Shown in pieces: positions 1 to 64,000 of a stretch of 64,000 nt of DNA. The notes under the pieces are model-generated. The model had not been told where the DNA came from, made no database searches, and was given only the letters and a program-made list of their open reading frames with translations. The stretch's first letter is position 1; every line of letters starts with the position of its first letter. This DNA is from Vibrio hippocampi (GTDB lineage Bacteria; Pseudomonadota; Gammaproteobacteria; Enterobacterales; Vibrionaceae). The stretch lies in the NCBI RefSeq assembly GCF_921292975.1, contig NZ_CAKLCM010000001.1:372001-436000 (forward strand). Reading direction: 5' to 3'. Position numbers and translations under genes: made by a program.

Positions 1-125
1 ATCAGATGGAAGCGGCGGGTGTTGTCTCTTTGGTATTGTTTGCCATTAGTATTGGTGTCTTTGTGATCATAGAAAAAATCAGCCATGAAAAAGGCGAAGT
101 CAGTGGAGTGAGTTCCAATGCTTAA
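1..125 (+). CDS. thiP: ThiP, thiamine ABC transporter permease (3' end only)
   Basis: Only the last 40 codons are in the window, read from base 3 to the TAA at 123-125. They encode a hydrophobic segment (SLVLFAISIGVFVII) followed by a short charged cytoplasmic tail, as expected for the final membrane helix of an inner-membrane permease. The stop overlaps the start of the downstream ATPase gene by 8 bases, so the two are translationally coupled. The assignment to ThiP rests mainly on the ThiQ-type ATPase that follows; the fragment alone would not identify it. Confidence 0.7.
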   Translation, partial: QMEAAGVVSLVLFAISIGVFVIIEKISHEKGEVSGVSSNA

Positions 126-825
126 TGTTGAAAATCTGATCTATTACTATGACCAAACTAAGTTTGATTTTAACTTGCAGGTGCAGCAGGGTGAAATATT
201 AGCGTTGATTGGTCCAAGCGGAGCGGGTAAGTCTACGTTGCTTGCGCTGATTGCTGGCTTTTGTCAGCCTCATTCTGGGCAGGTAGAAGTGGAGCGAGCG
301 AGCATTGCGCACATGATGCCAGCAGAGCGTCCCATATCGATGTTGTTTCAAGAGCATAATCTCTTTGAACATTTAACGGCTTATGACAATATCGCGCTTG
401 GCATTCACCCTAATCTAAAGCTGAATTCGCAACAGAGATCCTATGTCGAAGATGCCGCTCAAAACGTTGGTTTAGGGGATCTATTGCAACGGCTTCCTTC
501 TGAGCTGTCGGGAGGTCAGAAACAAAGAGTGGCACTTGCTCGTTGCTTTGTGCAATCTAAGCCTATTTGGTTGCTGGATGAACCCTTTTCAGCACTAGAT
601 CCCGTTCTCAGAAAAGAGATGCTTAGTGTGGTGAAAGCTTTGGCAGACAAAAGGGGGGCGACCGTGATTATGGTAACGCATCACCTTAATGATGCTTGGA
701 GTATCGCCAGTCATTATGCTTATTTAGCCAATGGTCAAGTGATTGAACAAGGTGAGGTCGAAGCGTTAACCTCTGAACATGTGAATCCCAAAGTAGCGGA
801 ATTTGTTACTGCTGCGTCACTATGA
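118..825 (+). CDS. thiQ: ThiQ, thiamine ABC transporter ATP-binding protein
   Basis: A 235-residue ABC ATPase that would energise uptake of thiamine, thiamine phosphate and thiamine diphosphate through ThiP with the periplasmic ThiB. Walker A is GPSGAGKST at residues 32-40, the Q-loop follows as MLFQEHNLF, the signature is LSGGQKQR and Walker B is WLLDEPFSAL; an H-loop histidine follows (VTHH). Its short length and lack of a C-terminal regulatory domain fit ThiQ. It overlaps the preceding permease gene, and a hairpin terminator lies about 20 bases after its stop. ThiQ rather than another small importer ATPase is inferred from overall resemblance and context. Confidence 0.88.
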   Translation: MLNVENLIYYYDQTKFDFNLQVQQGEILALIGPSGAGKSTLLALIAGFCQPHSGQVEVERASIAHMMPAERPISMLFQEHNLFEHLTAYDNIALGIHPNLKLNSQQRSYVEDAAQNVGLGDLLQRLPSELSGGQKQRVALARCFVQSKPIWLLDEPFSALDPVLRKEMLSVVKALADKRGATVIMVTHHLNDAWSIASHYAYLANGQVIEQGEVEALTSEHVNPKVAEFVTAASL

Positions 826-844
826 AGATTGAACCCGAATAAAA

Positions 845-880
845 AACGGCGAATGGTACTATCATTCGCCGTTTTATTAT
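845..880. terminator. Bidirectional terminator between thiQ and darP
   Basis: Perfect 11-bp stem AACGGCGAATG / CATTCGCCGTT with a 7-base loop, followed by a T-rich tract on the plus strand and preceded by an A tract that serves the minus strand. It sits between two convergent genes. Confidence 0.85.
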
Positions 881-902
881 CATCAAGGAACAAGGAGAGA
901 GA

Positions 903-1430
903 TTAGATTTCCTCTTGCTCTTCTTGTTTCAGAATTTGGAAAATTTCACGGTAGGCTTTAGCCGGTTTACCCGCTTTTTTCTCTTTGTTCGCCTGACGTG
1001 CAAGTTGACGCAGACGTTGACGATCTAGGTTAGGGTATAGCTCAAGAGCATCACCAATCGCACTGTCACCTTCTTCAACAATACGATCTCTTAGTTGCTC
1101 AAGCTTGTGCAGAGCCGCCGTCGACTGTGAGTGCTTATTACGGATTTTATCCAACGCAGCCTGAATAGGCTCTGGATCCGTGGTACGCATTAATTTGCCA
1201 ATGTATTGAAGTTGACGACGTTTTGCTTCATTTTTAAAGCGTTGCGCGTCAGCGATTGCGTCGCGTAGATCATCTTCAAGTGGGATTTTATGTAATACCG
1301 AAGGTTTGAGTGCAACGAGTTCTTCACCGAGTTTCTGCAACTCTTCCATATCGATTTTCATCTCGGTTTTACTCACCCAGATGATTTCCTCTTCTTCTTC
1401 CCAAGGCGCCTTTTGGTTTTTACGAGCCAT
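903..1430 (-). CDS. darP: DarP (YjgA), ribosome-associated 50S assembly factor
   Basis: A 175-residue, highly charged, largely helical protein of the YjgA/DUF615 family, which binds late pre-50S particles and helps mature the peptidyl transferase centre. The N terminus is acidic (EEEEE at residues 11-16); the body has the family's Lys/Arg-rich helices, including [12 protein letters not shown], and a basic C-terminal region ending in an acidic tail. Length is normal. It is a single gene divergent from pmbA, the usual pairing in vibrios and enterobacteria. No signal peptide or membrane segment is present. Confidence 0.93.
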
Positions 1431-1551
1431 CTTTGTTTGCCTTTTATCACTGTCTAATTACGAATATGCCCTATTTTAGCAAGAAATGTGGGGCGATGGC
1501 GAAAACCTTGTTATTCTACAGCTAAACAAATAATAAAAAGTTAGATGGATT

Positions 1552-2898
1552 ATGGATCTCAAACAGCAAGTTGCTCAGCAAAAAGCTGAGTTAGAGGCCG
1601 CAGTAGCAAAAGCTTTGGATATGGCTTCAGCGTCTGCAGACGCAGCCGAAGTCGCAATCACTAAGAGTACTGGGCTGAGTGTTTCTACTCGTATGTGTGA
1701 AGTAGAAAATGTTGAATTTAACAGTGATGGTGCTCTGGGCATCACGGTTTACCGTGGTCAGAAAAAGGGCAGCGCCTCTACGTCTGATCTGAGTGAAAAA
1801 GCGATTGCTCAAACGGTTGCTGCAGCATTGGATATTGCTCAATACACATCCGAAGATCCCTTTGCAGGTCCAGCGCCTAAAGAGCTGATGGTTAAAGAGA
1901 TCCCAGATCTTGATCTTTTCCATCCAGATGCGGCAGATCCAGATACTGCAGCACAAAAAGCCATTGCCGCTGAAACTGCGGCACTGGCTTATAGCGATAG
2001 AATCAAGCAGTCGGATGGTGCCAGCTATGACAGCCACTATGGCGTCAAAGTTTATGGTAATAGCCATGGTTTGGTGGCTGGTTACGCATCGAGTCGCCAT
2101 AGCATCAGTTGCAGTGTTATTGGTCAAGGCAGTGATGGTCAGATGGAGCGTGATTATAGCTACACCGTCGCTCGACATATTGATGACTTATGGACGCCAG
2201 AAACGGTTGGGATTAAAGCCGCCACTAAAACGGTTGAGCGCCTCGACCCAAGAAAAATTAAAACGGGTCAGTATCCGGTGTTATTTGCCAATGATGTCGC
2301 AACAGGGCTAATGGGGCATTTAGTGATGGCGATTAGTGGTGGCAACCTCTATCGTAAATCCTCTTTCTTGTTGGATAAACTCGGGGAAACGATTCTTCCT
2401 AGCTGGTTCAATATTGAAGAAAAGCCTCACCTATTGCGTGGCTTGGCTTCGAGCCCGTTCGATAATGAGGGTGTGATTACGCAAGACAAAACCATTATCA
2501 GAGAGGGTCAGCTAGCCACTTATCTATTGACCAGTTATGCAGCGCGTAAGATGAATATGACGCCAACAGGTCATGCGGGTGGTATTCACAACTGGTTTGT
2601 TGCCTCTTCTGACAATGATGACTTCCAAGCCATGCTCAATAAGTTGGGCACTGGTCTTCTCGTGACAGAAGTCATGGGACAGGGCGTTAACATTGTGACT
2701 GGTGACTACTCTCGCGGTGCGGCTGGTTTTTGGGTTGAAAATGGTCAGATTCAGTTCCCAGTGTCAGAGATCACGGTGGCGGGTAATCTAAGCCAGATGT
2801 TCAGTAACATTGTTGCGGTTGGTAATGACGTGGAAACGCGTTCACAAATCCAGACCGGTTCTATCTTACTGGAATCAATGAAAGTGGCGGGTGAATAA
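1552..2898 (+). CDS. pmbA: PmbA/TldE, metalloprotease subunit
   Basis: A 448-residue member of the TldD/PmbA family. TldD and TldE (PmbA) form a heterodimeric zinc protease that degrades unfolded peptides and matures peptide antibiotics such as microcin B17, and influences CcdA stability. The TldE subunit lacks the HExxxH zinc motif carried by TldD, and no such motif is seen here, which agrees with PmbA rather than TldD. The C-terminal half contains typical family segments such as [10 protein letters not shown] and [18 protein letters not shown]. The gene stands alone, divergent from darP, with a strong hairpin terminator 30 bases downstream. Confidence 0.93.
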
Positions 2899-2927
2899 GC
2901 CTTACTGGTTACGGTCTGAATAAAATA

Positions 2928-2963
2928 AAAGCCATCATTTCTGTTTGAAATGATGGCTTTTTA
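2928..2963. terminator. Terminator between pmbA and mrcA
   Basis: 13-bp perfect stem AAAGCCATCATTT / AAATGATGGCTTT with loop CTGTTTG, followed by TTT. A-rich on one side and T-rich on the other, so it can serve both convergent genes. About 90 bases of AT-rich sequence with a short direct repeat (TAAAATAAAGC, twice) separate it from the mrcA stop. Confidence 0.85.
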
Positions 2964-3052
2964 CTATCTCGAGTATCAGTAGACTAGAGCATCAGTAAAC
3001 CTAAGTATCGTAAAATAAAGCATCGCTAAAATAAAGCGCCAGCAGAATCGGC

Positions 3053-5680
3053 TTAAAACAGGCTTTCTTCCCCAGACTCATCTGTAGAGTAAAGAGATTC
3101 GTTCAGACCTTCTTGTACATACTCTGTCGGCTCTGTCCCACTTTTGAAATATTCAAACATGGTTGAACTGTCGGTCTTCTTGGTGAGAAGCCCTGATTCA
3201 CGATCGATTCTTACACGAGTAATATCGTTTGGAATCGCTTTCTGAACTGTTGGTTTACCCTCTACCGCTACCGCCATAAAATCAACCCAAGCAGGGAGTG
3301 CGGTCTTGGCACCAGACTCAGCACCAGAGATGGTTTGTAGCTTACCCAGGTTGCTGTTGTTGGTTGTGCGACCGAGTTTACGCTGGTGATCATCAAAGCC
3401 AACCCAGGCGGTGGCGACAATGCCGGGACCGTAGCCATTGTACCAAGCGTCTTTTGAGTCGTTGGTTGTGCCTGTTTTACCACCGATATCGCGGCGTTCT
3501 AGTTTCTGGGCGCGCCAGCCGGTACCGTTCCATCCGGTTTTTTGACGCCAATTACCGCCCCCCCAAACGTTGCTGTACAACATCTCTCTGGCGAGGAACG
3601 CAGTTTGCTCAGAAATCACTTGTGGTGCATAGTGAGGTTCGTTTGCGTCGACATCAAGATCTTGTTCGTTGAAACCATCGATACTTAGAGGTTCGATACT
3701 GGTGGCGCTAGTGGCGTCCTCAATCGTTACCTCAGTGTCATTCATGCTTACAACAGGCATGGACTCTGTCGATACGTCATCACAATTTTGCTGGCAAACG
3801 ACTTTTGGACTTGCCAAAAATTCGACTTCACCAAATGGGTCTTCGACTCGAGTTATGTAATAAGGTTCTACATAGTAGCCACCGTTAGCAAACACCGAAA
3901 AGCCTTGAGCCATTTTCACTGGCGTTAAGCTACCCGCACCCAAAGCAATGGTTTCTGAACGAGGCAGTTTGCTCTTGTCGAAGCCAAAGCGAGTCAGGAA
4001 GTCTCTGGTTTCATCCAAGCCGACTTCACGCAGCACGCGCACCGCCATGACGTTTTTAGATTGAGCGAGACCGATACGTAACCTAGTAGGGCCAGTATAG
4101 GTTGGCGGTGAGTTCTTTGGTCGCCATGCCGTACCAGCACTTTTGTCCCACTTATTGATTGGCGCATCGTTGATCAGGCTTGCTAGTGTTAAACCTTTAT
4201 CGAGTGCAGCCGCGTAGATAAAGGGTTTGATACTAGAACCGACTTGGCGCACCGATTGCGTTGCTCGGTTGAACTTGCTATGGACAAAGTTAAAGCCTCC
4301 CACTAGCGCCAAAACAGCGCCATTTTCGGGATCCATCGCAACAAATGCCGTGTTGGCGTTAGGGACCTGACTAAGGTGCCATGTTGTGGTGATGTCGGTG
4401 GGTTGTTCAGTATCAGATTCTGAAATCGGTTCATCAAGGTCGAGACTTCTTACCCAGATTTGCTCACCAACCGCGGCAATGTCACTTGCTTTCTTCGGTG
4501 CTGAACCTTGACGATCATCGGTTCTGAATGGGCGAGCCCATTTCATATTGTCCCAATTGATGATTTGCAGACCATAGCTTTTGACCCATACCGTGAGTTG
4601 CTTATCTTCAACCTTTTGAACAACGGCAGGTCTTAGCTCGCCATAGGTAGGCTGTTTGCGCAGATGCTCGTTGATTTTTGCTTCATCCCAAGCAGGTTGC
4701 TCCGACGTCCAAAGCACTTTCTCGGCACCTCGATAACCATGTCGCTCATCGTAGTTAAGCAGATTGTTGATGGCAGCATTGTGCGCAGCCTGTTGAAGCT
4801 TAGAATCAACCGTAGTGGTTACCCTCATACCTGACTCATAGACTGCTTCGCCATAGCGACTGACCATCCAAGCGCGGGCAATTTCAGCAACGTATGGAGC
4901 ATTTATCTCGATTTCTGAGCCGTGATACTGAGAGATGATGGGCTCTGCTCGTGCTTCATCATATTGCTGTTGCGTAATGTAGTTTTCTACCAACATTCGA
5001 GACAGAACAACGTTGCGTCGTGTGGTTGCACGATCAACAGAATAGATCGGGTTCATTGTCGAGGGTGCTTTTGGTAGACCAGCAAGTACTGCGATTTCAC
5101 TTAGAGTTAATTGATCGAGGTTGCGACCGAAATACGCTTGCGCAGCGGCACCAAAACCATAAGAGCGATAGCCTAAAAAGATCTTGTTAACGTAGAGCTC
5201 CATGATCTCCTGCTTTGTTAGCAGTTGCTCAATGTGAATGGCAATGAAGATCTCTTTCACTTTACGTATCACTTTCTTCTCGTTGGATAAGAAGAAGTTT
5301 CTGGCTAGCTGCTGCGTAATGGTACTTGCACCTTGTGAAGCTGAGCCTGAAGCAATAACAGCGACGGCTGCTCGGGTAATGCCAATCGGGTCAAAACCGT
5401 AATGGTCATAATAACGACTGTCTTCGGTTGCAATGAGTGCGTTGATAAGATCCTGAGGAATATCGTCGTACGCGACAGGAATGCGTCTTTTCTCACCAAA
5501 CTGTGCCATCAATTTCCCATCTTGGCTAAATACCTGCATTGGGGTTTGCAGTTGCACGTCTTTGATCGTCGCCACATCGGGTAGATCGGGTTTTACGTAG
5601 TAGTAGAACCCAATAATTGTACCAACGCCAAAGAGTATGCAAATTAATGCAAAAATGAACAGTCTCTTTATGAACTTCAC
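3053..5680 (-). CDS. mrcA: Penicillin-binding protein 1A
   Basis: An 875-residue bifunctional class A penicillin-binding protein that polymerises and cross-links peptidoglycan in the periplasm. Residues 6-28 form the membrane anchor. The GT51 glycosyltransferase domain shows the catalytic glutamate in TEDSRYYDHYG (E86) and GASTITQQLARN at 118-129. The transpeptidase domain carries the active-site SSIK near residue 480, SKN, and KTGTT near residue 734. A long insertion within the transpeptidase half is the OB-like region usual in PBP1A, and an acidic stretch lies before YAPQVISEQTAF. It is divergent from pilM, an arrangement shared across many gammaproteobacteria. Confidence 0.96.
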   Translation of the reverse strand: MKFIKRLFIFALICILFGVGTIIGFYYYVKPDLPDVATIKDVQLQTPMQVFSQDGKLMAQFGEKRRIPVAYDDIPQDLINALIATEDSRYYDHYGFDPIGITRAAVAVIASGSASQGASTITQQLARNFFLSNEKKVIRKVKEIFIAIHIEQLLTKQEIMELYVNKIFLGYRSYGFGAAAQAYFGRNLDQLTLSEIAVLAGLPKAPSTMNPIYSVDRATTRRNVVLSRMLVENYITQQQYDEARAEPIISQYHGSEIEINAPYVAEIARAWMVSRYGEAVYESGMRVTTTVDSKLQQAAHNAAINNLLNYDERHGYRGAEKVLWTSEQPAWDEAKINEHLRKQPTYGELRPAVVQKVEDKQLTVWVKSYGLQIINWDNMKWARPFRTDDRQGSAPKKASDIAAVGEQIWVRSLDLDEPISESDTEQPTDITTTWHLSQVPNANTAFVAMDPENGAVLALVGGFNFVHSKFNRATQSVRQVGSSIKPFIYAAALDKGLTLASLINDAPINKWDKSAGTAWRPKNSPPTYTGPTRLRIGLAQSKNVMAVRVLREVGLDETRDFLTRFGFDKSKLPRSETIALGAGSLTPVKMAQGFSVFANGGYYVEPYYITRVEDPFGEVEFLASPKVVCQQNCDDVSTESMPVVSMNDTEVTIEDATSATSIEPLSIDGFNEQDLDVDANEPHYAPQVISEQTAFLAREMLYSNVWGGGNWRQKTGWNGTGWRAQKLERRDIGGKTGTTNDSKDAWYNGYGPGIVATAWVGFDDHQRKLGRTTNNSNLGKLQTISGAESGAKTALPAWVDFMAVAVEGKPTVQKAIPNDITRVRIDRESGLLTKKTDSSTMFEYFKSGTEPTEYVQEGLNESLYSTDESGEESLF

Positions 5681-5823
5681 CGGAGAATCCCTGAGTAATT
5701 AAGGTTATGTGTGAGCAATTACTTGTACTCTAGTCCAAAAATTGCCAATGGGGTTAATTAACGCTTATTTGCGCATCAATCTCAACCTTTTCACCCTGTT
5801 ATTGTCTTTTAGGGAGTAAATTT

Positions 5824-6903
5824 ATGCCGAAAAAATGGATAACGGGTATCGACATTGGTCGTCACAGCACAAAAGCAGTCACGCTCATTTGTGATGGAGA
5901 ACAGTTTATTTTAGACAATTATGTTGAGTGCAAGAGTGATGATGCTATTTATACTGATGGTCATAGTTTGAAACATCAACCTACGGTCAAAATTTTGGCT
6001 AAATTGCGAAAAATTACCCCTAAATATCGTAATCATGTCGCACTGATATTGCCATCGGGTGTCGTCCATAACCGACTTCTTTCATTACCGTCTTTTCTTT
6101 CAACTCAAGAGGTTGAGAACGCTCTGGGTCAGAAACTGCAACAACTGATGCCACAACTTTCTCAAGGGTTGGAGATAGATTTCAGCAGCCTGCCTTGCCC
6201 CGACAATAGTCAGCAGCGAAGCCATTTAGTTCATTTTTCACAAACATCGGTTATTGAGACTTGGCTGAAACCATGCGAGGAAGTGGGGTATAAAGTCGTG
6301 TTATTACAACCCCATGAAAGTGCAGCAACAGGGTTATTACAGACGATTGCACATCAGATGCCGGCTTATAAGCGCTGGGGGTTACTTGAGCTAGGGTTAG
6401 GTCATATCACCTTTTATCCACCGAGTGACATGCCGATTGAAACCAAAGCGAGTTGGAGTATTCCCCTAGCAAATAATCGGCGGGACTTAGCGGATTGGCT
6501 AACGGTTTCGGAAGTGATGAAAATTAATGCGCATATCCAACAGGTTTCGGATTTATCTGAAGATGGCGCGATAGAAGGTCTGTGGTTATGTGGTGGAGGC
6601 GCAACTCATTTCCAAGGCGAGCTGTTTCGAACAACTCAACCTCAAGACGAAAACTCTCAAAACCAGTTCACTGAAAATAATCTCTTTCAAAATGAACGCT
6701 CTCAAACCGAATGCTCTCAAAAACAAACAAGCTTCATCAGTCAATTCAATCCTAATTTAACCATTAAAAAGCTAGTGTTGGAGGAGTTAATATTCCCCAA
6801 AAAACAGCCAGTAAACCCTATTCCCCCTCAATTTATGTTAGCGACAGGATGTGCAATAAACGCCTTAACATGGCGAGCAGGGGAGCGCTATGGACAAGGT
6901 TAA
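5824..6903 (+). CDS. pilM: PilM, actin-like type IV pilus assembly protein
   Basis: A 359-residue cytoplasmic protein with the actin/FtsA-like nucleotide-binding start WITGIDIGRHSTKAV at residues 5-19 and a second phosphate-loop-like segment GLLELGLGHITFYP. PilM binds the cytoplasmic tail of PilN and links the inner-membrane alignment complex PilNOP to the pilus motor. Near residues 275-305 there is a low-complexity Gln/Asn/Ser-rich stretch encoded by imperfect 15-base repeats (CTCTCAAA core at about 6653, 6699 and 6714), which breaks the otherwise conserved fold. RBS AGGGAG precedes the ATG. First gene of a pilMN(OP)Q operon divergent from mrcA; pilN overlaps its end by 14 bases. Confidence 0.9.
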   Translation: MPKKWITGIDIGRHSTKAVTLICDGEQFILDNYVECKSDDAIYTDGHSLKHQPTVKILAKLRKITPKYRNHVALILPSGVVHNRLLSLPSFLSTQEVENALGQKLQQLMPQLSQGLEIDFSSLPCPDNSQQRSHLVHFSQTSVIETWLKPCEEVGYKVVLLQPHESAATGLLQTIAHQMPAYKRWGLLELGLGHITFYPPSDMPIETKASWSIPLANNRRDLADWLTVSEVMKINAHIQQVSDLSEDGAIEGLWLCGGGATHFQGELFRTTQPQDENSQNQFTENNLFQNERSQTECSQKQTSFISQFNPNLTIKKLVLEELIFPKKQPVNPIPPQFMLATGCAINALTWRAGERYGQG

Positions 6904-7480
6904 TTTATTGCCTTGGCGGCAAGAGTGGAGACAAAAACAGCGCAGGCGGTTTATACAAATATCGAGTCTGGCTTTGGTTTTTTTATCGGCACTATTCGCT
7001 TTGCTGGGGTTTCGTTGGCAGTCGGCAATTAATGAATTACACCAAAATAATGCCCAGCTAGAACTGGTCGTGACGAACATCTATCAGCAAGGAGAGGAGG
7101 CAAAAGAGCGACAGAACCAAATAGAGCAATTACAGCATCAGATAGAGAGGCAACAGCTTAATAACACTCGTTCCTTAGCGCTATTGTTGGCTTTGTCACC
7201 GTTGGTTCAGTTTGTACCTCATCGGATTCGCATCAACACCGTATCATTCGAATCCAGTCGGATTTTGCTCGAGGGGCAGACTGATCATGCACAGCATATT
7301 CAAGCATTGCAGGGAGCGCTGACGACCAGCGCTTGCTTTGTGGATGTCGAACTCTACTCAATTAAACAGCTCAATGATGGTAGTGGTGGAGAGCAGTTCA
7401 AGATCTCTTATCAGGTCGCAACCGCGATGTTAGATGTTTGTATGGAGGAATGGTTATCTGATGAGGTGAGGCATGATTGA
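6890..7480 (+). CDS. pilN: PilN, type IV pilus inner-membrane assembly protein
   Basis: A 196-residue bitopic protein. The N-terminal cytoplasmic motif MDKVNLLPWRQ is the conserved INLLPWR peptide that docks into PilM. One membrane helix lies at about residues 25-43, followed by a coiled coil rich in Gln and Glu (about 48-95) and a ferredoxin-like periplasmic domain. It heterodimerises with PilO. The start overlaps pilM and its own stop overlaps the next gene by 8 bases, so translation is coupled throughout the operon. Confidence 0.92.
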   Translation: MDKVNLLPWRQEWRQKQRRRFIQISSLALVFLSALFALLGFRWQSAINELHQNNAQLELVVTNIYQQGEEAKERQNQIEQLQHQIERQQLNNTRSLALLLALSPLVQFVPHRIRINTVSFESSRILLEGQTDHAQHIQALQGALTTSACFVDVELYSIKQLNDGSGGEQFKISYQVATAMLDVCMEEWLSDEVRHD

Positions 7481-8396
7481 AGCTCACCGAAAAACATCGC
7501 CTTTGTACCTCAAATCTATCAAAGCCCAACTCGGCTCGATTGCGATGGTGGCTGCGATGGTCGCCCTGCTGATGTTTCTATTGGTTTTTAATCCTATCTT
7601 AGGAGAGTTGAGCGAGAGTCAGGAACGCTATGTTTTTCTGCAACAACAGGTGGCCAATAGTACAAATTTGAACACCGTTGCTCCAAATCTAAATCAAGAA
7701 CAGCAACGTCTTGAATCGTTATTCGTTCAATGGCAGCCAAAAGTCGATCAAGGTTTGTTGCAAGCCGATGTTCTGAGCTCGTTGCGCCAACATGCTAACG
7801 ATCATGGCTTACAACTCCATCAGGCTGCTTGGCATGAGACGAAACCGCTAGCCACATCAAGACGCCTTACTCTTGAGTTGAGAGGGGAGTTTTATCCATT
7901 ACTTGAATTTGCCAAGTCTAGCGTGAGCTTAGGGTATTTGTTATTGCCGATATCTTTAAAGTTATCGAATACCTCCTCTGATCTAGCGCAAATTCATTTG
8001 TCACTGGATCTCTTCGTTGACGGGCAAAGTGGTCGCCCACTGATGATAGCGCAAACGGCGAAGGCTCAACTTGAACAGTGGTTACGTCAAATGCCATTAA
8101 CGGCGAAAAAGCCGATATCTTCTGAGATAGAAAGTCGTTTCGCGAATGCTGTTGATTCGGAGTTGGCGGTTTGTGCTGGTTCGGGGGAGCTATCTCTACC
8201 TAGTTTCGTTGGTCGTTTTACTGATAGGAAGCAAGTCTGGGCGGTGGTGCATTTCTCTGACTCTGGATTGAGGTTTGTGAGCCAAGGTGAGCGATTTGAA
8301 AACTGGTTGATCACAGAAATCAGTACTGACTACCTTGTGGTCAAAAAAGAGGCAGTGAAAGATTGTCGAATACCAAGGCGGGGAAAGTGGCAATGA
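7473..8396 (+). CDS. PilO-PilP fusion protein of the pilus alignment complex
   Basis: A 307-residue protein occupying the place of both pilO and pilP. Residues 1-45 hold a short cytoplasmic tail and one membrane helix (AMVAAMVALLMFLLVFNPIL); a coiled coil and a PilO-like ferredoxin fold follow to about residue 185. The remainder resembles the C-terminal beta domain of PilP: LPSFVGRFTDRKQVWAVVHF, then GERFENWLITEISTDYLVV, matching the PilP pattern of 'VGxLxxxxxxWALV...GxxxGxNxGxIxxI'. No lipoprotein signal sequence, internal start with a good RBS, or stop separates the halves. In relatives pilO and pilP are separate and PilP is a lipoprotein that contacts the secretin. The fusion reading is inferred from motif resemblance. 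Confidence 0.72.
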   Translation: MIEAHRKTSPLYLKSIKAQLGSIAMVAAMVALLMFLLVFNPILGELSESQERYVFLQQQVANSTNLNTVAPNLNQEQQRLESLFVQWQPKVDQGLLQADVLSSLRQHANDHGLQLHQAAWHETKPLATSRRLTLELRGEFYPLLEFAKSSVSLGYLLLPISLKLSNTSSDLAQIHLSLDLFVDGQSGRPLMIAQTAKAQLEQWLRQMPLTAKKPISSEIESRFANAVDSELAVCAGSGELSLPSFVGRFTDRKQVWAVVHFSDSGLRFVSQGERFENWLITEISTDYLVVKKEAVKDCRIPRRGKWQ

Positions 8397-9772
8397 AAAG
8401 ACAGTTGTTATTGATGGTTGGAATGGTTGCCTTATTGGCTTTATTGGGTATCACTCAAGCCAGTGAGCCCCGCTTGTCCATTGATGTTCAGGAAGCATCA
8501 ATTTCAGGGTTGCTTCATCAGTTAGCTCAACACAAATCTTATAACCTCGTGGTAGACCAAGATGTTGCTGGTGATATCACCGTCAATCTACAGCAGGTGA
8601 CTTGGCAGCAAGCGTTGGATACGGTGTTAAATTTGGCTCAATTGCAGGCAAAGAAGATGGGCAATACCTTATATATCGCCCCGCGCTCTCACTTTATTGA
8701 GTTACAACAACATCAACTGTCAGCCCATGAATATGCATTGCAACATACGCCTCTGACAACCGAAGTGATTGCCATCCACTATGCCGATGTCGCGGTATTG
8801 CATGAAACGTTAAATCAGCAGGGAGGCGTTGGTCTACTGTCTCAAAGGGGCAGTTTAAGATTTGATGAGCGCACCAGCAGCTTAATTATTCATGATCGCC
8901 CAGATGTGATTACGCGTTTTGAAGCGCTGGTAAAGCAACTCGATATACCGGTGGAACAGGTGCGTATTGAAGCCCGTATTGTCACGATTAATGAAGACAA
9001 CCTTGATGAGTTAGGGGTGCGTTGGGGGCTGACAAAGAGAAGAGGCGACCTTATTCTTGCACCGAATGTAGATGCTTTATATCCAGATACGTCGAGCGAA
9101 GGCGCTAACGGACAAAACTCTCCGCAATTCAATGTCAATCTTGCCGTCGCCTCAGATAACGCTGCGAGTATTGGCTTTCAACTTGGTAATTTGGGGCGTG
9201 ATTTTCTTCTTGATTTAGAGTTATCGGCACTACAAAGCGAGTCAAAGGCAGAGATCATTGCGACACCAAGGTTGCTGACCATGGATAAGCAACCTGCCTA
9301 TATTGAACAGGGGACAGAAATCCCCTATTTAGCCGCCGCATCCAGTGGCGCGACATCGGTGGAATTTAAGAAAGCCGTATTGTCATTAACGGTGACACCT
9401 CATATTACGCCTGATAAGCAGCTGATTTTAGTATTAGATATGACTCAAGATACCCAAGGAACCGTTGTTAAAACCGGGGAGGGGGAAGCGGTGGCAATTA
9501 ATACGCAAAGAATCAGTACTAGGGTATTAGTTAATAACGGTGAAACCTTGGTGCTCGGAGGCATAATTCAACAACTCACCAATCAAGGCGTCGATAAAGT
9601 CCCCTTGCTTGCGGATATTCCCGTCGTTGGTCATCTATTCAAGAGAGAATATCAACAAAGCCGAAAACAAGAGCTGCTGATATTTGTCACCCCAAACATA
9701 GTCACACCAAATACGGTCACACCAAATATAGTTACACCAAATACAGTCATATCAAGCACAGCTTCACCGTAA
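8393..9772 (+). CDS. pilQ: PilQ, type IV pilus secretin (short form)
   Basis: A 459-residue outer-membrane secretin. The start at 8393 is preferred because GGGGAAAG lies just upstream and the ATG overlaps the preceding TGA; an in-frame start 30 bases earlier would lie inside the previous gene. After a signal peptide (LLLMVGMVALLALLGITQAS) comes an STN/N0 domain (about residues 30-75), an N1 domain (about 115-180), and the secretin beta domain, including VEQVRIEARIVTI and VNNGETLVLGGI. The peptidoglycan-binding AMIN domains normal in pilus secretins are absent, as in enterobacterial HofQ. The C terminus ends in five VTPN-type repeats. Confidence 0.88.
   Translation: MKRQLLLMVGMVALLALLGITQASEPRLSIDVQEASISGLLHQLAQHKSYNLVVDQDVAGDITVNLQQVTWQQALDTVLNLAQLQAKKMGNTLYIAPRSHFIELQQHQLSAHEYALQHTPLTTEVIAIHYADVAVLHETLNQQGGVGLLSQRGSLRFDERTSSLIIHDRPDVITRFEALVKQLDIPVEQVRIEARIVTINEDNLDELGVRWGLTKRRGDLILAPNVDALYPDTSSEGANGQNSPQFNVNLAVASDNAASIGFQLGNLGRDFLLDLELSALQSESKAEIIATPRLLTMDKQPAYIEQGTEIPYLAAASSGATSVEFKKAVLSLTVTPHITPDKQLILVLDMTQDTQGTVVKTGEGEAVAINTQRISTRVLVNNGETLVLGGIIQQLTNQGVDKVPLLADIPVVGHLFKREYQQSRKQELLIFVTPNIVTPNTVTPNIVTPNTVISSTASP
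9686..9760 (+). repeat. 15-bp tandem repeat, five units, inside the pilQ 3' end
   Basis: Five consecutive 15-base units (9686, 9701, 9716, 9731, 9746) based on GTCACACCAAATACA. Units 2 and 3 differ only in their last two bases; the first and last units are the most diverged. In frame they encode VTPNI, VTPNT, VTPNI, VTPNT, VISST, giving a hydrophilic Thr/Pro/Asn tail. Units of a multiple of three can expand or contract without breaking the frame. Confidence 0.95.
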
Positions 9773-9893
9773 CTGGTTGTTAGTTATATATAAAACAGCA
9801 ATTTATACAAAAGAACCAAAAATAAAGTTGCAATCACTGCACCTAACCTTGATAATTTCGGGTCTTATCACGACTTATCTGTGAGGAATTGGT

Positions 9894-9940
9894 GCCACAA
9901 TACCTTTTTCCGATGTTCCTTTTCGGTCTTTTCTTGTGGC
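9894..9940 (+). promoter_or_regulatory. Possible stem-loop in the aroK leader
   Basis: GCCACAA (9894-9900) can pair with TTGTGGC (9934-9940), enclosing a second short helix CCGA / TCGG and several pyrimidine tracts. It lies 38 bases before aroK in a 205-base gap after pilQ. Pairing is seen directly; any regulatory role is a guess. Confidence 0.35.
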
Positions 9941-9977
9941 GATGTCATTGAATTAACGTTGTAAATTACTGCTAAAC

Positions 9978-10496
9978 ATGGCTGAGAAACGTAATATTTT
10001 CCTTGTTGGCCCGATGGGCGCCGGCAAAAGTACTATTGGTAGACACCTGGCTCAACAACTTCACATGGAGTTTGTTGATTCTGATACCGTTATCGAAGAG
10101 CGCACTGGCGCAGATATCGCTTGGGTGTTTGATGTTGAAGGTGAAGAGGGCTTCCGTAAACGCGAAGAAACTGTCATCAACGACTTAACCGAAGAGCAAG
10201 GTATTGTTCTAGCGACAGGCGGCGGCTCTGTTAAGAGCAAAGAAAACCGCAACCGTCTATCGGCTCGCGGAATTGTTGTCTATTTAGAAACAACCATTGA
10301 GAAACAACTTGCTCGCACTAACCGCGATAAAAAGCGTCCACTACTACAGACTGATAACCCTCGTGAGGTACTTGAGTCTCTAGCGGGCGAGCGCAACGAC
10401 CTTTACAAAGAAGTTGCAGACTATGTGGTTCGCACTGATGATCAAAGTGCTAAAGTTGTCGCTAATCAGATTGTAAAAATGCTAGAAGAGGGTTAA
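9978..10496 (+). CDS. aroK: Shikimate kinase I
   Basis: A 172-residue kinase that phosphorylates shikimate to shikimate 3-phosphate in chorismate synthesis. The P-loop is GPMGAGKST at residues 11-19; the shikimate-binding segment [12 protein letters not shown] and the GGGSVK motif follow, with the lid region [11 protein letters not shown]. Length equals the enterobacterial AroK. It heads the conserved aroK-aroB-damX-dam-rpe-gph-trpS gene string and is separated from aroB by 29 bases containing an AGGAG ribosome-binding site. Confidence 0.97.
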
Positions 10497-10525
10497 TCCC
10501 CTCTTTTCATTTAGGAGAGCAAACC

Positions 10526-11611
10526 ATGGAACGGATTACAGTTAATCTTGGTGAGCGTAGCTACCCCATTTCAATTGGTGCCGGGTTATTTGATGACTCG
10601 GCACAATTTTCTCAAATCCCTGATGGCAAGCCAGTCGTTGTTATTACCAACACCACGGTTTCGCCTCTCTATTCGCAAGTGATTATCTCGCAACTTGAGG
10701 GTAAGGACTGTAACGTCTCTCTACTCGAGTTACCGGATGGCGAGCAATACAAAACACTCGACACATTTAACCAAGTTATGACCCACTTACTGTCTGGTAA
10801 CTATGGTCGTGATGTGGTGGTCGTCGCACTGGGTGGCGGCGTTATCGGTGATTTAGTTGGCTTCTCTGCAGCATGCTATCAACGCGGTGTGGATTTTATT
10901 CAGATCCCAACCACTTTGTTGTCACAAGTTGACTCTTCTGTTGGCGGCAAAACAGCGGTTAACCACAAGTTAGGTAAGAACATGATTGGCGCTTTTTATC
11001 AGCCACAATCCGTGATTATCGATACTGATTGCTTAAAAACCTTGCCAGAACGTGAATTCGCTGCTGGTATCGCTGAAGTGATCAAATATGGCATTATTTA
11101 TGATGCCGATTTCTTTGAATGGTTAGAGAAAAATCTCGATAAGCTATATCAATTGGATCAGCAAGCGCTAACTTATGCGATTGCCCGTTGTTGTGCTATC
11201 AAGGCCGAAGTTGTGGCACTGGATGAAAAAGAGTCGGGTATTCGAGCATTATTGAATCTTGGTCATACATTTGGTCATGCCATTGAAGCTGAACTAGGGT
11301 ATGGTAATTGGTTACATGGAGAGGCTGTTTCATCTGGAACGGCAATGGCAGCTTATACTGCCTATCTGTTAGGTGACATATCACTTCAACAAGCAGAGCG
11401 TATGATAGCACTGCTAAAACGTGCCAAGTTGCCAGTACATACACCGGAAACGATGAGCTTTGATGACTTTATGACGCATATGATGCGTGATAAAAAAGTG
11501 TTATCTGGAAAGCTACGCCTAGTGCTACCGACTTCAATTGGTACTGCTCAGGTAACTGCTGATGTACCGACAGAGATTATTCAACAAGCGATTGACCGCT
11601 GCCGATTATAG
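10526..11611 (+). CDS. aroB: 3-Dehydroquinate synthase
   Basis: A 361-residue enzyme that converts DAHP to 3-dehydroquinate, the second step of the shikimate pathway. NAD-binding glycines are seen in [15 protein letters not shown] and the zinc-binding histidines in [11 protein letters not shown] and WLHGEAV; the active-site lysines are in [16 protein letters not shown]. Length and motifs are normal. A strong hairpin 35 bases after its stop suggests that damX and dam are at least partly transcribed from a further promoter. Confidence 0.97.
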
Positions 11612-11646
11612 TGTTGCGTGCAGTGTTCTATGGTTTGTTAAGATTT

Positions 11647-11673
11647 AAAGGCTCCTGTGAGGAGCCTTTTTTG
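11647..11673 (+). terminator. Terminator or attenuator after aroB
   Basis: 9-bp stem AAAGGCTCC / GGAGCCTTT with loop TGTGA and a run of Ts (TTTTTT). It lies between aroB and damX on the same strand. It overlaps an alternative in-frame upstream start for damX (11657), which argues that damX begins later, at 11699. Confidence 0.85.
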
Positions 11674-11698
11674 TATCAAATTACCGAGCAGGATATCG

Positions 11699-13219
11699 AT
11701 GAGTTTGTCATATGAGATGCGAGTGTTAGAGTTGGACTCGCAAACTAACTTGTTAAACCGAATGCAACTGTTGACTCAGTTTGCGTCTAATATGGTTGTG
11801 GTAAAAGGTGAGCAAGGAGCCGGTAAAACTTGGCTAGCACACCGTTTTTTAGAGGCTTGGTCACAAGAAAAAAACCAATCCTTGGTGACGGGTCGCTCGC
11901 AGCAAGATGATGCAGCACTGCGTGGCAATATTCTGCAACAGCTATTCCCTCATCAGATGTACAACACTTCAGACCGTTTACTTGAGAGTATTGATAGAAT
12001 CCTAGATCGCGAGCCTTGTAACATAGTGATCGTGGTGGACAATGCTCAGCACGTCTCGATGAACTTGATTTCAGAGTTATGGGAGCTAGTGATTGCAGCA
12101 CAAGACAATGCTAAGCAGTCATTTAGTATCGTTTTATTCACCACACAAGATACGACCTATACTCACACTAAAGCGTTAGCCAAAGGCGCTGAAGTGAACC
12201 CAGTTTCTTTAGAGGTCTCTCCTCTTTCTTCTGATGAGAGTGAGCGATTTTTTAGGATAATGGTATTACGTTACCTTGATGAAAACGTTGTAAAAAAAGT
12301 CGAAACAGCGTTTACTAATACTCCCCCAATACCGGGAAGGATTATGGCTCTGGGAGAGCAAAAGATGGAAAGGAAAGTCATTATTCGCTCATTGGTCGGC
12401 TCGCCGGTTAGGATTGCTGTCACGGTTGTGGTGATTGCACTGCTATTAATGCTTGGCTATGGCTGGTTGTTAAAAGGTGACGATCCGCAATCAGTGACTC
12501 CGTCTGTTGTTGATAGTACGTCTACACAGCAAAGTGATGGTTCGCTGGAAGCGAATAATGTTGAGGGCTCTGCTTCAACGGTGATTGAGTCGTCATCTTC
12601 TAACAGTGATGCTGATAACGATAATTTGATCGAGGATGACGCATCAGCTTTGCCACCTGTCGTTACCTCAGAAACTGCCAGTGTTGGAGTGTCTGAATCG
12701 GGAGAGCGAGTCGTGATCACTTCGGATGTTGTTGATGCTTTATTGGACAATCGCCCAGAAGTGGCGGAGGTCAAGGCGCCAGAGATAAAACAAGCGGTTG
12801 CTCCGGAGACACAAGGTCAATCTACCGAAAGCCAATCTATAGGGGTACAAACGCCGCCAGAACAAAATGTGGTGAACAGTGATGCTATTGTGGCACTGCA
12901 AAACCCAATCAGTTTCTCTTTTGCTCGAGAGGAGCTAAATCAGCTTTCTGCGAACAGCTACACCCTACAGTTAGCGGCAATGACGGAAATGCGTGACGTT
13001 CAGGATTTTCTTGATAAGCATAATTTTGATAAGCCTGTGCGAATTTATCCGACATTGAGAGGGGAAGAAAAATGGTATATCGTCACTTACGACAATTACC
13101 CGAGTATTCAGACAGCCCGCGATGCTGCAGAGCAACTCTCAGCAGAACTGCAATCTCTCGGTCCTTGGGCTAAATCGCTGCGACAAGTTCATCGAGAAAT
13201 CGCACGCGGTCAAGAATAA
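11699..13219 (+). CDS. damX: DamX, SPOR-domain cell-division protein with AAA domain
   Basis: A 506-residue bitopic protein. An N-terminal AAA ATPase-like domain has Walker A GEQGAGKT (residues 37-44) and a Walker B-like NIVIVVDNAQ. One membrane helix lies near residues 238-257 (RIAVTVVVIALLLMLGYGWLL), then a long acidic, Ser/Thr-rich linker, then a C-terminal SPOR domain (about 420-500) that binds denuded septal peptidoglycan. DamX localises to the division septum. The ATG at 11699 is chosen because it follows GAGCAGGA and leaves the aroB terminator outside the gene. Confidence 0.92.
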   Translation: MSLSYEMRVLELDSQTNLLNRMQLLTQFASNMVVVKGEQGAGKTWLAHRFLEAWSQEKNQSLVTGRSQQDDAALRGNILQQLFPHQMYNTSDRLLESIDRILDREPCNIVIVVDNAQHVSMNLISELWELVIAAQDNAKQSFSIVLFTTQDTTYTHTKALAKGAEVNPVSLEVSPLSSDESERFFRIMVLRYLDENVVKKVETAFTNTPPIPGRIMALGEQKMERKVIIRSLVGSPVRIAVTVVVIALLLMLGYGWLLKGDDPQSVTPSVVDSTSTQQSDGSLEANNVEGSASTVIESSSSNSDADNDNLIEDDASALPPVVTSETASVGVSESGERVVITSDVVDALLDNRPEVAEVKAPEIKQAVAPETQGQSTESQSIGVQTPPEQNVVNSDAIVALQNPISFSFAREELNQLSANSYTLQLAAMTEMRDVQDFLDKHNFDKPVRIYPTLRGEEKWYIVTYDNYPSIQTARDAAEQLSAELQSLGPWAKSLRQVHREIARGQE

Positions 13220-13246
13220 CGCTTGGTGAAACTAGGCGAATCCGAT

Positions 13247-13283
13247 GTTGACCTTGACGCTGAAAGCTTAGAGAAAGGTCAAC
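13247..13283 (+). promoter_or_regulatory. Hairpin between damX and dam
   Basis: GTTGACCTT (13247-13255) and AAGGTCAAC (13275-13283) form a perfect 9-bp stem; the 19-base loop contains a further GCT/AGC pairing. An AT-rich stretch and then a near-consensus TATATT follow before dam at 13350. It may modulate read-through into dam. Structure seen, role inferred. Confidence 0.45.
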
Positions 13284-13349
13284 ATAATAATTTGAATTAT
13301 GGTATATTCCCGCCCTAAATTTTTACAGGCGGTAAACGACGAGCAAGTA

Positions 13350-14171
13350 ATGAAAAAGCAACGTGCCTTTCTAAAATGGGCTGGTGGAAAATATGGCTTA
13401 GTTGAAGATATAAGAAAGCACTTGCCGGATGCTCGTAAGTTGGTAGAGCCCTTCGTTGGAGCCGGTTCTATCTTCCTTAATACCGATTACGATAAGTATT
13501 TGCTTGCGGACATTAATCCCGATCTTATCAACCTGTACAACCTGATTAAAGAGTCGCCAGAGCTGTATATCTCAGAAGCGAAGCGATTTTTTACCCCAGA
13601 ACATAACCGCAAAGAGGTCTACCTCGATATTCGTGCTCAGTTTAATCAAACTGACGACGTGCTGTTTCGTTCGGTGGCGTTTTTGTATATGAACCGTTTT
13701 GGTTTTAATGGCTTGTGCCGTTATAACAAAAAAGGTGGCTTTAACGTTCCGTTTGGCTCTTACAAAAAACCTTACTTTCCAGAAGATGAAATGATTTTCT
13801 TTTCCGAAAAAGCTAAGAAAGCCACTTTTATCTGTGAAGGTTATACCGAGACCTTTAAACGCGCTCGAAAAGGCAGCGTGGTCTACTGTGATCCTCCTTA
13901 TGCGCCTTTATCAACCACCGCCAACTTTACCTCTTATGCTGGAAACGGCTTCTCACTCGATGATCAAGCTGCATTGGCAGATGTTGCAGAGCACACCGCA
14001 TTTGACCGTGGCATTCCAGTACTGATTTCTAACCATGACACCACATTGACGCGTCGTCTTTATCATGGGGCGGATCTCAATGTCGTCAAAGTAAAGCGTA
14101 CAATCAGCCGCAACGGTGCCAATCGCAATAAGGTCAATGAATTACTGGCATTGTTTAAAGCCAGTGAGTAA
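13350..14171 (+). CDS. dam: Dam, DNA adenine methyltransferase (GATC)
   Basis: A 273-residue class-alpha N6-adenine methyltransferase, expected to methylate GATC and so support mismatch repair strand choice, replication timing and, in vibrios, viability. The SAM-binding motif is FLKWAGGK near the N terminus (residues 7-14) and the catalytic motif is DPPY at 181-184. The region RFGFNGLCRYNKKGGFNVPF is typical of Dam. The start at 13350 gives the normal N terminus MKKQRAFLKWAGG; an upstream in-frame ATG at 13299 would add 17 residues not found in the family. mutS lies near the other end of the window. Confidence 0.95.
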   Translation: MKKQRAFLKWAGGKYGLVEDIRKHLPDARKLVEPFVGAGSIFLNTDYDKYLLADINPDLINLYNLIKESPELYISEAKRFFTPEHNRKEVYLDIRAQFNQTDDVLFRSVAFLYMNRFGFNGLCRYNKKGGFNVPFGSYKKPYFPEDEMIFFSEKAKKATFICEGYTETFKRARKGSVVYCDPPYAPLSTTANFTSYAGNGFSLDDQAALADVAEHTAFDRGIPVLISNHDTTLTRRLYHGADLNVVKVKRTISRNGANRNKVNELLALFKASE

Positions 14172-14251
14172 TTGGGACTAGGATTTAAATCTGGCCTTGG
14201 GTAGAATTGCGGGCACGATATGCGCGTCTATTTATTCTACTGAGGTCAGGT

Positions 14252-14926
14252 ATGACAGATTTTCTTATTGCTCCATCTATTCTTTCTGCGGATTTTGCTC
14301 GTTTAGGCGAAGACGTAGAAAAGGTTCTAGCCGCCGGTGCTGACGTGGTTCACTTTGATGTGATGGATAACCATTATGTACCTAACCTAACGTTCGGCGC
14401 ACCTATCTGTCAGGCTCTGCGTGACTACGGCATCACTGCGCCCATTGATGTCCATCTTATGGTTAAACCGGTAGACCGCATTATTCCAGATTTTGCAAAA
14501 GCAGGCGCATCCATGATCACTTTTCACGTTGAAGCCTCAGAGCACGTTGATCGCACGCTACAGCTAATCAAAGAACACGGCTGTCAGGCTGGCGTGGTGC
14601 TTAACCCAGCAACGCCACTTTCTTGTTTAGACTACATCATGGATAAGGTCGATATGATCCTATTGATGTCGGTGAACCCTGGCTTTGGTGGTCAATCTTT
14701 TATTCCCAACACCCTAGATAAATTACGTGAAGTTCGTAAACGTATTGATGCATCGGGTCGCAATATTCGCCTAGAGATCGACGGTGGTGTTAAGGTCGAC
14801 AATATTCGTGAAATTGCCGAGGCAGGTGCTGATATGTTTGTTGCGGGTTCTGCCATCTTCAGTCGCCCAGATTACAAAGAAGTTATCGATGAAATGCGCG
14901 CCGAGTTAGCGCAAGTTTCAAAATAA
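14252..14926 (+). CDS. rpe: Ribulose-phosphate 3-epimerase
   Basis: A 224-residue TIM-barrel enzyme interconverting ribulose 5-phosphate and xylulose 5-phosphate in the pentose phosphate pathway. Family motifs [11 protein letters not shown] at the N terminus, [35 protein letters not shown] and EIDGGV are all present, including the metal-binding histidines and aspartates. The start at 14252 follows GAGGTCAGG; an ATG 45 bases upstream would add an atypical N-terminal extension. gph follows after 14 bases. Confidence 0.96.
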
Positions 14927-14940
14927 GGGGCTTGTTTGGT

Positions 14941-15639
14941 ATGACGCAGATTAAACTTGTTGTATTCGATCTTGATGGCACGTTGTTAGACAGTGTTCCT
15001 GACCTTGCCATCGCGGCCGATCAAGCGGTTCAAGCTCTTGGCTATCCAAGCGTGAGCGAAGTAGAAGTCCGAGATTATGTGGGTAATGGCGCCGACATCC
15101 TCATTGGTCGCAGCCTGAGCCGAAGTCTTGAGGTCGATAGTTCATTAACACCGGAGCTACTCAAACAAGCTCGGGTGTTGTTTGATGACTTCTACCAAGC
15201 GAGCGGTCATAAGCTTAGTCATCTCTATCCTGCGGTGAAAGAGACGTTAGAAGGTCTTACTCAAGCGGGTATTACGGTTGCATTGCTGACCAATAAGCCC
15301 TCAAAATTTGTTCCCGAGGTTTTGCAGCAGCATCAACTGACTCGTTACTTTAAGTATGTGCTTGGTGGTGATGCGTTCGATAAACGTAAGCCGGATCCTA
15401 TTGCCCTGCATTGGTTGATGGAGCAAGAGCAACTGACTGCACAGCAAGTGTTGATGGTGGGCGACTCTAAGAACGATATCTTAGCGGCACGCAATGCGGG
15501 TTGCTACGCTTTTGGTCTCACTTATGGTTACAATCACGGAGAGCCTATCTCAGACTCCAAGCCAGATTTCGTTGCTGATAACGTTTCTGACGTGTTAAGT
15601 GCGGTCGGTGTGGCGAAACAAAGTGTCGCTGGGGACTAA
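14941..15639 (+). CDS. gph: Phosphoglycolate phosphatase
   Basis: A 232-residue HAD-superfamily phosphatase that removes 2-phosphoglycolate, a by-product of repair of oxidised DNA ends. HAD motif I is VVFDLDGTLLDS at residues 7-18, motif II is LLTNKP, motif III is the lysine in KRKPDP, and motif IV is VGDSKNDI. The ATG at 14941 is preferred to the in-frame TTG nine bases earlier because AAGGGG is then at good spacing. Member of the dam-rpe-gph-trpS string. Confidence 0.93.
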   Translation: MTQIKLVVFDLDGTLLDSVPDLAIAADQAVQALGYPSVSEVEVRDYVGNGADILIGRSLSRSLEVDSSLTPELLKQARVLFDDFYQASGHKLSHLYPAVKETLEGLTQAGITVALLTNKPSKFVPEVLQQHQLTRYFKYVLGGDAFDKRKPDPIALHWLMEQEQLTAQQVLMVGDSKNDILAARNAGCYAFGLTYGYNHGEPISDSKPDFVADNVSDVLSAVGVAKQSVAGD

Positions 15640-15707
15640 ATTCCGTCGTAACTAAGCGAAAAGCACCGCAAACTACTAGAAAAATACTCGTTAATGAGTA
15701 CACTGCT

Positions 15708-15738
15708 AAAACCGCATATTGATGATGCGGTTTTATTT
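15708..15738 (+). terminator. Hairpin between gph and trpS
   Basis: 10-bp stem AAAACCGCAT / ATGCGGTTTT with loop ATTGATG, followed by ATTTATT. It lies 31 bases before the trpS start, so it may be a gph terminator or a partial attenuator of trpS. Confidence 0.65.
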
Positions 15739-15768
15739 ATTGTTAAGAAGTCAAAGGAAACTAATATC

Positions 15769-16785
15769 ATGAGCAAACCCATCGTATTGAGTGGTGTTCA
15801 GCCTTCAGGTGAACTGAGTATCGGTAACTATTTGGGTGCTCTACGTCAATGGCAACAGATGCAAGATGATTACGATTGCCAATACTGCGTCGTTGATCTG
15901 CATGCGATTACGGTTCGTCAAGATCCTAAAGCACTGCACGAAGCAACACTGGACGCATTAGCTATCTGTCTTGCGGTTGGCGTTGATCCGAAGAAGAGCA
16001 CGCTATTTGTTCAGTCCCATGTACCGGAGCATGCTCAACTTGGTTGGCTTCTTAACTGTTATACCCAAATGGGTGAACTGAACCGCATGACTCAGTTCAA
16101 AGATAAATCGGCTCGCTATGCGAACGATGTTAACGTGGGTCTTTATGATTACCCAGTGTTGATGGCTGCGGATATCTTGCTTTACGGCGCACACCAAGTC
16201 CCAGTGGGAAGCGACCAAAAGCAGCACCTTGAATTGGCGCGCGATATTGCGACCCGTTTCAATAATATCTATAGCCCTGAATCGCCAATCTTCACCATTC
16301 CTGAGCCTTATATTCCAACGGTGAATGCTCGAGTGATGAGCCTACAAGACGCAACTAAGAAGATGTCTAAGTCTGATGATAACCGTAAGAACGTTATCAC
16401 GTTGCTAGAAGAACCTAAGTCGATCCTCAAGAAGATCAACAAGGCTCAAACCGATACTGAGACGCCGCCACGTATTGCCAATGACTGGGAAAATAAAGCG
16501 GGTATCTCTAACCTAATGGGTCTTTATTCTGCAGCAACAGGTAAAACCTTCGAGGAGATCGAAGCACAATACGCTGGTGTTGAGATGTATGGTCCGTTCA
16601 AGAAAGATGTCGGTGAGGCTATCGTTGCGATGCTAGAGCCGATTCAATCAGAGTATAAGCGTATCCGTGAAGATCGCGCCTATATGGATGAAGTGATGCG
16701 CCAAGGGGCGGAAAAAGCCTCTGCAGTGGCTGCGAAGACGCTGGCTAAAGCTTATGAAGCGGTCGGTTTTGTTGCACGTCCATAG
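15769..16785 (+). CDS. trpS: Tryptophanyl-tRNA synthetase
   Basis: A 338-residue class I aminoacyl-tRNA synthetase charging tRNA-Trp. The HIGH-equivalent motif is PSGELSIGN at residues 12-20 and the KMSKS loop is near residues 197-201. The tryptophan pocket region and the C-terminal helical domain are normal in length. The ATG at 15769 follows AAAGGA; an upstream in-frame ATG at 15694 lies before the intergenic hairpin and would add 25 unlikely residues. Last gene of the aroK-to-trpS string, with a terminator 30 bases after the stop. Confidence 0.97.
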
Positions 16786-16814
16786 TTTTAGCGGCTGTTG
16801 GATGTGAATGATAT

Positions 16815-16844
16815 AGCCCCCTAGCTGAGCTTGGGGGCTTTTTC
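16815..16844 (+). terminator. Terminator after trpS
   Basis: AGCCCCC (16815-16821) pairs with GGGGGCT (16833-16839), extended through an 11-base loop region, followed by TTTTTC. Confidence 0.85.
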
Positions 16845-16916
16845 TTGCTTGCAATTTCACTCTGTTGCTGCAAAATACCGCCTAATTTGGCGTCTTCTAT
16901 ATCGTATCTCACTATC

Positions 16917-17495
16917 ATGCTACTTATTATCGACAACTACGACTCCTTCACTTACAACCTATATCAGTACTTTTCTGAGTTGGGTGCAGAAGTGCAGGTG
17001 GTTCGCAACGATGAGATTGATATTGAGGGAATTGAAGCACTCAAACCTACCCACTTGGTCATCTCACCAGGACCTTGTACACCAAATGAAGCGGGCATCT
17101 CTCTTGCGGCGATTGCACATTTTGCCGGAAAGCTCCCTTTACTGGGTGTCTGTTTAGGGCACCAAGCTATCGCACAGGTGTTTGGTGGTGAAGTTGTGCG
17201 AGCACGCCAAGTGATGCATGGCAAAACCTCTCCAATCCAACATACTAATGGCAGTGTTTTCTCTGGGTTAAACAATCCACTGACGGTCACGCGCTACCAC
17301 TCACTTATCGTCTCTGAAAAAAGTTTACCAGACTGTTTTGAGGTCACGGCTTGGACCACGCTGGCTGATGGTCAACGTGATGAGATTATGGGGTTTCAAC
17401 ATAAAACGCTGAATATTCATGGCGTGCAATTTCATCCAGAATCGATTAAAACCGAACAAGGGCACGAGCTGCTGAACAATTTCCTGTCGAATTAG
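16917..17495 (+). CDS. pabA: PabA, aminodeoxychorismate synthase glutamine amidotransferase
   Basis: A 192-residue class I glutamine amidotransferase. The nucleophile is in GVCLGHQ (C79) and the catalytic His/Glu pair in GVQFHPES. It supplies ammonia to PabB for 4-amino-4-deoxychorismate in folate synthesis; the same fold serves anthranilate synthase (TrpG). The context next to argD and away from trp genes fits PabA, as in enterobacteria and V. cholerae. The start [15 protein letters not shown] at 16917 is the family-standard N terminus; a longer reading from 16845 overlaps the trpS terminator. Confidence 0.93.
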
Positions 17496-17497
17496 AA

Positions 17498-17513
17498 TGT
17501 GATCTGGATCGCC
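17498..17513. promoter_or_regulatory. Candidate CRP site
   Basis: TGTGATCTGGATCGCC matches the palindromic consensus TGTGATCTAGATCACA at 13 of 16 positions. It begins three bases after the pabA stop and about 380 bases before argD. E. coli astCADBE is known to respond to CRP; a role here is inferred. Confidence 0.4.
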
Positions 17514-17634
17514 ATTTCTCCTTTTCTTATCTTTAATAAGTTTTACTTATGGAAATGCAAGACTATTCGATTTTTCTAATAACCAAGCACCAATTCCCCT
17601 CCTTTCTTGCTAATTAAGCAAAATTTGTAAATAA

Positions 17635-17673
17635 CACTTCATTTAAATTCATTTTTAATGCATAAATATTTGA
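17635..17673. promoter_or_regulatory. Candidate pair of ArgR boxes upstream of argD/astC
   Basis: Two 18-base imperfect palindromes, CACTTCATTTAAATTCAT (17635-17652) and TAATGCATAAATATTTGA (17656-17673), are separated by exactly 3 bases, the spacing typical of ArgR box pairs (half-sites TGAAT/ATTCA). The second box is the better match. They lie about 200 bases before the argD start. Confidence 0.5.
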
Positions 17674-17875
17674 GTAAGGAGTGAGATTCATTAGCCAAAT
17701 TAAATCTAAGGCGATCATTTGGCTATTGAAACCGTTAAATAAGTGTAAATACAATGCAGCTCGTGGATGAAGGGGCTTTTCTATCGCTTTGGCGGTTTGA
17801 GTTCTCAGTGACTGATGAATATCGTCAAGTTACTTGTTCTCCCTTCCCACATGCAGTCACGATAAGGAATGTGCT

Positions 17876-19087
17876 ATGACGATGGAAACAGCGGTTACGC
17901 GTGAATGGTTTGATGAGGTGATGGTGCCTTGTTACAACCCGATGGAGATAATTCCGGTAAAAGGTAGCGGCGCGAGAGTTTGGGATCAACAAGATAACGA
18001 ATACATTGATTTTGCTGGTGGTATTGCGGTGAGCTGTTTGGGTCATTGTCACCCAGTGATGGTGAATGCCATTACGGAGCAAGCCAATAAAATTTGGCAT
18101 CTGAGTAATGTTATGACCAATGAGCCAGCACTGCGACTAGCGAAAAAGCTAACCGAGCTGAGTTTCGCTGAGCGAGTCTTTTTTGCCAACTCAGGTGCGG
18201 AAGCGAATGAGGCCGCGCTCAAGCTTGCCCGTCGCTGGGCAACCGAGGTACACGGTCCAGAAAAGTCAGAGATTATTGCATTTAATCAAGGCTTCCACGG
18301 TCGTACCTTTTTCACAGTAACCGTCGGTGGACAGGCAAGTTATTCGGATGGTTTTGGTCCAAAGCCTGGTGACATCAAGCATATTCCTTACAACGATCTC
18401 GCAGCATTAGAAGCACAAATGTCTGATAAAACCTGCGCGATCATGATGGAACCATTACAAGGGGAAGGCGGTGTTGTATCGCCTGAGCCTGAGTTTGTAC
18501 AAGCAGTACGTGAACTGTGTGACAAATACAATGCGCTGCTGATCTTTGATGAGGTACAGACGGGTAATGGTCGTACGGGTGACTTTTATGCTTACCAAGG
18601 CTTGGGTGTGACCCCTGATATTCTTAGCACGGCTAAATCTTTAGGCGGTGGTTTCCCCATTGGCGCTATGCTAACAACCAAAGCTTTGGCAGATCACTTT
18701 AAAGTGGGAACACACGGTTCGACTTATGGCGGTAACCCATTGGCTTGTGCTGTGGCTGAAGCGGTGATTGACGAAGTGTCTAAGCCAGAAGTCTTAGCAG
18801 GCGTTGCTGAGCGTGAGGCATGGTTTAGAGAGGGTCTAGAGCAGATCAATCAAAAATATGGTGTGTTTCAAGAAATTCGCGGTAAAGGATTGTTGATTGG
18901 TGCCGCTCTCAACGAGGAATGGCAAGGACGTGCACGAGATGTGTTGGTCGCTGCCGGTAAACATGGTCTGTTGCTTTTGGTTGCAGGCGCTAACGTCGTT
19001 CGCTTTACTCCGTCCCTAGTGATTACTCAACAAGAGGTTGAAGAAGGTTTGACCAAACTCGATCAGGCTATCGCTAGCCTGGTATAA
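17876..19087 (+). CDS. argD: Acetylornithine/succinylornithine aminotransferase (ArgD/AstC)
   Basis: A 403-residue class III PLP-dependent aminotransferase. The PLP lysine lies in STAKSLGGG, the cofactor aspartate in LIFDEVQTG, and the phosphate-binding SGAEANEAA segment is present. It should interconvert N-acetylornithine or N-succinylornithine with the semialdehydes, serving both arginine synthesis and the AST degradation pathway. Because it is first in an operon with astA and astD, a catabolic AstC role is likely, though vibrios commonly use this one enzyme for both. The ATG at 17876 follows AAGGAA; an upstream start at 17834 lacks an RBS. Confidence 0.92.
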
Positions 19088-19150
19088 AAAATTGACTGTG
19101 CTCTCTAGGTATTGGATGTACTAGAGAGCCTGCATCAGGAGGGATTATTG

Positions 19151-20170
19151 ATGCTGGTTATTCGTCCTATAACATCATCTGACTACGACGCTTTGAATAC
19201 GTGTGCGGTCGAGTCAGGACATGGATTTACTTCTCTGCCGGTTAACGAAGAACTGTTAACCAATCGAATCACCCATTCCGAATACAGTTTTGCTAAACCT
19301 GACGTCACTGAGCCAGGTGATGAGGGCTACCTTATGGTAGGCGTCGATAGTGAAACAGGAGAAGTTGCTGGTACCACTGGTATTGAAGCGGCGATTGGCT
19401 GGGATGTTCCTTTCTATTCTTATCACATTAGCACCGTGGTGCATTCCTCCCCTAAGCTTGGGGTCAATAATGTGGTGAAGTTGTTGACCTTTGGTAACAA
19501 TTACACGGGTTGCAGTGAGATCTGTACTCTGTTCCTTAGACCTCAATTTCGCCAAGGTTTAAATGGTCGCTTAATGTCTAAGAGCCGTTTTTTGATGATG
19601 GCAGAACACCCACACCGATTCTCTAAAACGGTGTTTGCAGAGATGCGCGGTGTGTCGGATGAACATGGCAATTCCCCCTTCTGGCAGTGGTTACAAGAGC
19701 ATTTCTTTTCTATTGATTTTACGCTTGCCGATTATCTTACTGGAATCGGCAAGAAAGGCTTTATTGCCGACTTGATGCCCAAACTGCCTATCTATATCAA
19801 CCTGCTGTCCAAAGAGGCACAAGCGGTGATTGGTAAGGTGCATGACAATACGGCACCCGCTTTAGCACTGTTAGAAAAAGAGGGCTTCACCTGTCGTAAT
19901 TACGTGGATATTTTTGATGCGGGTCCGACGGTGGAATGTGATGTGCGAAATATTAACGCCGTTCGGGATTCGTTTAAGGTTACCGTGAAGATCGCATCGC
20001 ACCAATCGAACAGTACCTACCTGATAGCCAATACCTCGTTTGAGGATTTCAGAGCCACAGCGGCAACGGCGTCAGTGGATAGAGAGACGGGAATCGCTCT
20101 GCTCTCGGCAGAGGTTGCTCAGGCGCTTAATGTCGCTGAGGGTGAAAGTGTCCGTTTGTTGGCTCAATAA
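19151..20170 (+). CDS. astA: AstA, arginine N-succinyltransferase
   Basis: A 339-residue enzyme of the AstA/AruFG family that transfers succinyl from succinyl-CoA to arginine, the first step of the arginine succinyltransferase pathway. The N terminus MLVIRPITSSDYDAL and the segments FLRPQFRQGLNGRLMSKSRFLMMAEHP are characteristic. The start at 19151 directly follows a strong AGGAGGGA; an in-frame start 39 bases earlier is not needed. It lies between argD/astC and astD, 16 bases from the latter, so it is co-transcribed. Confidence 0.94.
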   Translation: MLVIRPITSSDYDALNTCAVESGHGFTSLPVNEELLTNRITHSEYSFAKPDVTEPGDEGYLMVGVDSETGEVAGTTGIEAAIGWDVPFYSYHISTVVHSSPKLGVNNVVKLLTFGNNYTGCSEICTLFLRPQFRQGLNGRLMSKSRFLMMAEHPHRFSKTVFAEMRGVSDEHGNSPFWQWLQEHFFSIDFTLADYLTGIGKKGFIADLMPKLPIYINLLSKEAQAVIGKVHDNTAPALALLEKEGFTCRNYVDIFDAGPTVECDVRNINAVRDSFKVTVKIASHQSNSTYLIANTSFEDFRATAATASVDRETGIALLSAEVAQALNVAEGESVRLLAQ

Positions 20171-20186
20171 TAGATAGGAACGTTTT

Positions 20187-21644
20187 ATGACTCAATGGAT
20201 CGCAGGAGAGTGGTTAGAGGGCAAGGGCGAAGCGTTTACTTCTTTGACACCTTATAGTGAGGAAGTGATTTGGCAAGGCAATAGCGCCACTCAACCACAA
20301 GTAGAACAAGCGGTATCAGCAGCCCGTCAGGCGTTGATTGCATGGAAAAAGCGCCCTTTCAGCGAGCGTGAAGCTATTGTTGTTAACTTTGCTGAAAAGG
20401 TAAAGCAGCACAGCGAAGAGATCGCAATAGCTATTGCCAAAGAGACGGGTAAGCCTTTGTGGGAAACGCGTACTGAGGCCGCGGCGATGGCGGGTAAAAT
20501 TGCCATTTCTATTCGAGCCTATCATCAGAGGACCGGTGAATCACAGCGCGAAGCGGCAGGCAATCAAATCGTATTGCGCCACAAACCGTTGGGAGTCATG
20601 GCTGTTTTTGGTCCTTACAACTTTCCTGGTCATCTTCCTAACGGTCATATTGTGCCTGCTTTGCTAGCGGGCAATAGTGTGGTGTTCAAACCTTCAGAGC
20701 AGACTCCGTTAGTGGGTGAATTAGCGATGAAGCTTTGGGAGCAATCAGGCTTACCCAAAGGTGTCATTAACTTAGTTCAAGGTGGCAAAGAAACCGGTAT
20801 TGCTCTTGCTGCGGCTAAAGGTATTGATGGGGTGTTATTTACCGGTAGTGCTAATACGGGGCATCTACTTCATCAACAGTTTGCTGGTCAGCCAGATAAG
20901 ATGTTAGCGCTGGAAATGGGGGGCAATAACCCTCTGGTCGTCAGTGAAGACTATGGTGAACTGAATGCGGCGGTGTATACCGTTTTGCAATCGGCCTACA
21001 TTAGCGCGGGTCAGCGCTGCACCTGTGCTCGACGTCTGTATGTACCTGTTGGTGATAAAGGGGATGCCTTGGTCGCGGCGCTGAGTACGTCAGTTGCAAA
21101 GATTGCCGTTGATCAGCCCTTTGCTGACCCTGCACCGTTTATGGGACCTCAGATTTCGTCTCAAGCTGCCGATCATATTGTCCAAGTGCAGCAGGATTTA
21201 GTGGCATTAGGGGCGCATGCTTTAGTTCCCGCGATGCGTAAACACGCCGCTTTTGTGACTCCGGGGCTGATTGATGTCACCGCCGTCACAGAGCTACCTG
21301 ATGAAGAATACTTCGGTCCTTTGTTGCAATTGGTACGTTACCAAACCTTTGAACAAGCGGTAGAACTGGCTAATGATACGCGGTTTGGTTTATCAGCAGG
21401 GTTAATTTCTCAAGACGATGAACAGTGGCTGTACTTTGTCGACCATATCCGAGCTGGTATCGTCAATCGCAATCGACAGCTAACAGGGGCAAGTGGCGAT
21501 GCCCCCTTTGGTGGACCCGGTGCCTCTGGAAACCTCAGACCGAGTGCTTTTTACGCCGCTGACTATTGCGCGTACCCAATGGCGTCGATGGAAGGTGAAG
21601 CCACGGTATTACCAGAAACACTCAGCCCGGGAATCGAACTCTAA
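20187..21644 (+). CDS. astD: AstD, N-succinylglutamate 5-semialdehyde dehydrogenase
   Basis: A 485-residue aldehyde dehydrogenase. The general-base glutamate is in [11 protein letters not shown] and the catalytic cysteine in [11 protein letters not shown]; the NAD-binding segment [14 protein letters not shown] and the FTGS motif are present. It oxidises N-succinylglutamate semialdehyde to N-succinylglutamate, the fourth step of the AST pathway. astB and astE, needed for steps 2 and 5, are not in this window, so the pathway genes are split in this genome. Confidence 0.94.
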
Positions 21645-21684
21645 TGTAATCTATGAGATCTATTTTATCTATGTGAGGTGCGTC

Positions 21685-22476
21685 ATGGCAGTAGAACAAC
21701 TGTTTAATCTTTTGTGGCAAGACTATATCGCTCGTCTATGTCCATCCGCTCACCAAGTGCAGCAACTACTGCAAGAGGATGAGGCGTTAAACAATGATCA
21801 TATTGCCTTGCGTACCTTTAACCTTGCCCCTGTGGGGATAGAGACGCTGGCTAAGCCATTTATTGCCTTGGGCTATGAGGTAGTTGGTCACTATAGCTTT
21901 GCAGCTAAAAAGCTCGATGCTATCCATCTACAACATGCCGATCTCAGTTTGCCAAAAGTGTTTATTAGTGAACTAAAAGTTGAACAGTGTTCGGCGGAAT
22001 TACAGGACATTGTTCATCGTTTGGTGAAACAAATTGATCGTTCGACACTGCAATCGTCAGCCTTTTTGTTCGCTGGTCGTCTTTGGGATTTAAGCTTTAG
22101 CGATTATCAGCAACTAGCTCAAGAGAGCGAATACGCTGCTTGGCTTGCCGCACACGGTTATGGCGCGAATCATTTCACCGTTAACGTCAATCAACTGCAG
22201 CGCTTAACCAGTGTTGAGCAGGTTAACCAACGATTGGCAGAGTCAGGTTTTACCATTAATCAATCTGGCGGTGCTGTGAAAGGCAATCCCAAGGTAATGC
22301 TTGAGCAATCCTCGACCATGGCAGATATGGTAAGCGTTAGGTTTCAAGATGGAGAGCAGACGATTCCCGGCGGTTTCTACGAATTTGCCAAGCGCTATCC
22401 CACAGCGGAAGGACCGTTGTATCAAGGCTTTGTCACTGCGTCCGCGGACAAGATATTTGAAAGTACTCATCAGTAG
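21685..22476 (+). CDS. DUF1338 family protein, putative 2-oxoadipate dioxygenase/decarboxylase-like
   Basis: A 263-residue DUF1338 protein with a vicinal-oxygen-chelate-like fold. Candidate metal ligands are H in NDHIALRTF, H in GANHFTVNVN and E in GGFYEFAKRYP, the His-His-Glu pattern known for HglS, the iron-dependent 2-oxoadipate dioxygenase/decarboxylase of lysine catabolism. Whether this shorter protein uses the same substrate is not known. The ATG at 21685 follows TGAGGTG; a longer reading would overlap astD. It sits 40 bases after astD, suggesting co-expression with arginine catabolism. No membrane or signal segments. Confidence 0.8.
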   Translation: MAVEQLFNLLWQDYIARLCPSAHQVQQLLQEDEALNNDHIALRTFNLAPVGIETLAKPFIALGYEVVGHYSFAAKKLDAIHLQHADLSLPKVFISELKVEQCSAELQDIVHRLVKQIDRSTLQSSAFLFAGRLWDLSFSDYQQLAQESEYAAWLAAHGYGANHFTVNVNQLQRLTSVEQVNQRLAESGFTINQSGGAVKGNPKVMLEQSSTMADMVSVRFQDGEQTIPGGFYEFAKRYPTAEGPLYQGFVTASADKIFESTHQ

Positions 22477-22533
22477 TTGCAACAGAACGGTCGTTGCGAT
22501 AAACAGCGAAATACGACCCGTGATTGAATAAAA

Positions 22534-22566
22534 AAATCCCCAACCTTTCGGTTAGGGATTTTTTAT
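22534..22566. terminator. Bidirectional terminator between DUF1338 gene and crp
   Basis: AAATCCCCAACC / GGTTAGGGATTT forms a 12-bp stem with one mismatch and loop TTTC, flanked by A7 and T6 tracts, between convergent genes. Confidence 0.85.
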
Positions 22567-22593
22567 TACACGATAAATATACGCGATAAATGC

Positions 22594-23226
22594 TTAGCGA
22601 GTACCGTACACTACGATGGTTTTACCATGCGCAGAAATCAGGTTTTGCTCTTCTAGCATCTTCAGGATACGACCAACGGTCTCACGAGAACAACCCACAA
22701 TCTGACCAATCTCTTGGCGAGTGATCTTGATTTGCATGCCGTCTGGGTGAGTCATCGCATCCGGTTGTTTAGCCAGGTTCAATAGCGTTTGTGCAATGCG
22801 ACCCGTTACGTCTAGGAATGCTAGGTCACCAACTTTTTGGCTGGTAACTTGAAGACGACTTGCCATCTGTGCAGATAGACGCATTAGAATGTCAGGGTTA
22901 ACTTGGATTAGCTGGCGGAATTTCTTGAATGAAATTTCAGCGACTTCACAAGGTGATTTTGCACGAACCCAGGCAGTACGCTCTTGGTCTTCTTCAAATA
23001 GACCAAGTTCACCGATGAAGTCACCTTGGTTAAGGTAAGACAAGATCATCTCTTTGCCTTCTTCATCTTTAATAAGTACCGCAACAGAACCTTTTACGAT
23101 GTAGTAAAGCGTTTCTGCTTTTTCGCCCGCGTGAATAAGCGTGCTTTTTGAAGGGTACTTATGAATATGACAGTGTGATAGGAACCACTCTAACGTTGGA
23201 TCGGTTTGAGGTTTACCTAGAACCAT
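22594..23226 (-). CDS. crp: CRP, cAMP receptor protein
   Basis: A 210-residue global regulator. The N-terminal cAMP-binding domain includes [12 protein letters not shown] and the phosphate-contacting R in ERTAWVRAK; the C-helix follows and the helix-turn-helix is [20 protein letters not shown] (about residues 169-188), with the DNA-contacting R-E-R residues intact. Length is identical to E. coli CRP. In vibrios it controls competence, chitin use and carbon metabolism. It is monocistronic and convergent with the DUF1338 gene; a CRP-like site lies about 190 bases upstream, consistent with autoregulation. Confidence 0.98.
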
Positions 23227-23416
23227 ATATCTCTCTTCCTCTGCGGGTTAGCTTGCTGCTTTCCATATTGTTAGCAAGGACACAATAATGCCTACTAGCA
23301 TAAAAGCATGGTGAAGTCAGCGCAAGCCGACTTCTTTATTGATAAGAATAGTAGCGCTTTTTTAGTCTGATTTCTTGATTTTAATCGTATCAAATCCACA
23401 TTTTTCTATACAAAAA

Positions 23417-23432
23417 TGTGCTTATGATCACG
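23417..23432. promoter_or_regulatory. Candidate CRP site upstream of crp
   Basis: TGTGCTTATGATCACG keeps the TGTG-N8-TCAC core with correct spacing. It lies in the 252-base gap upstream of crp, about 190 bases from the start codon. Autoregulation of crp is known in E. coli; here it is inferred from position. Confidence 0.45.
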
Positions 23433-23478
23433 GTATAAAAAAACACCATGTCCACTCAGGCATTTTACCTGAGAAGCC

Positions 23479-24348
23479 CTAGCCAATTTTACCGGTTTCG
23501 ATAAGTTGTTGGAGGATGGGGCGAACAATTAATTCCATTGCGAAGCTCATTTTTCCACCAGGAACAACAATGGTGTTATGACGTGACATAAACGACCCCT
23601 CTATCATGGCGAGTAGGTACGGGAAGTCAACATTCTTAATGCCCCTGAGGCGAATAACCACAAAACTTTCATCCAGACTTGGAATGCCCTTGGCATTTAA
23701 CGGGTTGGAAGTATCAACGGTTGGCACTCTTTGGAAGTTGATATGGGTGCGAGAAAACTGTGGCGTGATGTAGCTGAGATAATCATCCATCGAACGCACA
23801 ATTGAGTCAGTCACCGCTTCTCTTGAATGTCCACGGTCTCGCGTGTCTCGGACAAACTTCTGAATCCACTCTAAGTTGACAATCGGCACCATGCCGATGA
23901 GCAAATCGACATGCTTTGCTGCATTGACCTCGCCGTCAACAACCCCACCGTGAAGCCCTTCATAAAAAAGAACATCTGAGCCTTGCAGTAGATCTTGCCA
24001 TGGCGTAAAGGTGCCGGGCATCTGATTGTAAGGAACTGCCTCATCAAAAGAATGCAGGTAACGGCGATATTGACCTGTACCATCTTCACCATAGGTTTTG
24101 AAGAATTGCTCCAAACCTGGGAAATCATTGGCTTGCGGACCAAAGTAACTGATGTGTTTGCCTTGTTCTTTAGCTTTACGTATCTCGACATCCATTTCTG
24201 GGCGGGTGTAGCGATGAAAACTATCTCCTTCTACAAATGCCGCTTTGACGTTCATCATATTAAACATTTTTCTGAACGCTTCTGATGATGTTGTTGTCCC
24301 CGCGCCAGATGAGCCGGTGACAGCAATGATAGGATGTTTTGCAGACAT
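23479..24348 (-). CDS. prkB: PrkB, phosphoribulokinase-like P-loop kinase
   Basis: A 289-residue member of the PrkB branch of the phosphoribulokinase/uridine kinase family. The P-loop reads GSSGAGTTTSS at residues 12-22, with the PrkB-type GTT where most kinases have GKS/T. The segments VEGDSFHRYTRPEMD and FYEGLHGG resemble substrate-binding parts of phosphoribulokinase, but no RuBisCO or Calvin cycle exists in such organisms and the true substrate is unknown. It lies downstream of yheT and yheU on the same strand, and next to crp, as in enterobacteria and V. cholerae. Confidence 0.9.
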   Translation of the reverse strand: MSAKHPIIAVTGSSGAGTTTSSEAFRKMFNMMNVKAAFVEGDSFHRYTRPEMDVEIRKAKEQGKHISYFGPQANDFPGLEQFFKTYGEDGTGQYRRYLHSFDEAVPYNQMPGTFTPWQDLLQGSDVLFYEGLHGGVVDGEVNAAKHVDLLIGMVPIVNLEWIQKFVRDTRDRGHSREAVTDSIVRSMDDYLSYITPQFSRTHINFQRVPTVDTSNPLNAKGIPSLDESFVVIRLRGIKNVDFPYLLAMIEGSFMSRHNTIVVPGGKMSFAMELIVRPILQQLIETGKIG

Positions 24349-24409
24349 AACACTTCCTGTGTTGGAACTAAACGATAGTCTCGATTAGATTCAATAGTGG
24401 GTTGAGGGT

Positions 24410-24628
24410 TCAATAATTCAGCGAACGACTCGATTTAATATCAAAGGTCTCATGGAGTTCCGAGTAGACGATGACCGCGTCGCCGTTGCTTAACTGCTGT
24501 TTTACGGATGTGATTTTTTGTTCTAGCGAGCTTTCTATTTCTCCGTAATCCGTCCCTTCTCTCAATACAAACTCTTTGAGCAGGTTATCCAATGTATCAG
24601 GATTAATCTCTTGCCAAGGGATGATCAT
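24410..24628 (-). CDS. yheU: YheU, UPF0270 family small protein
   Basis: A 72-residue protein of unknown function. [29 protein letters not shown] is the family-standard start; a longer frame from 24688 would translate part of a 16-base tandem repeat and is unlikely. It is acidic, helical, without membrane segments. It lies between yheT and prkB, the conserved order, 62 bases before prkB. The stop is followed closely by the prkB leader. Confidence 0.9.
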
Positions 24629-24930
24629 CTTGTTTCTCTTTATGTTTTGACAGCCAATGGTTTTAACTGCAAATGGTTTTGACAGCAAATGGCTATGACA
24701 ATGAATTGTTATAACAGCGAATCAGTATTATCGCGACTCGCTATTCAAGCTAACGTTGCTGTTGTTGTCGTTAAGAAACCCAATTATATACCGAATCGCC
24801 AGCAAAGGCAGAGGAGGTATTGGAAAGGATTCTAGCAACTTGCAAGTGACCGTTAAAATTGAGTCGAAGAAGCAGTATAGAACATACGGCTCAATCTGCC
24901 TTGTTATGCGGCACTGGTCTAAGGTCTCCG
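24629..24930. other. Long spacer between yheT and yheU
   Basis: A 302-base gap inside an otherwise tight same-strand group. The yheU-proximal end is a 16-bp tandem repeat (24645-24724). The rest is ordinary AT-rich sequence; short open frames on either strand here have no RBS or recognisable product, so I see no gene. Confidence 0.6.
24645..24724. repeat. 16-bp tandem repeat upstream of yheU, five units
   Basis: Five consecutive 16-base units (24645, 24661, 24677, 24693, 24709) based on TTTTGACAGCAAATGG. The first and third differ at one base; the fourth and fifth are more diverged but keep the GACA/AACA-N-G-AAT pattern. The array ends 17 bases before the yheU start, so it would lie in the promoter or the untranslated leader. 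Confidence 0.85.
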
Positions 24931-25899
24931 CTAAGTAAAACTTTGATGCCATTCAGGCAGTATCTGCTCCAACCAAAATTGAGGCTGCTTAAGGCTGCCA
25001 GTAACAAATCCCACATGTCCACCATGTTGCTGTAGGCAGTAGTGAATATTTTCAGGCAGTGGTTGTTTTGGGATCACGGCGTCCGTCATAAAGGGATCGT
25101 CCTTAGCATGGATAATCTGGGTCGGGATCGTGATCTCAGATAGGCGAGCGAGACCAGAACATTGCTGATAATAGTCATTTGCGTTGCGAAAGCCATGCAG
25201 TGGCGCGGTAATCAGATCATCAAACTGGTACAGTTTACGCGTGCTGTTGATCTTTTCCGGAGTCAGTCCCAGTTCATTATTGAGCAGCGTGATTTTTTTC
25301 AAACTGTTTTTCTTCATCGAGGTGAGCAGATAGTTACGATAAACTTTGGAAAACCCCTGTTCAATTCTCTGTGAGCACGCCGCTAAGTCAAGCGGTGCTG
25401 ACACCACACTGGCTGCTGTTAACTTGGTGTCATCTTGATAGTGAGCAAGATAATTCACCAGCATATTGCCCCCCAAACTGATGCCGACTGCCACCTTGTT
25501 ACTGTTTGGATAGCGCTCGTCCAGCATCGTCAGAAAGTGTCTTGCATCGCCAATTTCGCCCGAATGATAACTGCGAGCTAAGCGATTCGGTGTTGGACCA
25601 CAGCCTCGAAAATGCATCATGACCGATAGCCATCCTTGTTGCGCGAAAGCATGCATCAAGCCATTAGCGTAGGGGCTAGAAAAACTCCCCTCAAGTCCAT
25701 GAAACAGCACAAAAATAGGCTTGTTAAGCTCGTTGTTAGGTTGTTCACTCCAAGCCAGTTCCACAAAATCACCGTCGGGGGTTTCCAATGTTTCCCAGTG
25801 AGGTGTAAACAGGGGCCGACGACGAACGATGCGCGGAAGCAGGGTTTGTAGGTGAGGGTTGCGAAGCCCTTTTGCTGCGATAAAGCTGGGTTTTGTCAT
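24931..25899 (-). CDS. yheT: YheT, alpha/beta hydrolase
   Basis: A 322-residue member of the AB-hydrolase 4 (YheT/ABHD1-like) family. The oxyanion/HG segment is VLFHGLEGS, the nucleophile elbow is GISLGGN, and a late Asp/His pair (AKDDPFM; QHGGHVGF) completes a plausible Ser-Asp-His triad. Cytoplasmic; substrate unknown, with esterase activity known for relatives. Its start overlaps the stop of the upstream MocR gene by 4 bases, so the two are coupled. Confidence 0.9.
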   Translation of the reverse strand: MTKPSFIAAKGLRNPHLQTLLPRIVRRRPLFTPHWETLETPDGDFVELAWSEQPNNELNKPIFVLFHGLEGSFSSPYANGLMHAFAQQGWLSVMMHFRGCGPTPNRLARSYHSGEIGDARHFLTMLDERYPNSNKVAVGISLGGNMLVNYLAHYQDDTKLTAASVVSAPLDLAACSQRIEQGFSKVYRNYLLTSMKKNSLKKITLLNNELGLTPEKINSTRKLYQFDDLITAPLHGFRNANDYYQQCSGLARLSEITIPTQIIHAKDDPFMTDAVIPKQPLPENIHYCLQQHGGHVGFVTGSLKQPQFWLEQILPEWHQSFT

Positions 25900-27284
25900 A
25901 GTGTAAACTCGCCTGTCGGTGTGTGATTTAACAGTGTGACTAGGGTGTCTAGCCCGCGACGCATCTGTTCAATGCTTTGTGGAGAACTGAGTGACAAGCG
26001 AATCGCTGGTGTCACAGCATTGCCCGGTAGTGCAAAGAGTTCACTGCTTTTCACGTTGATTTTGTTCATAGTGGCTTGGGCAATAAAATCGCTCAATCGC
26101 CAGTGTTGAGGCAGCGTTAACCATAGATGAAAGCCGCCTTGCTGGACGGTGAATTCGAACCCTTTGAGTTTTTGTACTGCAATTTCTATTCTAGCGTTCA
26201 TTTCTTGTTTGATGATCTGCAAACTTTTGTCTGCATCACCTTTGGAAAGCATCTCGCAGGTCAAGGATGTCAGTAACGGACTGACCATCCAGCAATGATT
26301 TTGTAGGGTGCTCGTTAATTGTGGATACAATCTCTCGGGGGCATGGATAAAGCCTACCCTTAAACCCGGAGCCAAAAACTTAGAGAAAGCCCCAATATAC
26401 AGCACGGACTCTGGCGCTAGGTTAACCATGGGCTCGGGGGCATTGTCTAGCAATAGGCTATTGATATCATCTTCAATCACGTAGACGTCGTATCTCTTGC
26501 AGATGTCGAGGATCTCTCGCCTGCGCTGTATTGGCATCACTGCGGTGGTGGGGTTTTGTAAGGTTGGAATGAGATAGATCAATCGAGGTGAATAACGTTT
26601 GCAGCACAACTCTAACGATTCGGGTAAGACACCATACTTATCCATCTCAACCCCTTTTAGGGTGAGTTGGTTTTGCTTCGCCACATTGATGATCCCTGGA
26701 TAGGTGTATTGCTCAACGAGGATCGTGTCTCCCGCGCGACTAAAGGTATCCAAGATCAGTTGGATGGCGTGCTGGGCACCTGAGCTAAACAACATGGATT
26801 GCGGATTGAGATGGATCTGCTGCGCCCTCATCCAATTACATACCACCCCTTTGTGACTCTCGATGCCGGTTGGGGATTGATAGAGCATGATTTGATTGAG
26901 GTGTTGTGGTGAGGTGGCGATGCGTTGCATCGCGGATTGCAACATATCGCTGCGATCAAACCGTGGTGGAATATTGTATCCCAAATGGCACTCTAATTCG
27001 TCACTGGGATCTTGTTCAAATGCCCAACTCGGCTTGTTGTGATCAACAACAAAGGTGCCAGCACCCACTCGGGCTTCTATGTGTCCGCGGCGCTCCAATT
27101 CAGCGTAGGCTCTTGTGATGGTCCCCACGGTGACCTCAAGCCGATCCGCAAGCCAGCGATGGGTGGGTAACTTGCTGTTGCTTAGCAAGGTTCCGTTGTC
27201 GATCCTCGCACCAATTTGATCGGCGATCTGTTTGTAGATCGGCACACTACCGTGTCGGTTAAGTTCCATTTCTTCAATTGTCAT
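25896..27284 (-). CDS. MocR/PdxR-type transcription regulator (GntR HTH plus aminotransferase domain)
   Basis: A 462-residue fusion. Residues 10-75 are a GntR winged helix (IYKQIADQIGARIDNG; LAVTVGTITRAYAELERRGHIEARVGAGTFV region); the rest is a fold-type I aminotransferase domain that binds PLP, with the Schiff-base lysine in GAFSKFLAPGLRVGF. Such proteins sense PLP or amino compounds and usually control a neighbouring gene. Here a LysE-type exporter is divergent 115 bases away, and an inverted repeat ATTGTA-CCCA-TACAAT lies just before that gene, so exporter control is likely. The gene overlaps yheT, which breaks the ancestral order. Confidence 0.9.
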   Translation of the reverse strand: MTIEEMELNRHGSVPIYKQIADQIGARIDNGTLLSNSKLPTHRWLADRLEVTVGTITRAYAELERRGHIEARVGAGTFVVDHNKPSWAFEQDPSDELECHLGYNIPPRFDRSDMLQSAMQRIATSPQHLNQIMLYQSPTGIESHKGVVCNWMRAQQIHLNPQSMLFSSGAQHAIQLILDTFSRAGDTILVEQYTYPGIINVAKQNQLTLKGVEMDKYGVLPESLELCCKRYSPRLIYLIPTLQNPTTAVMPIQRRREILDICKRYDVYVIEDDINSLLLDNAPEPMVNLAPESVLYIGAFSKFLAPGLRVGFIHAPERLYPQLTSTLQNHCWMVSPLLTSLTCEMLSKGDADKSLQIIKQEMNARIEIAVQKLKGFEFTVQQGGFHLWLTLPQHWRLSDFIAQATMNKINVKSSELFALPGNAVTPAIRLSLSSPQSIEQMRRGLDTLVTLLNHTPTGEFTL

Positions 27285-27372
27285 GGTGACAATAAACCTT
27301 TTGCATCAATTCAATCCCATTGTTATGGTTATTTTGTCGACAAAAAGCGTATTTTTCAACCTTTATCTTTAA

Positions 27373-27388
27373 ATTGTACCCATACAAT
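27373..27388. promoter_or_regulatory. Candidate GntR/MocR operator
   Basis: Perfect 6-bp inverted repeat ATTGTA / TACAAT around CCCA, in the 115-base divergent region and 11 bases before the exporter start. It contains the GT-N-AC arrangement common to GntR-family operators. Confidence 0.5.
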
Positions 27389-27399
27389 AAGGGGCGAAC

Positions 27400-27996
27400 A
27401 TGGACAGTGGATTTGTTTGGGCGGTAGCCCTATTTGCGATTGTGATGGTAGGAACACCTGGACCGAATAATGTTATGTTAACGAATTCGGGCGCTAACTT
27501 TGGCTATATTCGGTCGATCCCGCACTTCATCGGTATCGGTGTTGGTCTTATTAGCTTGCTGCTGCTTAATGGTGCGGGACTCGGGGTTGTGTTTACTTCT
27601 TATCCTGTGGTGCAAGAGGTTCTGAAATGGTTAGGCAGTGCTTATCTGTTGTATCTTGCTTGGCGAATCTTGACGGCTAAGAGAGGGGCGGAAGATGAGG
27701 CGGAAGATATCAAACCGATGAACTCCTTTGAGGCTATTTTATTTCAATATATTAATCCAAAAGCTTGGATGATGTGTATCACCGCAGTCAGCTCGTTTTC
27801 TCTGCCGGGGGAGCAGTATTGGCAATCTCTAGCGGTTATTTGTGCCACTTTTTTACTGGTGCAACTGCCAACTTCTTCGGTATGGGTGGGGTTTGGAATT
27901 GTTATTCGTCAGTGGCTGTCAACCCCCTTGGCGTGGCGTCGCTTTAACCGCGTGATGTCGTTACTAACGGTGCTGTGTATTGCGTTTATTTGGTAG
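27400..27996 (+). CDS. LysE/RhtB-family amino-acid exporter
   Basis: A 198-residue inner-membrane protein with six hydrophobic segments and the family motif VGTPGPNNVMLTNSGANFGY near residues 17-36. Relatives export lysine, arginine, threonine, homoserine or cysteine; the substrate here is not readable from sequence. The ATG follows AAGGGG. It is divergent from a MocR regulator that probably controls it, and its end overlaps the convergent DUF2390 gene by 11 bases. Confidence 0.9.
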   Translation: MDSGFVWAVALFAIVMVGTPGPNNVMLTNSGANFGYIRSIPHFIGIGVGLISLLLLNGAGLGVVFTSYPVVQEVLKWLGSAYLLYLAWRILTAKRGAEDEAEDIKPMNSFEAILFQYINPKAWMMCITAVSSFSLPGEQYWQSLAVICATFLLVQLPTSSVWVGFGIVIRQWLSTPLAWRRFNRVMSLLTVLCIAFIW

Positions 27997-28459
27997 TGTC
28001 AGCGCCATCATCAAAGTGTTGGCATAGGTGATCAGCCCCTAGTTCTTGGCAGTACATATCGACTAAGTGTGAGGCGGATGTAGTGGCTAAGGGCAGGCTG
28101 TTAATGGTTTCAATAAGGTGGGATTGTTGCAGCTGCTCAAGGGACAATTCGAAATTGAGAGCCTCGCGATAGAGGGTATCGGTAACCTGTGTTTTTAGCT
28201 GTTTACGCAGTTGCCGATATTGAGCCAGTAATTGTTCACTGGCATCAAGGCTGGCTTTTACTTGCGGCCATTGCTCTAAAGTAAAAGCCAGATGATTCAC
28301 GTCTAACCATTTAAGTAGCAGCAGCAGGTTAACGTTGCCGTGATAATGATTCTGCAGACTCAGACAAGCTTCTTTCACACCGCGCTCAGCGTAGTAGGCT
28401 AGGCTAAATTGCCATAGCGCTTCGTGGGTAAGTGACTTAGATTGAGTCGTTGTTGTCAT
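27986..28459 (-). CDS. DUF2390 (TIGR02444) family protein
   Basis: A 157-residue predominantly helical cytoplasmic protein of unknown function. LWQFSLAYYAERGVKEACLSLQNHYHGNVNLLLLLKWLD matches the conserved N-terminal region of the TIGR02444/DUF2390 family, known in gammaproteobacteria beside yheS. Its ATG shares a base with the yheS stop, so the pair is translationally coupled. No catalytic motif is seen. Confidence 0.85.
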   Translation of the reverse strand: MTTTTQSKSLTHEALWQFSLAYYAERGVKEACLSLQNHYHGNVNLLLLLKWLDVNHLAFTLEQWPQVKASLDASEQLLAQYRQLRKQLKTQVTDTLYREALNFELSLEQLQQSHLIETINSLPLATTSASHLVDMYCQELGADHLCQHFDDGADTTK

Positions 28460-30378
28460 TATTGGCTGAATTCCTGTTCCATCTCTTCAAGTTGCTCTTG
28501 CAAGCTCATCCACTCCATCTCTACTTCTTCCAGTTCGGATTTGTTCGATGCTTGCTTAGCGAGTATCTCATTGAGTTTAGACTTATTTTCCGCGTCATAC
28601 AGGGATGAATCCGATAATTGTGTTTCCGCTTCTGTTAGTGCGGAACTCAACTTATCCATCTGCTTTTCTAAACTTTGCAGGGATTTACGAATCGGAGCGG
28701 TCTGTTTTCTAAACTCAGCCTCTTTGCGTTTCTGTTCTTTTTTGGCAGCGGCGCTATTGTGGCTGCTTTTGTCAGGTTCGTTCTCTTGGCTCTCTTTGCG
28801 CTCTTGACGTTGCTGCTCGGTGAGCCACTTGTAGTAATCGACAAGATCACCATCAAAAGGGGCAACCTGACGGTCATGAACTAAGTATAGATCGTCTGTT
28901 GTTGCGCGTAGTAGGTAACGGTCGTGACTGACAATGACCATTGCCCCTTCAAAGGTTTGCAGAGCAAAAGTGAGTGCTTGACGCATATCCAAATCAAGGT
29001 GGTTGGTGGGTTCATCGAGGAGCAATAGATTGGGTTTTTGCCAGACGACGAGTGCCAGCACCAGACGAGCCTTTTCGCCCCCGGAGAAAGGCGCGACTTT
29101 TTCTAACGCTTTATCGCCTTGAAAACCAAAGCTACCCAGATAGTCACGAAGCTGTTGTTCGGTATGATTGGGCGCAATTTGCATCAGGTGTTGCAGTGGC
29201 GTCTCTTCAGGGTGCAATGTTTCCAGTTGATGCTGAGCAAAGTAACCAATCTTTACCCCTTGCGAGTAGGTAAGGTCGCCGCCCTTTGCGTTCAACTCAT
29301 TGGATAGCAGTTTAATCAGGGTCGATTTACCGGCACCGTTGCGACCCAATAGACCAATGCGACTACCGGGCACCAGATTGAGGCGAATTTTTTCTAGGAT
29401 AATATTGTCATCGTAACCCGCAGAGACATCGTCCATCATAATGATTGGGTTCGGTAACGCCGCAGGCTCTCTAAACTCAAAACTGAACGGGTTATCAAAC
29501 TGCGCAGGTAATACTTTTTCCATACGCTCAAGCGCCTTGATTCGGCTTTGCGCCTGACGAGCTTTAGACGCTTTATAGCGGAAGCGATCAATGTACTTCT
29601 GCATATGTGACATCTGCTTTTGTTGCTTCTGGAACTGAGCCTGTTGCAGGATGAGCTTTTGCGCGCGTTGTTCTTCAAATGATGAGTAGTTACCGGTGTA
29701 CTCATTAAGCTGTTGGTTTTCAATATGGATAATGCGACCCACAATCGGGTCAAGAAAATCGCGGTCGTGGGAAATCAAAATCAGCGTGCCCGGATAGTTC
29801 TGTAACCATCGCTCCAGCCACATCACGGCATCGAGATCTAAGTGGTTGGTCGGTTCGTCAAGCAATAACAGGTCAGAGCGACACAATAGCGCTTGTGCCA
29901 AGTTTAAACGCATGCGCCAACCACCAGAGAACTGAGTAAGATTCCAACTCATCTGTTCTTGGCTAAAGCCAAGTCCATCAAGTAGCTCTGCTGCTCGAGC
30001 GCGAATACTGTAGCCACCAATCACTTCAATTTTACCGTGCAACTCTGCGACTAAAGTGCCGTTGTCTTGCTGCTCAGCGTCAACGAGGGCTTGTTCCAGT
30101 GCGCGGTATTCTCGGTCACCATCAATCACATATTCAATCGCGGTTCGCTCTAGCGCCGGCGTTTCCTGTGCCACCCAAGCTAATTCCCAGCCAGAAGGCT
30201 GATGAAATGAGCCTGCATCAATAGTGAGTTCGTCTTTCAGCAAGGCAAATAGTGTGGATTTACCACAACCATTTTTGCCGACTAGACCGACTTTATCGCC
30301 GGGGTGAATGGTTGCGCTAGCTTGGTCAAGAAGTGGTTTTCCACCACGAAGCAGTTGAATGTCAGAGAAGGTGATCAT
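28459..30378 (-). CDS. yheS: YheS, ABC-F family ATPase
   Basis: A 639-residue soluble protein with two ABC domains and no membrane part. The first has Walker A GLVGKNGCGKST, signature FSGGWRMRL and Walker B LLLLDEPTNHLD; the second has GLLGRNGAGKST, FSGGEKARL and LLLLDEPTNHLD. Between them lies the P-site tRNA interaction motif (long Gln/Lys-rich helices near residues 240-300). The charged coiled-coil C terminus is typical. ABC-F proteins act on the ribosome during difficult translation. The DUF2390 gene is coupled downstream; kefG is divergent. Confidence 0.95.
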   Translation of the reverse strand: MITFSDIQLLRGGKPLLDQASATIHPGDKVGLVGKNGCGKSTLFALLKDELTIDAGSFHQPSGWELAWVAQETPALERTAIEYVIDGDREYRALEQALVDAEQQDNGTLVAELHGKIEVIGGYSIRARAAELLDGLGFSQEQMSWNLTQFSGGWRMRLNLAQALLCRSDLLLLDEPTNHLDLDAVMWLERWLQNYPGTLILISHDRDFLDPIVGRIIHIENQQLNEYTGNYSSFEEQRAQKLILQQAQFQKQQKQMSHMQKYIDRFRYKASKARQAQSRIKALERMEKVLPAQFDNPFSFEFREPAALPNPIIMMDDVSAGYDDNIILEKIRLNLVPGSRIGLLGRNGAGKSTLIKLLSNELNAKGGDLTYSQGVKIGYFAQHQLETLHPEETPLQHLMQIAPNHTEQQLRDYLGSFGFQGDKALEKVAPFSGGEKARLVLALVVWQKPNLLLLDEPTNHLDLDMRQALTFALQTFEGAMVIVSHDRYLLRATTDDLYLVHDRQVAPFDGDLVDYYKWLTEQQRQERKESQENEPDKSSHNSAAAKKEQKRKEAEFRKQTAPIRKSLQSLEKQMDKLSSALTEAETQLSDSSLYDAENKSKLNEILAKQASNKSELEEVEMEWMSLQEQLEEMEQEFSQ

Positions 30379-30581
30379 GGTTATCTATAGAGCCTTTGAT
30401 TGATTGCTCTCGAATACTAGGGGCAAAGCGGATAAATGTCGATCATTATCCGTTTTGCGTTATGATGGGAAAACCCAGATTAGATACGTATACTTAACCA
30501 ACCATTAACAACTTGATTTAAAGCGCGAGAAGCAAAGCAGCAAAACAATGATCAACGCGATAAAAGGGAACATTTCACGGA

Positions 30582-31172
30582 ATGAAGTACGCAAACAGCC
30601 AGATCCCCCGTAGCGGCAAAGTCCTCGTCGTTTATGCTCACCCTGAGCCACACAACTCTGTGGTCAATCAAATGCTGGTTGAGGCGATTAAAGGTTTGAG
30701 TCATGTGACATTCCGTGATCTCTACTCTCTCTATCCCGACTTTTTTATCGACGTCAAAGCCGAACACCAACTGTTGCTTGAGCATGACGTTATTGTGTTT
30801 CAACACCCGCTCTATATGTACTCGTGTCCTGCATTACTTAAAGAGTGGATTGATCGCGTTGTGGGCAAAGGCTTTGCGTTTGGCGATGATTGCGCCCTTG
30901 AAGGCAAGATTTGGCGCAGTGTCATTACGACCGGAGGCCAGAAATCGGCTTTTAGCCAAACCGGTTACAACAAATATCCCTTAGAGCAAATCTTGCAACC
31001 TTTCGAGTTGACCGCCGCCCTTTGTAAGATGCATTGGGTGGAGCCCTTAGTGCTTTATTGGGCGCGGCGAGTCGACCAACAAACCCAGCAGCAGCATGCC
31101 AAGCGATACCGCCATTGGCTGCTTAACCCCGTTGTAGACATTTCGGAAGAGAACAAGGGGGAGCAATTATGA
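30582..31172 (+). CDS. kefG: KefG, ancillary quinone reductase of the KefB potassium efflux system
   Basis: A 196-residue flavodoxin-like NAD(P)H oxidoreductase. The FMN-binding start is KVLVVYAHPEPHNSVVNQ, followed by FQHPLYMYSCPALLKEWIDRV and ITTGGQKSAF, all typical of the KefF/KefG group. It binds and is needed for full activity of KefB. Its stop overlaps the kefB start by 4 bases (ATGA). The RBS is weak (CACGGA). Confidence 0.93.
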   Translation: MKYANSQIPRSGKVLVVYAHPEPHNSVVNQMLVEAIKGLSHVTFRDLYSLYPDFFIDVKAEHQLLLEHDVIVFQHPLYMYSCPALLKEWIDRVVGKGFAFGDDCALEGKIWRSVITTGGQKSAFSQTGYNKYPLEQILQPFELTAALCKMHWVEPLVLYWARRVDQQTQQQHAKRYRHWLLNPVVDISEENKGEQL

Positions 31173-32959
31173 CCAATGACCTGTTGCAAAGCAGTGTGAT
31201 TTTTCTTGGCGCGGCGGTGGTGGCGGTGCCGATTGCTCAGCGTTTGGGGTTAGGCTCGGTACTCGGCTATTTGCTTGCCGGTATCGCAATTGGTCCATGG
31301 GGACTCGGACTGATTAGTGATGTGGATGAAATCTTACACTTCGCCGAGTTTGGTGTGGTTTTACTGCTGTTTTTAATTGGACTGGAACTCAACCCGAAAA
31401 AACTGTGGCAGATGCGAGTACCGATATTGGGATTAGGAGGAGCGCAAGTTGTGGTGACCACATGCGTACTCTCCGCGTTAGTTTCTATGTTTGGGCTTAG
31501 TTGGCAAACCAGTCTTGTTATCGGTATGGGGTTAGCGCTCTCTTCAACCGCGATTGCATTACGAGTGATTGAAGAGCAAGGGCTAGCCGGGGGAGAGACA
31601 GGTCAGTCCGGCTTTGCGGTTCTATTATTCCAAGACATTGCCGTGATTCCTATGCTCGCCATGTTGCCGGTATTAGCAGGCAATACCAGTGGTAATTGGG
31701 ATGATATTTTGTGGATGTTGGCAGGGGTTGCAGGCTTAGTGATTGGCGGTCATTACCTGATTCGTCCTCTGTTTCGTTATGTTTTGCTCAGTGGCGTGCG
31801 CGAACTCTTCACCGTGGCGGCGCTGCTTTTGGTGATTGGTATTGCGACCTTTATGCAAAAGCTCGGTCTTTCTATGGCATTGGGGACATTCTTGGCTGGA
31901 GTGCTGTTAGCGGAGAGTGAATATCGTCATGAGCTGGAAACCGCTATAGAGCCATTTAAAGGTTTGCTATTGGGGCTGTTTTTTATCGCCGTGGGTATGG
32001 CGGTGAATCTCGGTCTGCTGTTTGCTTCACCATTGGAAATTTTGGCAGCCGTGACGGCATTGATTGTGATTAAAGGCTTGCTGCTCTATTTACTCGCTCG
32101 TTTATTTGGTATTCGCGCTAAAGCGCGCAGCAAGATGGCGGCAATTTTGAGCCAAGGTGGTGAATTTGCCTTTGTGATTTTTACCGCTGCGAGCAGTCAG
32201 GGGCTACTCGCACAGAATGAATCGTCGTTTTTATTGGTCGTGGTCAGCTTGTCGATGGTGACTACGCCGCTGCTGTTGATGGCGCAGAAAAAGTGGTTTG
32301 AGCGCTCGCTCAATCCACAAGAGTTTGAGTCACTACAAAGCGATGTTGAAGATCGTCAACCTAAAGTCATTATTGCCGGCTTTGGTCGCTTTGGGCAGAT
32401 CGTTGGTCGCTTGATGTATGCCAACAAGGTGAGGGTGACGATTTTAGAAAGCGATGCCAGTCAGATCCATCTGTTAAGGAAGTATGGCTATAAGGTGTTT
32501 TATGGTGATGCGACTCAGATTGACCTGCTGCGCTCCGCAGGAGCTGAACGAGCGGAAGCGATTGTGGTGTGTACCGATTCACCGGAAGAGGTGATGAATG
32601 TGGTCGATATTTGCCATCAACATTTTCCCAATCTTAAAGTGTTGGCTCGCGCACGCAGTCGTGTGGAAGCGTATCAATTAATGAGCCATGGCGTCAGTTC
32701 CTATTCTCGAGAAACTTTCTTAGGCGCTTTGGATCTTGGTCGTCAAACACTTATCGAACTGGGCTTTCATCCTTATGAAGCCAAACGCGCCGAAGCGCAT
32801 TTCAAAAAATTAGATAATGCCATGCTGAAAGAGCTATTACCTCAGCATAGTGAAGATAAACAACTTGCCCAGCGTTCAAAAGAGGCACGTAAAGAATTAG
32901 AAGAAATATTCGATCGTGAAATGGAGAACGATCGTCAATCGAGAAATTTTTGGGATTAA
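31169..32959 (+). CDS. kefB: KefB, glutathione-gated K+/H+ antiporter
   Basis: A 596-residue CPA2 antiporter. About twelve hydrophobic helices occupy residues 1-380, including the family motif LLFLIGLELNPKKLW and GFAVLLFQDIAVIPML. A cytoplasmic RCK/TrkA-N domain follows (VIIAGFGRFGQIVGRLM), which binds NAD(H), glutathione or its adducts and gates efflux that acidifies the cell during electrophile stress. The charged C-terminal tail is normal. KefG is encoded immediately upstream; yheV follows after 41 bases. Confidence 0.95.
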   Translation: MTNDLLQSSVIFLGAAVVAVPIAQRLGLGSVLGYLLAGIAIGPWGLGLISDVDEILHFAEFGVVLLLFLIGLELNPKKLWQMRVPILGLGGAQVVVTTCVLSALVSMFGLSWQTSLVIGMGLALSSTAIALRVIEEQGLAGGETGQSGFAVLLFQDIAVIPMLAMLPVLAGNTSGNWDDILWMLAGVAGLVIGGHYLIRPLFRYVLLSGVRELFTVAALLLVIGIATFMQKLGLSMALGTFLAGVLLAESEYRHELETAIEPFKGLLLGLFFIAVGMAVNLGLLFASPLEILAAVTALIVIKGLLLYLLARLFGIRAKARSKMAAILSQGGEFAFVIFTAASSQGLLAQNESSFLLVVVSLSMVTTPLLLMAQKKWFERSLNPQEFESLQSDVEDRQPKVIIAGFGRFGQIVGRLMYANKVRVTILESDASQIHLLRKYGYKVFYGDATQIDLLRSAGAERAEAIVVCTDSPEEVMNVVDICHQHFPNLKVLARARSRVEAYQLMSHGVSSYSRETFLGALDLGRQTLIELGFHPYEAKRAEAHFKKLDNAMLKELLPQHSEDKQLAQRSKEARKELEEIFDREMENDRQSRNFWD

Positions 32960-33000
32960 ATCCAAAAAGCTCAACTGGAAGCGTTACAAGAGTAGTGATT

Positions 33001-33195
33001 ATGAAAAAACGATTTATTGCTGGAGCGGTCTGTCCCAAGTGTTCACAACAAGACAGCCTGCGCTGGTGGATTGAGCAAAATATTGAGTGGGTAGAGTGTG
33101 TTGAATGTCAGTTCACCGAGCAGAGAAAGCCAAAATCTGTTGAGCAGAGTGAACGTGGTAGTGAGGAATTGATTGGCATTTTTAAGCCGCAATGA
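33001..33195 (+). CDS. yheV: YheV, small zinc-ribbon protein (DUF2387)
   Basis: A 64-residue protein with two cysteine pairs, CPKC (residues 10-13) and CVEC (31-34), a likely zinc ribbon, and the core RFIAGAVCPKC. Function unknown. The ATG at 33001 gives the family start MKKRFIAGAVCP; a longer frame from 32950 would overlap kefB. It follows kefB as in related bacteria and is probably co-transcribed. Confidence 0.88.
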   Translation: MKKRFIAGAVCPKCSQQDSLRWWIEQNIEWVECVECQFTEQRKPKSVEQSERGSEELIGIFKPQ

Positions 33196-33220
33196 TTGAG
33201 TTTCCATTTTTAATCCCCCA

Positions 33221-33295
33221 TATATCTGAGTTACCTCAAGATGCAGAGTTCAGAGGACCTCGCTGAACCTCGCATCTTGAGGTAACTTAGGTATA
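33221..33295. repeat. Dispersed palindromic element, copy 1 (full length)
   Basis: A 75-base inverted repeat. The 24-base arms at 33221-33244 and 33272-33295 pair with two mismatches (core GTTACCTCAAGATGC / GCATCTTGAGGTAAC); inside, GTTCAG and CTGAAC form a further pairing. Related copies lie at 37761-37820 and, as one arm only, at 52521-52542. The right arm runs into TATAAT 75 bases before slyD. Confidence 0.9.
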
Positions 33296-33370
33296 ATGAC
33301 AAGCATAGGCCGCCAACGTGCGGCACTTTTTGTTGAGGACATTCCTCTAAGCCAATCATTTGGAGTTGAC

Positions 33371-33940
33371 ATGAAAATTACTCAAAACTCGGTAGTAAGC
33401 CTAGCGTACCAAGTAAAAACTGAAGACGGTGTTGTTGTAGACCAGTCTACTGTTGATGCACCTCTAGATTACCTACACGGTCATAACAACTTAATCGTAG
33501 GTCTAGAAAAAGAGCTAGAAGGCAAAGAAGCGGGTGAGAAGTTCTCTGCAACTGTGACTCCAGAAGACGCATACGGCGAACACAACGACGCACTTGTTCA
33601 ACGTGTCCCTGCTGACGTATTCCAAGGTGTGGATGAAATTGAAGTAGGCATGCGCTTCCTAGCGGATACTGACCAAGGTCCAATTCCTGTTGAAGTAACA
33701 GAAGTTGATGGTGATGAAGTTGTGGTTGATGGCAACCATATGCTTGCAGGTCAAACTTTGACGTTTGACGTTGAAGTGGTTGCAATTCGTGAAGCGACAG
33801 CGGAAGAAATCGAACACGGTCACATCCACCAAGGCGGTGGTTGCTGTGGCGGTGACGGTGAAGAAGGCTGTTGTAGCAGCGACGAAGGTGAAGAGAAAGA
33901 AGGCTGCTGCGGTGGCGGTGGTGACTGCAAGTCTCACTAA
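33371..33940 (+). CDS. slyD: SlyD, FKBP-type peptidyl-prolyl isomerase and metallochaperone
   Basis: A 189-residue protein with an N-terminal FKBP domain (MKITQNSVVSLAYQV; VGLEKELEGKEAGEKF), the inserted IF chaperone domain (DAYGEHNDALVQRVP), and a metal-binding tail from about residue 147 with HGHIH and several Cys pairs (GGCCGG, EGCCSS, EGCCGG) ending in CKSH. It assists protein folding and delivers nickel. The ATG at 33371 follows GGAG; a frame from 33296 begins inside the palindromic repeat and is rejected. A terminator follows. Confidence 0.95.
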   Translation: MKITQNSVVSLAYQVKTEDGVVVDQSTVDAPLDYLHGHNNLIVGLEKELEGKEAGEKFSATVTPEDAYGEHNDALVQRVPADVFQGVDEIEVGMRFLADTDQGPIPVEVTEVDGDEVVVDGNHMLAGQTLTFDVEVVAIREATAEEIEHGHIHQGGGCCGGDGEEGCCSSDEGEEKEGCCGGGGDCKSH

Positions 33941-33953
33941 TCTTATCTTTTTA

Positions 33954-33984
33954 ATAAGGCCTCCATTTTGGAGGTCTTATTTTA
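33954..33984 (+). terminator. Terminator after slyD
   Basis: 11-bp stem ATAAGGCCTCC / GGAGGTCTTAT (one G-T pair) with loop ATTTT, followed by TTT. Confidence 0.8.
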
Positions 33985-34159
33985 TGTCAGCATTTCATTT
34001 TTTATAGAGTTCGACTATTCGAGCGATTCCAACATTTATCTCGCCGCATTGCCAATGTTCTCGTGTGAATCTAGGTTTTTGAATCTTTTAGAATTTAAGT
34101 TTTTCACAGCTTTCACCTTTCGGCTTCTATCTCTTTGAGCCACTGTGTTTTCCCACTGT

Positions 34160-34320
34160 TTACGTCCTTCCTGTTTATTTACGTCCTTCCTGTTTATTTA
34201 CGTCTTTCCCGCGAAGGCAGGAATCTAGCTGAGTGGGGCGCTTGTGGTGAGTAGGTCCCTGCCTTCACAGGGATGACGTTATATAGTGCAGGGGTGACGT
34301 TATATAATGCAGGGATGACG
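34160..34320. repeat. Palindromic element with tandemly amplified ends
   Basis: The centre (34200-34280) is an imperfect hairpin whose arms read CGTCTTTCCCGCGAAGGCAG and CTGCCTTCACAGGGATGACG, like the common 'CGTCATTCCCGCGAAGGCGG' intergenic repeats of gammaproteobacteria. To the left are two copies of a 19-base unit TTACGTCCTTCCTGTTTAT (34160, 34179) plus a partial third; to the right are two copies of a 21-base unit starting AGGGATGACG (34269, 34290) plus a partial third at 34311. Each outer unit carries the terminal CGTC or GACG of the palindrome. Confidence 0.85.
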
Positions 34321-34465
34321 ATAGATATTAAAGTAAAGAGGGGGGGAATGCAGAAAGACTCAGATACTTCCTCCTTCATATTCCGACAACCTCAGCACTA
34401 CCAATAAAGTTTGGCTTTTGCTATTAATACCTCACAATCCAAAACTCAATCACAAGGAAGTCGGT

Positions 34466-35407
34466 ATGTCCCAACCCTTTGCTATTGCCGTTCATGGCGG
34501 TGCTGGCACGATTTTACGCGAGCAGATGACACCAGAGTTGCATCAAGAAATCACAGAAACCCTAGCTCGAGCTGTACAGGCGGGCGAGACATTGTTGCGA
34601 ACGGGTGCCGATGCTTTAGACGCGGCTGTGGTTGCGGTGAAGGTATTAGAAGACTCGCCATTGTTTAATGCCGGAAAAGGTTCGGTATTAACCCATACTG
34701 AAATGGTCGAAATGGATGCGTCGGTGATGCATGGCAAGCAAATGGACGCCGGTGCGGTAGCGGGCATTAAGCATATTAAAAACCCGATTGAACTGGCTAA
34801 AGATGTGATGTTGGATAGCGAGCATGTGATGCTGATTGGTGAGGGCGCTGAAAAGTTTGCCTTTGAAAATGGTCATGACTACACCGAGCAAGACTATTTC
34901 TACACAGAACGACGCTATGAGCAGTTGATGTCGATGAAACAGAAAGGGCAGTTTGCGCTCTCTGAGTCTAAATATCCGGATGATAAAAAGTATGGCACTG
35001 TTGGAGCCGTCGCTTTAGATAAGCAAGGGAACCTTGCTGCGGCGACCAGTACCGGAGGCATCACCAACAAGCAGTATGGGCGTGTTGGTGACACGGCGAT
35101 TATTGGCGCAGGTACCTTTGCGGAAAATGGCAACGTGGCGGTGTCTACGACGGGGATGGGTGAGTATTTTATTCGTAAAACGGTCGCGAGCGATGTGGCG
35201 GCGCGTATGCGTTATCTTAAAGAGGATATTCACCAAGCTTGTGAAAGTGTTATTCAAGGTGAGCTAAAAACCATGGGTGGAGAGGGTGGTTTGATCGCGG
35301 TGGATGCGCAGGGGAATATCCATTTTGCAATGAACAGTTCTGGCATGTATCGCGCCTCATTAAATAGTGATAATGAATTGCTGGTGAAGATCTATGCCGA
35401 TGAATAA
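34466..35407 (+). CDS. iaaA: Isoaspartyl peptidase / plant-type L-asparaginase
   Basis: A 313-residue Ntn-hydrolase precursor. The start MSQPFAIAVHGGAGT is typical, and the autocleavage site is the G-T bond in KYGTVGAVALD, making T178 the N-terminal nucleophile of the beta subunit (E. coli EcAIII uses T179). The substrate loop GDTAIIGAGTFAEN and STTGMGEYFIR are present. It removes isoaspartyl residues from peptides and hydrolyses asparagine. The ATG at 34466 follows AAGGAAG; an earlier start at 34418 is unlikely. Single gene. Confidence 0.94.
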   Translation: MSQPFAIAVHGGAGTILREQMTPELHQEITETLARAVQAGETLLRTGADALDAAVVAVKVLEDSPLFNAGKGSVLTHTEMVEMDASVMHGKQMDAGAVAGIKHIKNPIELAKDVMLDSEHVMLIGEGAEKFAFENGHDYTEQDYFYTERRYEQLMSMKQKGQFALSESKYPDDKKYGTVGAVALDKQGNLAAATSTGGITNKQYGRVGDTAIIGAGTFAENGNVAVSTTGMGEYFIRKTVASDVAARMRYLKEDIHQACESVIQGELKTMGGEGGLIAVDAQGNIHFAMNSSGMYRASLNSDNELLVKIYADE

Positions 35408-35471
35408 TTCGCACGGGTGTGCGGAATACAGTGCCAGCTGATGTTGATTGAAAAATTGCACATAAAATCGC

Positions 35472-35500
35472 TTGCTTATTTCTCACTCATTCAGTAACAT
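35472..35500 (+). promoter_or_regulatory. Candidate promoter of the rpsF operon
   Basis: TTGCTT (35472-35477), 17 bases, TAACAT (35495-35500), followed by the G/C-rich CTGCCG expected of a ribosomal-protein discriminator. Confidence 0.45.
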
Positions 35501-35539
35501 CTGCCGTCCTTATTTCTCGGTCAATTTTATTCGTTCCTT

Positions 35540-35573
35540 GCTTCCTCTGGACGACCGGGCCACTCGTGGAAGC
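35540..35573 (+). promoter_or_regulatory. Candidate S6:S18-binding leader hairpin of rpsF
   Basis: GCTTCC (35540-35545) pairs with GGAAGC (35568-35573); an inner TGG/CCA helix flanks ACGACCGGG, which contains the CCG triplet typical of the S6:S18 autoregulatory leader found before rpsF in many bacteria. It lies 24 bases before the rpsF start. Recognised from motif and position, not from a covariance model. Confidence 0.5.
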
Positions 35574-35596
35574 TAATAATCCGTAAGGAGCAACCT

Positions 35597-35977
35597 ATGC
35601 GTCATTACGAAATCGTATTCATGGTGCACCCTGATCAAAGCGAGCAAGTTGCTGGCATGATCGAGCGTTACACTGGTTCTATCACTGAAGTTGGCGGTAC
35701 TATCCACCGTCTAGAAGATTGGGGTCGTCGTCAACTGGCTTACCCAATCAACAAGCTTCACAAAGCTCACTACGTTCTTATGAACGTTGAAGCGCCACAA
35801 GAAGCTATTGATGAGCTAGAAACTGCTTTCCGTTTTAACGATGCAGTTCTACGTAACATGATTATGCGTACTAAAGCAGCTATCACTGAGCCTTCTATCA
35901 TGCTTAAGCAGAAAGAAGAGCGTGCTCCTCGTCGTGAAGAGCGCAGCGAAGCTAGCCAAGAAGCAGCAGCTGAGTAA
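35597..35977 (+). CDS. rpsF: Ribosomal protein S6
   Basis: A 126-residue S6 protein ([18 protein letters not shown]) that binds S18 and 16S rRNA in the 30S platform. The C terminus is the usual charged, extended tail ([15 protein letters not shown]), a target for glutamate addition in E. coli. RBS AAGGAG. Codon use is strongly biased, as for abundant proteins. It begins the operon rpsF-rpsR-rplI. The gene usually found between rpsF and rpsR (priB) is missing; only 95 bases separate them. Confidence 0.98.
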
Positions 35978-36000
35978 TTTATTACTCTAGTTAGTTCGAG

Positions 36001-36035
36001 GTAATAACTCTGACTGTTTACAGGCAGGTTATTGC
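36001..36035 (+). other. Stable hairpin in the rpsF-rpsR spacer
   Basis: GTAATAAC-CTG-CTG pairs with CAG-CAG-GTTATTGC around loop TTTA, giving a 14-bp stem (one G-T pair) with two small interruptions. It fills most of the short gap where priB would be expected. Might be a processing or stability element. Confidence 0.6.
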
Positions 36036-36069
36036 TGCAACAAGACTCAAATTTAAGATCAGGAGATAG

Positions 36070-36300
<231 letters not shown>

Positions 36301-36333
36301 TCGGCACCGTTTATTTAGAAAGAGGATTAAGCA

Positions 36334-36786
36334 ATGCAAGTTATTCTACTTGATAAAATCGGTAACCTAGGTGGTCTTGGCGATACAGTTAACGTTAAAT
36401 CTGGTTACGCTCGTAACTTCCTTATCCCACAAGGTAAGGCTGTAATGGCAACTAAATCTAACGTTGAAATGTTCGAAGCTCGTCGTGCTGAACTAGAAGC
36501 TAAAGTTGCTGAGCAACTAACTGCTTCTGAAGCGCGCGCTGAGAAAGTTAACGCTCTAGAAGCTGTTGTTATCGCTTCTAAAGCTGGTGACGAAGGCAAA
36601 CTATTCGGTTCTATCGGTACTCGTGACATCGCTGACGCAATCACTGCGGCTGGCGTTGAAGTTGCTAAGAGCGAAGTTCGCCTACCTGAAGGTGCTCTAC
36701 GTACAACTGGTGAGTTTGAAATCAGCATCCAACTTCATTCTGAAGTATTTGCTACTATCAACCTACAAGTTGTTGCTGCTGAGTAA
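36334..36786 (+). CDS. rplI: Ribosomal protein L9
   Basis: A 150-residue L9 ([36 protein letters not shown]) with an N-terminal rRNA-binding domain, long connecting helix (about 41-75) and C-terminal domain. Normal length. Last gene of the ribosomal operon, with a strong terminator 20 bases downstream. Confidence 0.98.
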
Positions 36787-36806
36787 TTTTCAGTTACAAG
36801 AACACC

Positions 36807-36835
36807 AAAACACCCGCTTCGGCGGGTGTTTTTTT
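36807..36835 (+). terminator. Terminator of the rpsF operon
   Basis: 11-bp stem AAAACACCCGC / GCGGGTGTTTT with the stable TTCG tetraloop and a T7 tract. Confidence 0.93.
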
Positions 36836-36852
36836 ATGTCTGAAAAATAGAA

Positions 36853-37665
36853 TTAGAATTTGAATAGTAGATTAACAGTGAAAATGCTGTCATTTTTACT
36901 CAGATCACCGGGCACTTTATCGTGATACTGACTGCTGTAGACAATCTTCAGTGCAATGGTTTCGGTAATGGCATTGGTCGCATTGAGCTCGGTGTCATAA
37001 CGAGAGTTACTATCACCCATTGTCACGGTCAACTTACTGCCGAATGAGAGCGTGGCGAGAGGATTCCACACTAAGTTGAGGTTTGCTCTTACGATGGCTT
37101 CTTTCACCGTATTGGGAAAGATAATGTCATCATCATCAATTTCATCCAAATTAGGCTCTTGATAGCGATAACCCGGACCGGCTTCGAATTCCAATAGCAA
37201 TTGCTCAGTATTACTCAACTGATAACCAAAACCGATAGACAGCGTATGGTCTTCATAATAGGAGTTATATAACGAACTCACGCCGTTATAGTTACCATAC
37301 AAATAGCTACGGGGCCCCAGCTTATAGTCGCTTTGTGCCAAGTAGTTGTGTTGGTTTTTGTCCTCTTCCCCATCTTTGTAAAGCTGATAGTATTTCCATT
37401 CACCACTGGTACGGTGGCGTCCTTCTATGTATTCCGCCGCGATGCGCGCATTCAGGGATTGCGAGTCTGTGTTACCTGAGTGAGATTGATAACCAAACTC
37501 TATCTCTGAGTGTAATGGCTTTGGCGGTGGGGAAGTTTCGTCACTGTCACCATCACTATCAGTGGCAGAAACAGTGGCAGAAACAGTGGCAGTGGAAGAA
37601 AACTCTTCAGCAAATATCGCAGGCGCAGTCACTAAGCACAGACTAAGCAGTAACTTTTTTGGCAC
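36853..37665 (-). CDS. DUF481 family outer-membrane protein
   Basis: A 270-residue protein starting with GTG at 37665, directly after GAGG on the minus strand; a longer frame from 37752 lacks a signal sequence at its N terminus. Residues 1-19 are a signal peptide (PKKLLLSLCLVTAPAIFA). Then comes a short acidic linker with VSAT repeats, and a beta-barrel-like body of alternating strands (EIEFGYQSHSGNTDSQSL; SIGFGYQLSNTEQLLLEFEAGPGYRY) ending in a C-terminal phenylalanine (LLFKF), the usual BAM signal. Resembles YdiY-type DUF481 proteins. Function unknown. Divergent from dnaB. Confidence 0.85.
   Translation of the reverse strand: MPKKLLLSLCLVTAPAIFAEEFSSTATVSATVSATDSDGDSDETSPPPKPLHSEIEFGYQSHSGNTDSQSLNARIAAEYIEGRHRTSGEWKYYQLYKDGEEDKNQHNYLAQSDYKLGPRSYLYGNYNGVSSLYNSYYEDHTLSIGFGYQLSNTEQLLLEFEAGPGYRYQEPNLDEIDDDDIIFPNTVKEAIVRANLNLVWNPLATLSFGSKLTVTMGDSNSRYDTELNATNAITETIALKIVYSSQYHDKVPGDLSKNDSIFTVNLLFKF
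37561..37596 (-). repeat. 12-bp tandem repeat in the DUF481 gene
   Basis: Three units of AGTGGCAGAAAC (plus strand; third unit diverged at its end), encoding TVSA repeats just after the signal peptide. Confidence 0.85.
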
Positions 37666-37760
37666 TAGAACCTCGCGATTAAAAGATGGGGTACGGATTA
37701 TATTTATCGAATATTCGCCGATCGTCAGCAATAGGTCAAATTTTACTGTCAAATAGTGTC

Positions 37761-37820
37761 TATACCCAAGTTACCTCAAGGACCTAGTTGAACCTCGTAT
37801 CTTGAGGTGACTTGGGTATA
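37761..37820. repeat. Dispersed palindromic element, copy 2
   Basis: Arms TATACCCAAGTTACCTCAAG (37761-37780) and CTTGAGGTGACTTGGGTATA (37801-37820) pair with one mismatch around a 20-base centre that keeps GTTGAACCTCG of copy 1. At 60 bases it is shorter than copy 1 by an internal deletion. It lies in the divergent region between the DUF481 gene and dnaB. Confidence 0.9.
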
Positions 37821-37908
37821 AAGTCAGTGAGTTTCTTTGCTTTAGGTAACGCCTAATTTAAGTATAATGGTCGGCTGTAGTTTGTAGTGGGATTAGTCGG
37901 ATAGGGTC

Positions 37909-39303
37909 ATGGCGGAAAACCGAAATCAAAAAGTCAAAGATGCTCAAGTGGATGCGATCAAAGTACCTCCACATTCGCTTGAAGCAGAGCAGTCTGTGCT
38001 TGGTGGTCTTTTATTAGATAATGCTCGCTGGGACACAGTCGCGGAAAAGGTTGTCGCTTCTGATTTTTACAGTCGCCCACATCGCCTTATTTTTGAAGGT
38101 ATTAAGGCGTTGCTGGAAGATAGTCATCCTCTTGACTTGATCACCCTATCTGAATACCTAGAGCAGCGCGAACAGCTTGAAGATGTTGGGGGCTTTGCTT
38201 ATCTAACGGATCTGGCTAAAAACACCCCGAGTGCCGCCAACATTAACGCTTATGCTGGTATCGTTGCGGAACGTGCCTTAGTGAGAAGCCTCATTGGTGT
38301 CGCCAATGAGATTGCTGACTCAGGCTATGATCCTCAAGGTCGAGACTCGGACGAACTGCTTAACCTTGCCGAGAGCAAAGTATTTGCTATCGCAGAGGGA
38401 CGCACCAGTGAGAATGAGGGACCACAGAACGTGGACTCTATTCTTGAAAAGACCCTTGAGCGCATCGAAATCCTCTATAAAACCCCGCAAGATGGCGTCA
38501 CCGGTGTTAACACGGGCTTTAATGATCTCAACAAGAAAACCGCCGGTCTGCAAGGTTCTGACTTGGTTATTGTTGCGGCAAGACCGTCGATGGGTAAAAC
38601 CACCTTTGCCATGAACCTGTGCGAAAATGCCGCAATGGCGCAAGAGAAACCGGTGCTAATTTTCTCGCTAGAGATGCCAGCGGATCAGTTGATGATGCGT
38701 ATGCTGGCATCGCTTTCACGCGTTGACCAAACTAAGATCCGTACAGGTCAACTTGATGACGAAGATTGGGCGAAGATCTCGACTACCATGGGCTTGTTGA
38801 TGGAAAAGAAAAACATGTTCATCGACGACAGTTCAGGTCTGACTCCAACGGAACTGAGAAGCCGTGCACGACGTATCGCACGTGAACATGGTGGTTTAAG
38901 CCTTATCATGGTCGACTACTTGCAGTTAATGCGCGTTCCGTCATTGTCCGATAACCGTACCTTGGAAATCGCTGAGATCTCACGCTCACTCAAAGCCTTG
39001 GCCAAAGAACTTAATGTGCCTGTGGTGGCGCTTTCCCAGCTTAACCGTTCCTTGGAGCAACGAGCCGATAAGCGTCCAGTAAACTCGGATTTGCGTGAAT
39101 CAGGCTCGATCGAGCAGGATGCGGACTTAATCATGTTTATCTATCGTGATGAGGTTTATCATCCGGACAGCACTCTAAAAGGGATTGCAGAAATCATCAT
39201 AGGTAAGCAACGTAACGGTCCTATCGGCTCGGTACGTTTAACATTCCAAGGTCAATACTCGCGCTTTGACAATTACGCAGGTCCTGCGTTTGACGAAGAG
39301 TAG
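37909..39303 (+). CDS. dnaB: DnaB, replicative DNA helicase
   Basis: A 464-residue hexameric helicase. The N-terminal collar domain (PPHSLEAEQSVLGGLLLDN) binds primase; the RecA-like domain has Walker A ARPSMGKTTFAMN, Walker B LIMVDYLQLM and the DnaB motif 4 region SDLRESGSIEQDADL. Length is normal and no intein is present. It needs a loader; see the two genes at 52694-54488. It is followed by alr after 8 bases, the ancestral dnaB-alr pair. Confidence 0.97.
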   Translation: MAENRNQKVKDAQVDAIKVPPHSLEAEQSVLGGLLLDNARWDTVAEKVVASDFYSRPHRLIFEGIKALLEDSHPLDLITLSEYLEQREQLEDVGGFAYLTDLAKNTPSAANINAYAGIVAERALVRSLIGVANEIADSGYDPQGRDSDELLNLAESKVFAIAEGRTSENEGPQNVDSILEKTLERIEILYKTPQDGVTGVNTGFNDLNKKTAGLQGSDLVIVAARPSMGKTTFAMNLCENAAMAQEKPVLIFSLEMPADQLMMRMLASLSRVDQTKIRTGQLDDEDWAKISTTMGLLMEKKNMFIDDSSGLTPTELRSRARRIAREHGGLSLIMVDYLQLMRVPSLSDNRTLEIAEISRSLKALAKELNVPVVALSQLNRSLEQRADKRPVNSDLRESGSIEQDADLIMFIYRDEVYHPDSTLKGIAEIIIGKQRNGPIGSVRLTFQGQYSRFDNYAGPAFDEE

Positions 39304-39311
39304 GGCAGCGT

Positions 39312-40397
39312 ATGAGTTATATGAAAGCGGCCACCGCACATATTAATTTATCTGCGTTGTCTCATAACTTGCAGCGCATCAAACAAGAAGCGCCGAACAG
39401 CAAAGTCATGGCGGTGGTAAAAGCCAATGGTTATGGTCATGGTCTGAATACGATCGCTAAACATGCCACTCAGGCGGATGGTTTTGGCGTCGCTCGCATT
39501 GAGGAAGCTCTGCAACTGCGTATGACAGGGATTGTGAAGTCAATTTTGCTACTGGAAGGCTTCTATTCTGCTAACGATTTGCCTATCTTGGTGACCAACA
39601 ATATCCAAACAGTGATTCATTGTGTTGAGCAGCTTGAAGCGCTTGAACAGGCTGAACTTGATGTCCCCGTTGTTGTCTGGTTAAAGATTGACAGCGGTAT
39701 GCACCGCCTTGGCATCCGTGAAGAGCAGTACACCGAGTTTGTAGAGCGCCTAAACCGTTGCCCGAACGTGGCGAAACCTCTGCGTTATATGAGCCACTTT
39801 GGTAGTGCTGATGAATTAGATAATTCAGTCACCAATGAACAAATTGCCTTGTTTGAAAGATTGACCTCACAGCAAAATGGCGAGCGTTCCATGGCGGCAT
39901 CAGCTGGCTTTTTGGCATGGCCGATGAGTCATTACGATTGGATTCGACCTGGTATTATCATGTATGGCGTGTCCCCATTTGTGGAGAAAAATGCCCAAGA
40001 TCTGGGATATCAGCCAGTAATGACGCTAAAGTCGCATCTTATTGCTGTGCGTGAGGTAAAAAAAGGCGAAAGTGTTGGTTACGGTGGCATTTGGACCAGC
40101 GAGCGAGACACTAAAGTGGGTGTTATCGCCATTGGTTATGGTGATGGCTACCCAAGAACGGCACCTAATGGCACGCCAGTGTTAGTGAATGGTCGCATTG
40201 TGCCTATCGCTGGGCGAGTCTCCATGGATATGCTGACCGTCGACCTTGGACCGGATGCAGTAGATAAAGTCGGTGATGAAGCGACGCTTTGGGGCGAGGC
40301 ACTTCCCGCAGAGCAAGTGGCTCACTATATCGGCACCATCGCATACGAATTGGTGACTAAGCTGACGTCTCGTGTCGAGATGTGTTATCACCAGTAA
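39312..40397 (+). CDS. alr: Alanine racemase
   Basis: A 361-residue fold-type III PLP enzyme making D-alanine for peptidoglycan. The PLP lysine lies in MAVVKANGYGHG (about residue 37), the catalytic tyrosine region is VGYGGIWTSERDTKVGVIAIGYGDGYPR, and GRVSMDML is present. Two in-frame ATGs, 39312 and 39321, are possible; the first has the better upstream spacing (GGGCAG). Coupled to dnaB. Confidence 0.96.
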   Translation: MSYMKAATAHINLSALSHNLQRIKQEAPNSKVMAVVKANGYGHGLNTIAKHATQADGFGVARIEEALQLRMTGIVKSILLLEGFYSANDLPILVTNNIQTVIHCVEQLEALEQAELDVPVVVWLKIDSGMHRLGIREEQYTEFVERLNRCPNVAKPLRYMSHFGSADELDNSVTNEQIALFERLTSQQNGERSMAASAGFLAWPMSHYDWIRPGIIMYGVSPFVEKNAQDLGYQPVMTLKSHLIAVREVKKGESVGYGGIWTSERDTKVGVIAIGYGDGYPRTAPNGTPVLVNGRIVPIAGRVSMDMLTVDLGPDAVDKVGDEATLWGEALPAEQVAHYIGTIAYELVTKLTSRVEMCYHQ

Positions 40398-40415
40398 TTG
40401 AATCTCCCCTGCTTT

Positions 40416-40444
40416 ATTAAGGTAGCGAACCTAGCTACCTTAAT
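40416..40444. terminator. Hairpin between alr and yjbQ
   Basis: Perfect 11-bp stem ATTAAGGTAGC / GCTACCTTAAT with loop GAACCTA, between convergent genes. The right arm includes the yjbQ stop codon. No long T tract follows, so termination strength is uncertain. Confidence 0.6.
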
Positions 40445-40874
40445 TCCCTCTGTAGCATTCTCCTTGTAGCATCGCGATGACTTGGCGTTCACCCCCATGA
40501 TTTCTATGCTCACCCAGATAAATCCCCTGCCAAGTCCCTAAAGCCAAGCGTCCATTGATAATAGGTATGGTTATGTTAACGCCTAAGAGTGAGCTTTTGA
40601 TATGAGCGGGCATATCATCCCAACCCTCATAGGTATGTCGGTAATAAGGCGCATTCTCCGGCACAAAGTGATTAAAGTGCGCTTCCATATCCTGACGCAC
40701 GGTAGGATCGGCATTTTCATTCAGTGTTAAGCTTGCAGAAGTGTGCTGCATAAAAAGATGCAGCATGCCACAACGATAGTCTTCAATCTGTGGTAACTGC
40801 TTTACCACCTCTGATGTGATGAGATGGAAGCCTCGTGTATACTGTTGAAAGTATAGGGTTTGCTGTTGCCACAT
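40440..40874 (-). CDS. yjbQ: YjbQ (UPF0047) family protein
   Basis: A 144-residue UPF0047 protein. Conserved [19 protein letters not shown], the histidine-rich [15 protein letters not shown] and [20 protein letters not shown] segments form the family's metal-binding pocket. E. coli YjbQ has weak thiamine-phosphate synthase activity; its main role is not settled. Normal length. Convergent with alr. Confidence 0.92.
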
Positions 40875-40985
40875 AGAGAATCCTTAACTGAGAGTTGTTA
40901 CTGATGATAATACTTTTGTATAGTGAGGGAGTTCAAGTTTGTCTTAGGACAGGGTTGGCTGGGTAGATTGAAGTTATTCTTCTTT

Positions 40986-41018
40986 CCACCACATATTAAG
41001 TGGTGGTTAGTTTTATTT
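40986..41018 (+). other. Terminator-like hairpin in the yjbQ-pgi gap
   Basis: Perfect 7-bp stem CCACCAC / GTGGTGG with loop ATATTAA, followed by TTAGTTTTATTT. No annotated plus-strand gene precedes it. Confidence 0.5.
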
Positions 41019-41170
41019 GATTATATTGCGTTTCATTAAACTGACTTGCAGCCTGATTAAGCTAGATTGTGACTAAAGCGAGCTTAACGAACTAATATTA
41101 GTGCAGTTATCAGTGAAAGGTGAGTCGATAAAGCTAACGCTATTTGCGACAGAATCCATTGAAATGGGGG

Positions 41171-41196
41171 GCTTACTTCCTTGGGGGGAAGTAAGC
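41171..41196 (+). promoter_or_regulatory. Hairpin in the pgi 5' leader
   Basis: Perfect 10-bp stem GCTTACTTCC / GGAAGTAAGC with loop TTGGGG, ending 31 bases before the pgi ATG. No T tract follows, so it is not an ordinary terminator. Confidence 0.6.
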
Positions 41197-41227
41197 AAAC
41201 AGTAAAAATAAATTAGGACGATAAACC

Positions 41228-42880
41228 ATGTTGAAAAACATTAACCCGACACATACCAAAGCTTGGCAGGCATTGACTGCGCATTTTGAATCCGCTCAAG
41301 ACCTAGAACTGGGTGAGCTATTTGCTCAAGATGCAGAGCGCTTTAATACATTCTCTACAAGCTTTGGCTCTGATATGTTGCTGGACTACTCCAAGAACCT
41401 TATCACTGAAGAAACCATGCAGCACCTGTTTGCATTAGCGAATGAGACCGATCTACAAAGTGCGATTAAAGCGATGTTCTCTGGCGACACCATCAACCAA
41501 ACTGAGGGTCGTTCCGTACTGCACGTTGCGCTAAGAAACCGCAGTAATACACCGATCATGGTCAATGGCGAAGATGTGATGCCAGCGGTCAACGCTGTAC
41601 TAGAGAAAATGAAAGGCTTCTCTGAGCGCATCATCTCTGGTGACTGGAAAGGTTATACGGGTAAGGCGATCACGGATGTGGTTAACATTGGTATCGGTGG
41701 TTCGGACTTAGGTCCATACATGGTGACTGAGGCGTTAGCCCCTTACACCAACCATCTCAACATGCACTTTGTGTCGAACGTTGATGGCACTCATATCGCA
41801 GAAACACTCAAGAAAGTGAATCCAGAAACCACGTTATTCCTAGTGGCTTCAAAAACATTCACGACTCAAGAAACCATGACCAACGCACACTCGGCACGCG
41901 ATTGGTTCCTTGCGTCCGCGTCGGATGAGGCACATGTCGCCAAGCACTTTGCGGCACTCTCTACCAATGCGACAGCCGTATCTGAGTTTGGTATCGATAC
42001 CGACAACATGTTTGAGTTCTGGGATTGGGTTGGCGGTCGCTATTCACTATGGTCAGCAATTGGTCTTTCAATTGTCCTTGCCGTTGGCTACGACAACTTT
42101 ATAGAGTTGCTAGCGGGCGCGCATGATATGGATAAGCACTTTGCTGAAACCGATCTTGCGGACAACGTACCGGTTATCTTGGCGTTGATCGGCATTTGGT
42201 ACAATAACTTCCATGGTGCAGAGTCAGAAGCGATTCTGCCGTACGACCAGTACATGCATCGTTTTGCTGCGTATTTCCAACAAGGTAACATGGAATCTAA
42301 TGGTAAGTTTACTGACCGTAACGGCGATGCCGTGGATTACCAAACAGGTCCAATTATTTGGGGTGAACCGGGTACTAACGGTCAGCACGCCTTCTATCAG
42401 TTGATTCACCAAGGCACCAAGCTGATTCCATGTGACTTTATCGCGCCAGCACTCTCTCATAACCAAGTGAGTGATCACCATCAGAAATTGATGTCTAACT
42501 TCTTTGCTCAAACAGAAGCATTAGCATTCGGTAAGTCTAAACAGACGGTGGAAGCGGAGTTCACAGCCGCCGGTAAGAGCGCTGATGAGGTAAAAGACCT
42601 AGTTCCATTTAAAGTGTTTGAGGGCAACCGACCAACGAACTCTATCTTGGTAAAACAGATCACTCCTCGTTCATTGGGTAGCTTGATTGCCATGTATGAA
42701 CACAAGATCTTCACCCAAGGTGTGATTTGGAATATCTTTAGCTTTGATCAGTGGGGTGTAGAGCTTGGTAAGCAACTGGCGAACCAAATCCTTCCAGAGC
42801 TAGCAGATGACAGTGCCATCAGCTCACACGATAGCTCAACCAACGGTCTTATTAATGCGTATAAAGCATTCAAAGCCTAA
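41228..42880 (+). CDS. pgi: Glucose-6-phosphate isomerase
   Basis: A 550-residue glycolytic enzyme interconverting glucose 6-phosphate and fructose 6-phosphate. Family signatures are [14 protein letters not shown], the sugar-phosphate loop [25 protein letters not shown] and the catalytic glutamate and histidine region [19 protein letters not shown]. Normal length; codon use biased toward high expression. RBS AGGACG. Single gene with its own terminator. Confidence 0.97.
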
Positions 42881-42895
42881 TGATTGAGAAATAAC

Positions 42896-42925
42896 AAAAA
42901 AGCGCCGAATAAGGCGCTTTTTTTG
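42896..42925 (+). terminator. Terminator after pgi
   Basis: 10-bp stem AAAAAGCGCC / GGCGCTTTTT with loop GAATAA-type spacer and T tract. It is followed by a 17-base direct duplication TTTTTGTGTCTGAT(G/A)AC at 42920 and 42937. Confidence 0.88.
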
Positions 42926-42973
42926 TGTCTGATGACTTTTTGTGTCTGATAACTTAGCTTGCTATTGCTCGCC

Positions 42974-43459
42974 CTAGCGAGCTTTTGGCAGCACCACGAC
43001 TTGCGTCTTGGCCCAAATATCATGAAAGCCACGCTTTTGTGGATCAAGGGGCACCAGTAAGTTAGCGAGACCAAAGGCTGAGGTAGCAATACGAATGAGT
43101 GCTTGAGTGGTGCTGATTCGTCCACCTTGCTCGTTTTGCAATTCAAGTTTCCATGCTCGCATGCCAAGAGTTTGTCCGGCTCTTACCCAGAAAAAAGTGA
43201 GAAAACCAATCCAGACAATGGCAAGGTAAGCAGTATAAATCGGTCCCCAGAAAGGATGAGATGTTAGAAAGTCGCCCACATCGGTATAGGGAGCGTAGCT
43301 TATTACTCCCGATGCAACCAAGGCTTGCAGTAAAGCGACAACCACACCAGCGGCCATCATAACCACCGCAGCAATAATGAAACTATCATAGACAAAAGCC
43401 GCCAAACGTCGAATAAGACCAGCAGGAGGAAGAGATTGTGCGTTCATGGAATCACTCAT
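42974..43459 (-). CDS. RDD family inner-membrane protein
   Basis: A 161-residue protein with the RDD-family pattern: basic-Asp pair in RRLAAFVYDSFII (residues 17-29), three hydrophobic segments (about 24-50, 77-95, 120-140) and the conserved GQTLGMRAWKLEL and KRGFHDIWAKTQVV. Function not established; distant relatives have been linked to ion homeostasis. Upstream on the other strand is tRNA-Leu. Confidence 0.88.
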   Translation of the reverse strand: MSDSMNAQSLPPAGLIRRLAAFVYDSFIIAAVVMMAAGVVVALLQALVASGVISYAPYTDVGDFLTSHPFWGPIYTAYLAIVWIGFLTFFWVRAGQTLGMRAWKLELQNEQGGRISTTQALIRIATSAFGLANLLVPLDPQKRGFHDIWAKTQVVVLPKAR

Positions 43460-43579
43460 ATAAAATCCGTAGGCTCACAGAATAGCCAAGCTTGCTTGCG
43501 GAGAAAACCCCATAGCACCGAAGTAGCTCACAGAGTGGCGAAATAATCAGCAAACAAAAGCGCATTGCGTGTTTTACGC

Positions 43580-43607
43580 TTGCGCATAACGACGGCATAC
43601 GTATAAT
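43580..43607 (+). promoter_or_regulatory. Promoter of tRNA-Leu
   Basis: TTGCGC (43580-43585), 16 bases, TATAAT (43602-43607), then GCC before the tRNA, which begins 30 bases later. A strong sigma-70 match with the G/C discriminator seen in stable-RNA promoters. Confidence 0.75.
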
Positions 43608-43637
43608 GCCAAACATCAAAGGACATTAGTCCAAGAT

Positions 43638-43722
43638 GCCGGTGTGGTGAAATTGGTATACACGACGGATTCAAAATCCGTTGCCTTCGGGCGTGGCGGT
43701 TCAAGTCCGCCCACCGGTACCA
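43638..43722 (+). tRNA. tRNA-Leu (anticodon CAA)
   Basis: An 85-base tRNA with the long variable arm of class II tRNAs (TGCCTTCGGGCGT region), anticodon stem ACGGA / TCCGT around TTCAAAA, so anticodon CAA reading UUG. The T-loop is GGTTCAAGTCC, and CCA is encoded. The acceptor stem GCCGGTG / CACCGGT ends with a G1-T72 wobble pair. A terminator follows 10 bases later, so it is a single-gene transcript. Confidence 0.96.
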
Positions 43723-43731
43723 TATTTAAAC

Positions 43732-43763
43732 AAAAAAGCCTCAGCTAACGCTGGGGCTTTTTT
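43732..43763 (+). terminator. Terminator after tRNA-Leu
   Basis: AAAAAGCCTCAGC / GCTGGGGCTTTTT stem (with G-T pairs) around TAAC, with a T6 tract. Confidence 0.88.
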
Positions 43764-43849
43764 GTATCTAAGGCTAATCAAAAGTTTGCAATTATACCTT
43801 TTTAAACAAGAGACTGTTCGCAAATTAAAAAGTACCTAGCACCAAATCG

Positions 43850-45664
43850 CTAGTTTGTCTTATCACAGACGATCAAGGCTCCTTCTGCCACTTCAGTAAT
43901 AAAATTAGGGCGATATGTCGTCGGTACGGAGACGGCAATAGGTTCACCCGTTTCGTATGACAAGCCTACCTGTGAGCCATAAATATAAAAGTCACTCTGC
44001 AGTTGCATCATAGCTTCTGATCCCCAAGGCTGAAGTCGTCCTAGAGTGAGTTGTTTCTCTGCACAATAATCTGACGCTTGCTCTGGTGTGAACGTTTTAT
44101 AGTCTTGGGTGAACACTTGAGTTTCTGGATCGGCTAGCGTTTCTTTTTCCGTGTAGACATACTGACCGTCAAACTCGTATTCGTCATTTTGAGTGAAATA
44201 GCCTAATGTTCCGGGGTAGTTCACGATGATATTCGCTTGCTGCATAAAGTTGTCGCTGCTGCCTGCGCTCAACATAAGAGTGGTTGGTGCAGCAATGCTA
44301 TTTGCTTGCCCTGAGGTGGGGGTTGCAAAGGTTAACACCAGTTTTTCTGCTTGATAGTCGGCACTATTTATATCATCGACAGTTTGTGCTGTTATCGTCG
44401 GTATCTGATCAAAAATATAGCTATTACCATCATTGGCTATTTTATCGGCGTTAAGTCGTGTTGTGACTTGTTGGGAGTCAATATGCTCAGCACTTTTTAG
44501 CATAAGGCTGTCGGTAACAACCAGTAAAAACTGGTCAATACTTTTGCTTGAGTCGCTATCGGCTTGTTTATCGACAAATTCAAAGGCTATTTTGACGCCT
44601 TCTTCACTAGCTTGGGTTTGGTAAAACACGGCTAAACTCGGTGTTTCTTGTTCTACGGCGCCTAATTGATAGAAGTTATCGCCCCAATATTGGCTCACAA
44701 AGTTAGTGATTTGTGCCGGATAACCATAGGTCATTCCTCCACTGTGATTAAAGCCATGGTTGTGCATTTTTTCATGTAAAAAGGTATCTTTTGGCGCAAC
44801 AGCACCTTCTGTAGGCAAGCGGAAATCTCGAACGGCTAACCAACCATCAGCTATAGTCGCTTGCCCCCAACCACCAGAATTAAGCATCCCGTATCTGGCG
44901 CTTGGTTTATGGATCATATAACTCAAATGCTTATCGCTATTGGATGAAGTATCGTTAGCTTTAAATTGAGCAAAGTCACCACTTGAAGGTAGTGAGAAAA
45001 GAGAGTGCGTAGTTTGGTGCAACTCACACCATTGTCCTTTAGCAAGTTGTTCTTTCGTAAGCTGGGTCTGCGATGTCGTTGCCGACATATATTCTTCGAT
45101 ATAATAGACAAACTCCTTGCTGTAGGTGTAGTTGTTCAGCACATTCTTAAGACCACGTAACTCTTTTTCGTATTGGTCGATGTTTTCTAATGTGGGTTCA
45201 CTATAGGTATCACTACTTTCATTCGGATCCACATAGGCCGCTACCTGCGCTTTAAAGAAGGGTTGCTCCTCGACATATTGCGCAGTGCTCAAAGGCATGA
45301 TGTGTTGCGGCAACTCAAGAGTGATGACTTCAAAGGGTTGAACAGATTGCTCAACTTTGAACAGAGAATGATTAAGCATAAGCAATGGATTGGCTAGAAA
45401 CCTTGGTGTGTGATTGATCAGCTGTATGCTTGTTTCGTTTACTTTTTTTATGCTGATATCATCAAGGTCATAACCATCCCATCGACTGCGTGAAACAGTG
45501 TCAACCTGATTGGTGGCAGAAAGCGAGTAGGAGAGGCTTTCATCAGGTTTCGATGACGAGTTTTCATCACTACAGCCCATGGAACTCAGAGCAGTGGTAA
45601 GTATTAGTATTCTCAGGGGCACAGGTATGCTCGGTGTGGTTAACATTACTTTTGATTGGCGCAT
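43850..45664 (-). CDS. Putative lipoprotein metalloprotease with HExxHxxGxxH motif
   Basis: A 604-residue protein of uncertain family. The N terminus is a lipoprotein signal with lipobox LSSMGC (C31), followed by an acidic Ser-rich linker, so it should be anchored in the outer membrane or exposed. Residues 297-307 read HEKMHNHGFNH, the extended zinc motif HExxHxxGxxH of metzincin and M66-type (StcE/TagA-like) proteases, followed by SGGMTYGYP. The C-terminal third has Cys-containing beta-like sequence. Protease activity is inferred only from the motif. Single gene next to tRNA-Leu; the start codon has a weak RBS and an alternative ATG lies at 45646. Confidence 0.7.
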   Translation of the reverse strand: MRQSKVMLTTPSIPVPLRILILTTALSSMGCSDENSSSKPDESLSYSLSATNQVDTVSRSRWDGYDLDDISIKKVNETSIQLINHTPRFLANPLLMLNHSLFKVEQSVQPFEVITLELPQHIMPLSTAQYVEEQPFFKAQVAAYVDPNESSDTYSEPTLENIDQYEKELRGLKNVLNNYTYSKEFVYYIEEYMSATTSQTQLTKEQLAKGQWCELHQTTHSLFSLPSSGDFAQFKANDTSSNSDKHLSYMIHKPSARYGMLNSGGWGQATIADGWLAVRDFRLPTEGAVAPKDTFLHEKMHNHGFNHSGGMTYGYPAQITNFVSQYWGDNFYQLGAVEQETPSLAVFYQTQASEEGVKIAFEFVDKQADSDSSKSIDQFLLVVTDSLMLKSAEHIDSQQVTTRLNADKIANDGNSYIFDQIPTITAQTVDDINSADYQAEKLVLTFATPTSGQANSIAAPTTLMLSAGSSDNFMQQANIIVNYPGTLGYFTQNDEYEFDGQYVYTEKETLADPETQVFTQDYKTFTPEQASDYCAEKQLTLGRLQPWGSEAMMQLQSDFYIYGSQVGLSYETGEPIAVSVPTTYRPNFITEVAEGALIVCDKTN

Positions 45665-46127
45665 AGATACACACTTTTATTATAAGTTGGAAAGATAAGG
45701 AATCAGTGTGTTGTGCATACTATCATTAGCGAGGATTCTAATATGGCCGGTGCTTTCTGGTGTGTTTGTAGGGTTTATCTCATAGTTTTGGTTGTGACTT
45801 TTGAATCCATTTACGTTCCAAAAATTCGAGTAAATGACAAAATTACTAGAAATCGCTCGTGTCGATGATAGTAATGATGATTTTTGTTTGTAAAGTGTTA
45901 ATGTCTTACTTTGGCTTGATATTCATTTTCATATACTGGATGAGTGGCGACTTTGTGGTTTATTCATCTTAAAATCGCCCTTTATGCTGATTTATACGTC
46001 GATTTTCAGCACATAACTTCAGCTAATATCAGTTCGGCTCGGCTTTGATTCTCAATGGATTGTATAGTATGGTTTTTCTTGCTCTAGTTTTTATAACTAA
46101 TTTTTTACAATCGATAAGGGAATATCA
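45665..46127. other. Intergenic region before the ABC transporter
   Basis: A 463-base AT-rich gap between divergent genes. I see no credible open frame, repeat or strong hairpin; it must hold promoters for the lipoprotein gene and for the transporter operon but I could not place them confidently. Confidence 0.5.
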
Positions 46128-46916
46128 ATGAAAAAGTTATTGTGCGTAACCGCACTGTCGTTAGCTGCCTCTGCACCATCATTTGCTGATCCAATTCTTG
46201 ACGACATTAAAGCGTCTGGCGAGTTAAAAGTTTGTTTTGACTCTGGCTATATGCCGTTTGAGATGACGGCGAAAAATGGTCAATATATTGGTTTTGACAT
46301 CGATTTAGGTAAACAGATGGCTCGTGCCATTGGTGTGAAATATGTACCTGTTAATACCGCTTGGGATGGGATTATTCCAACGCTGCTAACGGGTAAATGC
46401 CACATGATCATGGGTGGTATGACGATTACTCCAATGCGAAACATTCAGGTTAACTTTGCTGACCCTTATGTTGTTATTGGTCAATCTATCCTGATGAACC
46501 CTAAGCACGAAGGCAAGATTGCCAACTACCGTGATCTTAACAGCAGCGACTTTGTTGTGGCGACTAAGTTAGGCACAACAGGCGAGCAGGCGATTAAACG
46601 CTATCTACCTAAAGCGAAAGTTAATCTTTATGAAACTCAATCTGAAGCTGTGCTAGAAGTTGCCAATGGTAAGGTTGATGCGTTCATCTATGACCTACCG
46701 TACAACGCTATCTACAATGCTGAGAACAAAGGTCAACTTGTTCACCTATCTCAGCCTTTCACTTATGAACCATTAGGTTGGGCGGTTCCTCAGGGCAACC
46801 CTGACACTATCAACTTCTTGAATGGCTACTTACGCCAAATCAAGGGTGATGGTACTTATGATCGTATCTATAACAAATGGTTTAATGACGACAAGTGGTT
46901 GAAGCAAGTTAAATAA
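46128..46916 (+). CDS. Amino-acid ABC transporter substrate-binding protein
   Basis: A 262-residue periplasmic binding protein of the polar amino-acid family. Signal peptide MKKLLCVTALSLAASAPSFA (residues 1-20); then GELKVCFDSGYMPFEM, the ligand-contact pattern YIGFDIDLGKQMA, and MTITPMRNIQVNFADPY. Ligand cannot be fixed from sequence; glutamine, cystine or arginine-type relatives exist. The RBS TAAGGG precedes the ATG. First gene of a three-gene operon; a long inverted repeat separates it from the permease gene. Confidence 0.92.
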   Translation: MKKLLCVTALSLAASAPSFADPILDDIKASGELKVCFDSGYMPFEMTAKNGQYIGFDIDLGKQMARAIGVKYVPVNTAWDGIIPTLLTGKCHMIMGGMTITPMRNIQVNFADPYVVIGQSILMNPKHEGKIANYRDLNSSDFVVATKLGTTGEQAIKRYLPKAKVNLYETQSEAVLEVANGKVDAFIYDLPYNAIYNAENKGQLVHLSQPFTYEPLGWAVPQGNPDTINFLNGYLRQIKGDGTYDRIYNKWFNDDKWLKQVK

Positions 46917-46941
46917 ACTTCAGCTTACCTACCTCTTTGAT

Positions 46942-46987
46942 TCGCATAATCTTTGAATCGGTTAAGCACGATTTTGAGATTATGCGA
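46942..46987 (+). other. Intercistronic inverted repeat after the binding-protein gene
   Basis: Perfect 11-bp arms TCGCATAATCT (46942-46952) and AGATTATGCGA (46977-46987), with an inner AATCG / CGATT helix in the 24-base loop. No T tract. Position between the binding protein and permease fits an mRNA-stabilising hairpin that keeps the binding protein in excess. Confidence 0.75.
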
Positions 46988-47036
46988 CTTTATCGGCTTT
47001 TGTCGAAGATGCACTTCAACCTATTCTTGGTAGCAC

Positions 47037-47984
47037 ATGCAAAATAATAATAAGTCTTTGTTGTGGAATGCCGTTTTTGTTTTAGTTTTGGTGGCGATTG
47101 CTAGTCTGGTTTACTTATCAGGCAAGCGAATCAACTACAACTGGAACTGGGACCGCGTTGTTCCTTATATTGCCACTAATGCGGCGTCGGCAGTGACGGC
47201 GCCTGAAGATGGTAATATTGTTGTTGGTGAAAATAACCAACTGGTTTTAGAAAACCTGAGCGGAGAAGTCGTCGTTGACCTCAGTGCTTACGACACGGTC
47301 GACGTGTATGAAGGTGATTTAATTTTTGAAGGTGATGTTCTCGCCAGCGTCGAAGAGTGGCGAAAAGGTCCGATTCTGGATGGTGTTATTGTCACTGTTA
47401 AAATCTCTCTATGGTCACTAGCGATTGCTCTGGCTCTCGGCTTGGTGATTGGCTTGATGCGGATTTCCAGTAATCCAGCACTAAAGAAGTTGTCGATTGT
47501 TTATATCGAAATCATTCGCGGCACCCCTTTACTGGTTCAGATCTTTATCGTTTATTTCTTCATCGGCACAGTATTAGATTTAGAGCGCTTTACTGCCGGT
47601 GTCGTTGCCCTATCTGTCTTTACTGCGGCTTATGTTGCCGAGATTGTCCGTTCGGGTATTCAATCCATCCCGCGTGGGCAGATGGAAGCGGCTCGTTCAC
47701 TGGGGATGAATTACCCCAAGGCGATGATCTACGTGATCTTGCCGCAAGCCTTTAAGCAAACATTGCCACCCTTAGCTGGGCAGTTTATTAACCTTATTAA
47801 AGACTCATCACTAGTCTCTGTGATTTCAATTACTGATTTGACTAAAGCAGGTCGTGAGGTTGTGAGTGGGAGCTTTGCTCCATTTGAGGTGTGGTTTACC
47901 GTTGCGGCGCTATACCTTGTACTGACAGGCGGTCTATCTTGGGCTATTCAACTGTTAGAAAAGAAACTGTCTGCGAGCGATTAA
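47037..47984 (+). CDS. Amino-acid ABC transporter permease with extra periplasmic domain
   Basis: A 315-residue HisM/GlnP-type permease, about 80-90 residues longer than usual. TM1 is at about 8-28. Residues about 50-112 form an inserted acidic, beta-rich periplasmic domain (DGNIVVGENNQLVLENLSGE; VYEGDLIFEGDVLASVEEW) reminiscent of lipoyl/biotinyl-type barrels but without the modified lysine motif. The core permease follows (GVIVTVKISLWSLAIALALG) with the ATPase-coupling EAA loop MEAARSLGMNYPKAMIYVILPQ. The insertion is seen directly; its role is unknown. 12 bases before the ATPase gene. Confidence 0.88.
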   Translation: MQNNNKSLLWNAVFVLVLVAIASLVYLSGKRINYNWNWDRVVPYIATNAASAVTAPEDGNIVVGENNQLVLENLSGEVVVDLSAYDTVDVYEGDLIFEGDVLASVEEWRKGPILDGVIVTVKISLWSLAIALALGLVIGLMRISSNPALKKLSIVYIEIIRGTPLLVQIFIVYFFIGTVLDLERFTAGVVALSVFTAAYVAEIVRSGIQSIPRGQMEAARSLGMNYPKAMIYVILPQAFKQTLPPLAGQFINLIKDSSLVSVISITDLTKAGREVVSGSFAPFEVWFTVAALYLVLTGGLSWAIQLLEKKLSASD

Positions 47985-47996
47985 TCTGAGGGTGAC

Positions 47997-48734
47997 ATGA
48001 TGGAACATATAATTACCGCTGAGAAGGTAAACAAAATTTATCCCAATGGCTGCCACGCTCTGAAAGATGTCTCGGTCTCTGTCGACAAAGGTGAAGTCAT
48101 CGTGATCGTTGGACCATCGGGTTCAGGTAAGTCGACGTTCTTGCGTAGCCTTAATCAACTTGAGCAAATCAATAGTGGCAACATTGTTGTTGATGGTATG
48201 GATATGTATGCCAAGTCAACAGACATCAATAAGCTACGAGCGGATGTCGGCATGGTCTTTCAAAGCTTCAATCTATTCCCGCATATGAGTGCTCTGGGAA
48301 ATGTGATGCTAGCGCCGCTAAAAGTCGCTAACCGTGATAAACAAGAAGTCGAAGCGGAAGCAAAGCAGTTGCTGTATAAGGTTGGGCTTGCAGAGCGAAT
48401 GGACAATTATCCGGCGCACCTTTCTGGAGGTCAGCAACAGCGTGTGGCGATTGCTAGAGCATTAGCAATGCAGCCTAACATCATGCTGTTTGATGAACCG
48501 ACTTCTGCTCTTGATCCAGAAATGGTGGGTGAAGTGTTGGATGTCATGAAAGAGTTGGCCCAAGACGGCATGACTATGGTCGTGGTGACTCATGAAATGG
48601 GCTTTGCGAGAGAAGTGGCTGATCGAGTGTTATTTATGGAAGATGGTGAGTTATTGGTTTCCGATACCCCGGATGCTTTTTTTGATAACCCGACCAACCC
48701 AAGATTAAAGCAGTTTCTTTCTAAGGTGCTGTAA
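47997..48734 (+). CDS. Amino-acid ABC transporter ATP-binding protein
   Basis: A 245-residue GlnQ/HisP-type ATPase. Walker A is [10 protein letters not shown]-loop [13 protein letters not shown], signature [15 protein letters not shown], Walker [16 protein letters not shown] and H-loop [16 protein letters not shown]. Two adjacent ATGs (47997 and 48000) could start translation. Last gene of the transporter operon; a terminator lies about 105 bases after its stop. Confidence 0.95.
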
Positions 48735-49028
48735 CCGCATTGAATACTCACTTTTTTACACAGAAGTAACCGTTATATTTAAGGGTACAAGCACGGCTAT
48801 ATAGTGAAAAATAGACTTTTAAAACGATGGATACAGCATAAGCTGCTCGAATGAGCAGCTTTTTTTATGTTAATTATTTGGTGTCTAGTTGAGTTGAATT
48901 TATACGAAACGTAATTTAATGTAATTTTTTGTTTAGTTATTTATAATCATTGGCTTAGCCTAAAGATGATTTAGTTTGTCTTTAACTTCATGAGTATCAA
49001 CTGATAACTAAAATAAAGGGAATTGTTT
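48735..49028. other. Gap between ABC operon and TraF-like gene
   Basis: A 294-base gap holding the terminator at 48840-48867 and an AT-rich upstream region of the next gene with its AAAGGGA ribosome-binding site. Nothing else recognised. Confidence 0.5.
48840..48867 (+). terminator. Terminator after the ABC transporter operon
   Basis: Perfect stem AAGCTGCTC / GAGCAGCTT with loop GAAT and T7 tract. Confidence 0.9.
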
Positions 49029-50159
49029 ATGTTTAACATACGTTTCTTGGCGCTTGCCGTGGGCATGGGCTGTGTTTCTAGCTCCGCTTTTTCTAATACT
49101 TTCTCAGCCGATGCCCGCTCTATGGCAATGGGTAATACCGGGGTTGTTTCAGCCGACTTTCTTACGGCTCCTTTTCACAACCCAGCATTGGGCGCGGCAT
49201 ACCGTACAGAAGATGACTTTGGTATCTTGATTCCAGCGATTGGTGCCACTGTGTATGATAAAGATGATGCACTGACGACCATTGATGACGCGCAAGACCT
49301 CTATGACGGCTTAGGTAACACGCCATCTCAGAGTGACCTCGATAAACTGGATGATTACTTGACTGACTTGTCAGAAGCTCAGCCACTTAACGTGAATGCC
49401 GGTCTGGCAATGGCCATTTCGATTCCAAACCAATACATGTCAACCAACTTGTTTGCTTCAAGCTATGTAGAGCTGATTACTGATGCGGAGATTGGAAATG
49501 AAACGGATCCGCAAGACCGTTATGACAATGCAGAAATTGCCACTACCGGATTTGGTCTTGTGGAATTTGGTGTAGCGTTGGCTAAAGAATTTACTATCGC
49601 AGGTGAGCGTGTTTCTTTTGGTGTTAGCCCTAAATATCAAGATCTACGTACTTACAGTGATATTTCAACGTTAGATGACTTTGATCTTGACGACTACGAT
49701 CAAAGTGAGATTTCGGAAAGCGCGTTTAACCTTGATTTAGGTGCGGTTTGGTACAAAGGCAACTGGCGTGTTGGTGTGGTTGGTAAGAACTTGATTAAGC
49801 AAGAGATTGACACCATGTATACCGATCTCACTTATACCTTATCGCCAACTTATACCCTAGGTGCAGGTTATGCCGCTCAACTATTGACGGCGACGGTAGA
49901 TGTTGATCTAACCGAGCAAGAGCGCTTTGACTTTGAGGGTGATGAAACACAATTCTTACGCCTAGGTTTAGAACTTAATGCATGGGACTGGGCTCAGTTG
50001 CGCGCAGGTTACGAGAAAGATCTTGCAGATAATCTAGAAGATAGCTTCACCGCTGGTATTGGTATCAGCCCATGGGATCTTGTGTCACTTGATCTAGCGG
50101 GTTCTTATGCTGGTGATAATCAATTTGGAGCCTCAGCCAACCTAGCTTTTACCTTCTAA
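49029..50159 (+). CDS. TraF-like outer-membrane protein (conjugal transfer TraF_2 family)
   Basis: A 376-residue predicted outer-membrane beta-barrel. Signal peptide about 1-23 (NIRFLALAVGMGCVSSSAFS), then FSADARSMAMGNTGVVSADFLTAPFHNPAL, the N-terminal motif shared with FadL/PorV-like and TraF_2 (PF13729) proteins. Alternating strands end in ASANLAFTF with a C-terminal Phe. Despite the family name, no conjugation genes are nearby, and its role is unknown. The ATG at 49029 follows AAAGGGA at good spacing; a TTG six bases earlier is less likely. Strong terminator downstream. Confidence 0.82.
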   Translation: MFNIRFLALAVGMGCVSSSAFSNTFSADARSMAMGNTGVVSADFLTAPFHNPALGAAYRTEDDFGILIPAIGATVYDKDDALTTIDDAQDLYDGLGNTPSQSDLDKLDDYLTDLSEAQPLNVNAGLAMAISIPNQYMSTNLFASSYVELITDAEIGNETDPQDRYDNAEIATTGFGLVEFGVALAKEFTIAGERVSFGVSPKYQDLRTYSDISTLDDFDLDDYDQSEISESAFNLDLGAVWYKGNWRVGVVGKNLIKQEIDTMYTDLTYTLSPTYTLGAGYAAQLLTATVDVDLTEQERFDFEGDETQFLRLGLELNAWDWAQLRAGYEKDLADNLEDSFTAGIGISPWDLVSLDLAGSYAGDNQFGASANLAFTF

Positions 50160-50218
50160 TGAGTGCTTAAGTGATTTAGCTTTTATAGCGCCACTGACTT
50201 GCCAATGAGTGAGTAAAA

Positions 50219-50249
50219 AAAGCCTTAGCAGTCATGCTAAGGCTTTGTT
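50219..50249. terminator. Terminator after the TraF-like gene
   Basis: Perfect 12-bp stem AAAGCCTTAGCA / TGCTAAGGCTTT with loop GTCA; A tract upstream and GTTATT downstream. It may also serve the convergent symporter gene. Confidence 0.9.
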
Positions 50250-50285
50250 ATTACGTAGGTTATTTGTAATTACATAGGTTAATTG

Positions 50286-52061
50286 CTAGCTAGCAGCTTG
50301 TTCAGTTTGCTTCTCGACAGCGTCATCGACCGCTTTGACTAGAAGTAGACCAACACCCAATACAATCGCACCACACAGAACGAAGGTTAGTCGACCCCAC
50401 AGTGGGTTAGGTAGGGCAAACATAGCCATTACACCAACACCTGAGATCGCGATTAGAGAACCCAACATCTTTCTTTGTTTGTTGTCTAGTTTCTTCTGGT
50501 CAGTTGAATCGTTGACTAGAGGAGTCGCTAGGTTGCTAAAGAATAGATCCACGTCTTTTTGGCGTTTTTCTTCAAGTGGTTTGTAGAACAGTGTTGTTGC
50601 GCAGAAGAAACCTGCAGTAATCACCATGTGACCAACTAGACCAACAGCCACTTTCAGATCAGCCCACTCACGTTTTGTTAGCTCGTTTAGACCAAACCAA
50701 GATTCGATATGATCTGCTGTGATGATAAAGCCAACAATGTAAGAAACGATAGCACCAACGATTAGTGTGCCCCAACCTGCCCAGTCAGGTGTCTTCTTAA
50801 TGAAGAAACCACAGAATGCTGGAATGGTCATTGGGAAGCTGATCAGTGCACCCACATACATCATGGTGTCAAATAGACTCAATCCTTTTAGCGAGTTGAT
50901 AAATAGCGCGATAAGGATGATGGCAATACCAAAGAACGCAGAAGTCAGTTTAGAGACAATCATCAACTCTTTTTCAGTCGCGTTAGGGCGAATGATAGGT
51001 TGATAGAAGTTCATAACAAAGATACCTGAGTTACGGTTAAGACCTGAGTCCATAGAAGACATGGTCGCTGCAAACATTGCCGCAATCAATAATCCAACCA
51101 TACCGACAGGCATGTATTTCTCTACGAAATAAAGGTAAGCAAAGTCTGCCGCTTTTTTACCAGCTTCAGGGTAGTGAGCCGCTAGATCCACACCTTGACC
51201 TGCGATAAACCATGAAGGTAGGAACCAAATGATTGGACCCATAGTCATCAATACACAAGCTAGAAGTGCCGCTTTTTTCGCGTTCTTCGAGTCTTTTGCT
51301 GCTAGGTAACGGTACGAGTTAAGCATGTTGTTGGTAATGCTGAACTGCTTCATAAAGATACAGAAAGCCCAGATACCAAAGATGCTAACGTAGTTTAGGT
51401 TGTTACCAGAAACGAATGATGCGCCTTCTTGAACAGGGAAGCTGTTGATGATGTTGTCAACACCGCCGCCGTGAATCACTGCTACAACCGCACATGTTAC
51501 GGTTACCGCCATGATGATCACCATCTGCATGAAGTCAGAGGCGATAACTGCCCATGAACCACCACTTACGGACATAACAAGAACCACTAAACCGGTTAAC
51601 CAGATAGTTGTTTCCATATCAAAGCCAAAAATGCCAGAGGCGATAATGGCAAGACCGTTTAGCCAGATACCTGCAGAGATAACGCTGTTAGGCATAGAAG
51701 ACCAAGTAAATACTTGTTCGTTCTTCGAACCAAAACGCATACGAATTGCGTCAATAGGCGTGACGACTCGCAGTTGACGGAATTTTGGAGCGAAGTATAA
51801 GTAGTTCATTAGATAGCCAAATGCGTTAGCAACAAAGATCATCGCTACAGCAAAACCATCGTTGTACGCTTTACCAGCCGCACCGGTGAAGGTCCAAGCA
51901 CTGAACTGGGTCATAAACGCGGTTGCACCTACCATCCACCACAGCATATTACCGCCCCCACGGAAGTAATCACTGGTCGTGCTAGTAAATGTACGGAACA
52001 TCCATCCAATTGCAATTAGAAATAGGAAGTAGATGCCAACAATAAAAGTATTGAGTTCCAT
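50286..52061 (-). CDS. Sodium:solute symporter (SSS family)
   Basis: A 591-residue inner-membrane protein with about 14-15 hydrophobic helices. N-terminal NTFIVGIYFLFLIAIGW and the early segment SDYFRGGGNMLWWMVGATAFMTQFSAWTFTG are typical of SSS transporters, with the sodium-site serine region AAMFAATMSSMDSGLNRNSG. Length and sequence resemble the long symporters found with alginate/uronate genes in vibrios, but no such genes are here, so the substrate is open. The ATG at 52061 is preferred to a GTG at 52076. Single gene. Confidence 0.88.
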   Translation of the reverse strand: MELNTFIVGIYFLFLIAIGWMFRTFTSTTSDYFRGGGNMLWWMVGATAFMTQFSAWTFTGAAGKAYNDGFAVAMIFVANAFGYLMNYLYFAPKFRQLRVVTPIDAIRMRFGSKNEQVFTWSSMPNSVISAGIWLNGLAIIASGIFGFDMETTIWLTGLVVLVMSVSGGSWAVIASDFMQMVIIMAVTVTCAVVAVIHGGGVDNIINSFPVQEGASFVSGNNLNYVSIFGIWAFCIFMKQFSITNNMLNSYRYLAAKDSKNAKKAALLACVLMTMGPIIWFLPSWFIAGQGVDLAAHYPEAGKKAADFAYLYFVEKYMPVGMVGLLIAAMFAATMSSMDSGLNRNSGIFVMNFYQPIIRPNATEKELMIVSKLTSAFFGIAIILIALFINSLKGLSLFDTMMYVGALISFPMTIPAFCGFFIKKTPDWAGWGTLIVGAIVSYIVGFIITADHIESWFGLNELTKREWADLKVAVGLVGHMVITAGFFCATTLFYKPLEEKRQKDVDLFFSNLATPLVNDSTDQKKLDNKQRKMLGSLIAISGVGVMAMFALPNPLWGRLTFVLCGAIVLGVGLLLVKAVDDAVEKQTEQAAS

Positions 52062-52693
52062 TTTTGGTATTCTCACATTCGTTGAAATATGCGCACATAA
52101 TATCCAGCGCTTTTTTTATTTGTAGTATTATATTTTCAATGTGTGATGCTATTTTGAATATTGGAAAATAAATAAATGTTGGGTAATTGTTTCGATATGT
52201 GCTGATGTGTGTATATGTCATTTAAAACAGTTACTTATGCTTGTTGTTGGTACTTTAATTTAGAGATTAAAAGGTTTTTTATCCATAGGATAAATATAAT
52301 TGAATTTACTTTTTATTAATTATTGAAAAGCGTTTGTTGCTGGGTGTTTTGTGGTTATTTCTAAGGGCTGGAATGTATTGTTAATTAATTTTCTTGGCTT
52401 TTTACTACTCAATGTTGTTTATAAATTGAGCGTCTAAAATTAAATATTTGTTCTTTTGTGTTACAAAAGAAAGAGAATAGTGAAGTTTGCATTTTGAGAG
52501 TGTTGGCGGGATAACTAAGAGCATTGAGGTCACTTGGGTATAGAGCGTGGGGCTCTCGAAATTGTCCTGTTAAAACCGCCTTGTTTGGGCTGTGTGACAG
52601 TTTTTCTCAGAATAATGCGTAGGATGTAGGTCTGTGATTTGTTTCTGGCATATTGAAACGCTAGAATCACAGGATACAGATAGGAGATTGACT
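52062..52693. other. AT-rich gap between the symporter and replication-like genes
   Basis: A 632-base gap between divergent genes, very AT-rich in its first 450 bases. It contains a one-armed copy of the dispersed palindrome (52521-52542) followed by a small AGAGC / GCTCT hairpin. No credible gene is seen; promoters for both neighbours must lie here. Confidence 0.6.
52521..52542. repeat. Dispersed palindromic element, copy 3 (single arm)
   Basis: GCATTGAGGTCACTTGGGTATA matches the right arm of copies 1 and 2 apart from a two-base deletion and one or two substitutions. The left arm is not present upstream, so this is a remnant. Confidence 0.75.
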
Positions 52694-53653
52694 GTGAGCG
52701 CAAAGTTTACCCATATTGCTTGGCAACAAACTCATATAGAGGCCAATGAAAAGCTAGTATTACTCAAATTGGCCGATTTATCGGGTCATGATGGTTCTGT
52801 AGCGATTTCATTAAAAGAGATAGCCGCTGAATGCTTGATGGGAGAGTTTGCTTTAGCTGATATGTTGACCGCTCTTGCCAACAAGGGATTAGTGCACAAA
52901 GTTCGAACGGATAATCACGTTAAGCCTCAGGTCCATCACTTGCGCTTAACGATAGTGGAGTCGAATCAACTACCGGTTATCGAGACTTCAGCACCAAAAG
53001 ATCAGCCTGAGCCACAAGTCACGACAATGCAAAACTCCAATGCACCTGGCTGGTCTTTTCAAACCTTTGATCTTTATAAAGTGCCTCCTCATTGCCGTGA
53101 TGTGGTTTGGCAAAACTTTGCACGACAAAATGGCGTCACAACCACCAATATTAATCGACTAGCGCGGCAGCTAGAGGATTGGTTGGAGTTTGCTAAGCGT
53201 TCAGGTCAGTTACAAGAGCTGATAGGTGAACCGAAAGTGGCTAACCATTCGAGTAACCATGCGAGTAACAAGTCGAATAAGAAGTCATCACCACAGATGC
53301 CAGAGTCCAGTCAAAGCAGTCAGTATATTTCGACTCATGAGCTTAATGAGTTCGCGATACCCGATTGGGCGATGCAGACCATCACTTTTTCTCGTTTAGA
53401 GGTCGACCCCAAGCTGTTTTGGGAAAAATTTGTGGTCTATTACAAAGCGCGTGCGAATGAATTTACCACTATTAATCAAATATTAAATAAATTACGCTTG
53501 TGGATTGTTAATGAAAAACAAGCGGAAGACAGACGTAAACAGTCAGAAGAGCGTCGTCGTCAATCGTATCAGGGAAATCCATCGCAGGATGTCAGTCCAT
53601 CGGAAGAGTTCAGAGAGTTCTTGCGTGGTCAGGGTAAGAACCCTAACTTTTAA
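52694..53653 (+). CDS. Replication-initiator/DnaT-like protein with winged helix
   Basis: A 319-residue protein starting with GTG at 52694, five bases after a strong TAGGAGAT. Residues 1-75 resemble a winged helix of the phage O-protein/DnaD type (EANEKLVLLKLADLSGHDGS; ISLKEIAAECLMGEFALADMLTALANKGLVHKV). Two later helical modules follow: about 125-185 (FDLYKVPPHCRDVVWQNFARQNGV...LEDWLEFAKR) and about 235-290 (IPDWAMQTITF; FWEKFVVYYKARANEFTTINQILNKLRLWI), the latter like DnaT-type ssDNA-binding modules. A Ser/Asn/Lys-rich linker joins them; the C terminus is charged. Assignment is by pattern only. The next gene starts 25 bases downstream. Confidence 0.6.
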   Translation: MSAKFTHIAWQQTHIEANEKLVLLKLADLSGHDGSVAISLKEIAAECLMGEFALADMLTALANKGLVHKVRTDNHVKPQVHHLRLTIVESNQLPVIETSAPKDQPEPQVTTMQNSNAPGWSFQTFDLYKVPPHCRDVVWQNFARQNGVTTTNINRLARQLEDWLEFAKRSGQLQELIGEPKVANHSSNHASNKSNKKSSPQMPESSQSSQYISTHELNEFAIPDWAMQTITFSRLEVDPKLFWEKFVVYYKARANEFTTINQILNKLRLWIVNEKQAEDRRKQSEERRRQSYQGNPSQDVSPSEEFREFLRGQGKNPNF

Positions 53654-53678
53654 TTCATTGTTCGTGAGGTAATGGTGT

Positions 53679-54488
53679 ATGAGCAACAGTAACAAGCCTA
53701 AAAATCTCGACTTCGGTGCAATGGAGCAGAAGTTGAGAAAAATGGGGGTGAACAGTAATCTGGACCACCTCAAAAGAACGCAATCGAATTCAGAAGTGAG
53801 TCCGCCCCAAACGCCGTCTAGTCAAGTGCCGGCAACGCAAGAGCAGCAAATAAAGCCGCAACAAATAAAAGAGCAACAAACACAACTGATGGCGGCTCAG
53901 CAGTCAATTGCTACAACCAATCAAGAAAATGAACGTGCCCCAAGCGATTGGTGTAACTATATTTTTGGCACGCTGCTTAGTATCTATGAATCGACATGGA
54001 TCAAGTCTTATGGTCGCCGTCCAACGGGTCGTTTTCTCGATTTTGCCGATAGTGTCACGGAAGCTGAATTGATGCGAATCATGCAACACTGCCGTGAGCG
54101 ATTACAAGCGGGGGAGAAGTGGCCGCCGATCATGGGTGAATTGACGCTGTTAAAGAATCAGCCCACGGAGTCGGAATTAGCAGAATCATTCAACCGAGTT
54201 TCAGCCAAAGATCCGCAGAACCAGATTGAAAAATGGATCATGCAAAATAAGGGCTATGAACTGCGTCGCCTGCCACAGTCAATGATCAACAAGCGTTTTA
54301 AAGAGTTCTATTTGGAAGCGCAAAGTTTGCAAGAGAAAGGCAAGTTAGTCACTGAACCGCCAAAGGCGTTGGCTCAGTATTCTGTGAAGAACCTTGTCGA
54401 TGTGAAGCGTGAGGAATACCAGCGTAAGCATGGTGGTGAATTAGACCCAAGAATACAGGCGATTCTCGATAGTAAAAAAGAGAGCTAA
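53679..54488 (+). CDS. Lambda P-like helicase-loader candidate
   Basis: A 269-residue protein. The first 85 residues are a low-complexity Gln/Ser/Thr-rich linker. Residues about 88-160 (WCNYIFGTLLSIYESTWI; VTEAELMRIMQHCRERLQAG; EKWPPIMGELTLL) follow the pattern of phage replication protein P domains: a helix with 'L..IYG..W', a segment like 'W...L....I..G...CR', and 'WPP...EF..L'. The C-terminal part is basic and helical (MINKRFKEFYLEAQSL). Lambda P loads DnaB at the phage origin. Function here is inferred from similarity and from its place after an O/DnaT-like gene. RBS GAGG; terminator after the gene. Confidence 0.55.
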   Translation: MSNSNKPKNLDFGAMEQKLRKMGVNSNLDHLKRTQSNSEVSPPQTPSSQVPATQEQQIKPQQIKEQQTQLMAAQQSIATTNQENERAPSDWCNYIFGTLLSIYESTWIKSYGRRPTGRFLDFADSVTEAELMRIMQHCRERLQAGEKWPPIMGELTLLKNQPTESELAESFNRVSAKDPQNQIEKWIMQNKGYELRRLPQSMINKRFKEFYLEAQSLQEKGKLVTEPPKALAQYSVKNLVDVKREEYQRKHGGELDPRIQAILDSKKES

Positions 54489-54524
54489 TCAGCCGGAGCA
54501 AAAGAAAGTCGATCACCAGAAACG

Positions 54525-54555
54525 AAAAAAGAGTGCTTGGATAGCACTCTTTTTT
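54525..54555. terminator. Terminator after the replication-like operon
   Basis: 13-bp perfect stem AAAAAAGAGTGCT / AGCACTCTTTTTT with loop TGGAT, between convergent genes; usable in both directions. Confidence 0.92.
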
Positions 54556-54569
54556 GTGTCCGCAGGACG

Positions 54570-54959
54570 CTATTTACGTACTGCGATAGCTTCGATTTCG
54601 ATACCAACATCTTTAGGTAGACGAGCCACCTCGACACAAGAGCGAGCTGGGTAGTTGGCAACGTTATGATCATCAAAGAACTGACCATAGACCTCGTTGA
54701 CCGCGCCGAAATCATTAAGATCTTTGACAAATACGGTCATTTTTACGATGTCACCCACAGTCAGACAAGAAGACTCAACCACAGCTTTTACGTTGTTCAG
54801 TGACTGCAGTGCTTGTTCTGTGATGGCTACAGGAATCTCCCCTGTTTCTGGGTTAATTGGGATCTGTCCAGAAGTCAAAACCATGTTGCCTAGGTCAATA
54901 CCTTGAATGTAAGGGCCGATAGCGGCGGGTGCAGATTCTGTGTGAAGAACTTTGGTCAT
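54570..54959 (-). CDS. ridA: RidA, 2-iminobutanoate/2-iminopropanoate deaminase
   Basis: A 129-residue YjgF/RidA trimeric enzyme that hydrolyses reactive enamine/imine products of PLP enzymes. Motifs: APAAIGPYIQGI, LTSGQIPINPETGEI, ALQSLNNVKAV and the arginine-containing YPARSCVEVARLPKD. The start MTKVLHTESAPAAIG at 54959 is family-standard; a longer frame from 54989 is less likely. It lies just downstream of pyrBI on the same strand, as in enterobacteria, separated by the pyrI terminator. Confidence 0.96.
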   Translation of the reverse strand: MTKVLHTESAPAAIGPYIQGIDLGNMVLTSGQIPINPETGEIPVAITEQALQSLNNVKAVVESSCLTVGDIVKMTVFVKDLNDFGAVNEVYGQFFDDHNVANYPARSCVEVARLPKDVGIEIEAIAVRK

Positions 54960-55006
54960 CGTATTATCCATATTGATGTATAGGAACACTAGACTGCCAA
55001 GCAGTC

Positions 55007-55043
55007 AGAAAAAAATCAAGCTAACATAAAGTCAGCTTGATTT
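55007..55043 (-). terminator. Terminator after pyrI
   Basis: On the minus strand, AAATCAAGCTGAC pairs with GTTAGCTTGATTT (one G-T pair) around TTTAT, followed by T tract (plus-strand A7 at 55008-55014). A second small GACTG / CAGTC hairpin lies next to it. Confidence 0.85.
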
Positions 55044-55080
55044 CATTTTTTGGTGTTTTCGCTCGTGTTTTACGAAGAGG

Positions 55081-55542
55081 TTAGCTCTCAGTGACGATAT
55101 CACGAGAGAACACTTTCTCGCAGTACTTACATTTCAGGCGAATATCTTGGTGTTTCTCAAACACTTTAAAGCTGCTATCAACAGGCTCATTGTGCGTAAT
55201 ACAGTTGCTGTTTGGGCACTCAAATACGCCAGTGACGACTTCAGGTAGTGATAAGGCTAGCTTCTTACATACCTGATAGTTTTCGATCTGATTAACCGTT
55301 GCGTGTGGCGCATACAGTGCCAGCTTGTTTGCTTGCTCTTCGGTAATAAAGGTGTTTTCAATCTTTAACAGATCTTTGTGTCCTAGCGCTGACGATGGCA
55401 GGTTTAGACCAATCGTCACTTTTTGCTTTGACTTATCCATACCAAATAACTTCAGTACCTTAACGCCAATGGTCGCGGGAATATGGTCAATCACAGTACC
55501 GTCTTTAATCGCTTCTACTTGTAGTTGCTTCTCTTTAGCCAT
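55081..55542 (-). CDS. pyrI: Aspartate carbamoyltransferase regulatory chain
   Basis: A 153-residue PyrI. The N-terminal allosteric domain ([15 protein letters not shown]) binds CTP and ATP; the C-terminal zinc domain has CPNSNCIT and CKYC cysteines that bind Zn and contact PyrB. Start [12 protein letters not shown] at 55542; a longer frame from 55587 overlaps pyrB. Thirteen bases separate it from pyrB, giving the usual pyrBI operon. Confidence 0.97.
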
Positions 55543-55555
55543 GATGATTGATTCC

Positions 55556-56503
55556 TTATAACAATGCTTGAGTTGAGACAGTTTCATTCAGCACAAGTGC
55601 TAGCAGAGCTTCACGGGCATAAACACCGTTCTCTGCTTGTTGGAAGTAGTATGCGTGCGGTGTTTTATCCACATCAGTCGTGATTTCATCGACACGTGGA
55701 AGCGGGTGTAGCACCTTGAGGTTTTCTCTCGCCGATTTTAAAGTCGCAGCGGTCAGCACATAGGCTGATTTAATATGGGCGTATTCTGACTCATCGAAAC
55801 GCTCTTTTTGTACTCGAGTCATATAGAGAATGTCTAACTCAGGAATCACACTTTCCATGTCGTTGTGCAGACTGAACTGAATGCCTGATTCTTCCAATTC
55901 TTCGCAGATATAGTCAGGCATTGCTAACGCATCCGGTGCGATAAAGAAGAAACGAATATTATCGAACTTAGCCAGTGCTTGCGTCAGAGAGTGGACGGTA
56001 CGCCCATATTTCAAGTCACCCACAAAGGCGACATTGATGTTATCAAGGCGTCCTTGCGTCTCGTATATGCTGTATAGATCAAGCAGGGTTTGCGTTGGGT
56101 GTTGGTTAGCGCCGTCACCAGCATTAATCACCGGTGTGCCATTGGAAAATTCAGACGCAAGGCGCGCTGCCCCCTCTTGAGGGTGGCGCATCACAAATGC
56201 GTCAACATAAGAAGAGATAACATTAACCGAGTCTGCTAGGGTTTCTCCTTTCTTTGCTAGCGAGGTGTTACCACCGCTATCAAAGCCGATAACATCGCCA
56301 CCGATACGTTGGATGGCGGTTTCGAAAGAGAGACGAGTACGAGTTGAAGGTTCAAAGAAACAACTTGCTACCACTTTATTTTTGATAAGTTCGGGTTGCG
56401 GGCTTGATTTAAGTTGACCTGCAGTCGTGACGATGAGTTCCAGTTCCTCACGTGACAGTTCCGGAATCGAGATAATGTGCTTTTGATAGAGCGAGTTCGC
56501 CAT
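55556..56503 (-). CDS. pyrB: Aspartate carbamoyltransferase catalytic chain
   Basis: A 315-residue transcarbamoylase that condenses carbamoyl phosphate and aspartate, the committed step of pyrimidine synthesis. Carbamoyl phosphate motif [17 protein letters not shown] and aspartate loop HPLPRVDE are present. The upstream region carries a leader peptide, an attenuator terminator and a PurR-like site. It competes with the adjacent argF enzyme for carbamoyl phosphate. Confidence 0.98.
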
Positions 56504-56538
56504 GTTTATCTTCCCTTAAGTTGAAAAGTGAACAGTCA

Positions 56539-56567
56539 TAAAAAAGCCCCCCAATAATGGGAGGCTT
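56539..56567 (-). terminator. pyrBI attenuator terminator
   Basis: On the minus strand, AAGCCTCCC pairs with GGGGGGCTT (one G-T pair) around ATTATT and is followed by T6. The two As of the leader peptide stop codon TAA are the first bases of the stem, so a ribosome finishing the leader would block hairpin formation. Confidence 0.88.
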
Positions 56568-56655
56568 AAATAATTATTATGGGATAATCAACAGAGCCAT
56601 ATTCAGCAACAAACAGTGTATTACCACTTTGTATTATGAATATTTTCGGCATCAT
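56566..56655 (-). CDS. pyrL: pyrBI leader peptide
   Basis: A 29-residue open frame starting with tandem ATG ATG (MMPKIFIIQSG...) and ending in ...VDYPIIII before TAA. AAGGGA lies 9 bases upstream of the start. The stop abuts the attenuator stem, as in the enterobacterial pyrBI system where coupled translation at low UTP suppresses termination. The four final isoleucine codons (ATA ATA ATT ATT) form an AU-rich transcript tract that could slow polymerase when UTP is low. Leader function is inferred from architecture. Confidence 0.72.
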   Translation of the reverse strand: MMPKIFIIQSGNTLFVAEYGSVDYPIIII

Positions 56656-56678
56656 TGAGTGAGTTCCCTTAGACAAAT

Positions 56679-56714
56679 TGCCGGGAATTATACTCTTAAG
56701 ATAAATTAGCGCAA
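56679..56714 (-). promoter_or_regulatory. pyrBI promoter with AATTTG start site
   Basis: On the minus strand: TTGCGC (56714-56709), 16 bases, TATAAT (56692-56687), 7 bases, AATTTG beginning at 56679. In E. coli pyrBI the same TATAAT-7-AATTTG arrangement supports UTP-sensitive reiterative transcription (AAUUUU...), which lowers expression when UTP is high. Presence here is seen directly; activity is inferred. Confidence 0.7.
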
Positions 56715-56724
56715 GCGTTTGCGT
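56709..56724. promoter_or_regulatory. PurR-like operator over the pyrBI -35 region
   Basis: GCGCAAGCGTTTGCGT matches the PurR palindrome ACGCAAACGTTTGCGT at 14 of 16 positions and overlaps the -35 hexamer. Confidence 0.6.
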
Positions 56725-56756
56725 TGCTAAGCTTGATTCTTATCAATTACACACCA

Positions 56757-57761
56757 TTATGCGCCTAGCGTTGCTACCATCACCGCCTTAATCGTGTGCA
56801 TGCGGTTTTCAGCTTCATCGAAGACAATCGAGTATTCAGATTCAAAAACATCGTTGGTCACTTCCAAACCATTTAAACCGTATTTATCGGCGATCTCTTT
56901 ACCAATCGTGGTTTGGTCATCATGGAAAGCGGGTAGGCAGTGCATAAATTTCACATTGCTATTTTCGGTCGCCTCAATCATAGCCTTGTTGACTTGATAG
57001 GGTTTCATTAGCTTAATGCGTTCTTCCCAAGCAGAAGCGGATTCACCCATCGAAACCCAAACATCCGTGTACAAGAAGTCACAGCCTTTAACTCCTGACG
57101 TGACATCGTCAGTAAGCGTGATGCTTGCTCCGGTTTTCTCGGCAATCGCCAAGCATTCATTAACCAGTGATTGTTCCGGCCAGAAAGCTTTGGGCGCGAC
57201 CAATCGAATATCCATTCCCATCTTTGCCGCGCCAACCATAAGAGAGTTCCCCATGTTATTGCGAGCATCGCCAAGATAAGCAAAAGAGAGTTGGTTAAGT
57301 TGCTTACCCTGTCCGTGTTCTAGCATGGTTAAAAAGTCGGCCAGAATTTGGGTAGGGTGAAATTCATCGGTCAGACCATTCCAAACAGGCACGCCAGCAT
57401 GAGCACCGAGTTCTTCAACAATAGATTGACCAAAACCGCGGTATTCAATGCCATCGTACATTCGACCTAATACGCGAGCGGTGTCTTTCATTGACTCTTT
57501 ATGACCGATTTGCGAACCAGATGGACCAATATAAGAGACTTGTGCGCCTTGATCGAAAGCGGCGACTTCGAAAGCACAGCGAGTTCGTGTCGAGGCTTTT
57601 TCAAATATCAACGCAATGTTTTTACCGACTAATCGTTTCTGCTCAGTACCCGCATATTTAGCCGCTTTCAGTTGCTGAGACAGATCAAGTAAGAACTGGA
57701 TTTCTTTGGGAGTGAAATCGAGAAGTTTGAGAAAATTTCTATTGCGAAGATTGTAAGCCAT
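56757..57761 (-). CDS. argF: Ornithine carbamoyltransferase
   Basis: A 334-residue transcarbamoylase interconverting ornithine plus carbamoyl phosphate and citrulline. Motifs are [20 protein letters not shown], and HCLPAFHD. It can act in arginine synthesis (ArgF) or, with the arginine deiminase gene just upstream on the same strand, in arginine catabolism (ArcB). The presence of candidate ArgR boxes before it supports arginine control. Two adjacent ATGs (57764, 57761) exist; the second has better RBS spacing (AAGGAA). Confidence 0.95.
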
Positions 57762-57794
57762 CATACATTCCTTTTTGCTAGACTTAGTATGATT

Positions 57795-57833
57795 TATACA
57801 TATAAATGCTCTTAATGTGAATATTTATTTTGA
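57795..57833. promoter_or_regulatory. Candidate ArgR box pair upstream of argF
   Basis: TATACATATAAATGCTCT (57795-57812) and TGTGAATATTTATTTTGA (57816-57833) are separated by 3 bases. The second has a perfect TGAAT half-site; the others are partial. They sit 34-72 bases before the argF start. Confidence 0.55.
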
Positions 57834-57842
57834 TTAATTGCC

Positions 57843-57867
57843 AAAAAAGCCTCATTTAAGAGGCTTT
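57843..57867 (-). terminator. Terminator after arcA
   Basis: AAAGCCTC / GAGGCTTT stem with a 6-base loop; plus-strand A6 gives a T tract on the minus strand downstream of arcA. It suggests arcA and argF are not a simple single transcript. Confidence 0.85.
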
Positions 57868-57881
57868 GGTAAATAAATATG

Positions 57882-59102
57882 TCATAATCCGTCGCGTTCA
57901 ATCGGACAACTCATGCAACGAGCGCCGCCTCGTCCTCGTCCTAACTCATTACCAGGAATGGTGAGAACTTCGATGCCCGCCTTATCATATTTTTCGTTGG
58001 TGTAAACGTTACGCTCATAGCCAATGACGACACCCGGTTTTACGGTGAGCACATTATTGGCGTCGTTCCATTGTTCCCGTTCGGCTTCATAGTTATCCCC
58101 ACCCGTTGTGATGATCTTAAGGTGATCGAGGTTGAGTGCCGACTCCAACGCATTGAGATAACTGGGGAGTTTCTCCACCTTCATATGATCATTTGCGGCT
58201 GGAGTTAAACGCCAAGTATCAAGTTTACTGCTGATGATCTCTGGGTAGACAGAGAAAGTGTCAACATCCATGTGTGTCATGACCGTATCAAGGTGCATAC
58301 AGGAACGGTGTTTAGGAAGATCAATCGCGATTACCTGAGACGCTTGCTTAGTTCGGAACAAACTGGCCGCGAGGTTTTCTACGCCTTGTGGCGTGGTGCG
58401 CTCAGAGATACCAATTAATACCGCACCGTTACCAATTACGAGCACATCCCCGCCTTCGATATTGGCATTGTCGTAGTGCAGATCATCATCACCGAAGTAG
58501 TTGATAAAGTCTTGTCCGGCGAATGTCGGATGCCAGCGGTAGATCGCTCTTAGATGATTAGTCTCTCTTTGTCTTGCGGGTTTCATCATCGGATTTAATG
58601 AGACACCATTATACAGCCAGCAAGAAGTATCTCGGGTGAACAGATGATTAGGCAGTGGCTCAATCACAAAGTCGAGAGGTCGACTCATTTTTTGCAAAAT
58701 GGACGGCGTTTTGATGGGAAGCTCAGAGTAAGCCAAACCACCTAACAGTATGGTCGCAAGATGCTCATTGTCCATCTCTGCGAGATACAGCCTCAACTCT
58801 TCGGCAAAAATAGGACCATAGCGAAAGTCAGAAATCTGGGTGTTAAGCAACCACTCTCTTGCTTCTTTGACGGCTAATGTTTCTACCAGTAGATCGTGCA
58901 GCAGCAAGACCTCGACATCTTGCTGACGCAGAGTGTCAGCAAACACATCATGTTCCTCTCCAGCCGCTTCAACGGCCAGTACATCATCAAACAGTAGTTC
59001 ATGACAGTTTGATGGGGTGAGATGCGTGAGGGCTCTTTCTGGACGATTCAGTAGAACTCGGCGTAACTGTCCGACTTCTGATCCAACGTACAACTTACTC
59101 AT
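57882..59102 (-). CDS. arcA: Arginine deiminase
   Basis: A 406-residue enzyme hydrolysing arginine to citrulline and ammonia. The start [25 protein letters not shown] is typical and follows AAAGGAA; active-site segments include the loop [11 protein letters not shown], the [10 protein letters not shown] histidine motif and the catalytic cysteine C396 in [12 protein letters not shown] near the C terminus. With argF/arcB next to it, it forms the first two steps of the deiminase pathway. No carbamate kinase (arcC) or ArcD antiporter gene is in the window. Confidence 0.95.
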
Positions 59103-59701
59103 TGTGATTCCTTTCAACTTTGGGTAGCCGTATTTATGACAAGCTTGGGGTTAAGTTGCAAGCGAGCCACTAGGGTGAAACTGACGGTTATGGAGAGATA
59201 TCGCAGGGATATTTAGCATGCAAATATCAAGATTCAGTCCTATTCACTGCCTTATTGTATTGAAAGGTAATGTTTTTACTTTGACTTAATATGCACAGAA
59301 GTGACAAAAATCCAGCAGATAAACCCTGAACAATAATGAATAAATAGGCAGAAATAGGCGGTATGATTAGTGAGAAAACAAAAAACTAAGCAAAATCGAG
59401 ACATGAATTAAAAGATGACAACTTGTGACGAGGTAAATAGTTTTTCTCTAGACAGTTTCCAAATACAGCGGCTCGTGAATCGGCTTGCCATCGGACGGAA
59501 TTAAGAAAGTGTTAAAAGGTTCTTAGTGTGATCTAAGTCACTTTTTGGGTGTGTGACTATTTGTCATGTTGCGAGGTGCATGATTTGAGCAACGGGGGAA
59601 ACAGCAAATAATGTTGGGAAACATCTTATTGGGATCTTTCGATTTATAGAGAGTTACCGTATCATTCACAGCGTTAACCTAATTTTAGCTGGAGCACATT
59701 T
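59103..59701. promoter_or_regulatory. Divergent control region between arcA and rraB
   Basis: A 599-base gap with no credible gene. It includes a good CRP-like site (59527-59542), an overlapping GTGTGAC...GTCATG segment just after, and one weak TGAATAAATAGGCA ArgR-like half box at 59335. The remainder is AT-rich. Confidence 0.55.
59527..59542. promoter_or_regulatory. Candidate CRP site between arcA and rraB
   Basis: TGTGATCTAAGTCACT matches TGTGA-N6-TCACA at 9 of 10 core positions. It lies 160 bases before rraB and 425 before arcA, so the target is uncertain. Confidence 0.55.
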
Positions 59702-60118
59702 ATGTCTCAACAAGATGAGTATCTAACCGTTGAACAATTGATCGAGATTCAGAAAGAAGATACTCGTGATATTATTCAAGCCTTAATTGAAGATGGCAGC
59801 GATCCAGATGCGCTATATGAGATCGAACACCACTTGTTTGCTGAAGACTTTGATCGACTTGAAAAAGCGGTAGTTGAAGCATTCAAAATGGGCTTTGAGG
59901 TGTTAGAAGCCGAAGAGACAGAAGACGAAGACGGCAATAAACTGCTTTGTTGTGACGCGACAATGGAGTCAGCTCTTAATCCTGAGCAGATTGATGCTCA
60001 AGTTGAAAAACTGGTTCAATTAGCAGAAAAGTACGACATCATCTACGATGGCTGGGGTACTTATTATGAAGGTGAAGATGCTATCTATGACGATTCTGAT
60101 GAGGATGATGAAGAGTAA
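59702..60118 (+). CDS. rraB: RraB, regulator of RNase E
   Basis: A 138-residue very acidic protein that binds RNase E and changes its activity on selected mRNAs. The conserved core [32 protein letters not shown] and YDGWGTYYE identify the family, and the C-terminal Asp/Glu tail is typical. It has its own terminator. Confidence 0.96.
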
Positions 60119-60158
60119 TCTCGCTCTTAATACATTCATCGCTATAGCATGAAATTTG

Positions 60159-60186
60159 AAGGTCAGTATTACTGGCCTTTTTTGTT
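60159..60186 (+). terminator. Terminator after rraB
   Basis: AAGGTCAG / CTGGCCTT stem (one G-T pair), loop TATTA, followed by T6. Confidence 0.85.
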
Positions 60187-60268
60187 ATCTGTGAAGCGAT
60201 TTTGTTGTCTATCTTTCTGTTGATGATTTCACTATACTCTGAAAAATTGATCTAAATCATCTAATTCA

Positions 60269-61057
60269 ATGAGATTAAACCTGCAAGGATTGTGGCAACT
60301 GTCGCCACTGACTGACCTATCGATTCCCCAAGATGACCTGCAACTCCCCGGAGCAATCAGCCAAGTTTTGCCTAAGCATTTATCAGAACAAATGATCGCC
60401 GAGCAGGAGTGGCATTTGATGCACGACTTTGAACTGACCCAACAGCAGTTCGCGGCTTCAGCTATTGATATTGTATTGTCCGCTGTGAGTGGGTACTCAC
60501 AAATAAGAATTAATGGACGCGCTGTTATGGACTGTGATGGCAAGCACCAACGATATCGAAAAGAGATAAAAGGCTATCTGCAACTCGGCTTAAACCGTAT
60601 CGAAATACTTTTTCTTGAGCAGGACGAAGAGGACTTGCTGCTTGATGAGGAGAGTGTTTCTTCACACTGCTCTTTGGTCAATCAGGCGCAGACGGAAGGG
60701 ACGGTGTTGGGGATTTGGGACATGCCGTATCTGCAGTTTATTCCTCATACTCGCCTCGAACACATTACGATGCAACAAATCTGGCATCATGGTGGTGGCT
60801 GCGAGTTTAAAGTGGATGTCTATTTTCAAACCTATCGCGCCGGTTTAGTGTCAGCGACCATTAAATTTGATGGCGTCAGTTTTACATTACCCGTGGATGT
60901 GCGTTGCGATAAGGTCTCAGCTCTGTTTCAGATTGAAGCGCCACTGGTGAATGCGTCGGATAAGCCTTATCAGTTGGATGTGATGTTAGATGGGCAGAGT
61001 GAGTCTGTGGATGTGGTACTGGATCCACAGACCAACGTGCAGCACTGCGTGGTGTAA
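60269..61057 (+). CDS. GH2-type sugar-binding protein without catalytic domain
   Basis: A 262-residue cytoplasmic protein without signal peptide. Residues 1-125 resemble the N-terminal jelly-roll of GH2 beta-mannosidases: NLQGLWQLSP, LQLPGAISQVLPKHL, the DWEYR-like HLMHDFEL, and VSGYSQIRINGRAVMDCDGKHQRYRKEI. A linker with MPYLQFIPHTRLEHITMQQ leads to an Ig-like beta domain (FKVDVYFQTYRAGLVSATIKF). The catalytic TIM barrel is missing, and neighbouring sequence on either side is not a barrel remnant. Function unknown. Its stop is 12 bases from the convergent mutS stop. Confidence 0.65.
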   Translation: MRLNLQGLWQLSPLTDLSIPQDDLQLPGAISQVLPKHLSEQMIAEQEWHLMHDFELTQQQFAASAIDIVLSAVSGYSQIRINGRAVMDCDGKHQRYRKEIKGYLQLGLNRIEILFLEQDEEDLLLDEESVSSHCSLVNQAQTEGTVLGIWDMPYLQFIPHTRLEHITMQQIWHHGGGCEFKVDVYFQTYRAGLVSATIKFDGVSFTLPVDVRCDKVSALFQIEAPLVNASDKPYQLDVMLDGQSESVDVVLDPQTNVQHCVV

Positions 61058-61069
61058 CTTGTGACCTAA

Positions 61070-63625
61070 CTAAAGCAGTTGCTTCAAGCGATAGAGTTCG
61101 TTTAACGCTTCTCTCGGACTGAGGTTATCAGGATCAATCTGTGATAATGCCTGCTCAACCTCGCTCGGCTCAGGGATCAAACTCAGCTGATTGGCGGTAT
61201 CGACTTCTCCTTGAGGCTCTGTATGAGTCGGTAACTGTTCCAACTGGGTCAATTTTTGGCGTGCATTTTTGATGACGGTTTTAGGAACACCGGCTAATCC
61301 CGCCACTGCGAGACCATAAGATTTGCTTGCTGCTCCCTCTTGCACGGCATGCATAAAGGCGATGGTGTCGCCATGCTCAACAGCATCAAGGTGAACATTC
61401 GCCAGAGTTGGGTATTGGCTTGGCAATTCGGTAAGCTCAAAGTAGTGAGTAGCAAACAGCGTCATAGCACCAATTTTAGTCGCTAACCATTGTGCACTTG
61501 CCCACGCCAGAGACAGACCATCGTAGGTACTGGTGCCGCGACCAATTTCATCCATCAACACCAGACTGTTCTCTGTGGCATTGTGCAAGATGTTGGCGGT
61601 TTCCGTCATTTCAACCATAAAGGTTGAGCGCCCCGATGCCAGATCATCCGAAGCACCAATGCGGGTGAAGATACGGTCGATAAGTCCAATTTCGGCACTC
61701 TCTGCCGGAACATAACAACCAATATGAGCCATCAGAGCAATAAGCGCAGTTTGACGCATATAAGTCGATTTACCCCCCATGTTAGGACCGGTGATAATCA
61801 GCATTTTTCGCTGAGGATTTAGAGCAATCGGGTTAGCAATAAAGGGTTCATTGGTGACTTGTTCAACCACAGGGTGGCGACCCGCCTGAATATTTACCAT
61901 AGGCGCTTCAGTGAGTTGCGGACGGCAATAGTCTAAACTGTCTGCTCGTTCAGCTAGGTTTTGTAGCACGTCGAGCTGCGAAAGCGCAGACGCTAGGTTT
62001 TGTAGTGTCTCTAATTCCGGCAGCAACAGATCAAAGAGTTGTTCCCAGAGTTGCTTCTCTAATGCCAATGCCTTGGAGCGAGAGTTAAGCACCTTATCTT
62101 CATGCTTTTTAAGTTCAGGAATGATATAGCGCTCGGCATTTTTGAGCGTTTGACGACGAATATAATGCGCTGGAACAAGGTGGCTTTGACCTCGGCTCAC
62201 CTGAATATAAAAGCCGTGGACATTGTTGTAACCGACTTTAAGCGTGTCGATATCGTGACGCTCTCTCTCGTCTCGCTCTAGCTGTTCAAGGTATTCGGTT
62301 GCCCCATTGGCTAGGTTGCGCCACTCATCCAGTTCTGCGTTGTAGCCATCGGCCATGACGCCGCCATCGCGAATGACAACGGGAGGATTCTCTTTGATCG
62401 CTCGCTCAAGCAATTCACAGGTTTGAACCATTGGAGCGGTAAACTTGGCCAGTTTTAGTAAATAAGGGTGCTCGACGGATTGCAATGACTGAGATAACTC
62501 AGGCAGCTGCTGCATTGCATTGCGCAGACGTGCCATATCTCGAGGTCTTGCGCTGCGTAGCGCTAATCGAGCCACAATACGCTCGATATCACCAATCTGT
62601 TTGAGTACTGGCGCTAATTCCGTGAACAGCGCATGCTGCTTTAATTCGCTGATCGCATCAAGACGGAAATTGAGGGTTTTAAGACAGCGCATTGGCTGAT
62701 GAATCCAGCGCTTCAGCATGCGGCTACCCATTGCTGTTGCGGTGTGATCTAATACCTCTGAGAGAGTGTTATCTTGACCGCCAGAGAGATTTTGCGTCAG
62801 TTCTAAATTGCGTCTTGTTGCGGCATCTAAGATAACCGACTGGTCTTGGCTGACTAAGGTCAAAGAACGAATATGAGGCAGGGCAGTACGTTGCGTGTCT
62901 TTAACGTATTGAATCAAGCAGCCAGCGGCACAAAGACCCAAATGACATTTTTCCACCCCAAAGCCAACCAGATCTTTGGTTCCAAACTGCTGATTGAGCT
63001 GTTGTTTGGCGGTATCTAATTCAAATTCCCATACTGGACGGCGACGATTACCGTTGCGACTCTCCATTAGATCGACGGGTTCAAAATCTTCAGGAAATAG
63101 AAGCTCCTTTGGGGCTGTGCGTTGTAATTCCGCTAGCATCGCTTCGTGGGTTTCTGGCTCGCAAAGTTGGAAGCGACCCGAAGTAATATCGAGCGTGGCG
63201 TAGCCGAATTGACCATTGTGATGATAAATGGCAGCAATCAGGTTATCGATACGTTCTGACAATAAGGCTTCGTCAGACACCGTTCCGGGGGTAACAATAC
63301 GCACGACTTTGCGTTCCACCGGTCCTTTGCTGGTGGCAGGATCGCCAATTTGCTCACAGATAGCGACCGATTCCCCCAACTGAACTAATTTGGCTAGGTA
63401 ACCTTCAACTGCGTGATAAGGCACACCTGCCATCGGAATCGGTTCACCGGCGGAAGCGCCTCGTTTAGTTAATGAAATATCGAGCAACGCCGAAGCGCGC
63501 TTGGCGTCATCGTAAAACAACTCATAAAAATCCCCCATGCGATAAAACAGCAGAATATCGGGATTCTCTGCCTTTAGTTTTAGATATTGCTGCATCATCG
63601 GGGTATGTTTTTGTTCGCTTTTCAT
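61070..63625 (-). CDS. mutS: MutS, DNA mismatch recognition protein
   Basis: An 851-residue ATPase that recognises mismatches and works with MutL and MutH, using GATC methylation by Dam. N-terminal mismatch-contact motif [11 protein letters not shown] (Phe and Glu of F-x-E), connector, clamp and core domains follow, with Walker [16 protein letters not shown] and Walker [17 protein letters not shown], then the C-terminal tetramerisation segment ([18 protein letters not shown]). Start is ATG 63625; a GTG three bases earlier is less likely. Divergent from pncC. Confidence 0.97.
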
Positions 63626-63757
63626 CACAATCTTACGGCCAGTGTCTTAGTGGGCATAAGGATACGTGAAACCGAACAATGCGAAAAGAGTTAGGGTAAA
63701 AGTTGCGAGTAGCTGGCAAAATATTGTTATGCTGAAACGGACACAAAGGAGAGTTCA

Positions 63758-64000
63758 ATGCACAACATTCAACAATTGAGTGAAGCTCTGGGGCAGCTGC
63801 TGCGTGAGAGTCAGTATGTACTAACTACGGCGGAATCATGCACGGGTGGCGGTATCGCGACAGCGATCACGGATATCGCAGGCAGCTCTGCGTGGTTTGA
63901 CCGTTCATTTGTGACTTACAGCAACGAGGCTAAAATGGAAATGTTGGGTGTACAGTTGAGCACCCTAGAGACGGTCGGTGCGGTCAGCGAACAGACCGTG
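63758..64000 (+). CDS. pncC: PncC/CinA-C nicotinamide-nucleotide amidase (5' part)
   Basis: The first 81 codons of a CinA C-terminal-domain protein, cut by the window end. AESCTGGGIATAITDIAGSSAWFDRSFVTYSN is the conserved active-site region of nicotinamide-mononucleotide deamidases. It lacks the N-terminal MoaB-like domain of full-length CinA at its start, so it is the single-domain PncC form. AAGGAGAG precedes the ATG. In vibrios recA usually follows, which cannot be seen here. Confidence 0.92.
   Translation, partial: MHNIQQLSEALGQLLRESQYVLTTAESCTGGGIATAITDIAGSSAWFDRSFVTYSNEAKMEMLGVQLSTLETVGAVSEQTV

Follow-up and report, generated by a model that had tools for sequence, protein, structure and literature searches.

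In phage lambda, gene O is followed by gene P, and the O protein binds its own iterons; in Escherichia coli, dnaT and dnaC form an operon. A domesticated lambda O/P pair, DopC/DopE, was reportedly described by Brezellec et al. 2017 (doi 10.1093/gbe/evx111) from other orders, in bacteria said to lack both DciA and DnaC. Five copies of lambda P open the ring of the helicase DnaB into a spiral (PMC6391071), dnaC is of phage origin and Cellvibrionales without both loaders are on record (PMC5109545), and DopE has been named as a loader family. DciA, DnaC, and lambda P are all located at the linker-helix/docking-helix module of DnaB in PMC9912922.

Within the Vibrionaceae, viral helicase loaders are reported to have replaced DciA (Tominaga et al., 2024, PNAS, doi 10.1073/pnas.2317954121), a study cited in turn by PMC12547741, and an article that shares three authors with it describes unannotated genes, frequent where loader genes are absent, that ‘work as helicase loaders’ (PMC12699329). 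The loader swap in this family is thus published. Tominaga et al. reportedly named the genes vdhL1 and vdhL2, are said to have counted >20 replacements, and reportedly tested proteins including V. harveyi VdhL1, those of V. harveyi and V. ezurae stimulating DnaB in vitro.

The present analysis concerns two adjacent genes, A and B, within a stretch of 64,000 nucleotides from Vibrio hippocampi (the window). V. harveyi NBRC 15634 encodes a B homologue (52% identity) with A adjoining, and B is almost certainly one of the viral loaders of Tominaga et al. (2024): the family and the phenomenon are the same, and B likewise occurs where DciA and DnaC are absent and has phage relatives. The companion gene A, an O/P pair in Vibrio, and a route through tRNA-Leu were not found in the literature searched, a scope that left out the full text of Tominaga et al. 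(2024). Our reading is that the pair is very probably a phage-derived, domesticated helicase-loading module that stands in place of DciA, with B as the inferred loader.

Organization of the locus

Both open reading frames of the initial annotation, including the GTG start of A, were recovered, and the two genes are separated by 25 bp in the window.

52682..52686, + strand: ribosome-binding site of A (AGGAG), read in the sequence 7 nt 5′ of the GTG
52694..53653, + strand: gene A, open reading frame with GTG start, 319 aa, predicted O-like protein
53679..54488, + strand: gene B, open reading frame with ATG start, 269 aa, putative lambda-P-like helicase loader
54525..54555, no strand assigned: putative palindromic terminator between B and ridA, 13-pair stem, 5-nt loop, A/T runs

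The pair had been credited with its own ribosome-binding site and terminator; the AGGAG and the 13-pair palindrome are both present, although a scan of the region returned three terminator-like and three promoter-like sites, counts that were not above those in shuffled sequence. An Rfam scan of the locus found no family. By NCBIfam, the pair is flanked on one side by a sodium/solute symporter and on the opposite side by a Rid-family protein, pyrI, pyrB, and ornithine carbamoyltransferase; as first described, the pair stands alone between housekeeping genes, here the symporter gene and ridA/pyrIB, and none of these five typed neighbors is a phage gene. The pair is not confined to one strain: the protein database held 27 B and 24 A proteins, the window’s own counted, and 11 loci with B were found in named genomes.

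Relation of B to lambda P-type loaders

B matched PHROG 32663, a family annotated as of unknown function (E 2.4e-33), whose members in Vibrio phages are preceded by genes of the O-like or initiator type. One phage relative of B matched both PHROG 109, ‘P-like helicase loader’ (E 2.2e-4), and the ‘DNA replication protein P’ of Citrobacter phage Chris1 (E 7e-12). A profile built from 25 B proteins recovered Chris1 P (E 4.7e-11) and a protein of Enterobacteria phage PPompW (E 2.6e-10), the best of 5000 decoys reaching 0.014, and nine lambda-P-type proteins gave a profile that detected both, Chris1 P at 1.5e-15 and the PPompW protein at 1e-19 (best decoy 0.0016); the match of B to both falls in the W-P-P domain. 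After extension with six Vibrio phage proteins on the B side and with Chris1 and PPompW on the lambda-P side, the two profiles aligned over 163 columns at E 7.8e-11, compared with 0.3–0.81 for five column shuffles, a link that covers both halves of P. When lambda P was compared directly with B or with one phage relative by hhalign, leaving out the intermediate phage proteins, the signal was weak. Judged at the profile level, B is kin to lambda P by way of those intermediates.

Comparison of the B model with 65 chains placed lambda P, from its DnaB complexes, in ranks 1 and 2 at low Z-scores (5.2 and 4.1), and a Foldseek search of the model, which is of moderate confidence, returned no significant match. 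Two conserved segments were delimited in B:

53694..53771, + strand: B residues 6–31, conserved N-terminal motif from an alignment of 22 homologues, followed by a low-confidence linker
53940..54167, + strand: B residues 88–163, W-P-P domain common to lambda-P-type proteins, from homologue and profile comparison

The ‘KWPPIMGEL’ motif on which the loader assignment was originally based proved real, since seven of its residues (W148, P149, P150, M152, G153, E154, and L155) do not vary among 22 B homologues. The same is true of P7, D11, F12, L19, G23, H30, and L31 in the N-terminal motif, which, together with the long linker (residues 33–85, pLDDT <50), is extra in B relative to lambda P. B matched no Pfam family, including the IstB/DnaC-type AAA+ domain, and in this differs from E. 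coli DnaC. When the whole class was searched with the B profile, 273 other genomes yielded three weak matches.

Domain structure of A

A matched three phage replication-initiator profiles, namely PHROG 391 ‘replication initiation O-like’ (E 2.7e-11), PHROG 270 (E 5.6e-10), and PHROG 1032 (E 3.4e-9). On these matches, and with the P-like gene B directly after it, A is classed as O-like. In Pfam and NCBIfam scans, neither A nor B reached the cut-off of any model, the curated O, P, DnaT, and DnaC models included; among ten related proteins scanned against the curated families, a cut-off was passed by the two phage O genes only, for HTH_36, and PDB sequence searches with A and B returned no meaningful match. 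Profile comparison with the O, P, DnaT, and DnaC families thus gave an O-like PHROG for A and a transitive lambda P link for B, but nothing among the curated models. Three parts of A were distinguished:

52694..52957, + strand: A residues 1–88, predicted winged-helix domain, from structure model and Foldseek
53336..53572, + strand: A residues 215–293, helical C-terminal domain, possibly DnaT-like, from model and domain profile comparison
53591..53650, + strand: A residues 300–319, conserved C-terminal tail, from homologue alignment

The A model (mean pLDDT 74) shows helical segments after a winged helix at the N terminus. Its top Foldseek row was 4pql_B, ‘N-Terminal domain of DNA binding protein’ (E 0.017), which we take to be a plasmid initiator, and further rows included 4pt7, ‘Structure of initiator’, and 5kbj, ‘Rep-DNA complex’; many ordinary winged-helix regulators matched this domain with similar scores, both in Foldseek and in a second structural comparison. 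The tail is highly conserved, 15 of the last 19 residues being invariant in 21 close homologues; the clade with overlapping genes (below) has a related tail, and a more distant group of modules has a dissimilar one.

The initial annotation had read A as a winged helix joined to a DnaT-like module, and of these two parts the former is supported by the predicted fold while the latter is suggestive only. The DnaT domain profile (PF17948) matched none of 21 A homologues and nothing in the window’s own genome. Profile comparison of the C-terminal domain of A (23 of 27 A rows) with 14 DnaT domains gave P 0.0022, against 0.0095–0.78 for ten shuffles; a coarser comparison with 5 of the 14 DnaT proteins gave P 0.16–0.21 (shuffles 0.24–0.82, reversed 0.3). 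The UniRef name ‘DnaT DNA-binding domain-containing protein’, carried by two A homologues, was set aside, as no Pfam match lies behind it. The E. coli dnaT-dnaC operon remains comparable in plan, in that a small adaptor-type gene likewise accompanies a phage-origin loader gene in DciA-lacking bacteria, but A has no match to the DnaT profile.

Iterons, gene junction, and a third gene

A repeat scan recovered the four annotated iterons of lambda O (score 53, z 4.0) and gave z ≥2.3 in 9 of 10 phage O genes. In A of the window, the same scan found no origin iterons (best score 27, null mean 32.5, z −0.9); A is therefore O-like, without the built-in origin of a phage initiator. Five of the 20 bacterial A genes (G100, G035, G025, G106, and G086) also reached z ≥2.3, four of which, all but G035, carry Pro-Ala repeats as judged by eye; the loss of iterons is therefore clear for the window and not for every clade.

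In 9 of 20 loci (L094, L095, L096, L097, L106, L107, L108, L111, and L112), the 3′ end of A overlaps the start of B by 140–143 nt, out of frame, so that one segment of DNA encodes both the conserved tail of A and the conserved N-terminal motif of B. Phages overlap likewise (VBM1, 110 nt; D171, 122 nt), whereas A and B are 25–41 nt apart in the window and three clade mates. In the distant group of modules, A and B are followed by a third gene of 223–234 aa (L093, 5517–6197; L098, 180–851; L099, 7323–8027; L100, 4616–5314; L101, 4151–4837; L109, 7846–8532; L110, 7661–8347). One copy had no NCBIfam match, and another had no Pfam match and a weak match to PHROG 18108.

Distribution of the pair and of DciA

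The DciA family was matched in 119 of 150 Vibrionaceae genomes (E 0.001 or better; 118 above the family cut-off) and went undetected in 31, the window’s genome included. Two profiles used to look for B homologues in these 150 genomes each gave 31 matches (union 33): all 31 DciA-lacking genomes had one, as opposed to 2 of the 119 with DciA (G045 and G066), which are retained as exceptions in all counts. A adjoins B in each of the 31, in 30 by profile match and in G002 by clustering. The B match of G066 (L102) has an O-like gene as its neighbor and terminase genes in the same stretch; in G045, A, B, and the third gene lie behind a phage-type integrase (L109). By itself the A profile was unspecific, matching 42 of the 150 genomes: 30 of the 31 without DciA, G045, G066, and 10 further DciA-holding genomes, the last with weak scores (E 5e-7 or worse). 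The exclusion therefore rests on B. Eight of these 10 (G006, G007, G023, G034, G039, G053, G097, and G137) have the weak O-like match ∼1 kb from a DnaC-type AAA+ match, and probably carry prophage replication modules with another type of loader. In G002, a reduced genome of 2.1 Mb that is probably from a symbiont, the whole module of A, B, and third gene is kept (L100) and DciA is absent; its B protein resembles an entry of Candidatus Enterovibrio altilux.

The place of dciA is also empty. In relatives, dciA lies antisense between lpxC and secA, and of the 30 genomes in which this region was inspected, all six DciA-holding controls had it there, with an interval of 822–1009 bp. The corresponding region of 24 DciA-lacking genomes showed no dciA by tblastn at E 1, and the interval was 299–565 bp in 23 of them, including 445 bp in the window’s genome (in G002 the downstream gene lay beyond the sequence reached). 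Vibrios being known for DciA, the initial annotation had assumed that this Vibrio has it and had proposed the pair as an additional or alternative system; the empty lpxC-secA interval and the lack of a DciA family match contradict the assumption, and as the genome lacks DciA the pair reads as a replacement and not an addition.

A search of the window’s genome with PF01695 (DnaC-type; 17 of 54 candidates scored) matched only a 473-aa open reading frame away from B, taken for DnaA; the DciA and PF01695 searches thus found neither a DnaC-type gene nor any other loader, and with the DnaT search above none of dciA, dnaC, or dnaT was found elsewhere in this genome. No DnaT was found in any Vibrionaceae genome among 119 genomes of the order.

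The last result, with the suggestive DnaT-like match of the C-terminal domain of A (P 0.0022), would fit a replication-restart system in which a DnaT-like adaptor and a loader act elsewhere than at oriC. We regard that as improbable, given that the exclusion with DciA shows the pair standing in for the main loader and that no other loader was found in the window’s genome; a single module may nevertheless serve oriC as well as restart. DciA itself has no sequence relation to the pair, and each excludes the other; loading of DnaB would be the role that they have in common. The O-like PHROG matches, the transitive lambda P link, and the low-Z structural match to lambda P, but above all the exclusion of DciA, support the original proposal of a domesticated O/P pair that acts as a chromosomal loading unit.

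Repeated replacement and selection

A tree of FtsZ and LpxC was calculated for 60 genomes (24 of the 31 without DciA and 36 of the 119 with it). The state, module or DciA, changes eight times on this tree, and well-supported branches force at least six changes; they are read as losses of DciA because all 13 genera include DciA. Among phylogenetically independent pairs, an average of 5.7 of 6 had module and DciA going in opposite directions, and none had them going together, with a median sign-test p of 0.031 (range 0.031–0.0625). The naive Fisher p of 4e-30 for the exclusion ignores kinship and is unfit to be quoted alone. The closest contrast joins G070 (module, no DciA) to G020 (DciA) at a fork with 84% support.

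In other clades, dN/dS of B was 0.025–0.072 and that of A was 0.051–0.156, with one exception of 0.416 at a dS of 0.012; in the window’s clade, dS of A and B was saturated. That the pair might be a functionless prophage remnant, as the related modules in Vibrio phages and the copy behind an integrase in G045 could suggest, is scarcely credible against these low ratios, the open reading frames in the genomes read, the lack of an adjoining phage gene in the window, and the presence of the pair in all 31 DciA-lacking genomes; nor is it a remnant limited to one strain, a contingency raised at the outset, since the pair is widespread.

A different question is whether B alone is the loader, A being carried along or repressing its own operon and retained through coupling or overlap of the genes. 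The resemblance of its winged helix to many ordinary regulators would suit that role, the overlap of 140–143 nt in nine loci would hinder the loss of A, and Tominaga et al. reportedly tested loader proteins alone. However, A stands beside B in 31 of 31 DciA-lacking genomes, also in clades with separate genes such as that of the window; its dN/dS is low apart from the one value noted; and its C-terminal tail is conserved. We therefore consider a dispensable A unlikely.

The tRNA-Leu(CAA) site

A tRNA gene lies ∼9 kb before the pair in the window, beside a gene at 42977–43447 that is assigned to the RDD family by a Pfam match of its copy in G045:

43638..43722, + strand: tRNA-Leu(CAA), found by ARAGORN, probable site at which the ancestral element entered

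The same tRNA-Leu(CAA) and the same RDD gene lie 1.3–1.6 kb from the pair in G035 and G143, and in G110 the distance to tRNA-Leu(CAA) is ∼5.9 kb. DciA-holding G045 has the order RDD gene, tRNA-Leu, integrase (0.56 kb on), A, B, and third gene. In G143 (L105), stretches of 20–44 nt from the 3′ end of tRNA-Leu and beyond recur three times, ∼115 nt apart, between the tRNA gene (9171–9255) and the pair, and are possibly attachment-site-like scars of repeated integration; no such repeats were seen in the window, G035, G110, or G045. These arrangements suggest that, in the window’s clade, the module integrated at tRNA-Leu(CAA) and the element then eroded.

Among 13 loci scanned for tRNAs in addition to the window, tRNA-Leu(CAA) was present in four, tRNA-Met in one, and no tRNA in eight, so that other clades carry the pair elsewhere. 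In L101 and L110, from genus g8 of the same family, the pair lies between homologues of the window’s genes at 40455–40874 and 39312–40388; no tRNA was found in either locus, although in the window those two genes lie near the tRNA-Leu locus. The tRNA-Leu neighborhood may be a shared hotspot.

Proposed mechanism and significance

Most likely, B would bind the DnaB hexamer and open or hold its ring for delivery onto single-stranded DNA in the manner of lambda P, and A would bring the B-DnaB complex to DNA at oriC through its winged helix and C-terminal domain, perhaps acting at stalled forks too. Lambda O has four iterons and A of the window has none in the same scan; A must then recognize something other than its own iterons, perhaps oriC bound by DnaA or coated with SSB, or forks marked by PriA. 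Contacts might be made by the tail of A and the N-terminal motif of B, both of them conserved.

We further put forward, as a tentative reading, that the replacing unit is an obligate two-gene module, in which an O-like A that has lost its own origin would be as necessary as the loader, linking it to the host oriC (via DnaA) or the restart machinery, and which would have entered the window’s clade on an integrative element at tRNA-Leu(CAA), later eroded to the pair alone.

The window is a clean case of such a replacement, with the old gene gone, a phage-type pair alone in the chromosome, and the partner gene present every time, and the close relatives G070 (module) and G020 (DciA) offer a direct comparison of the two states. 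Helicase loading is essential, yet vibrios have repeatedly swapped their loading factor for one from phages.
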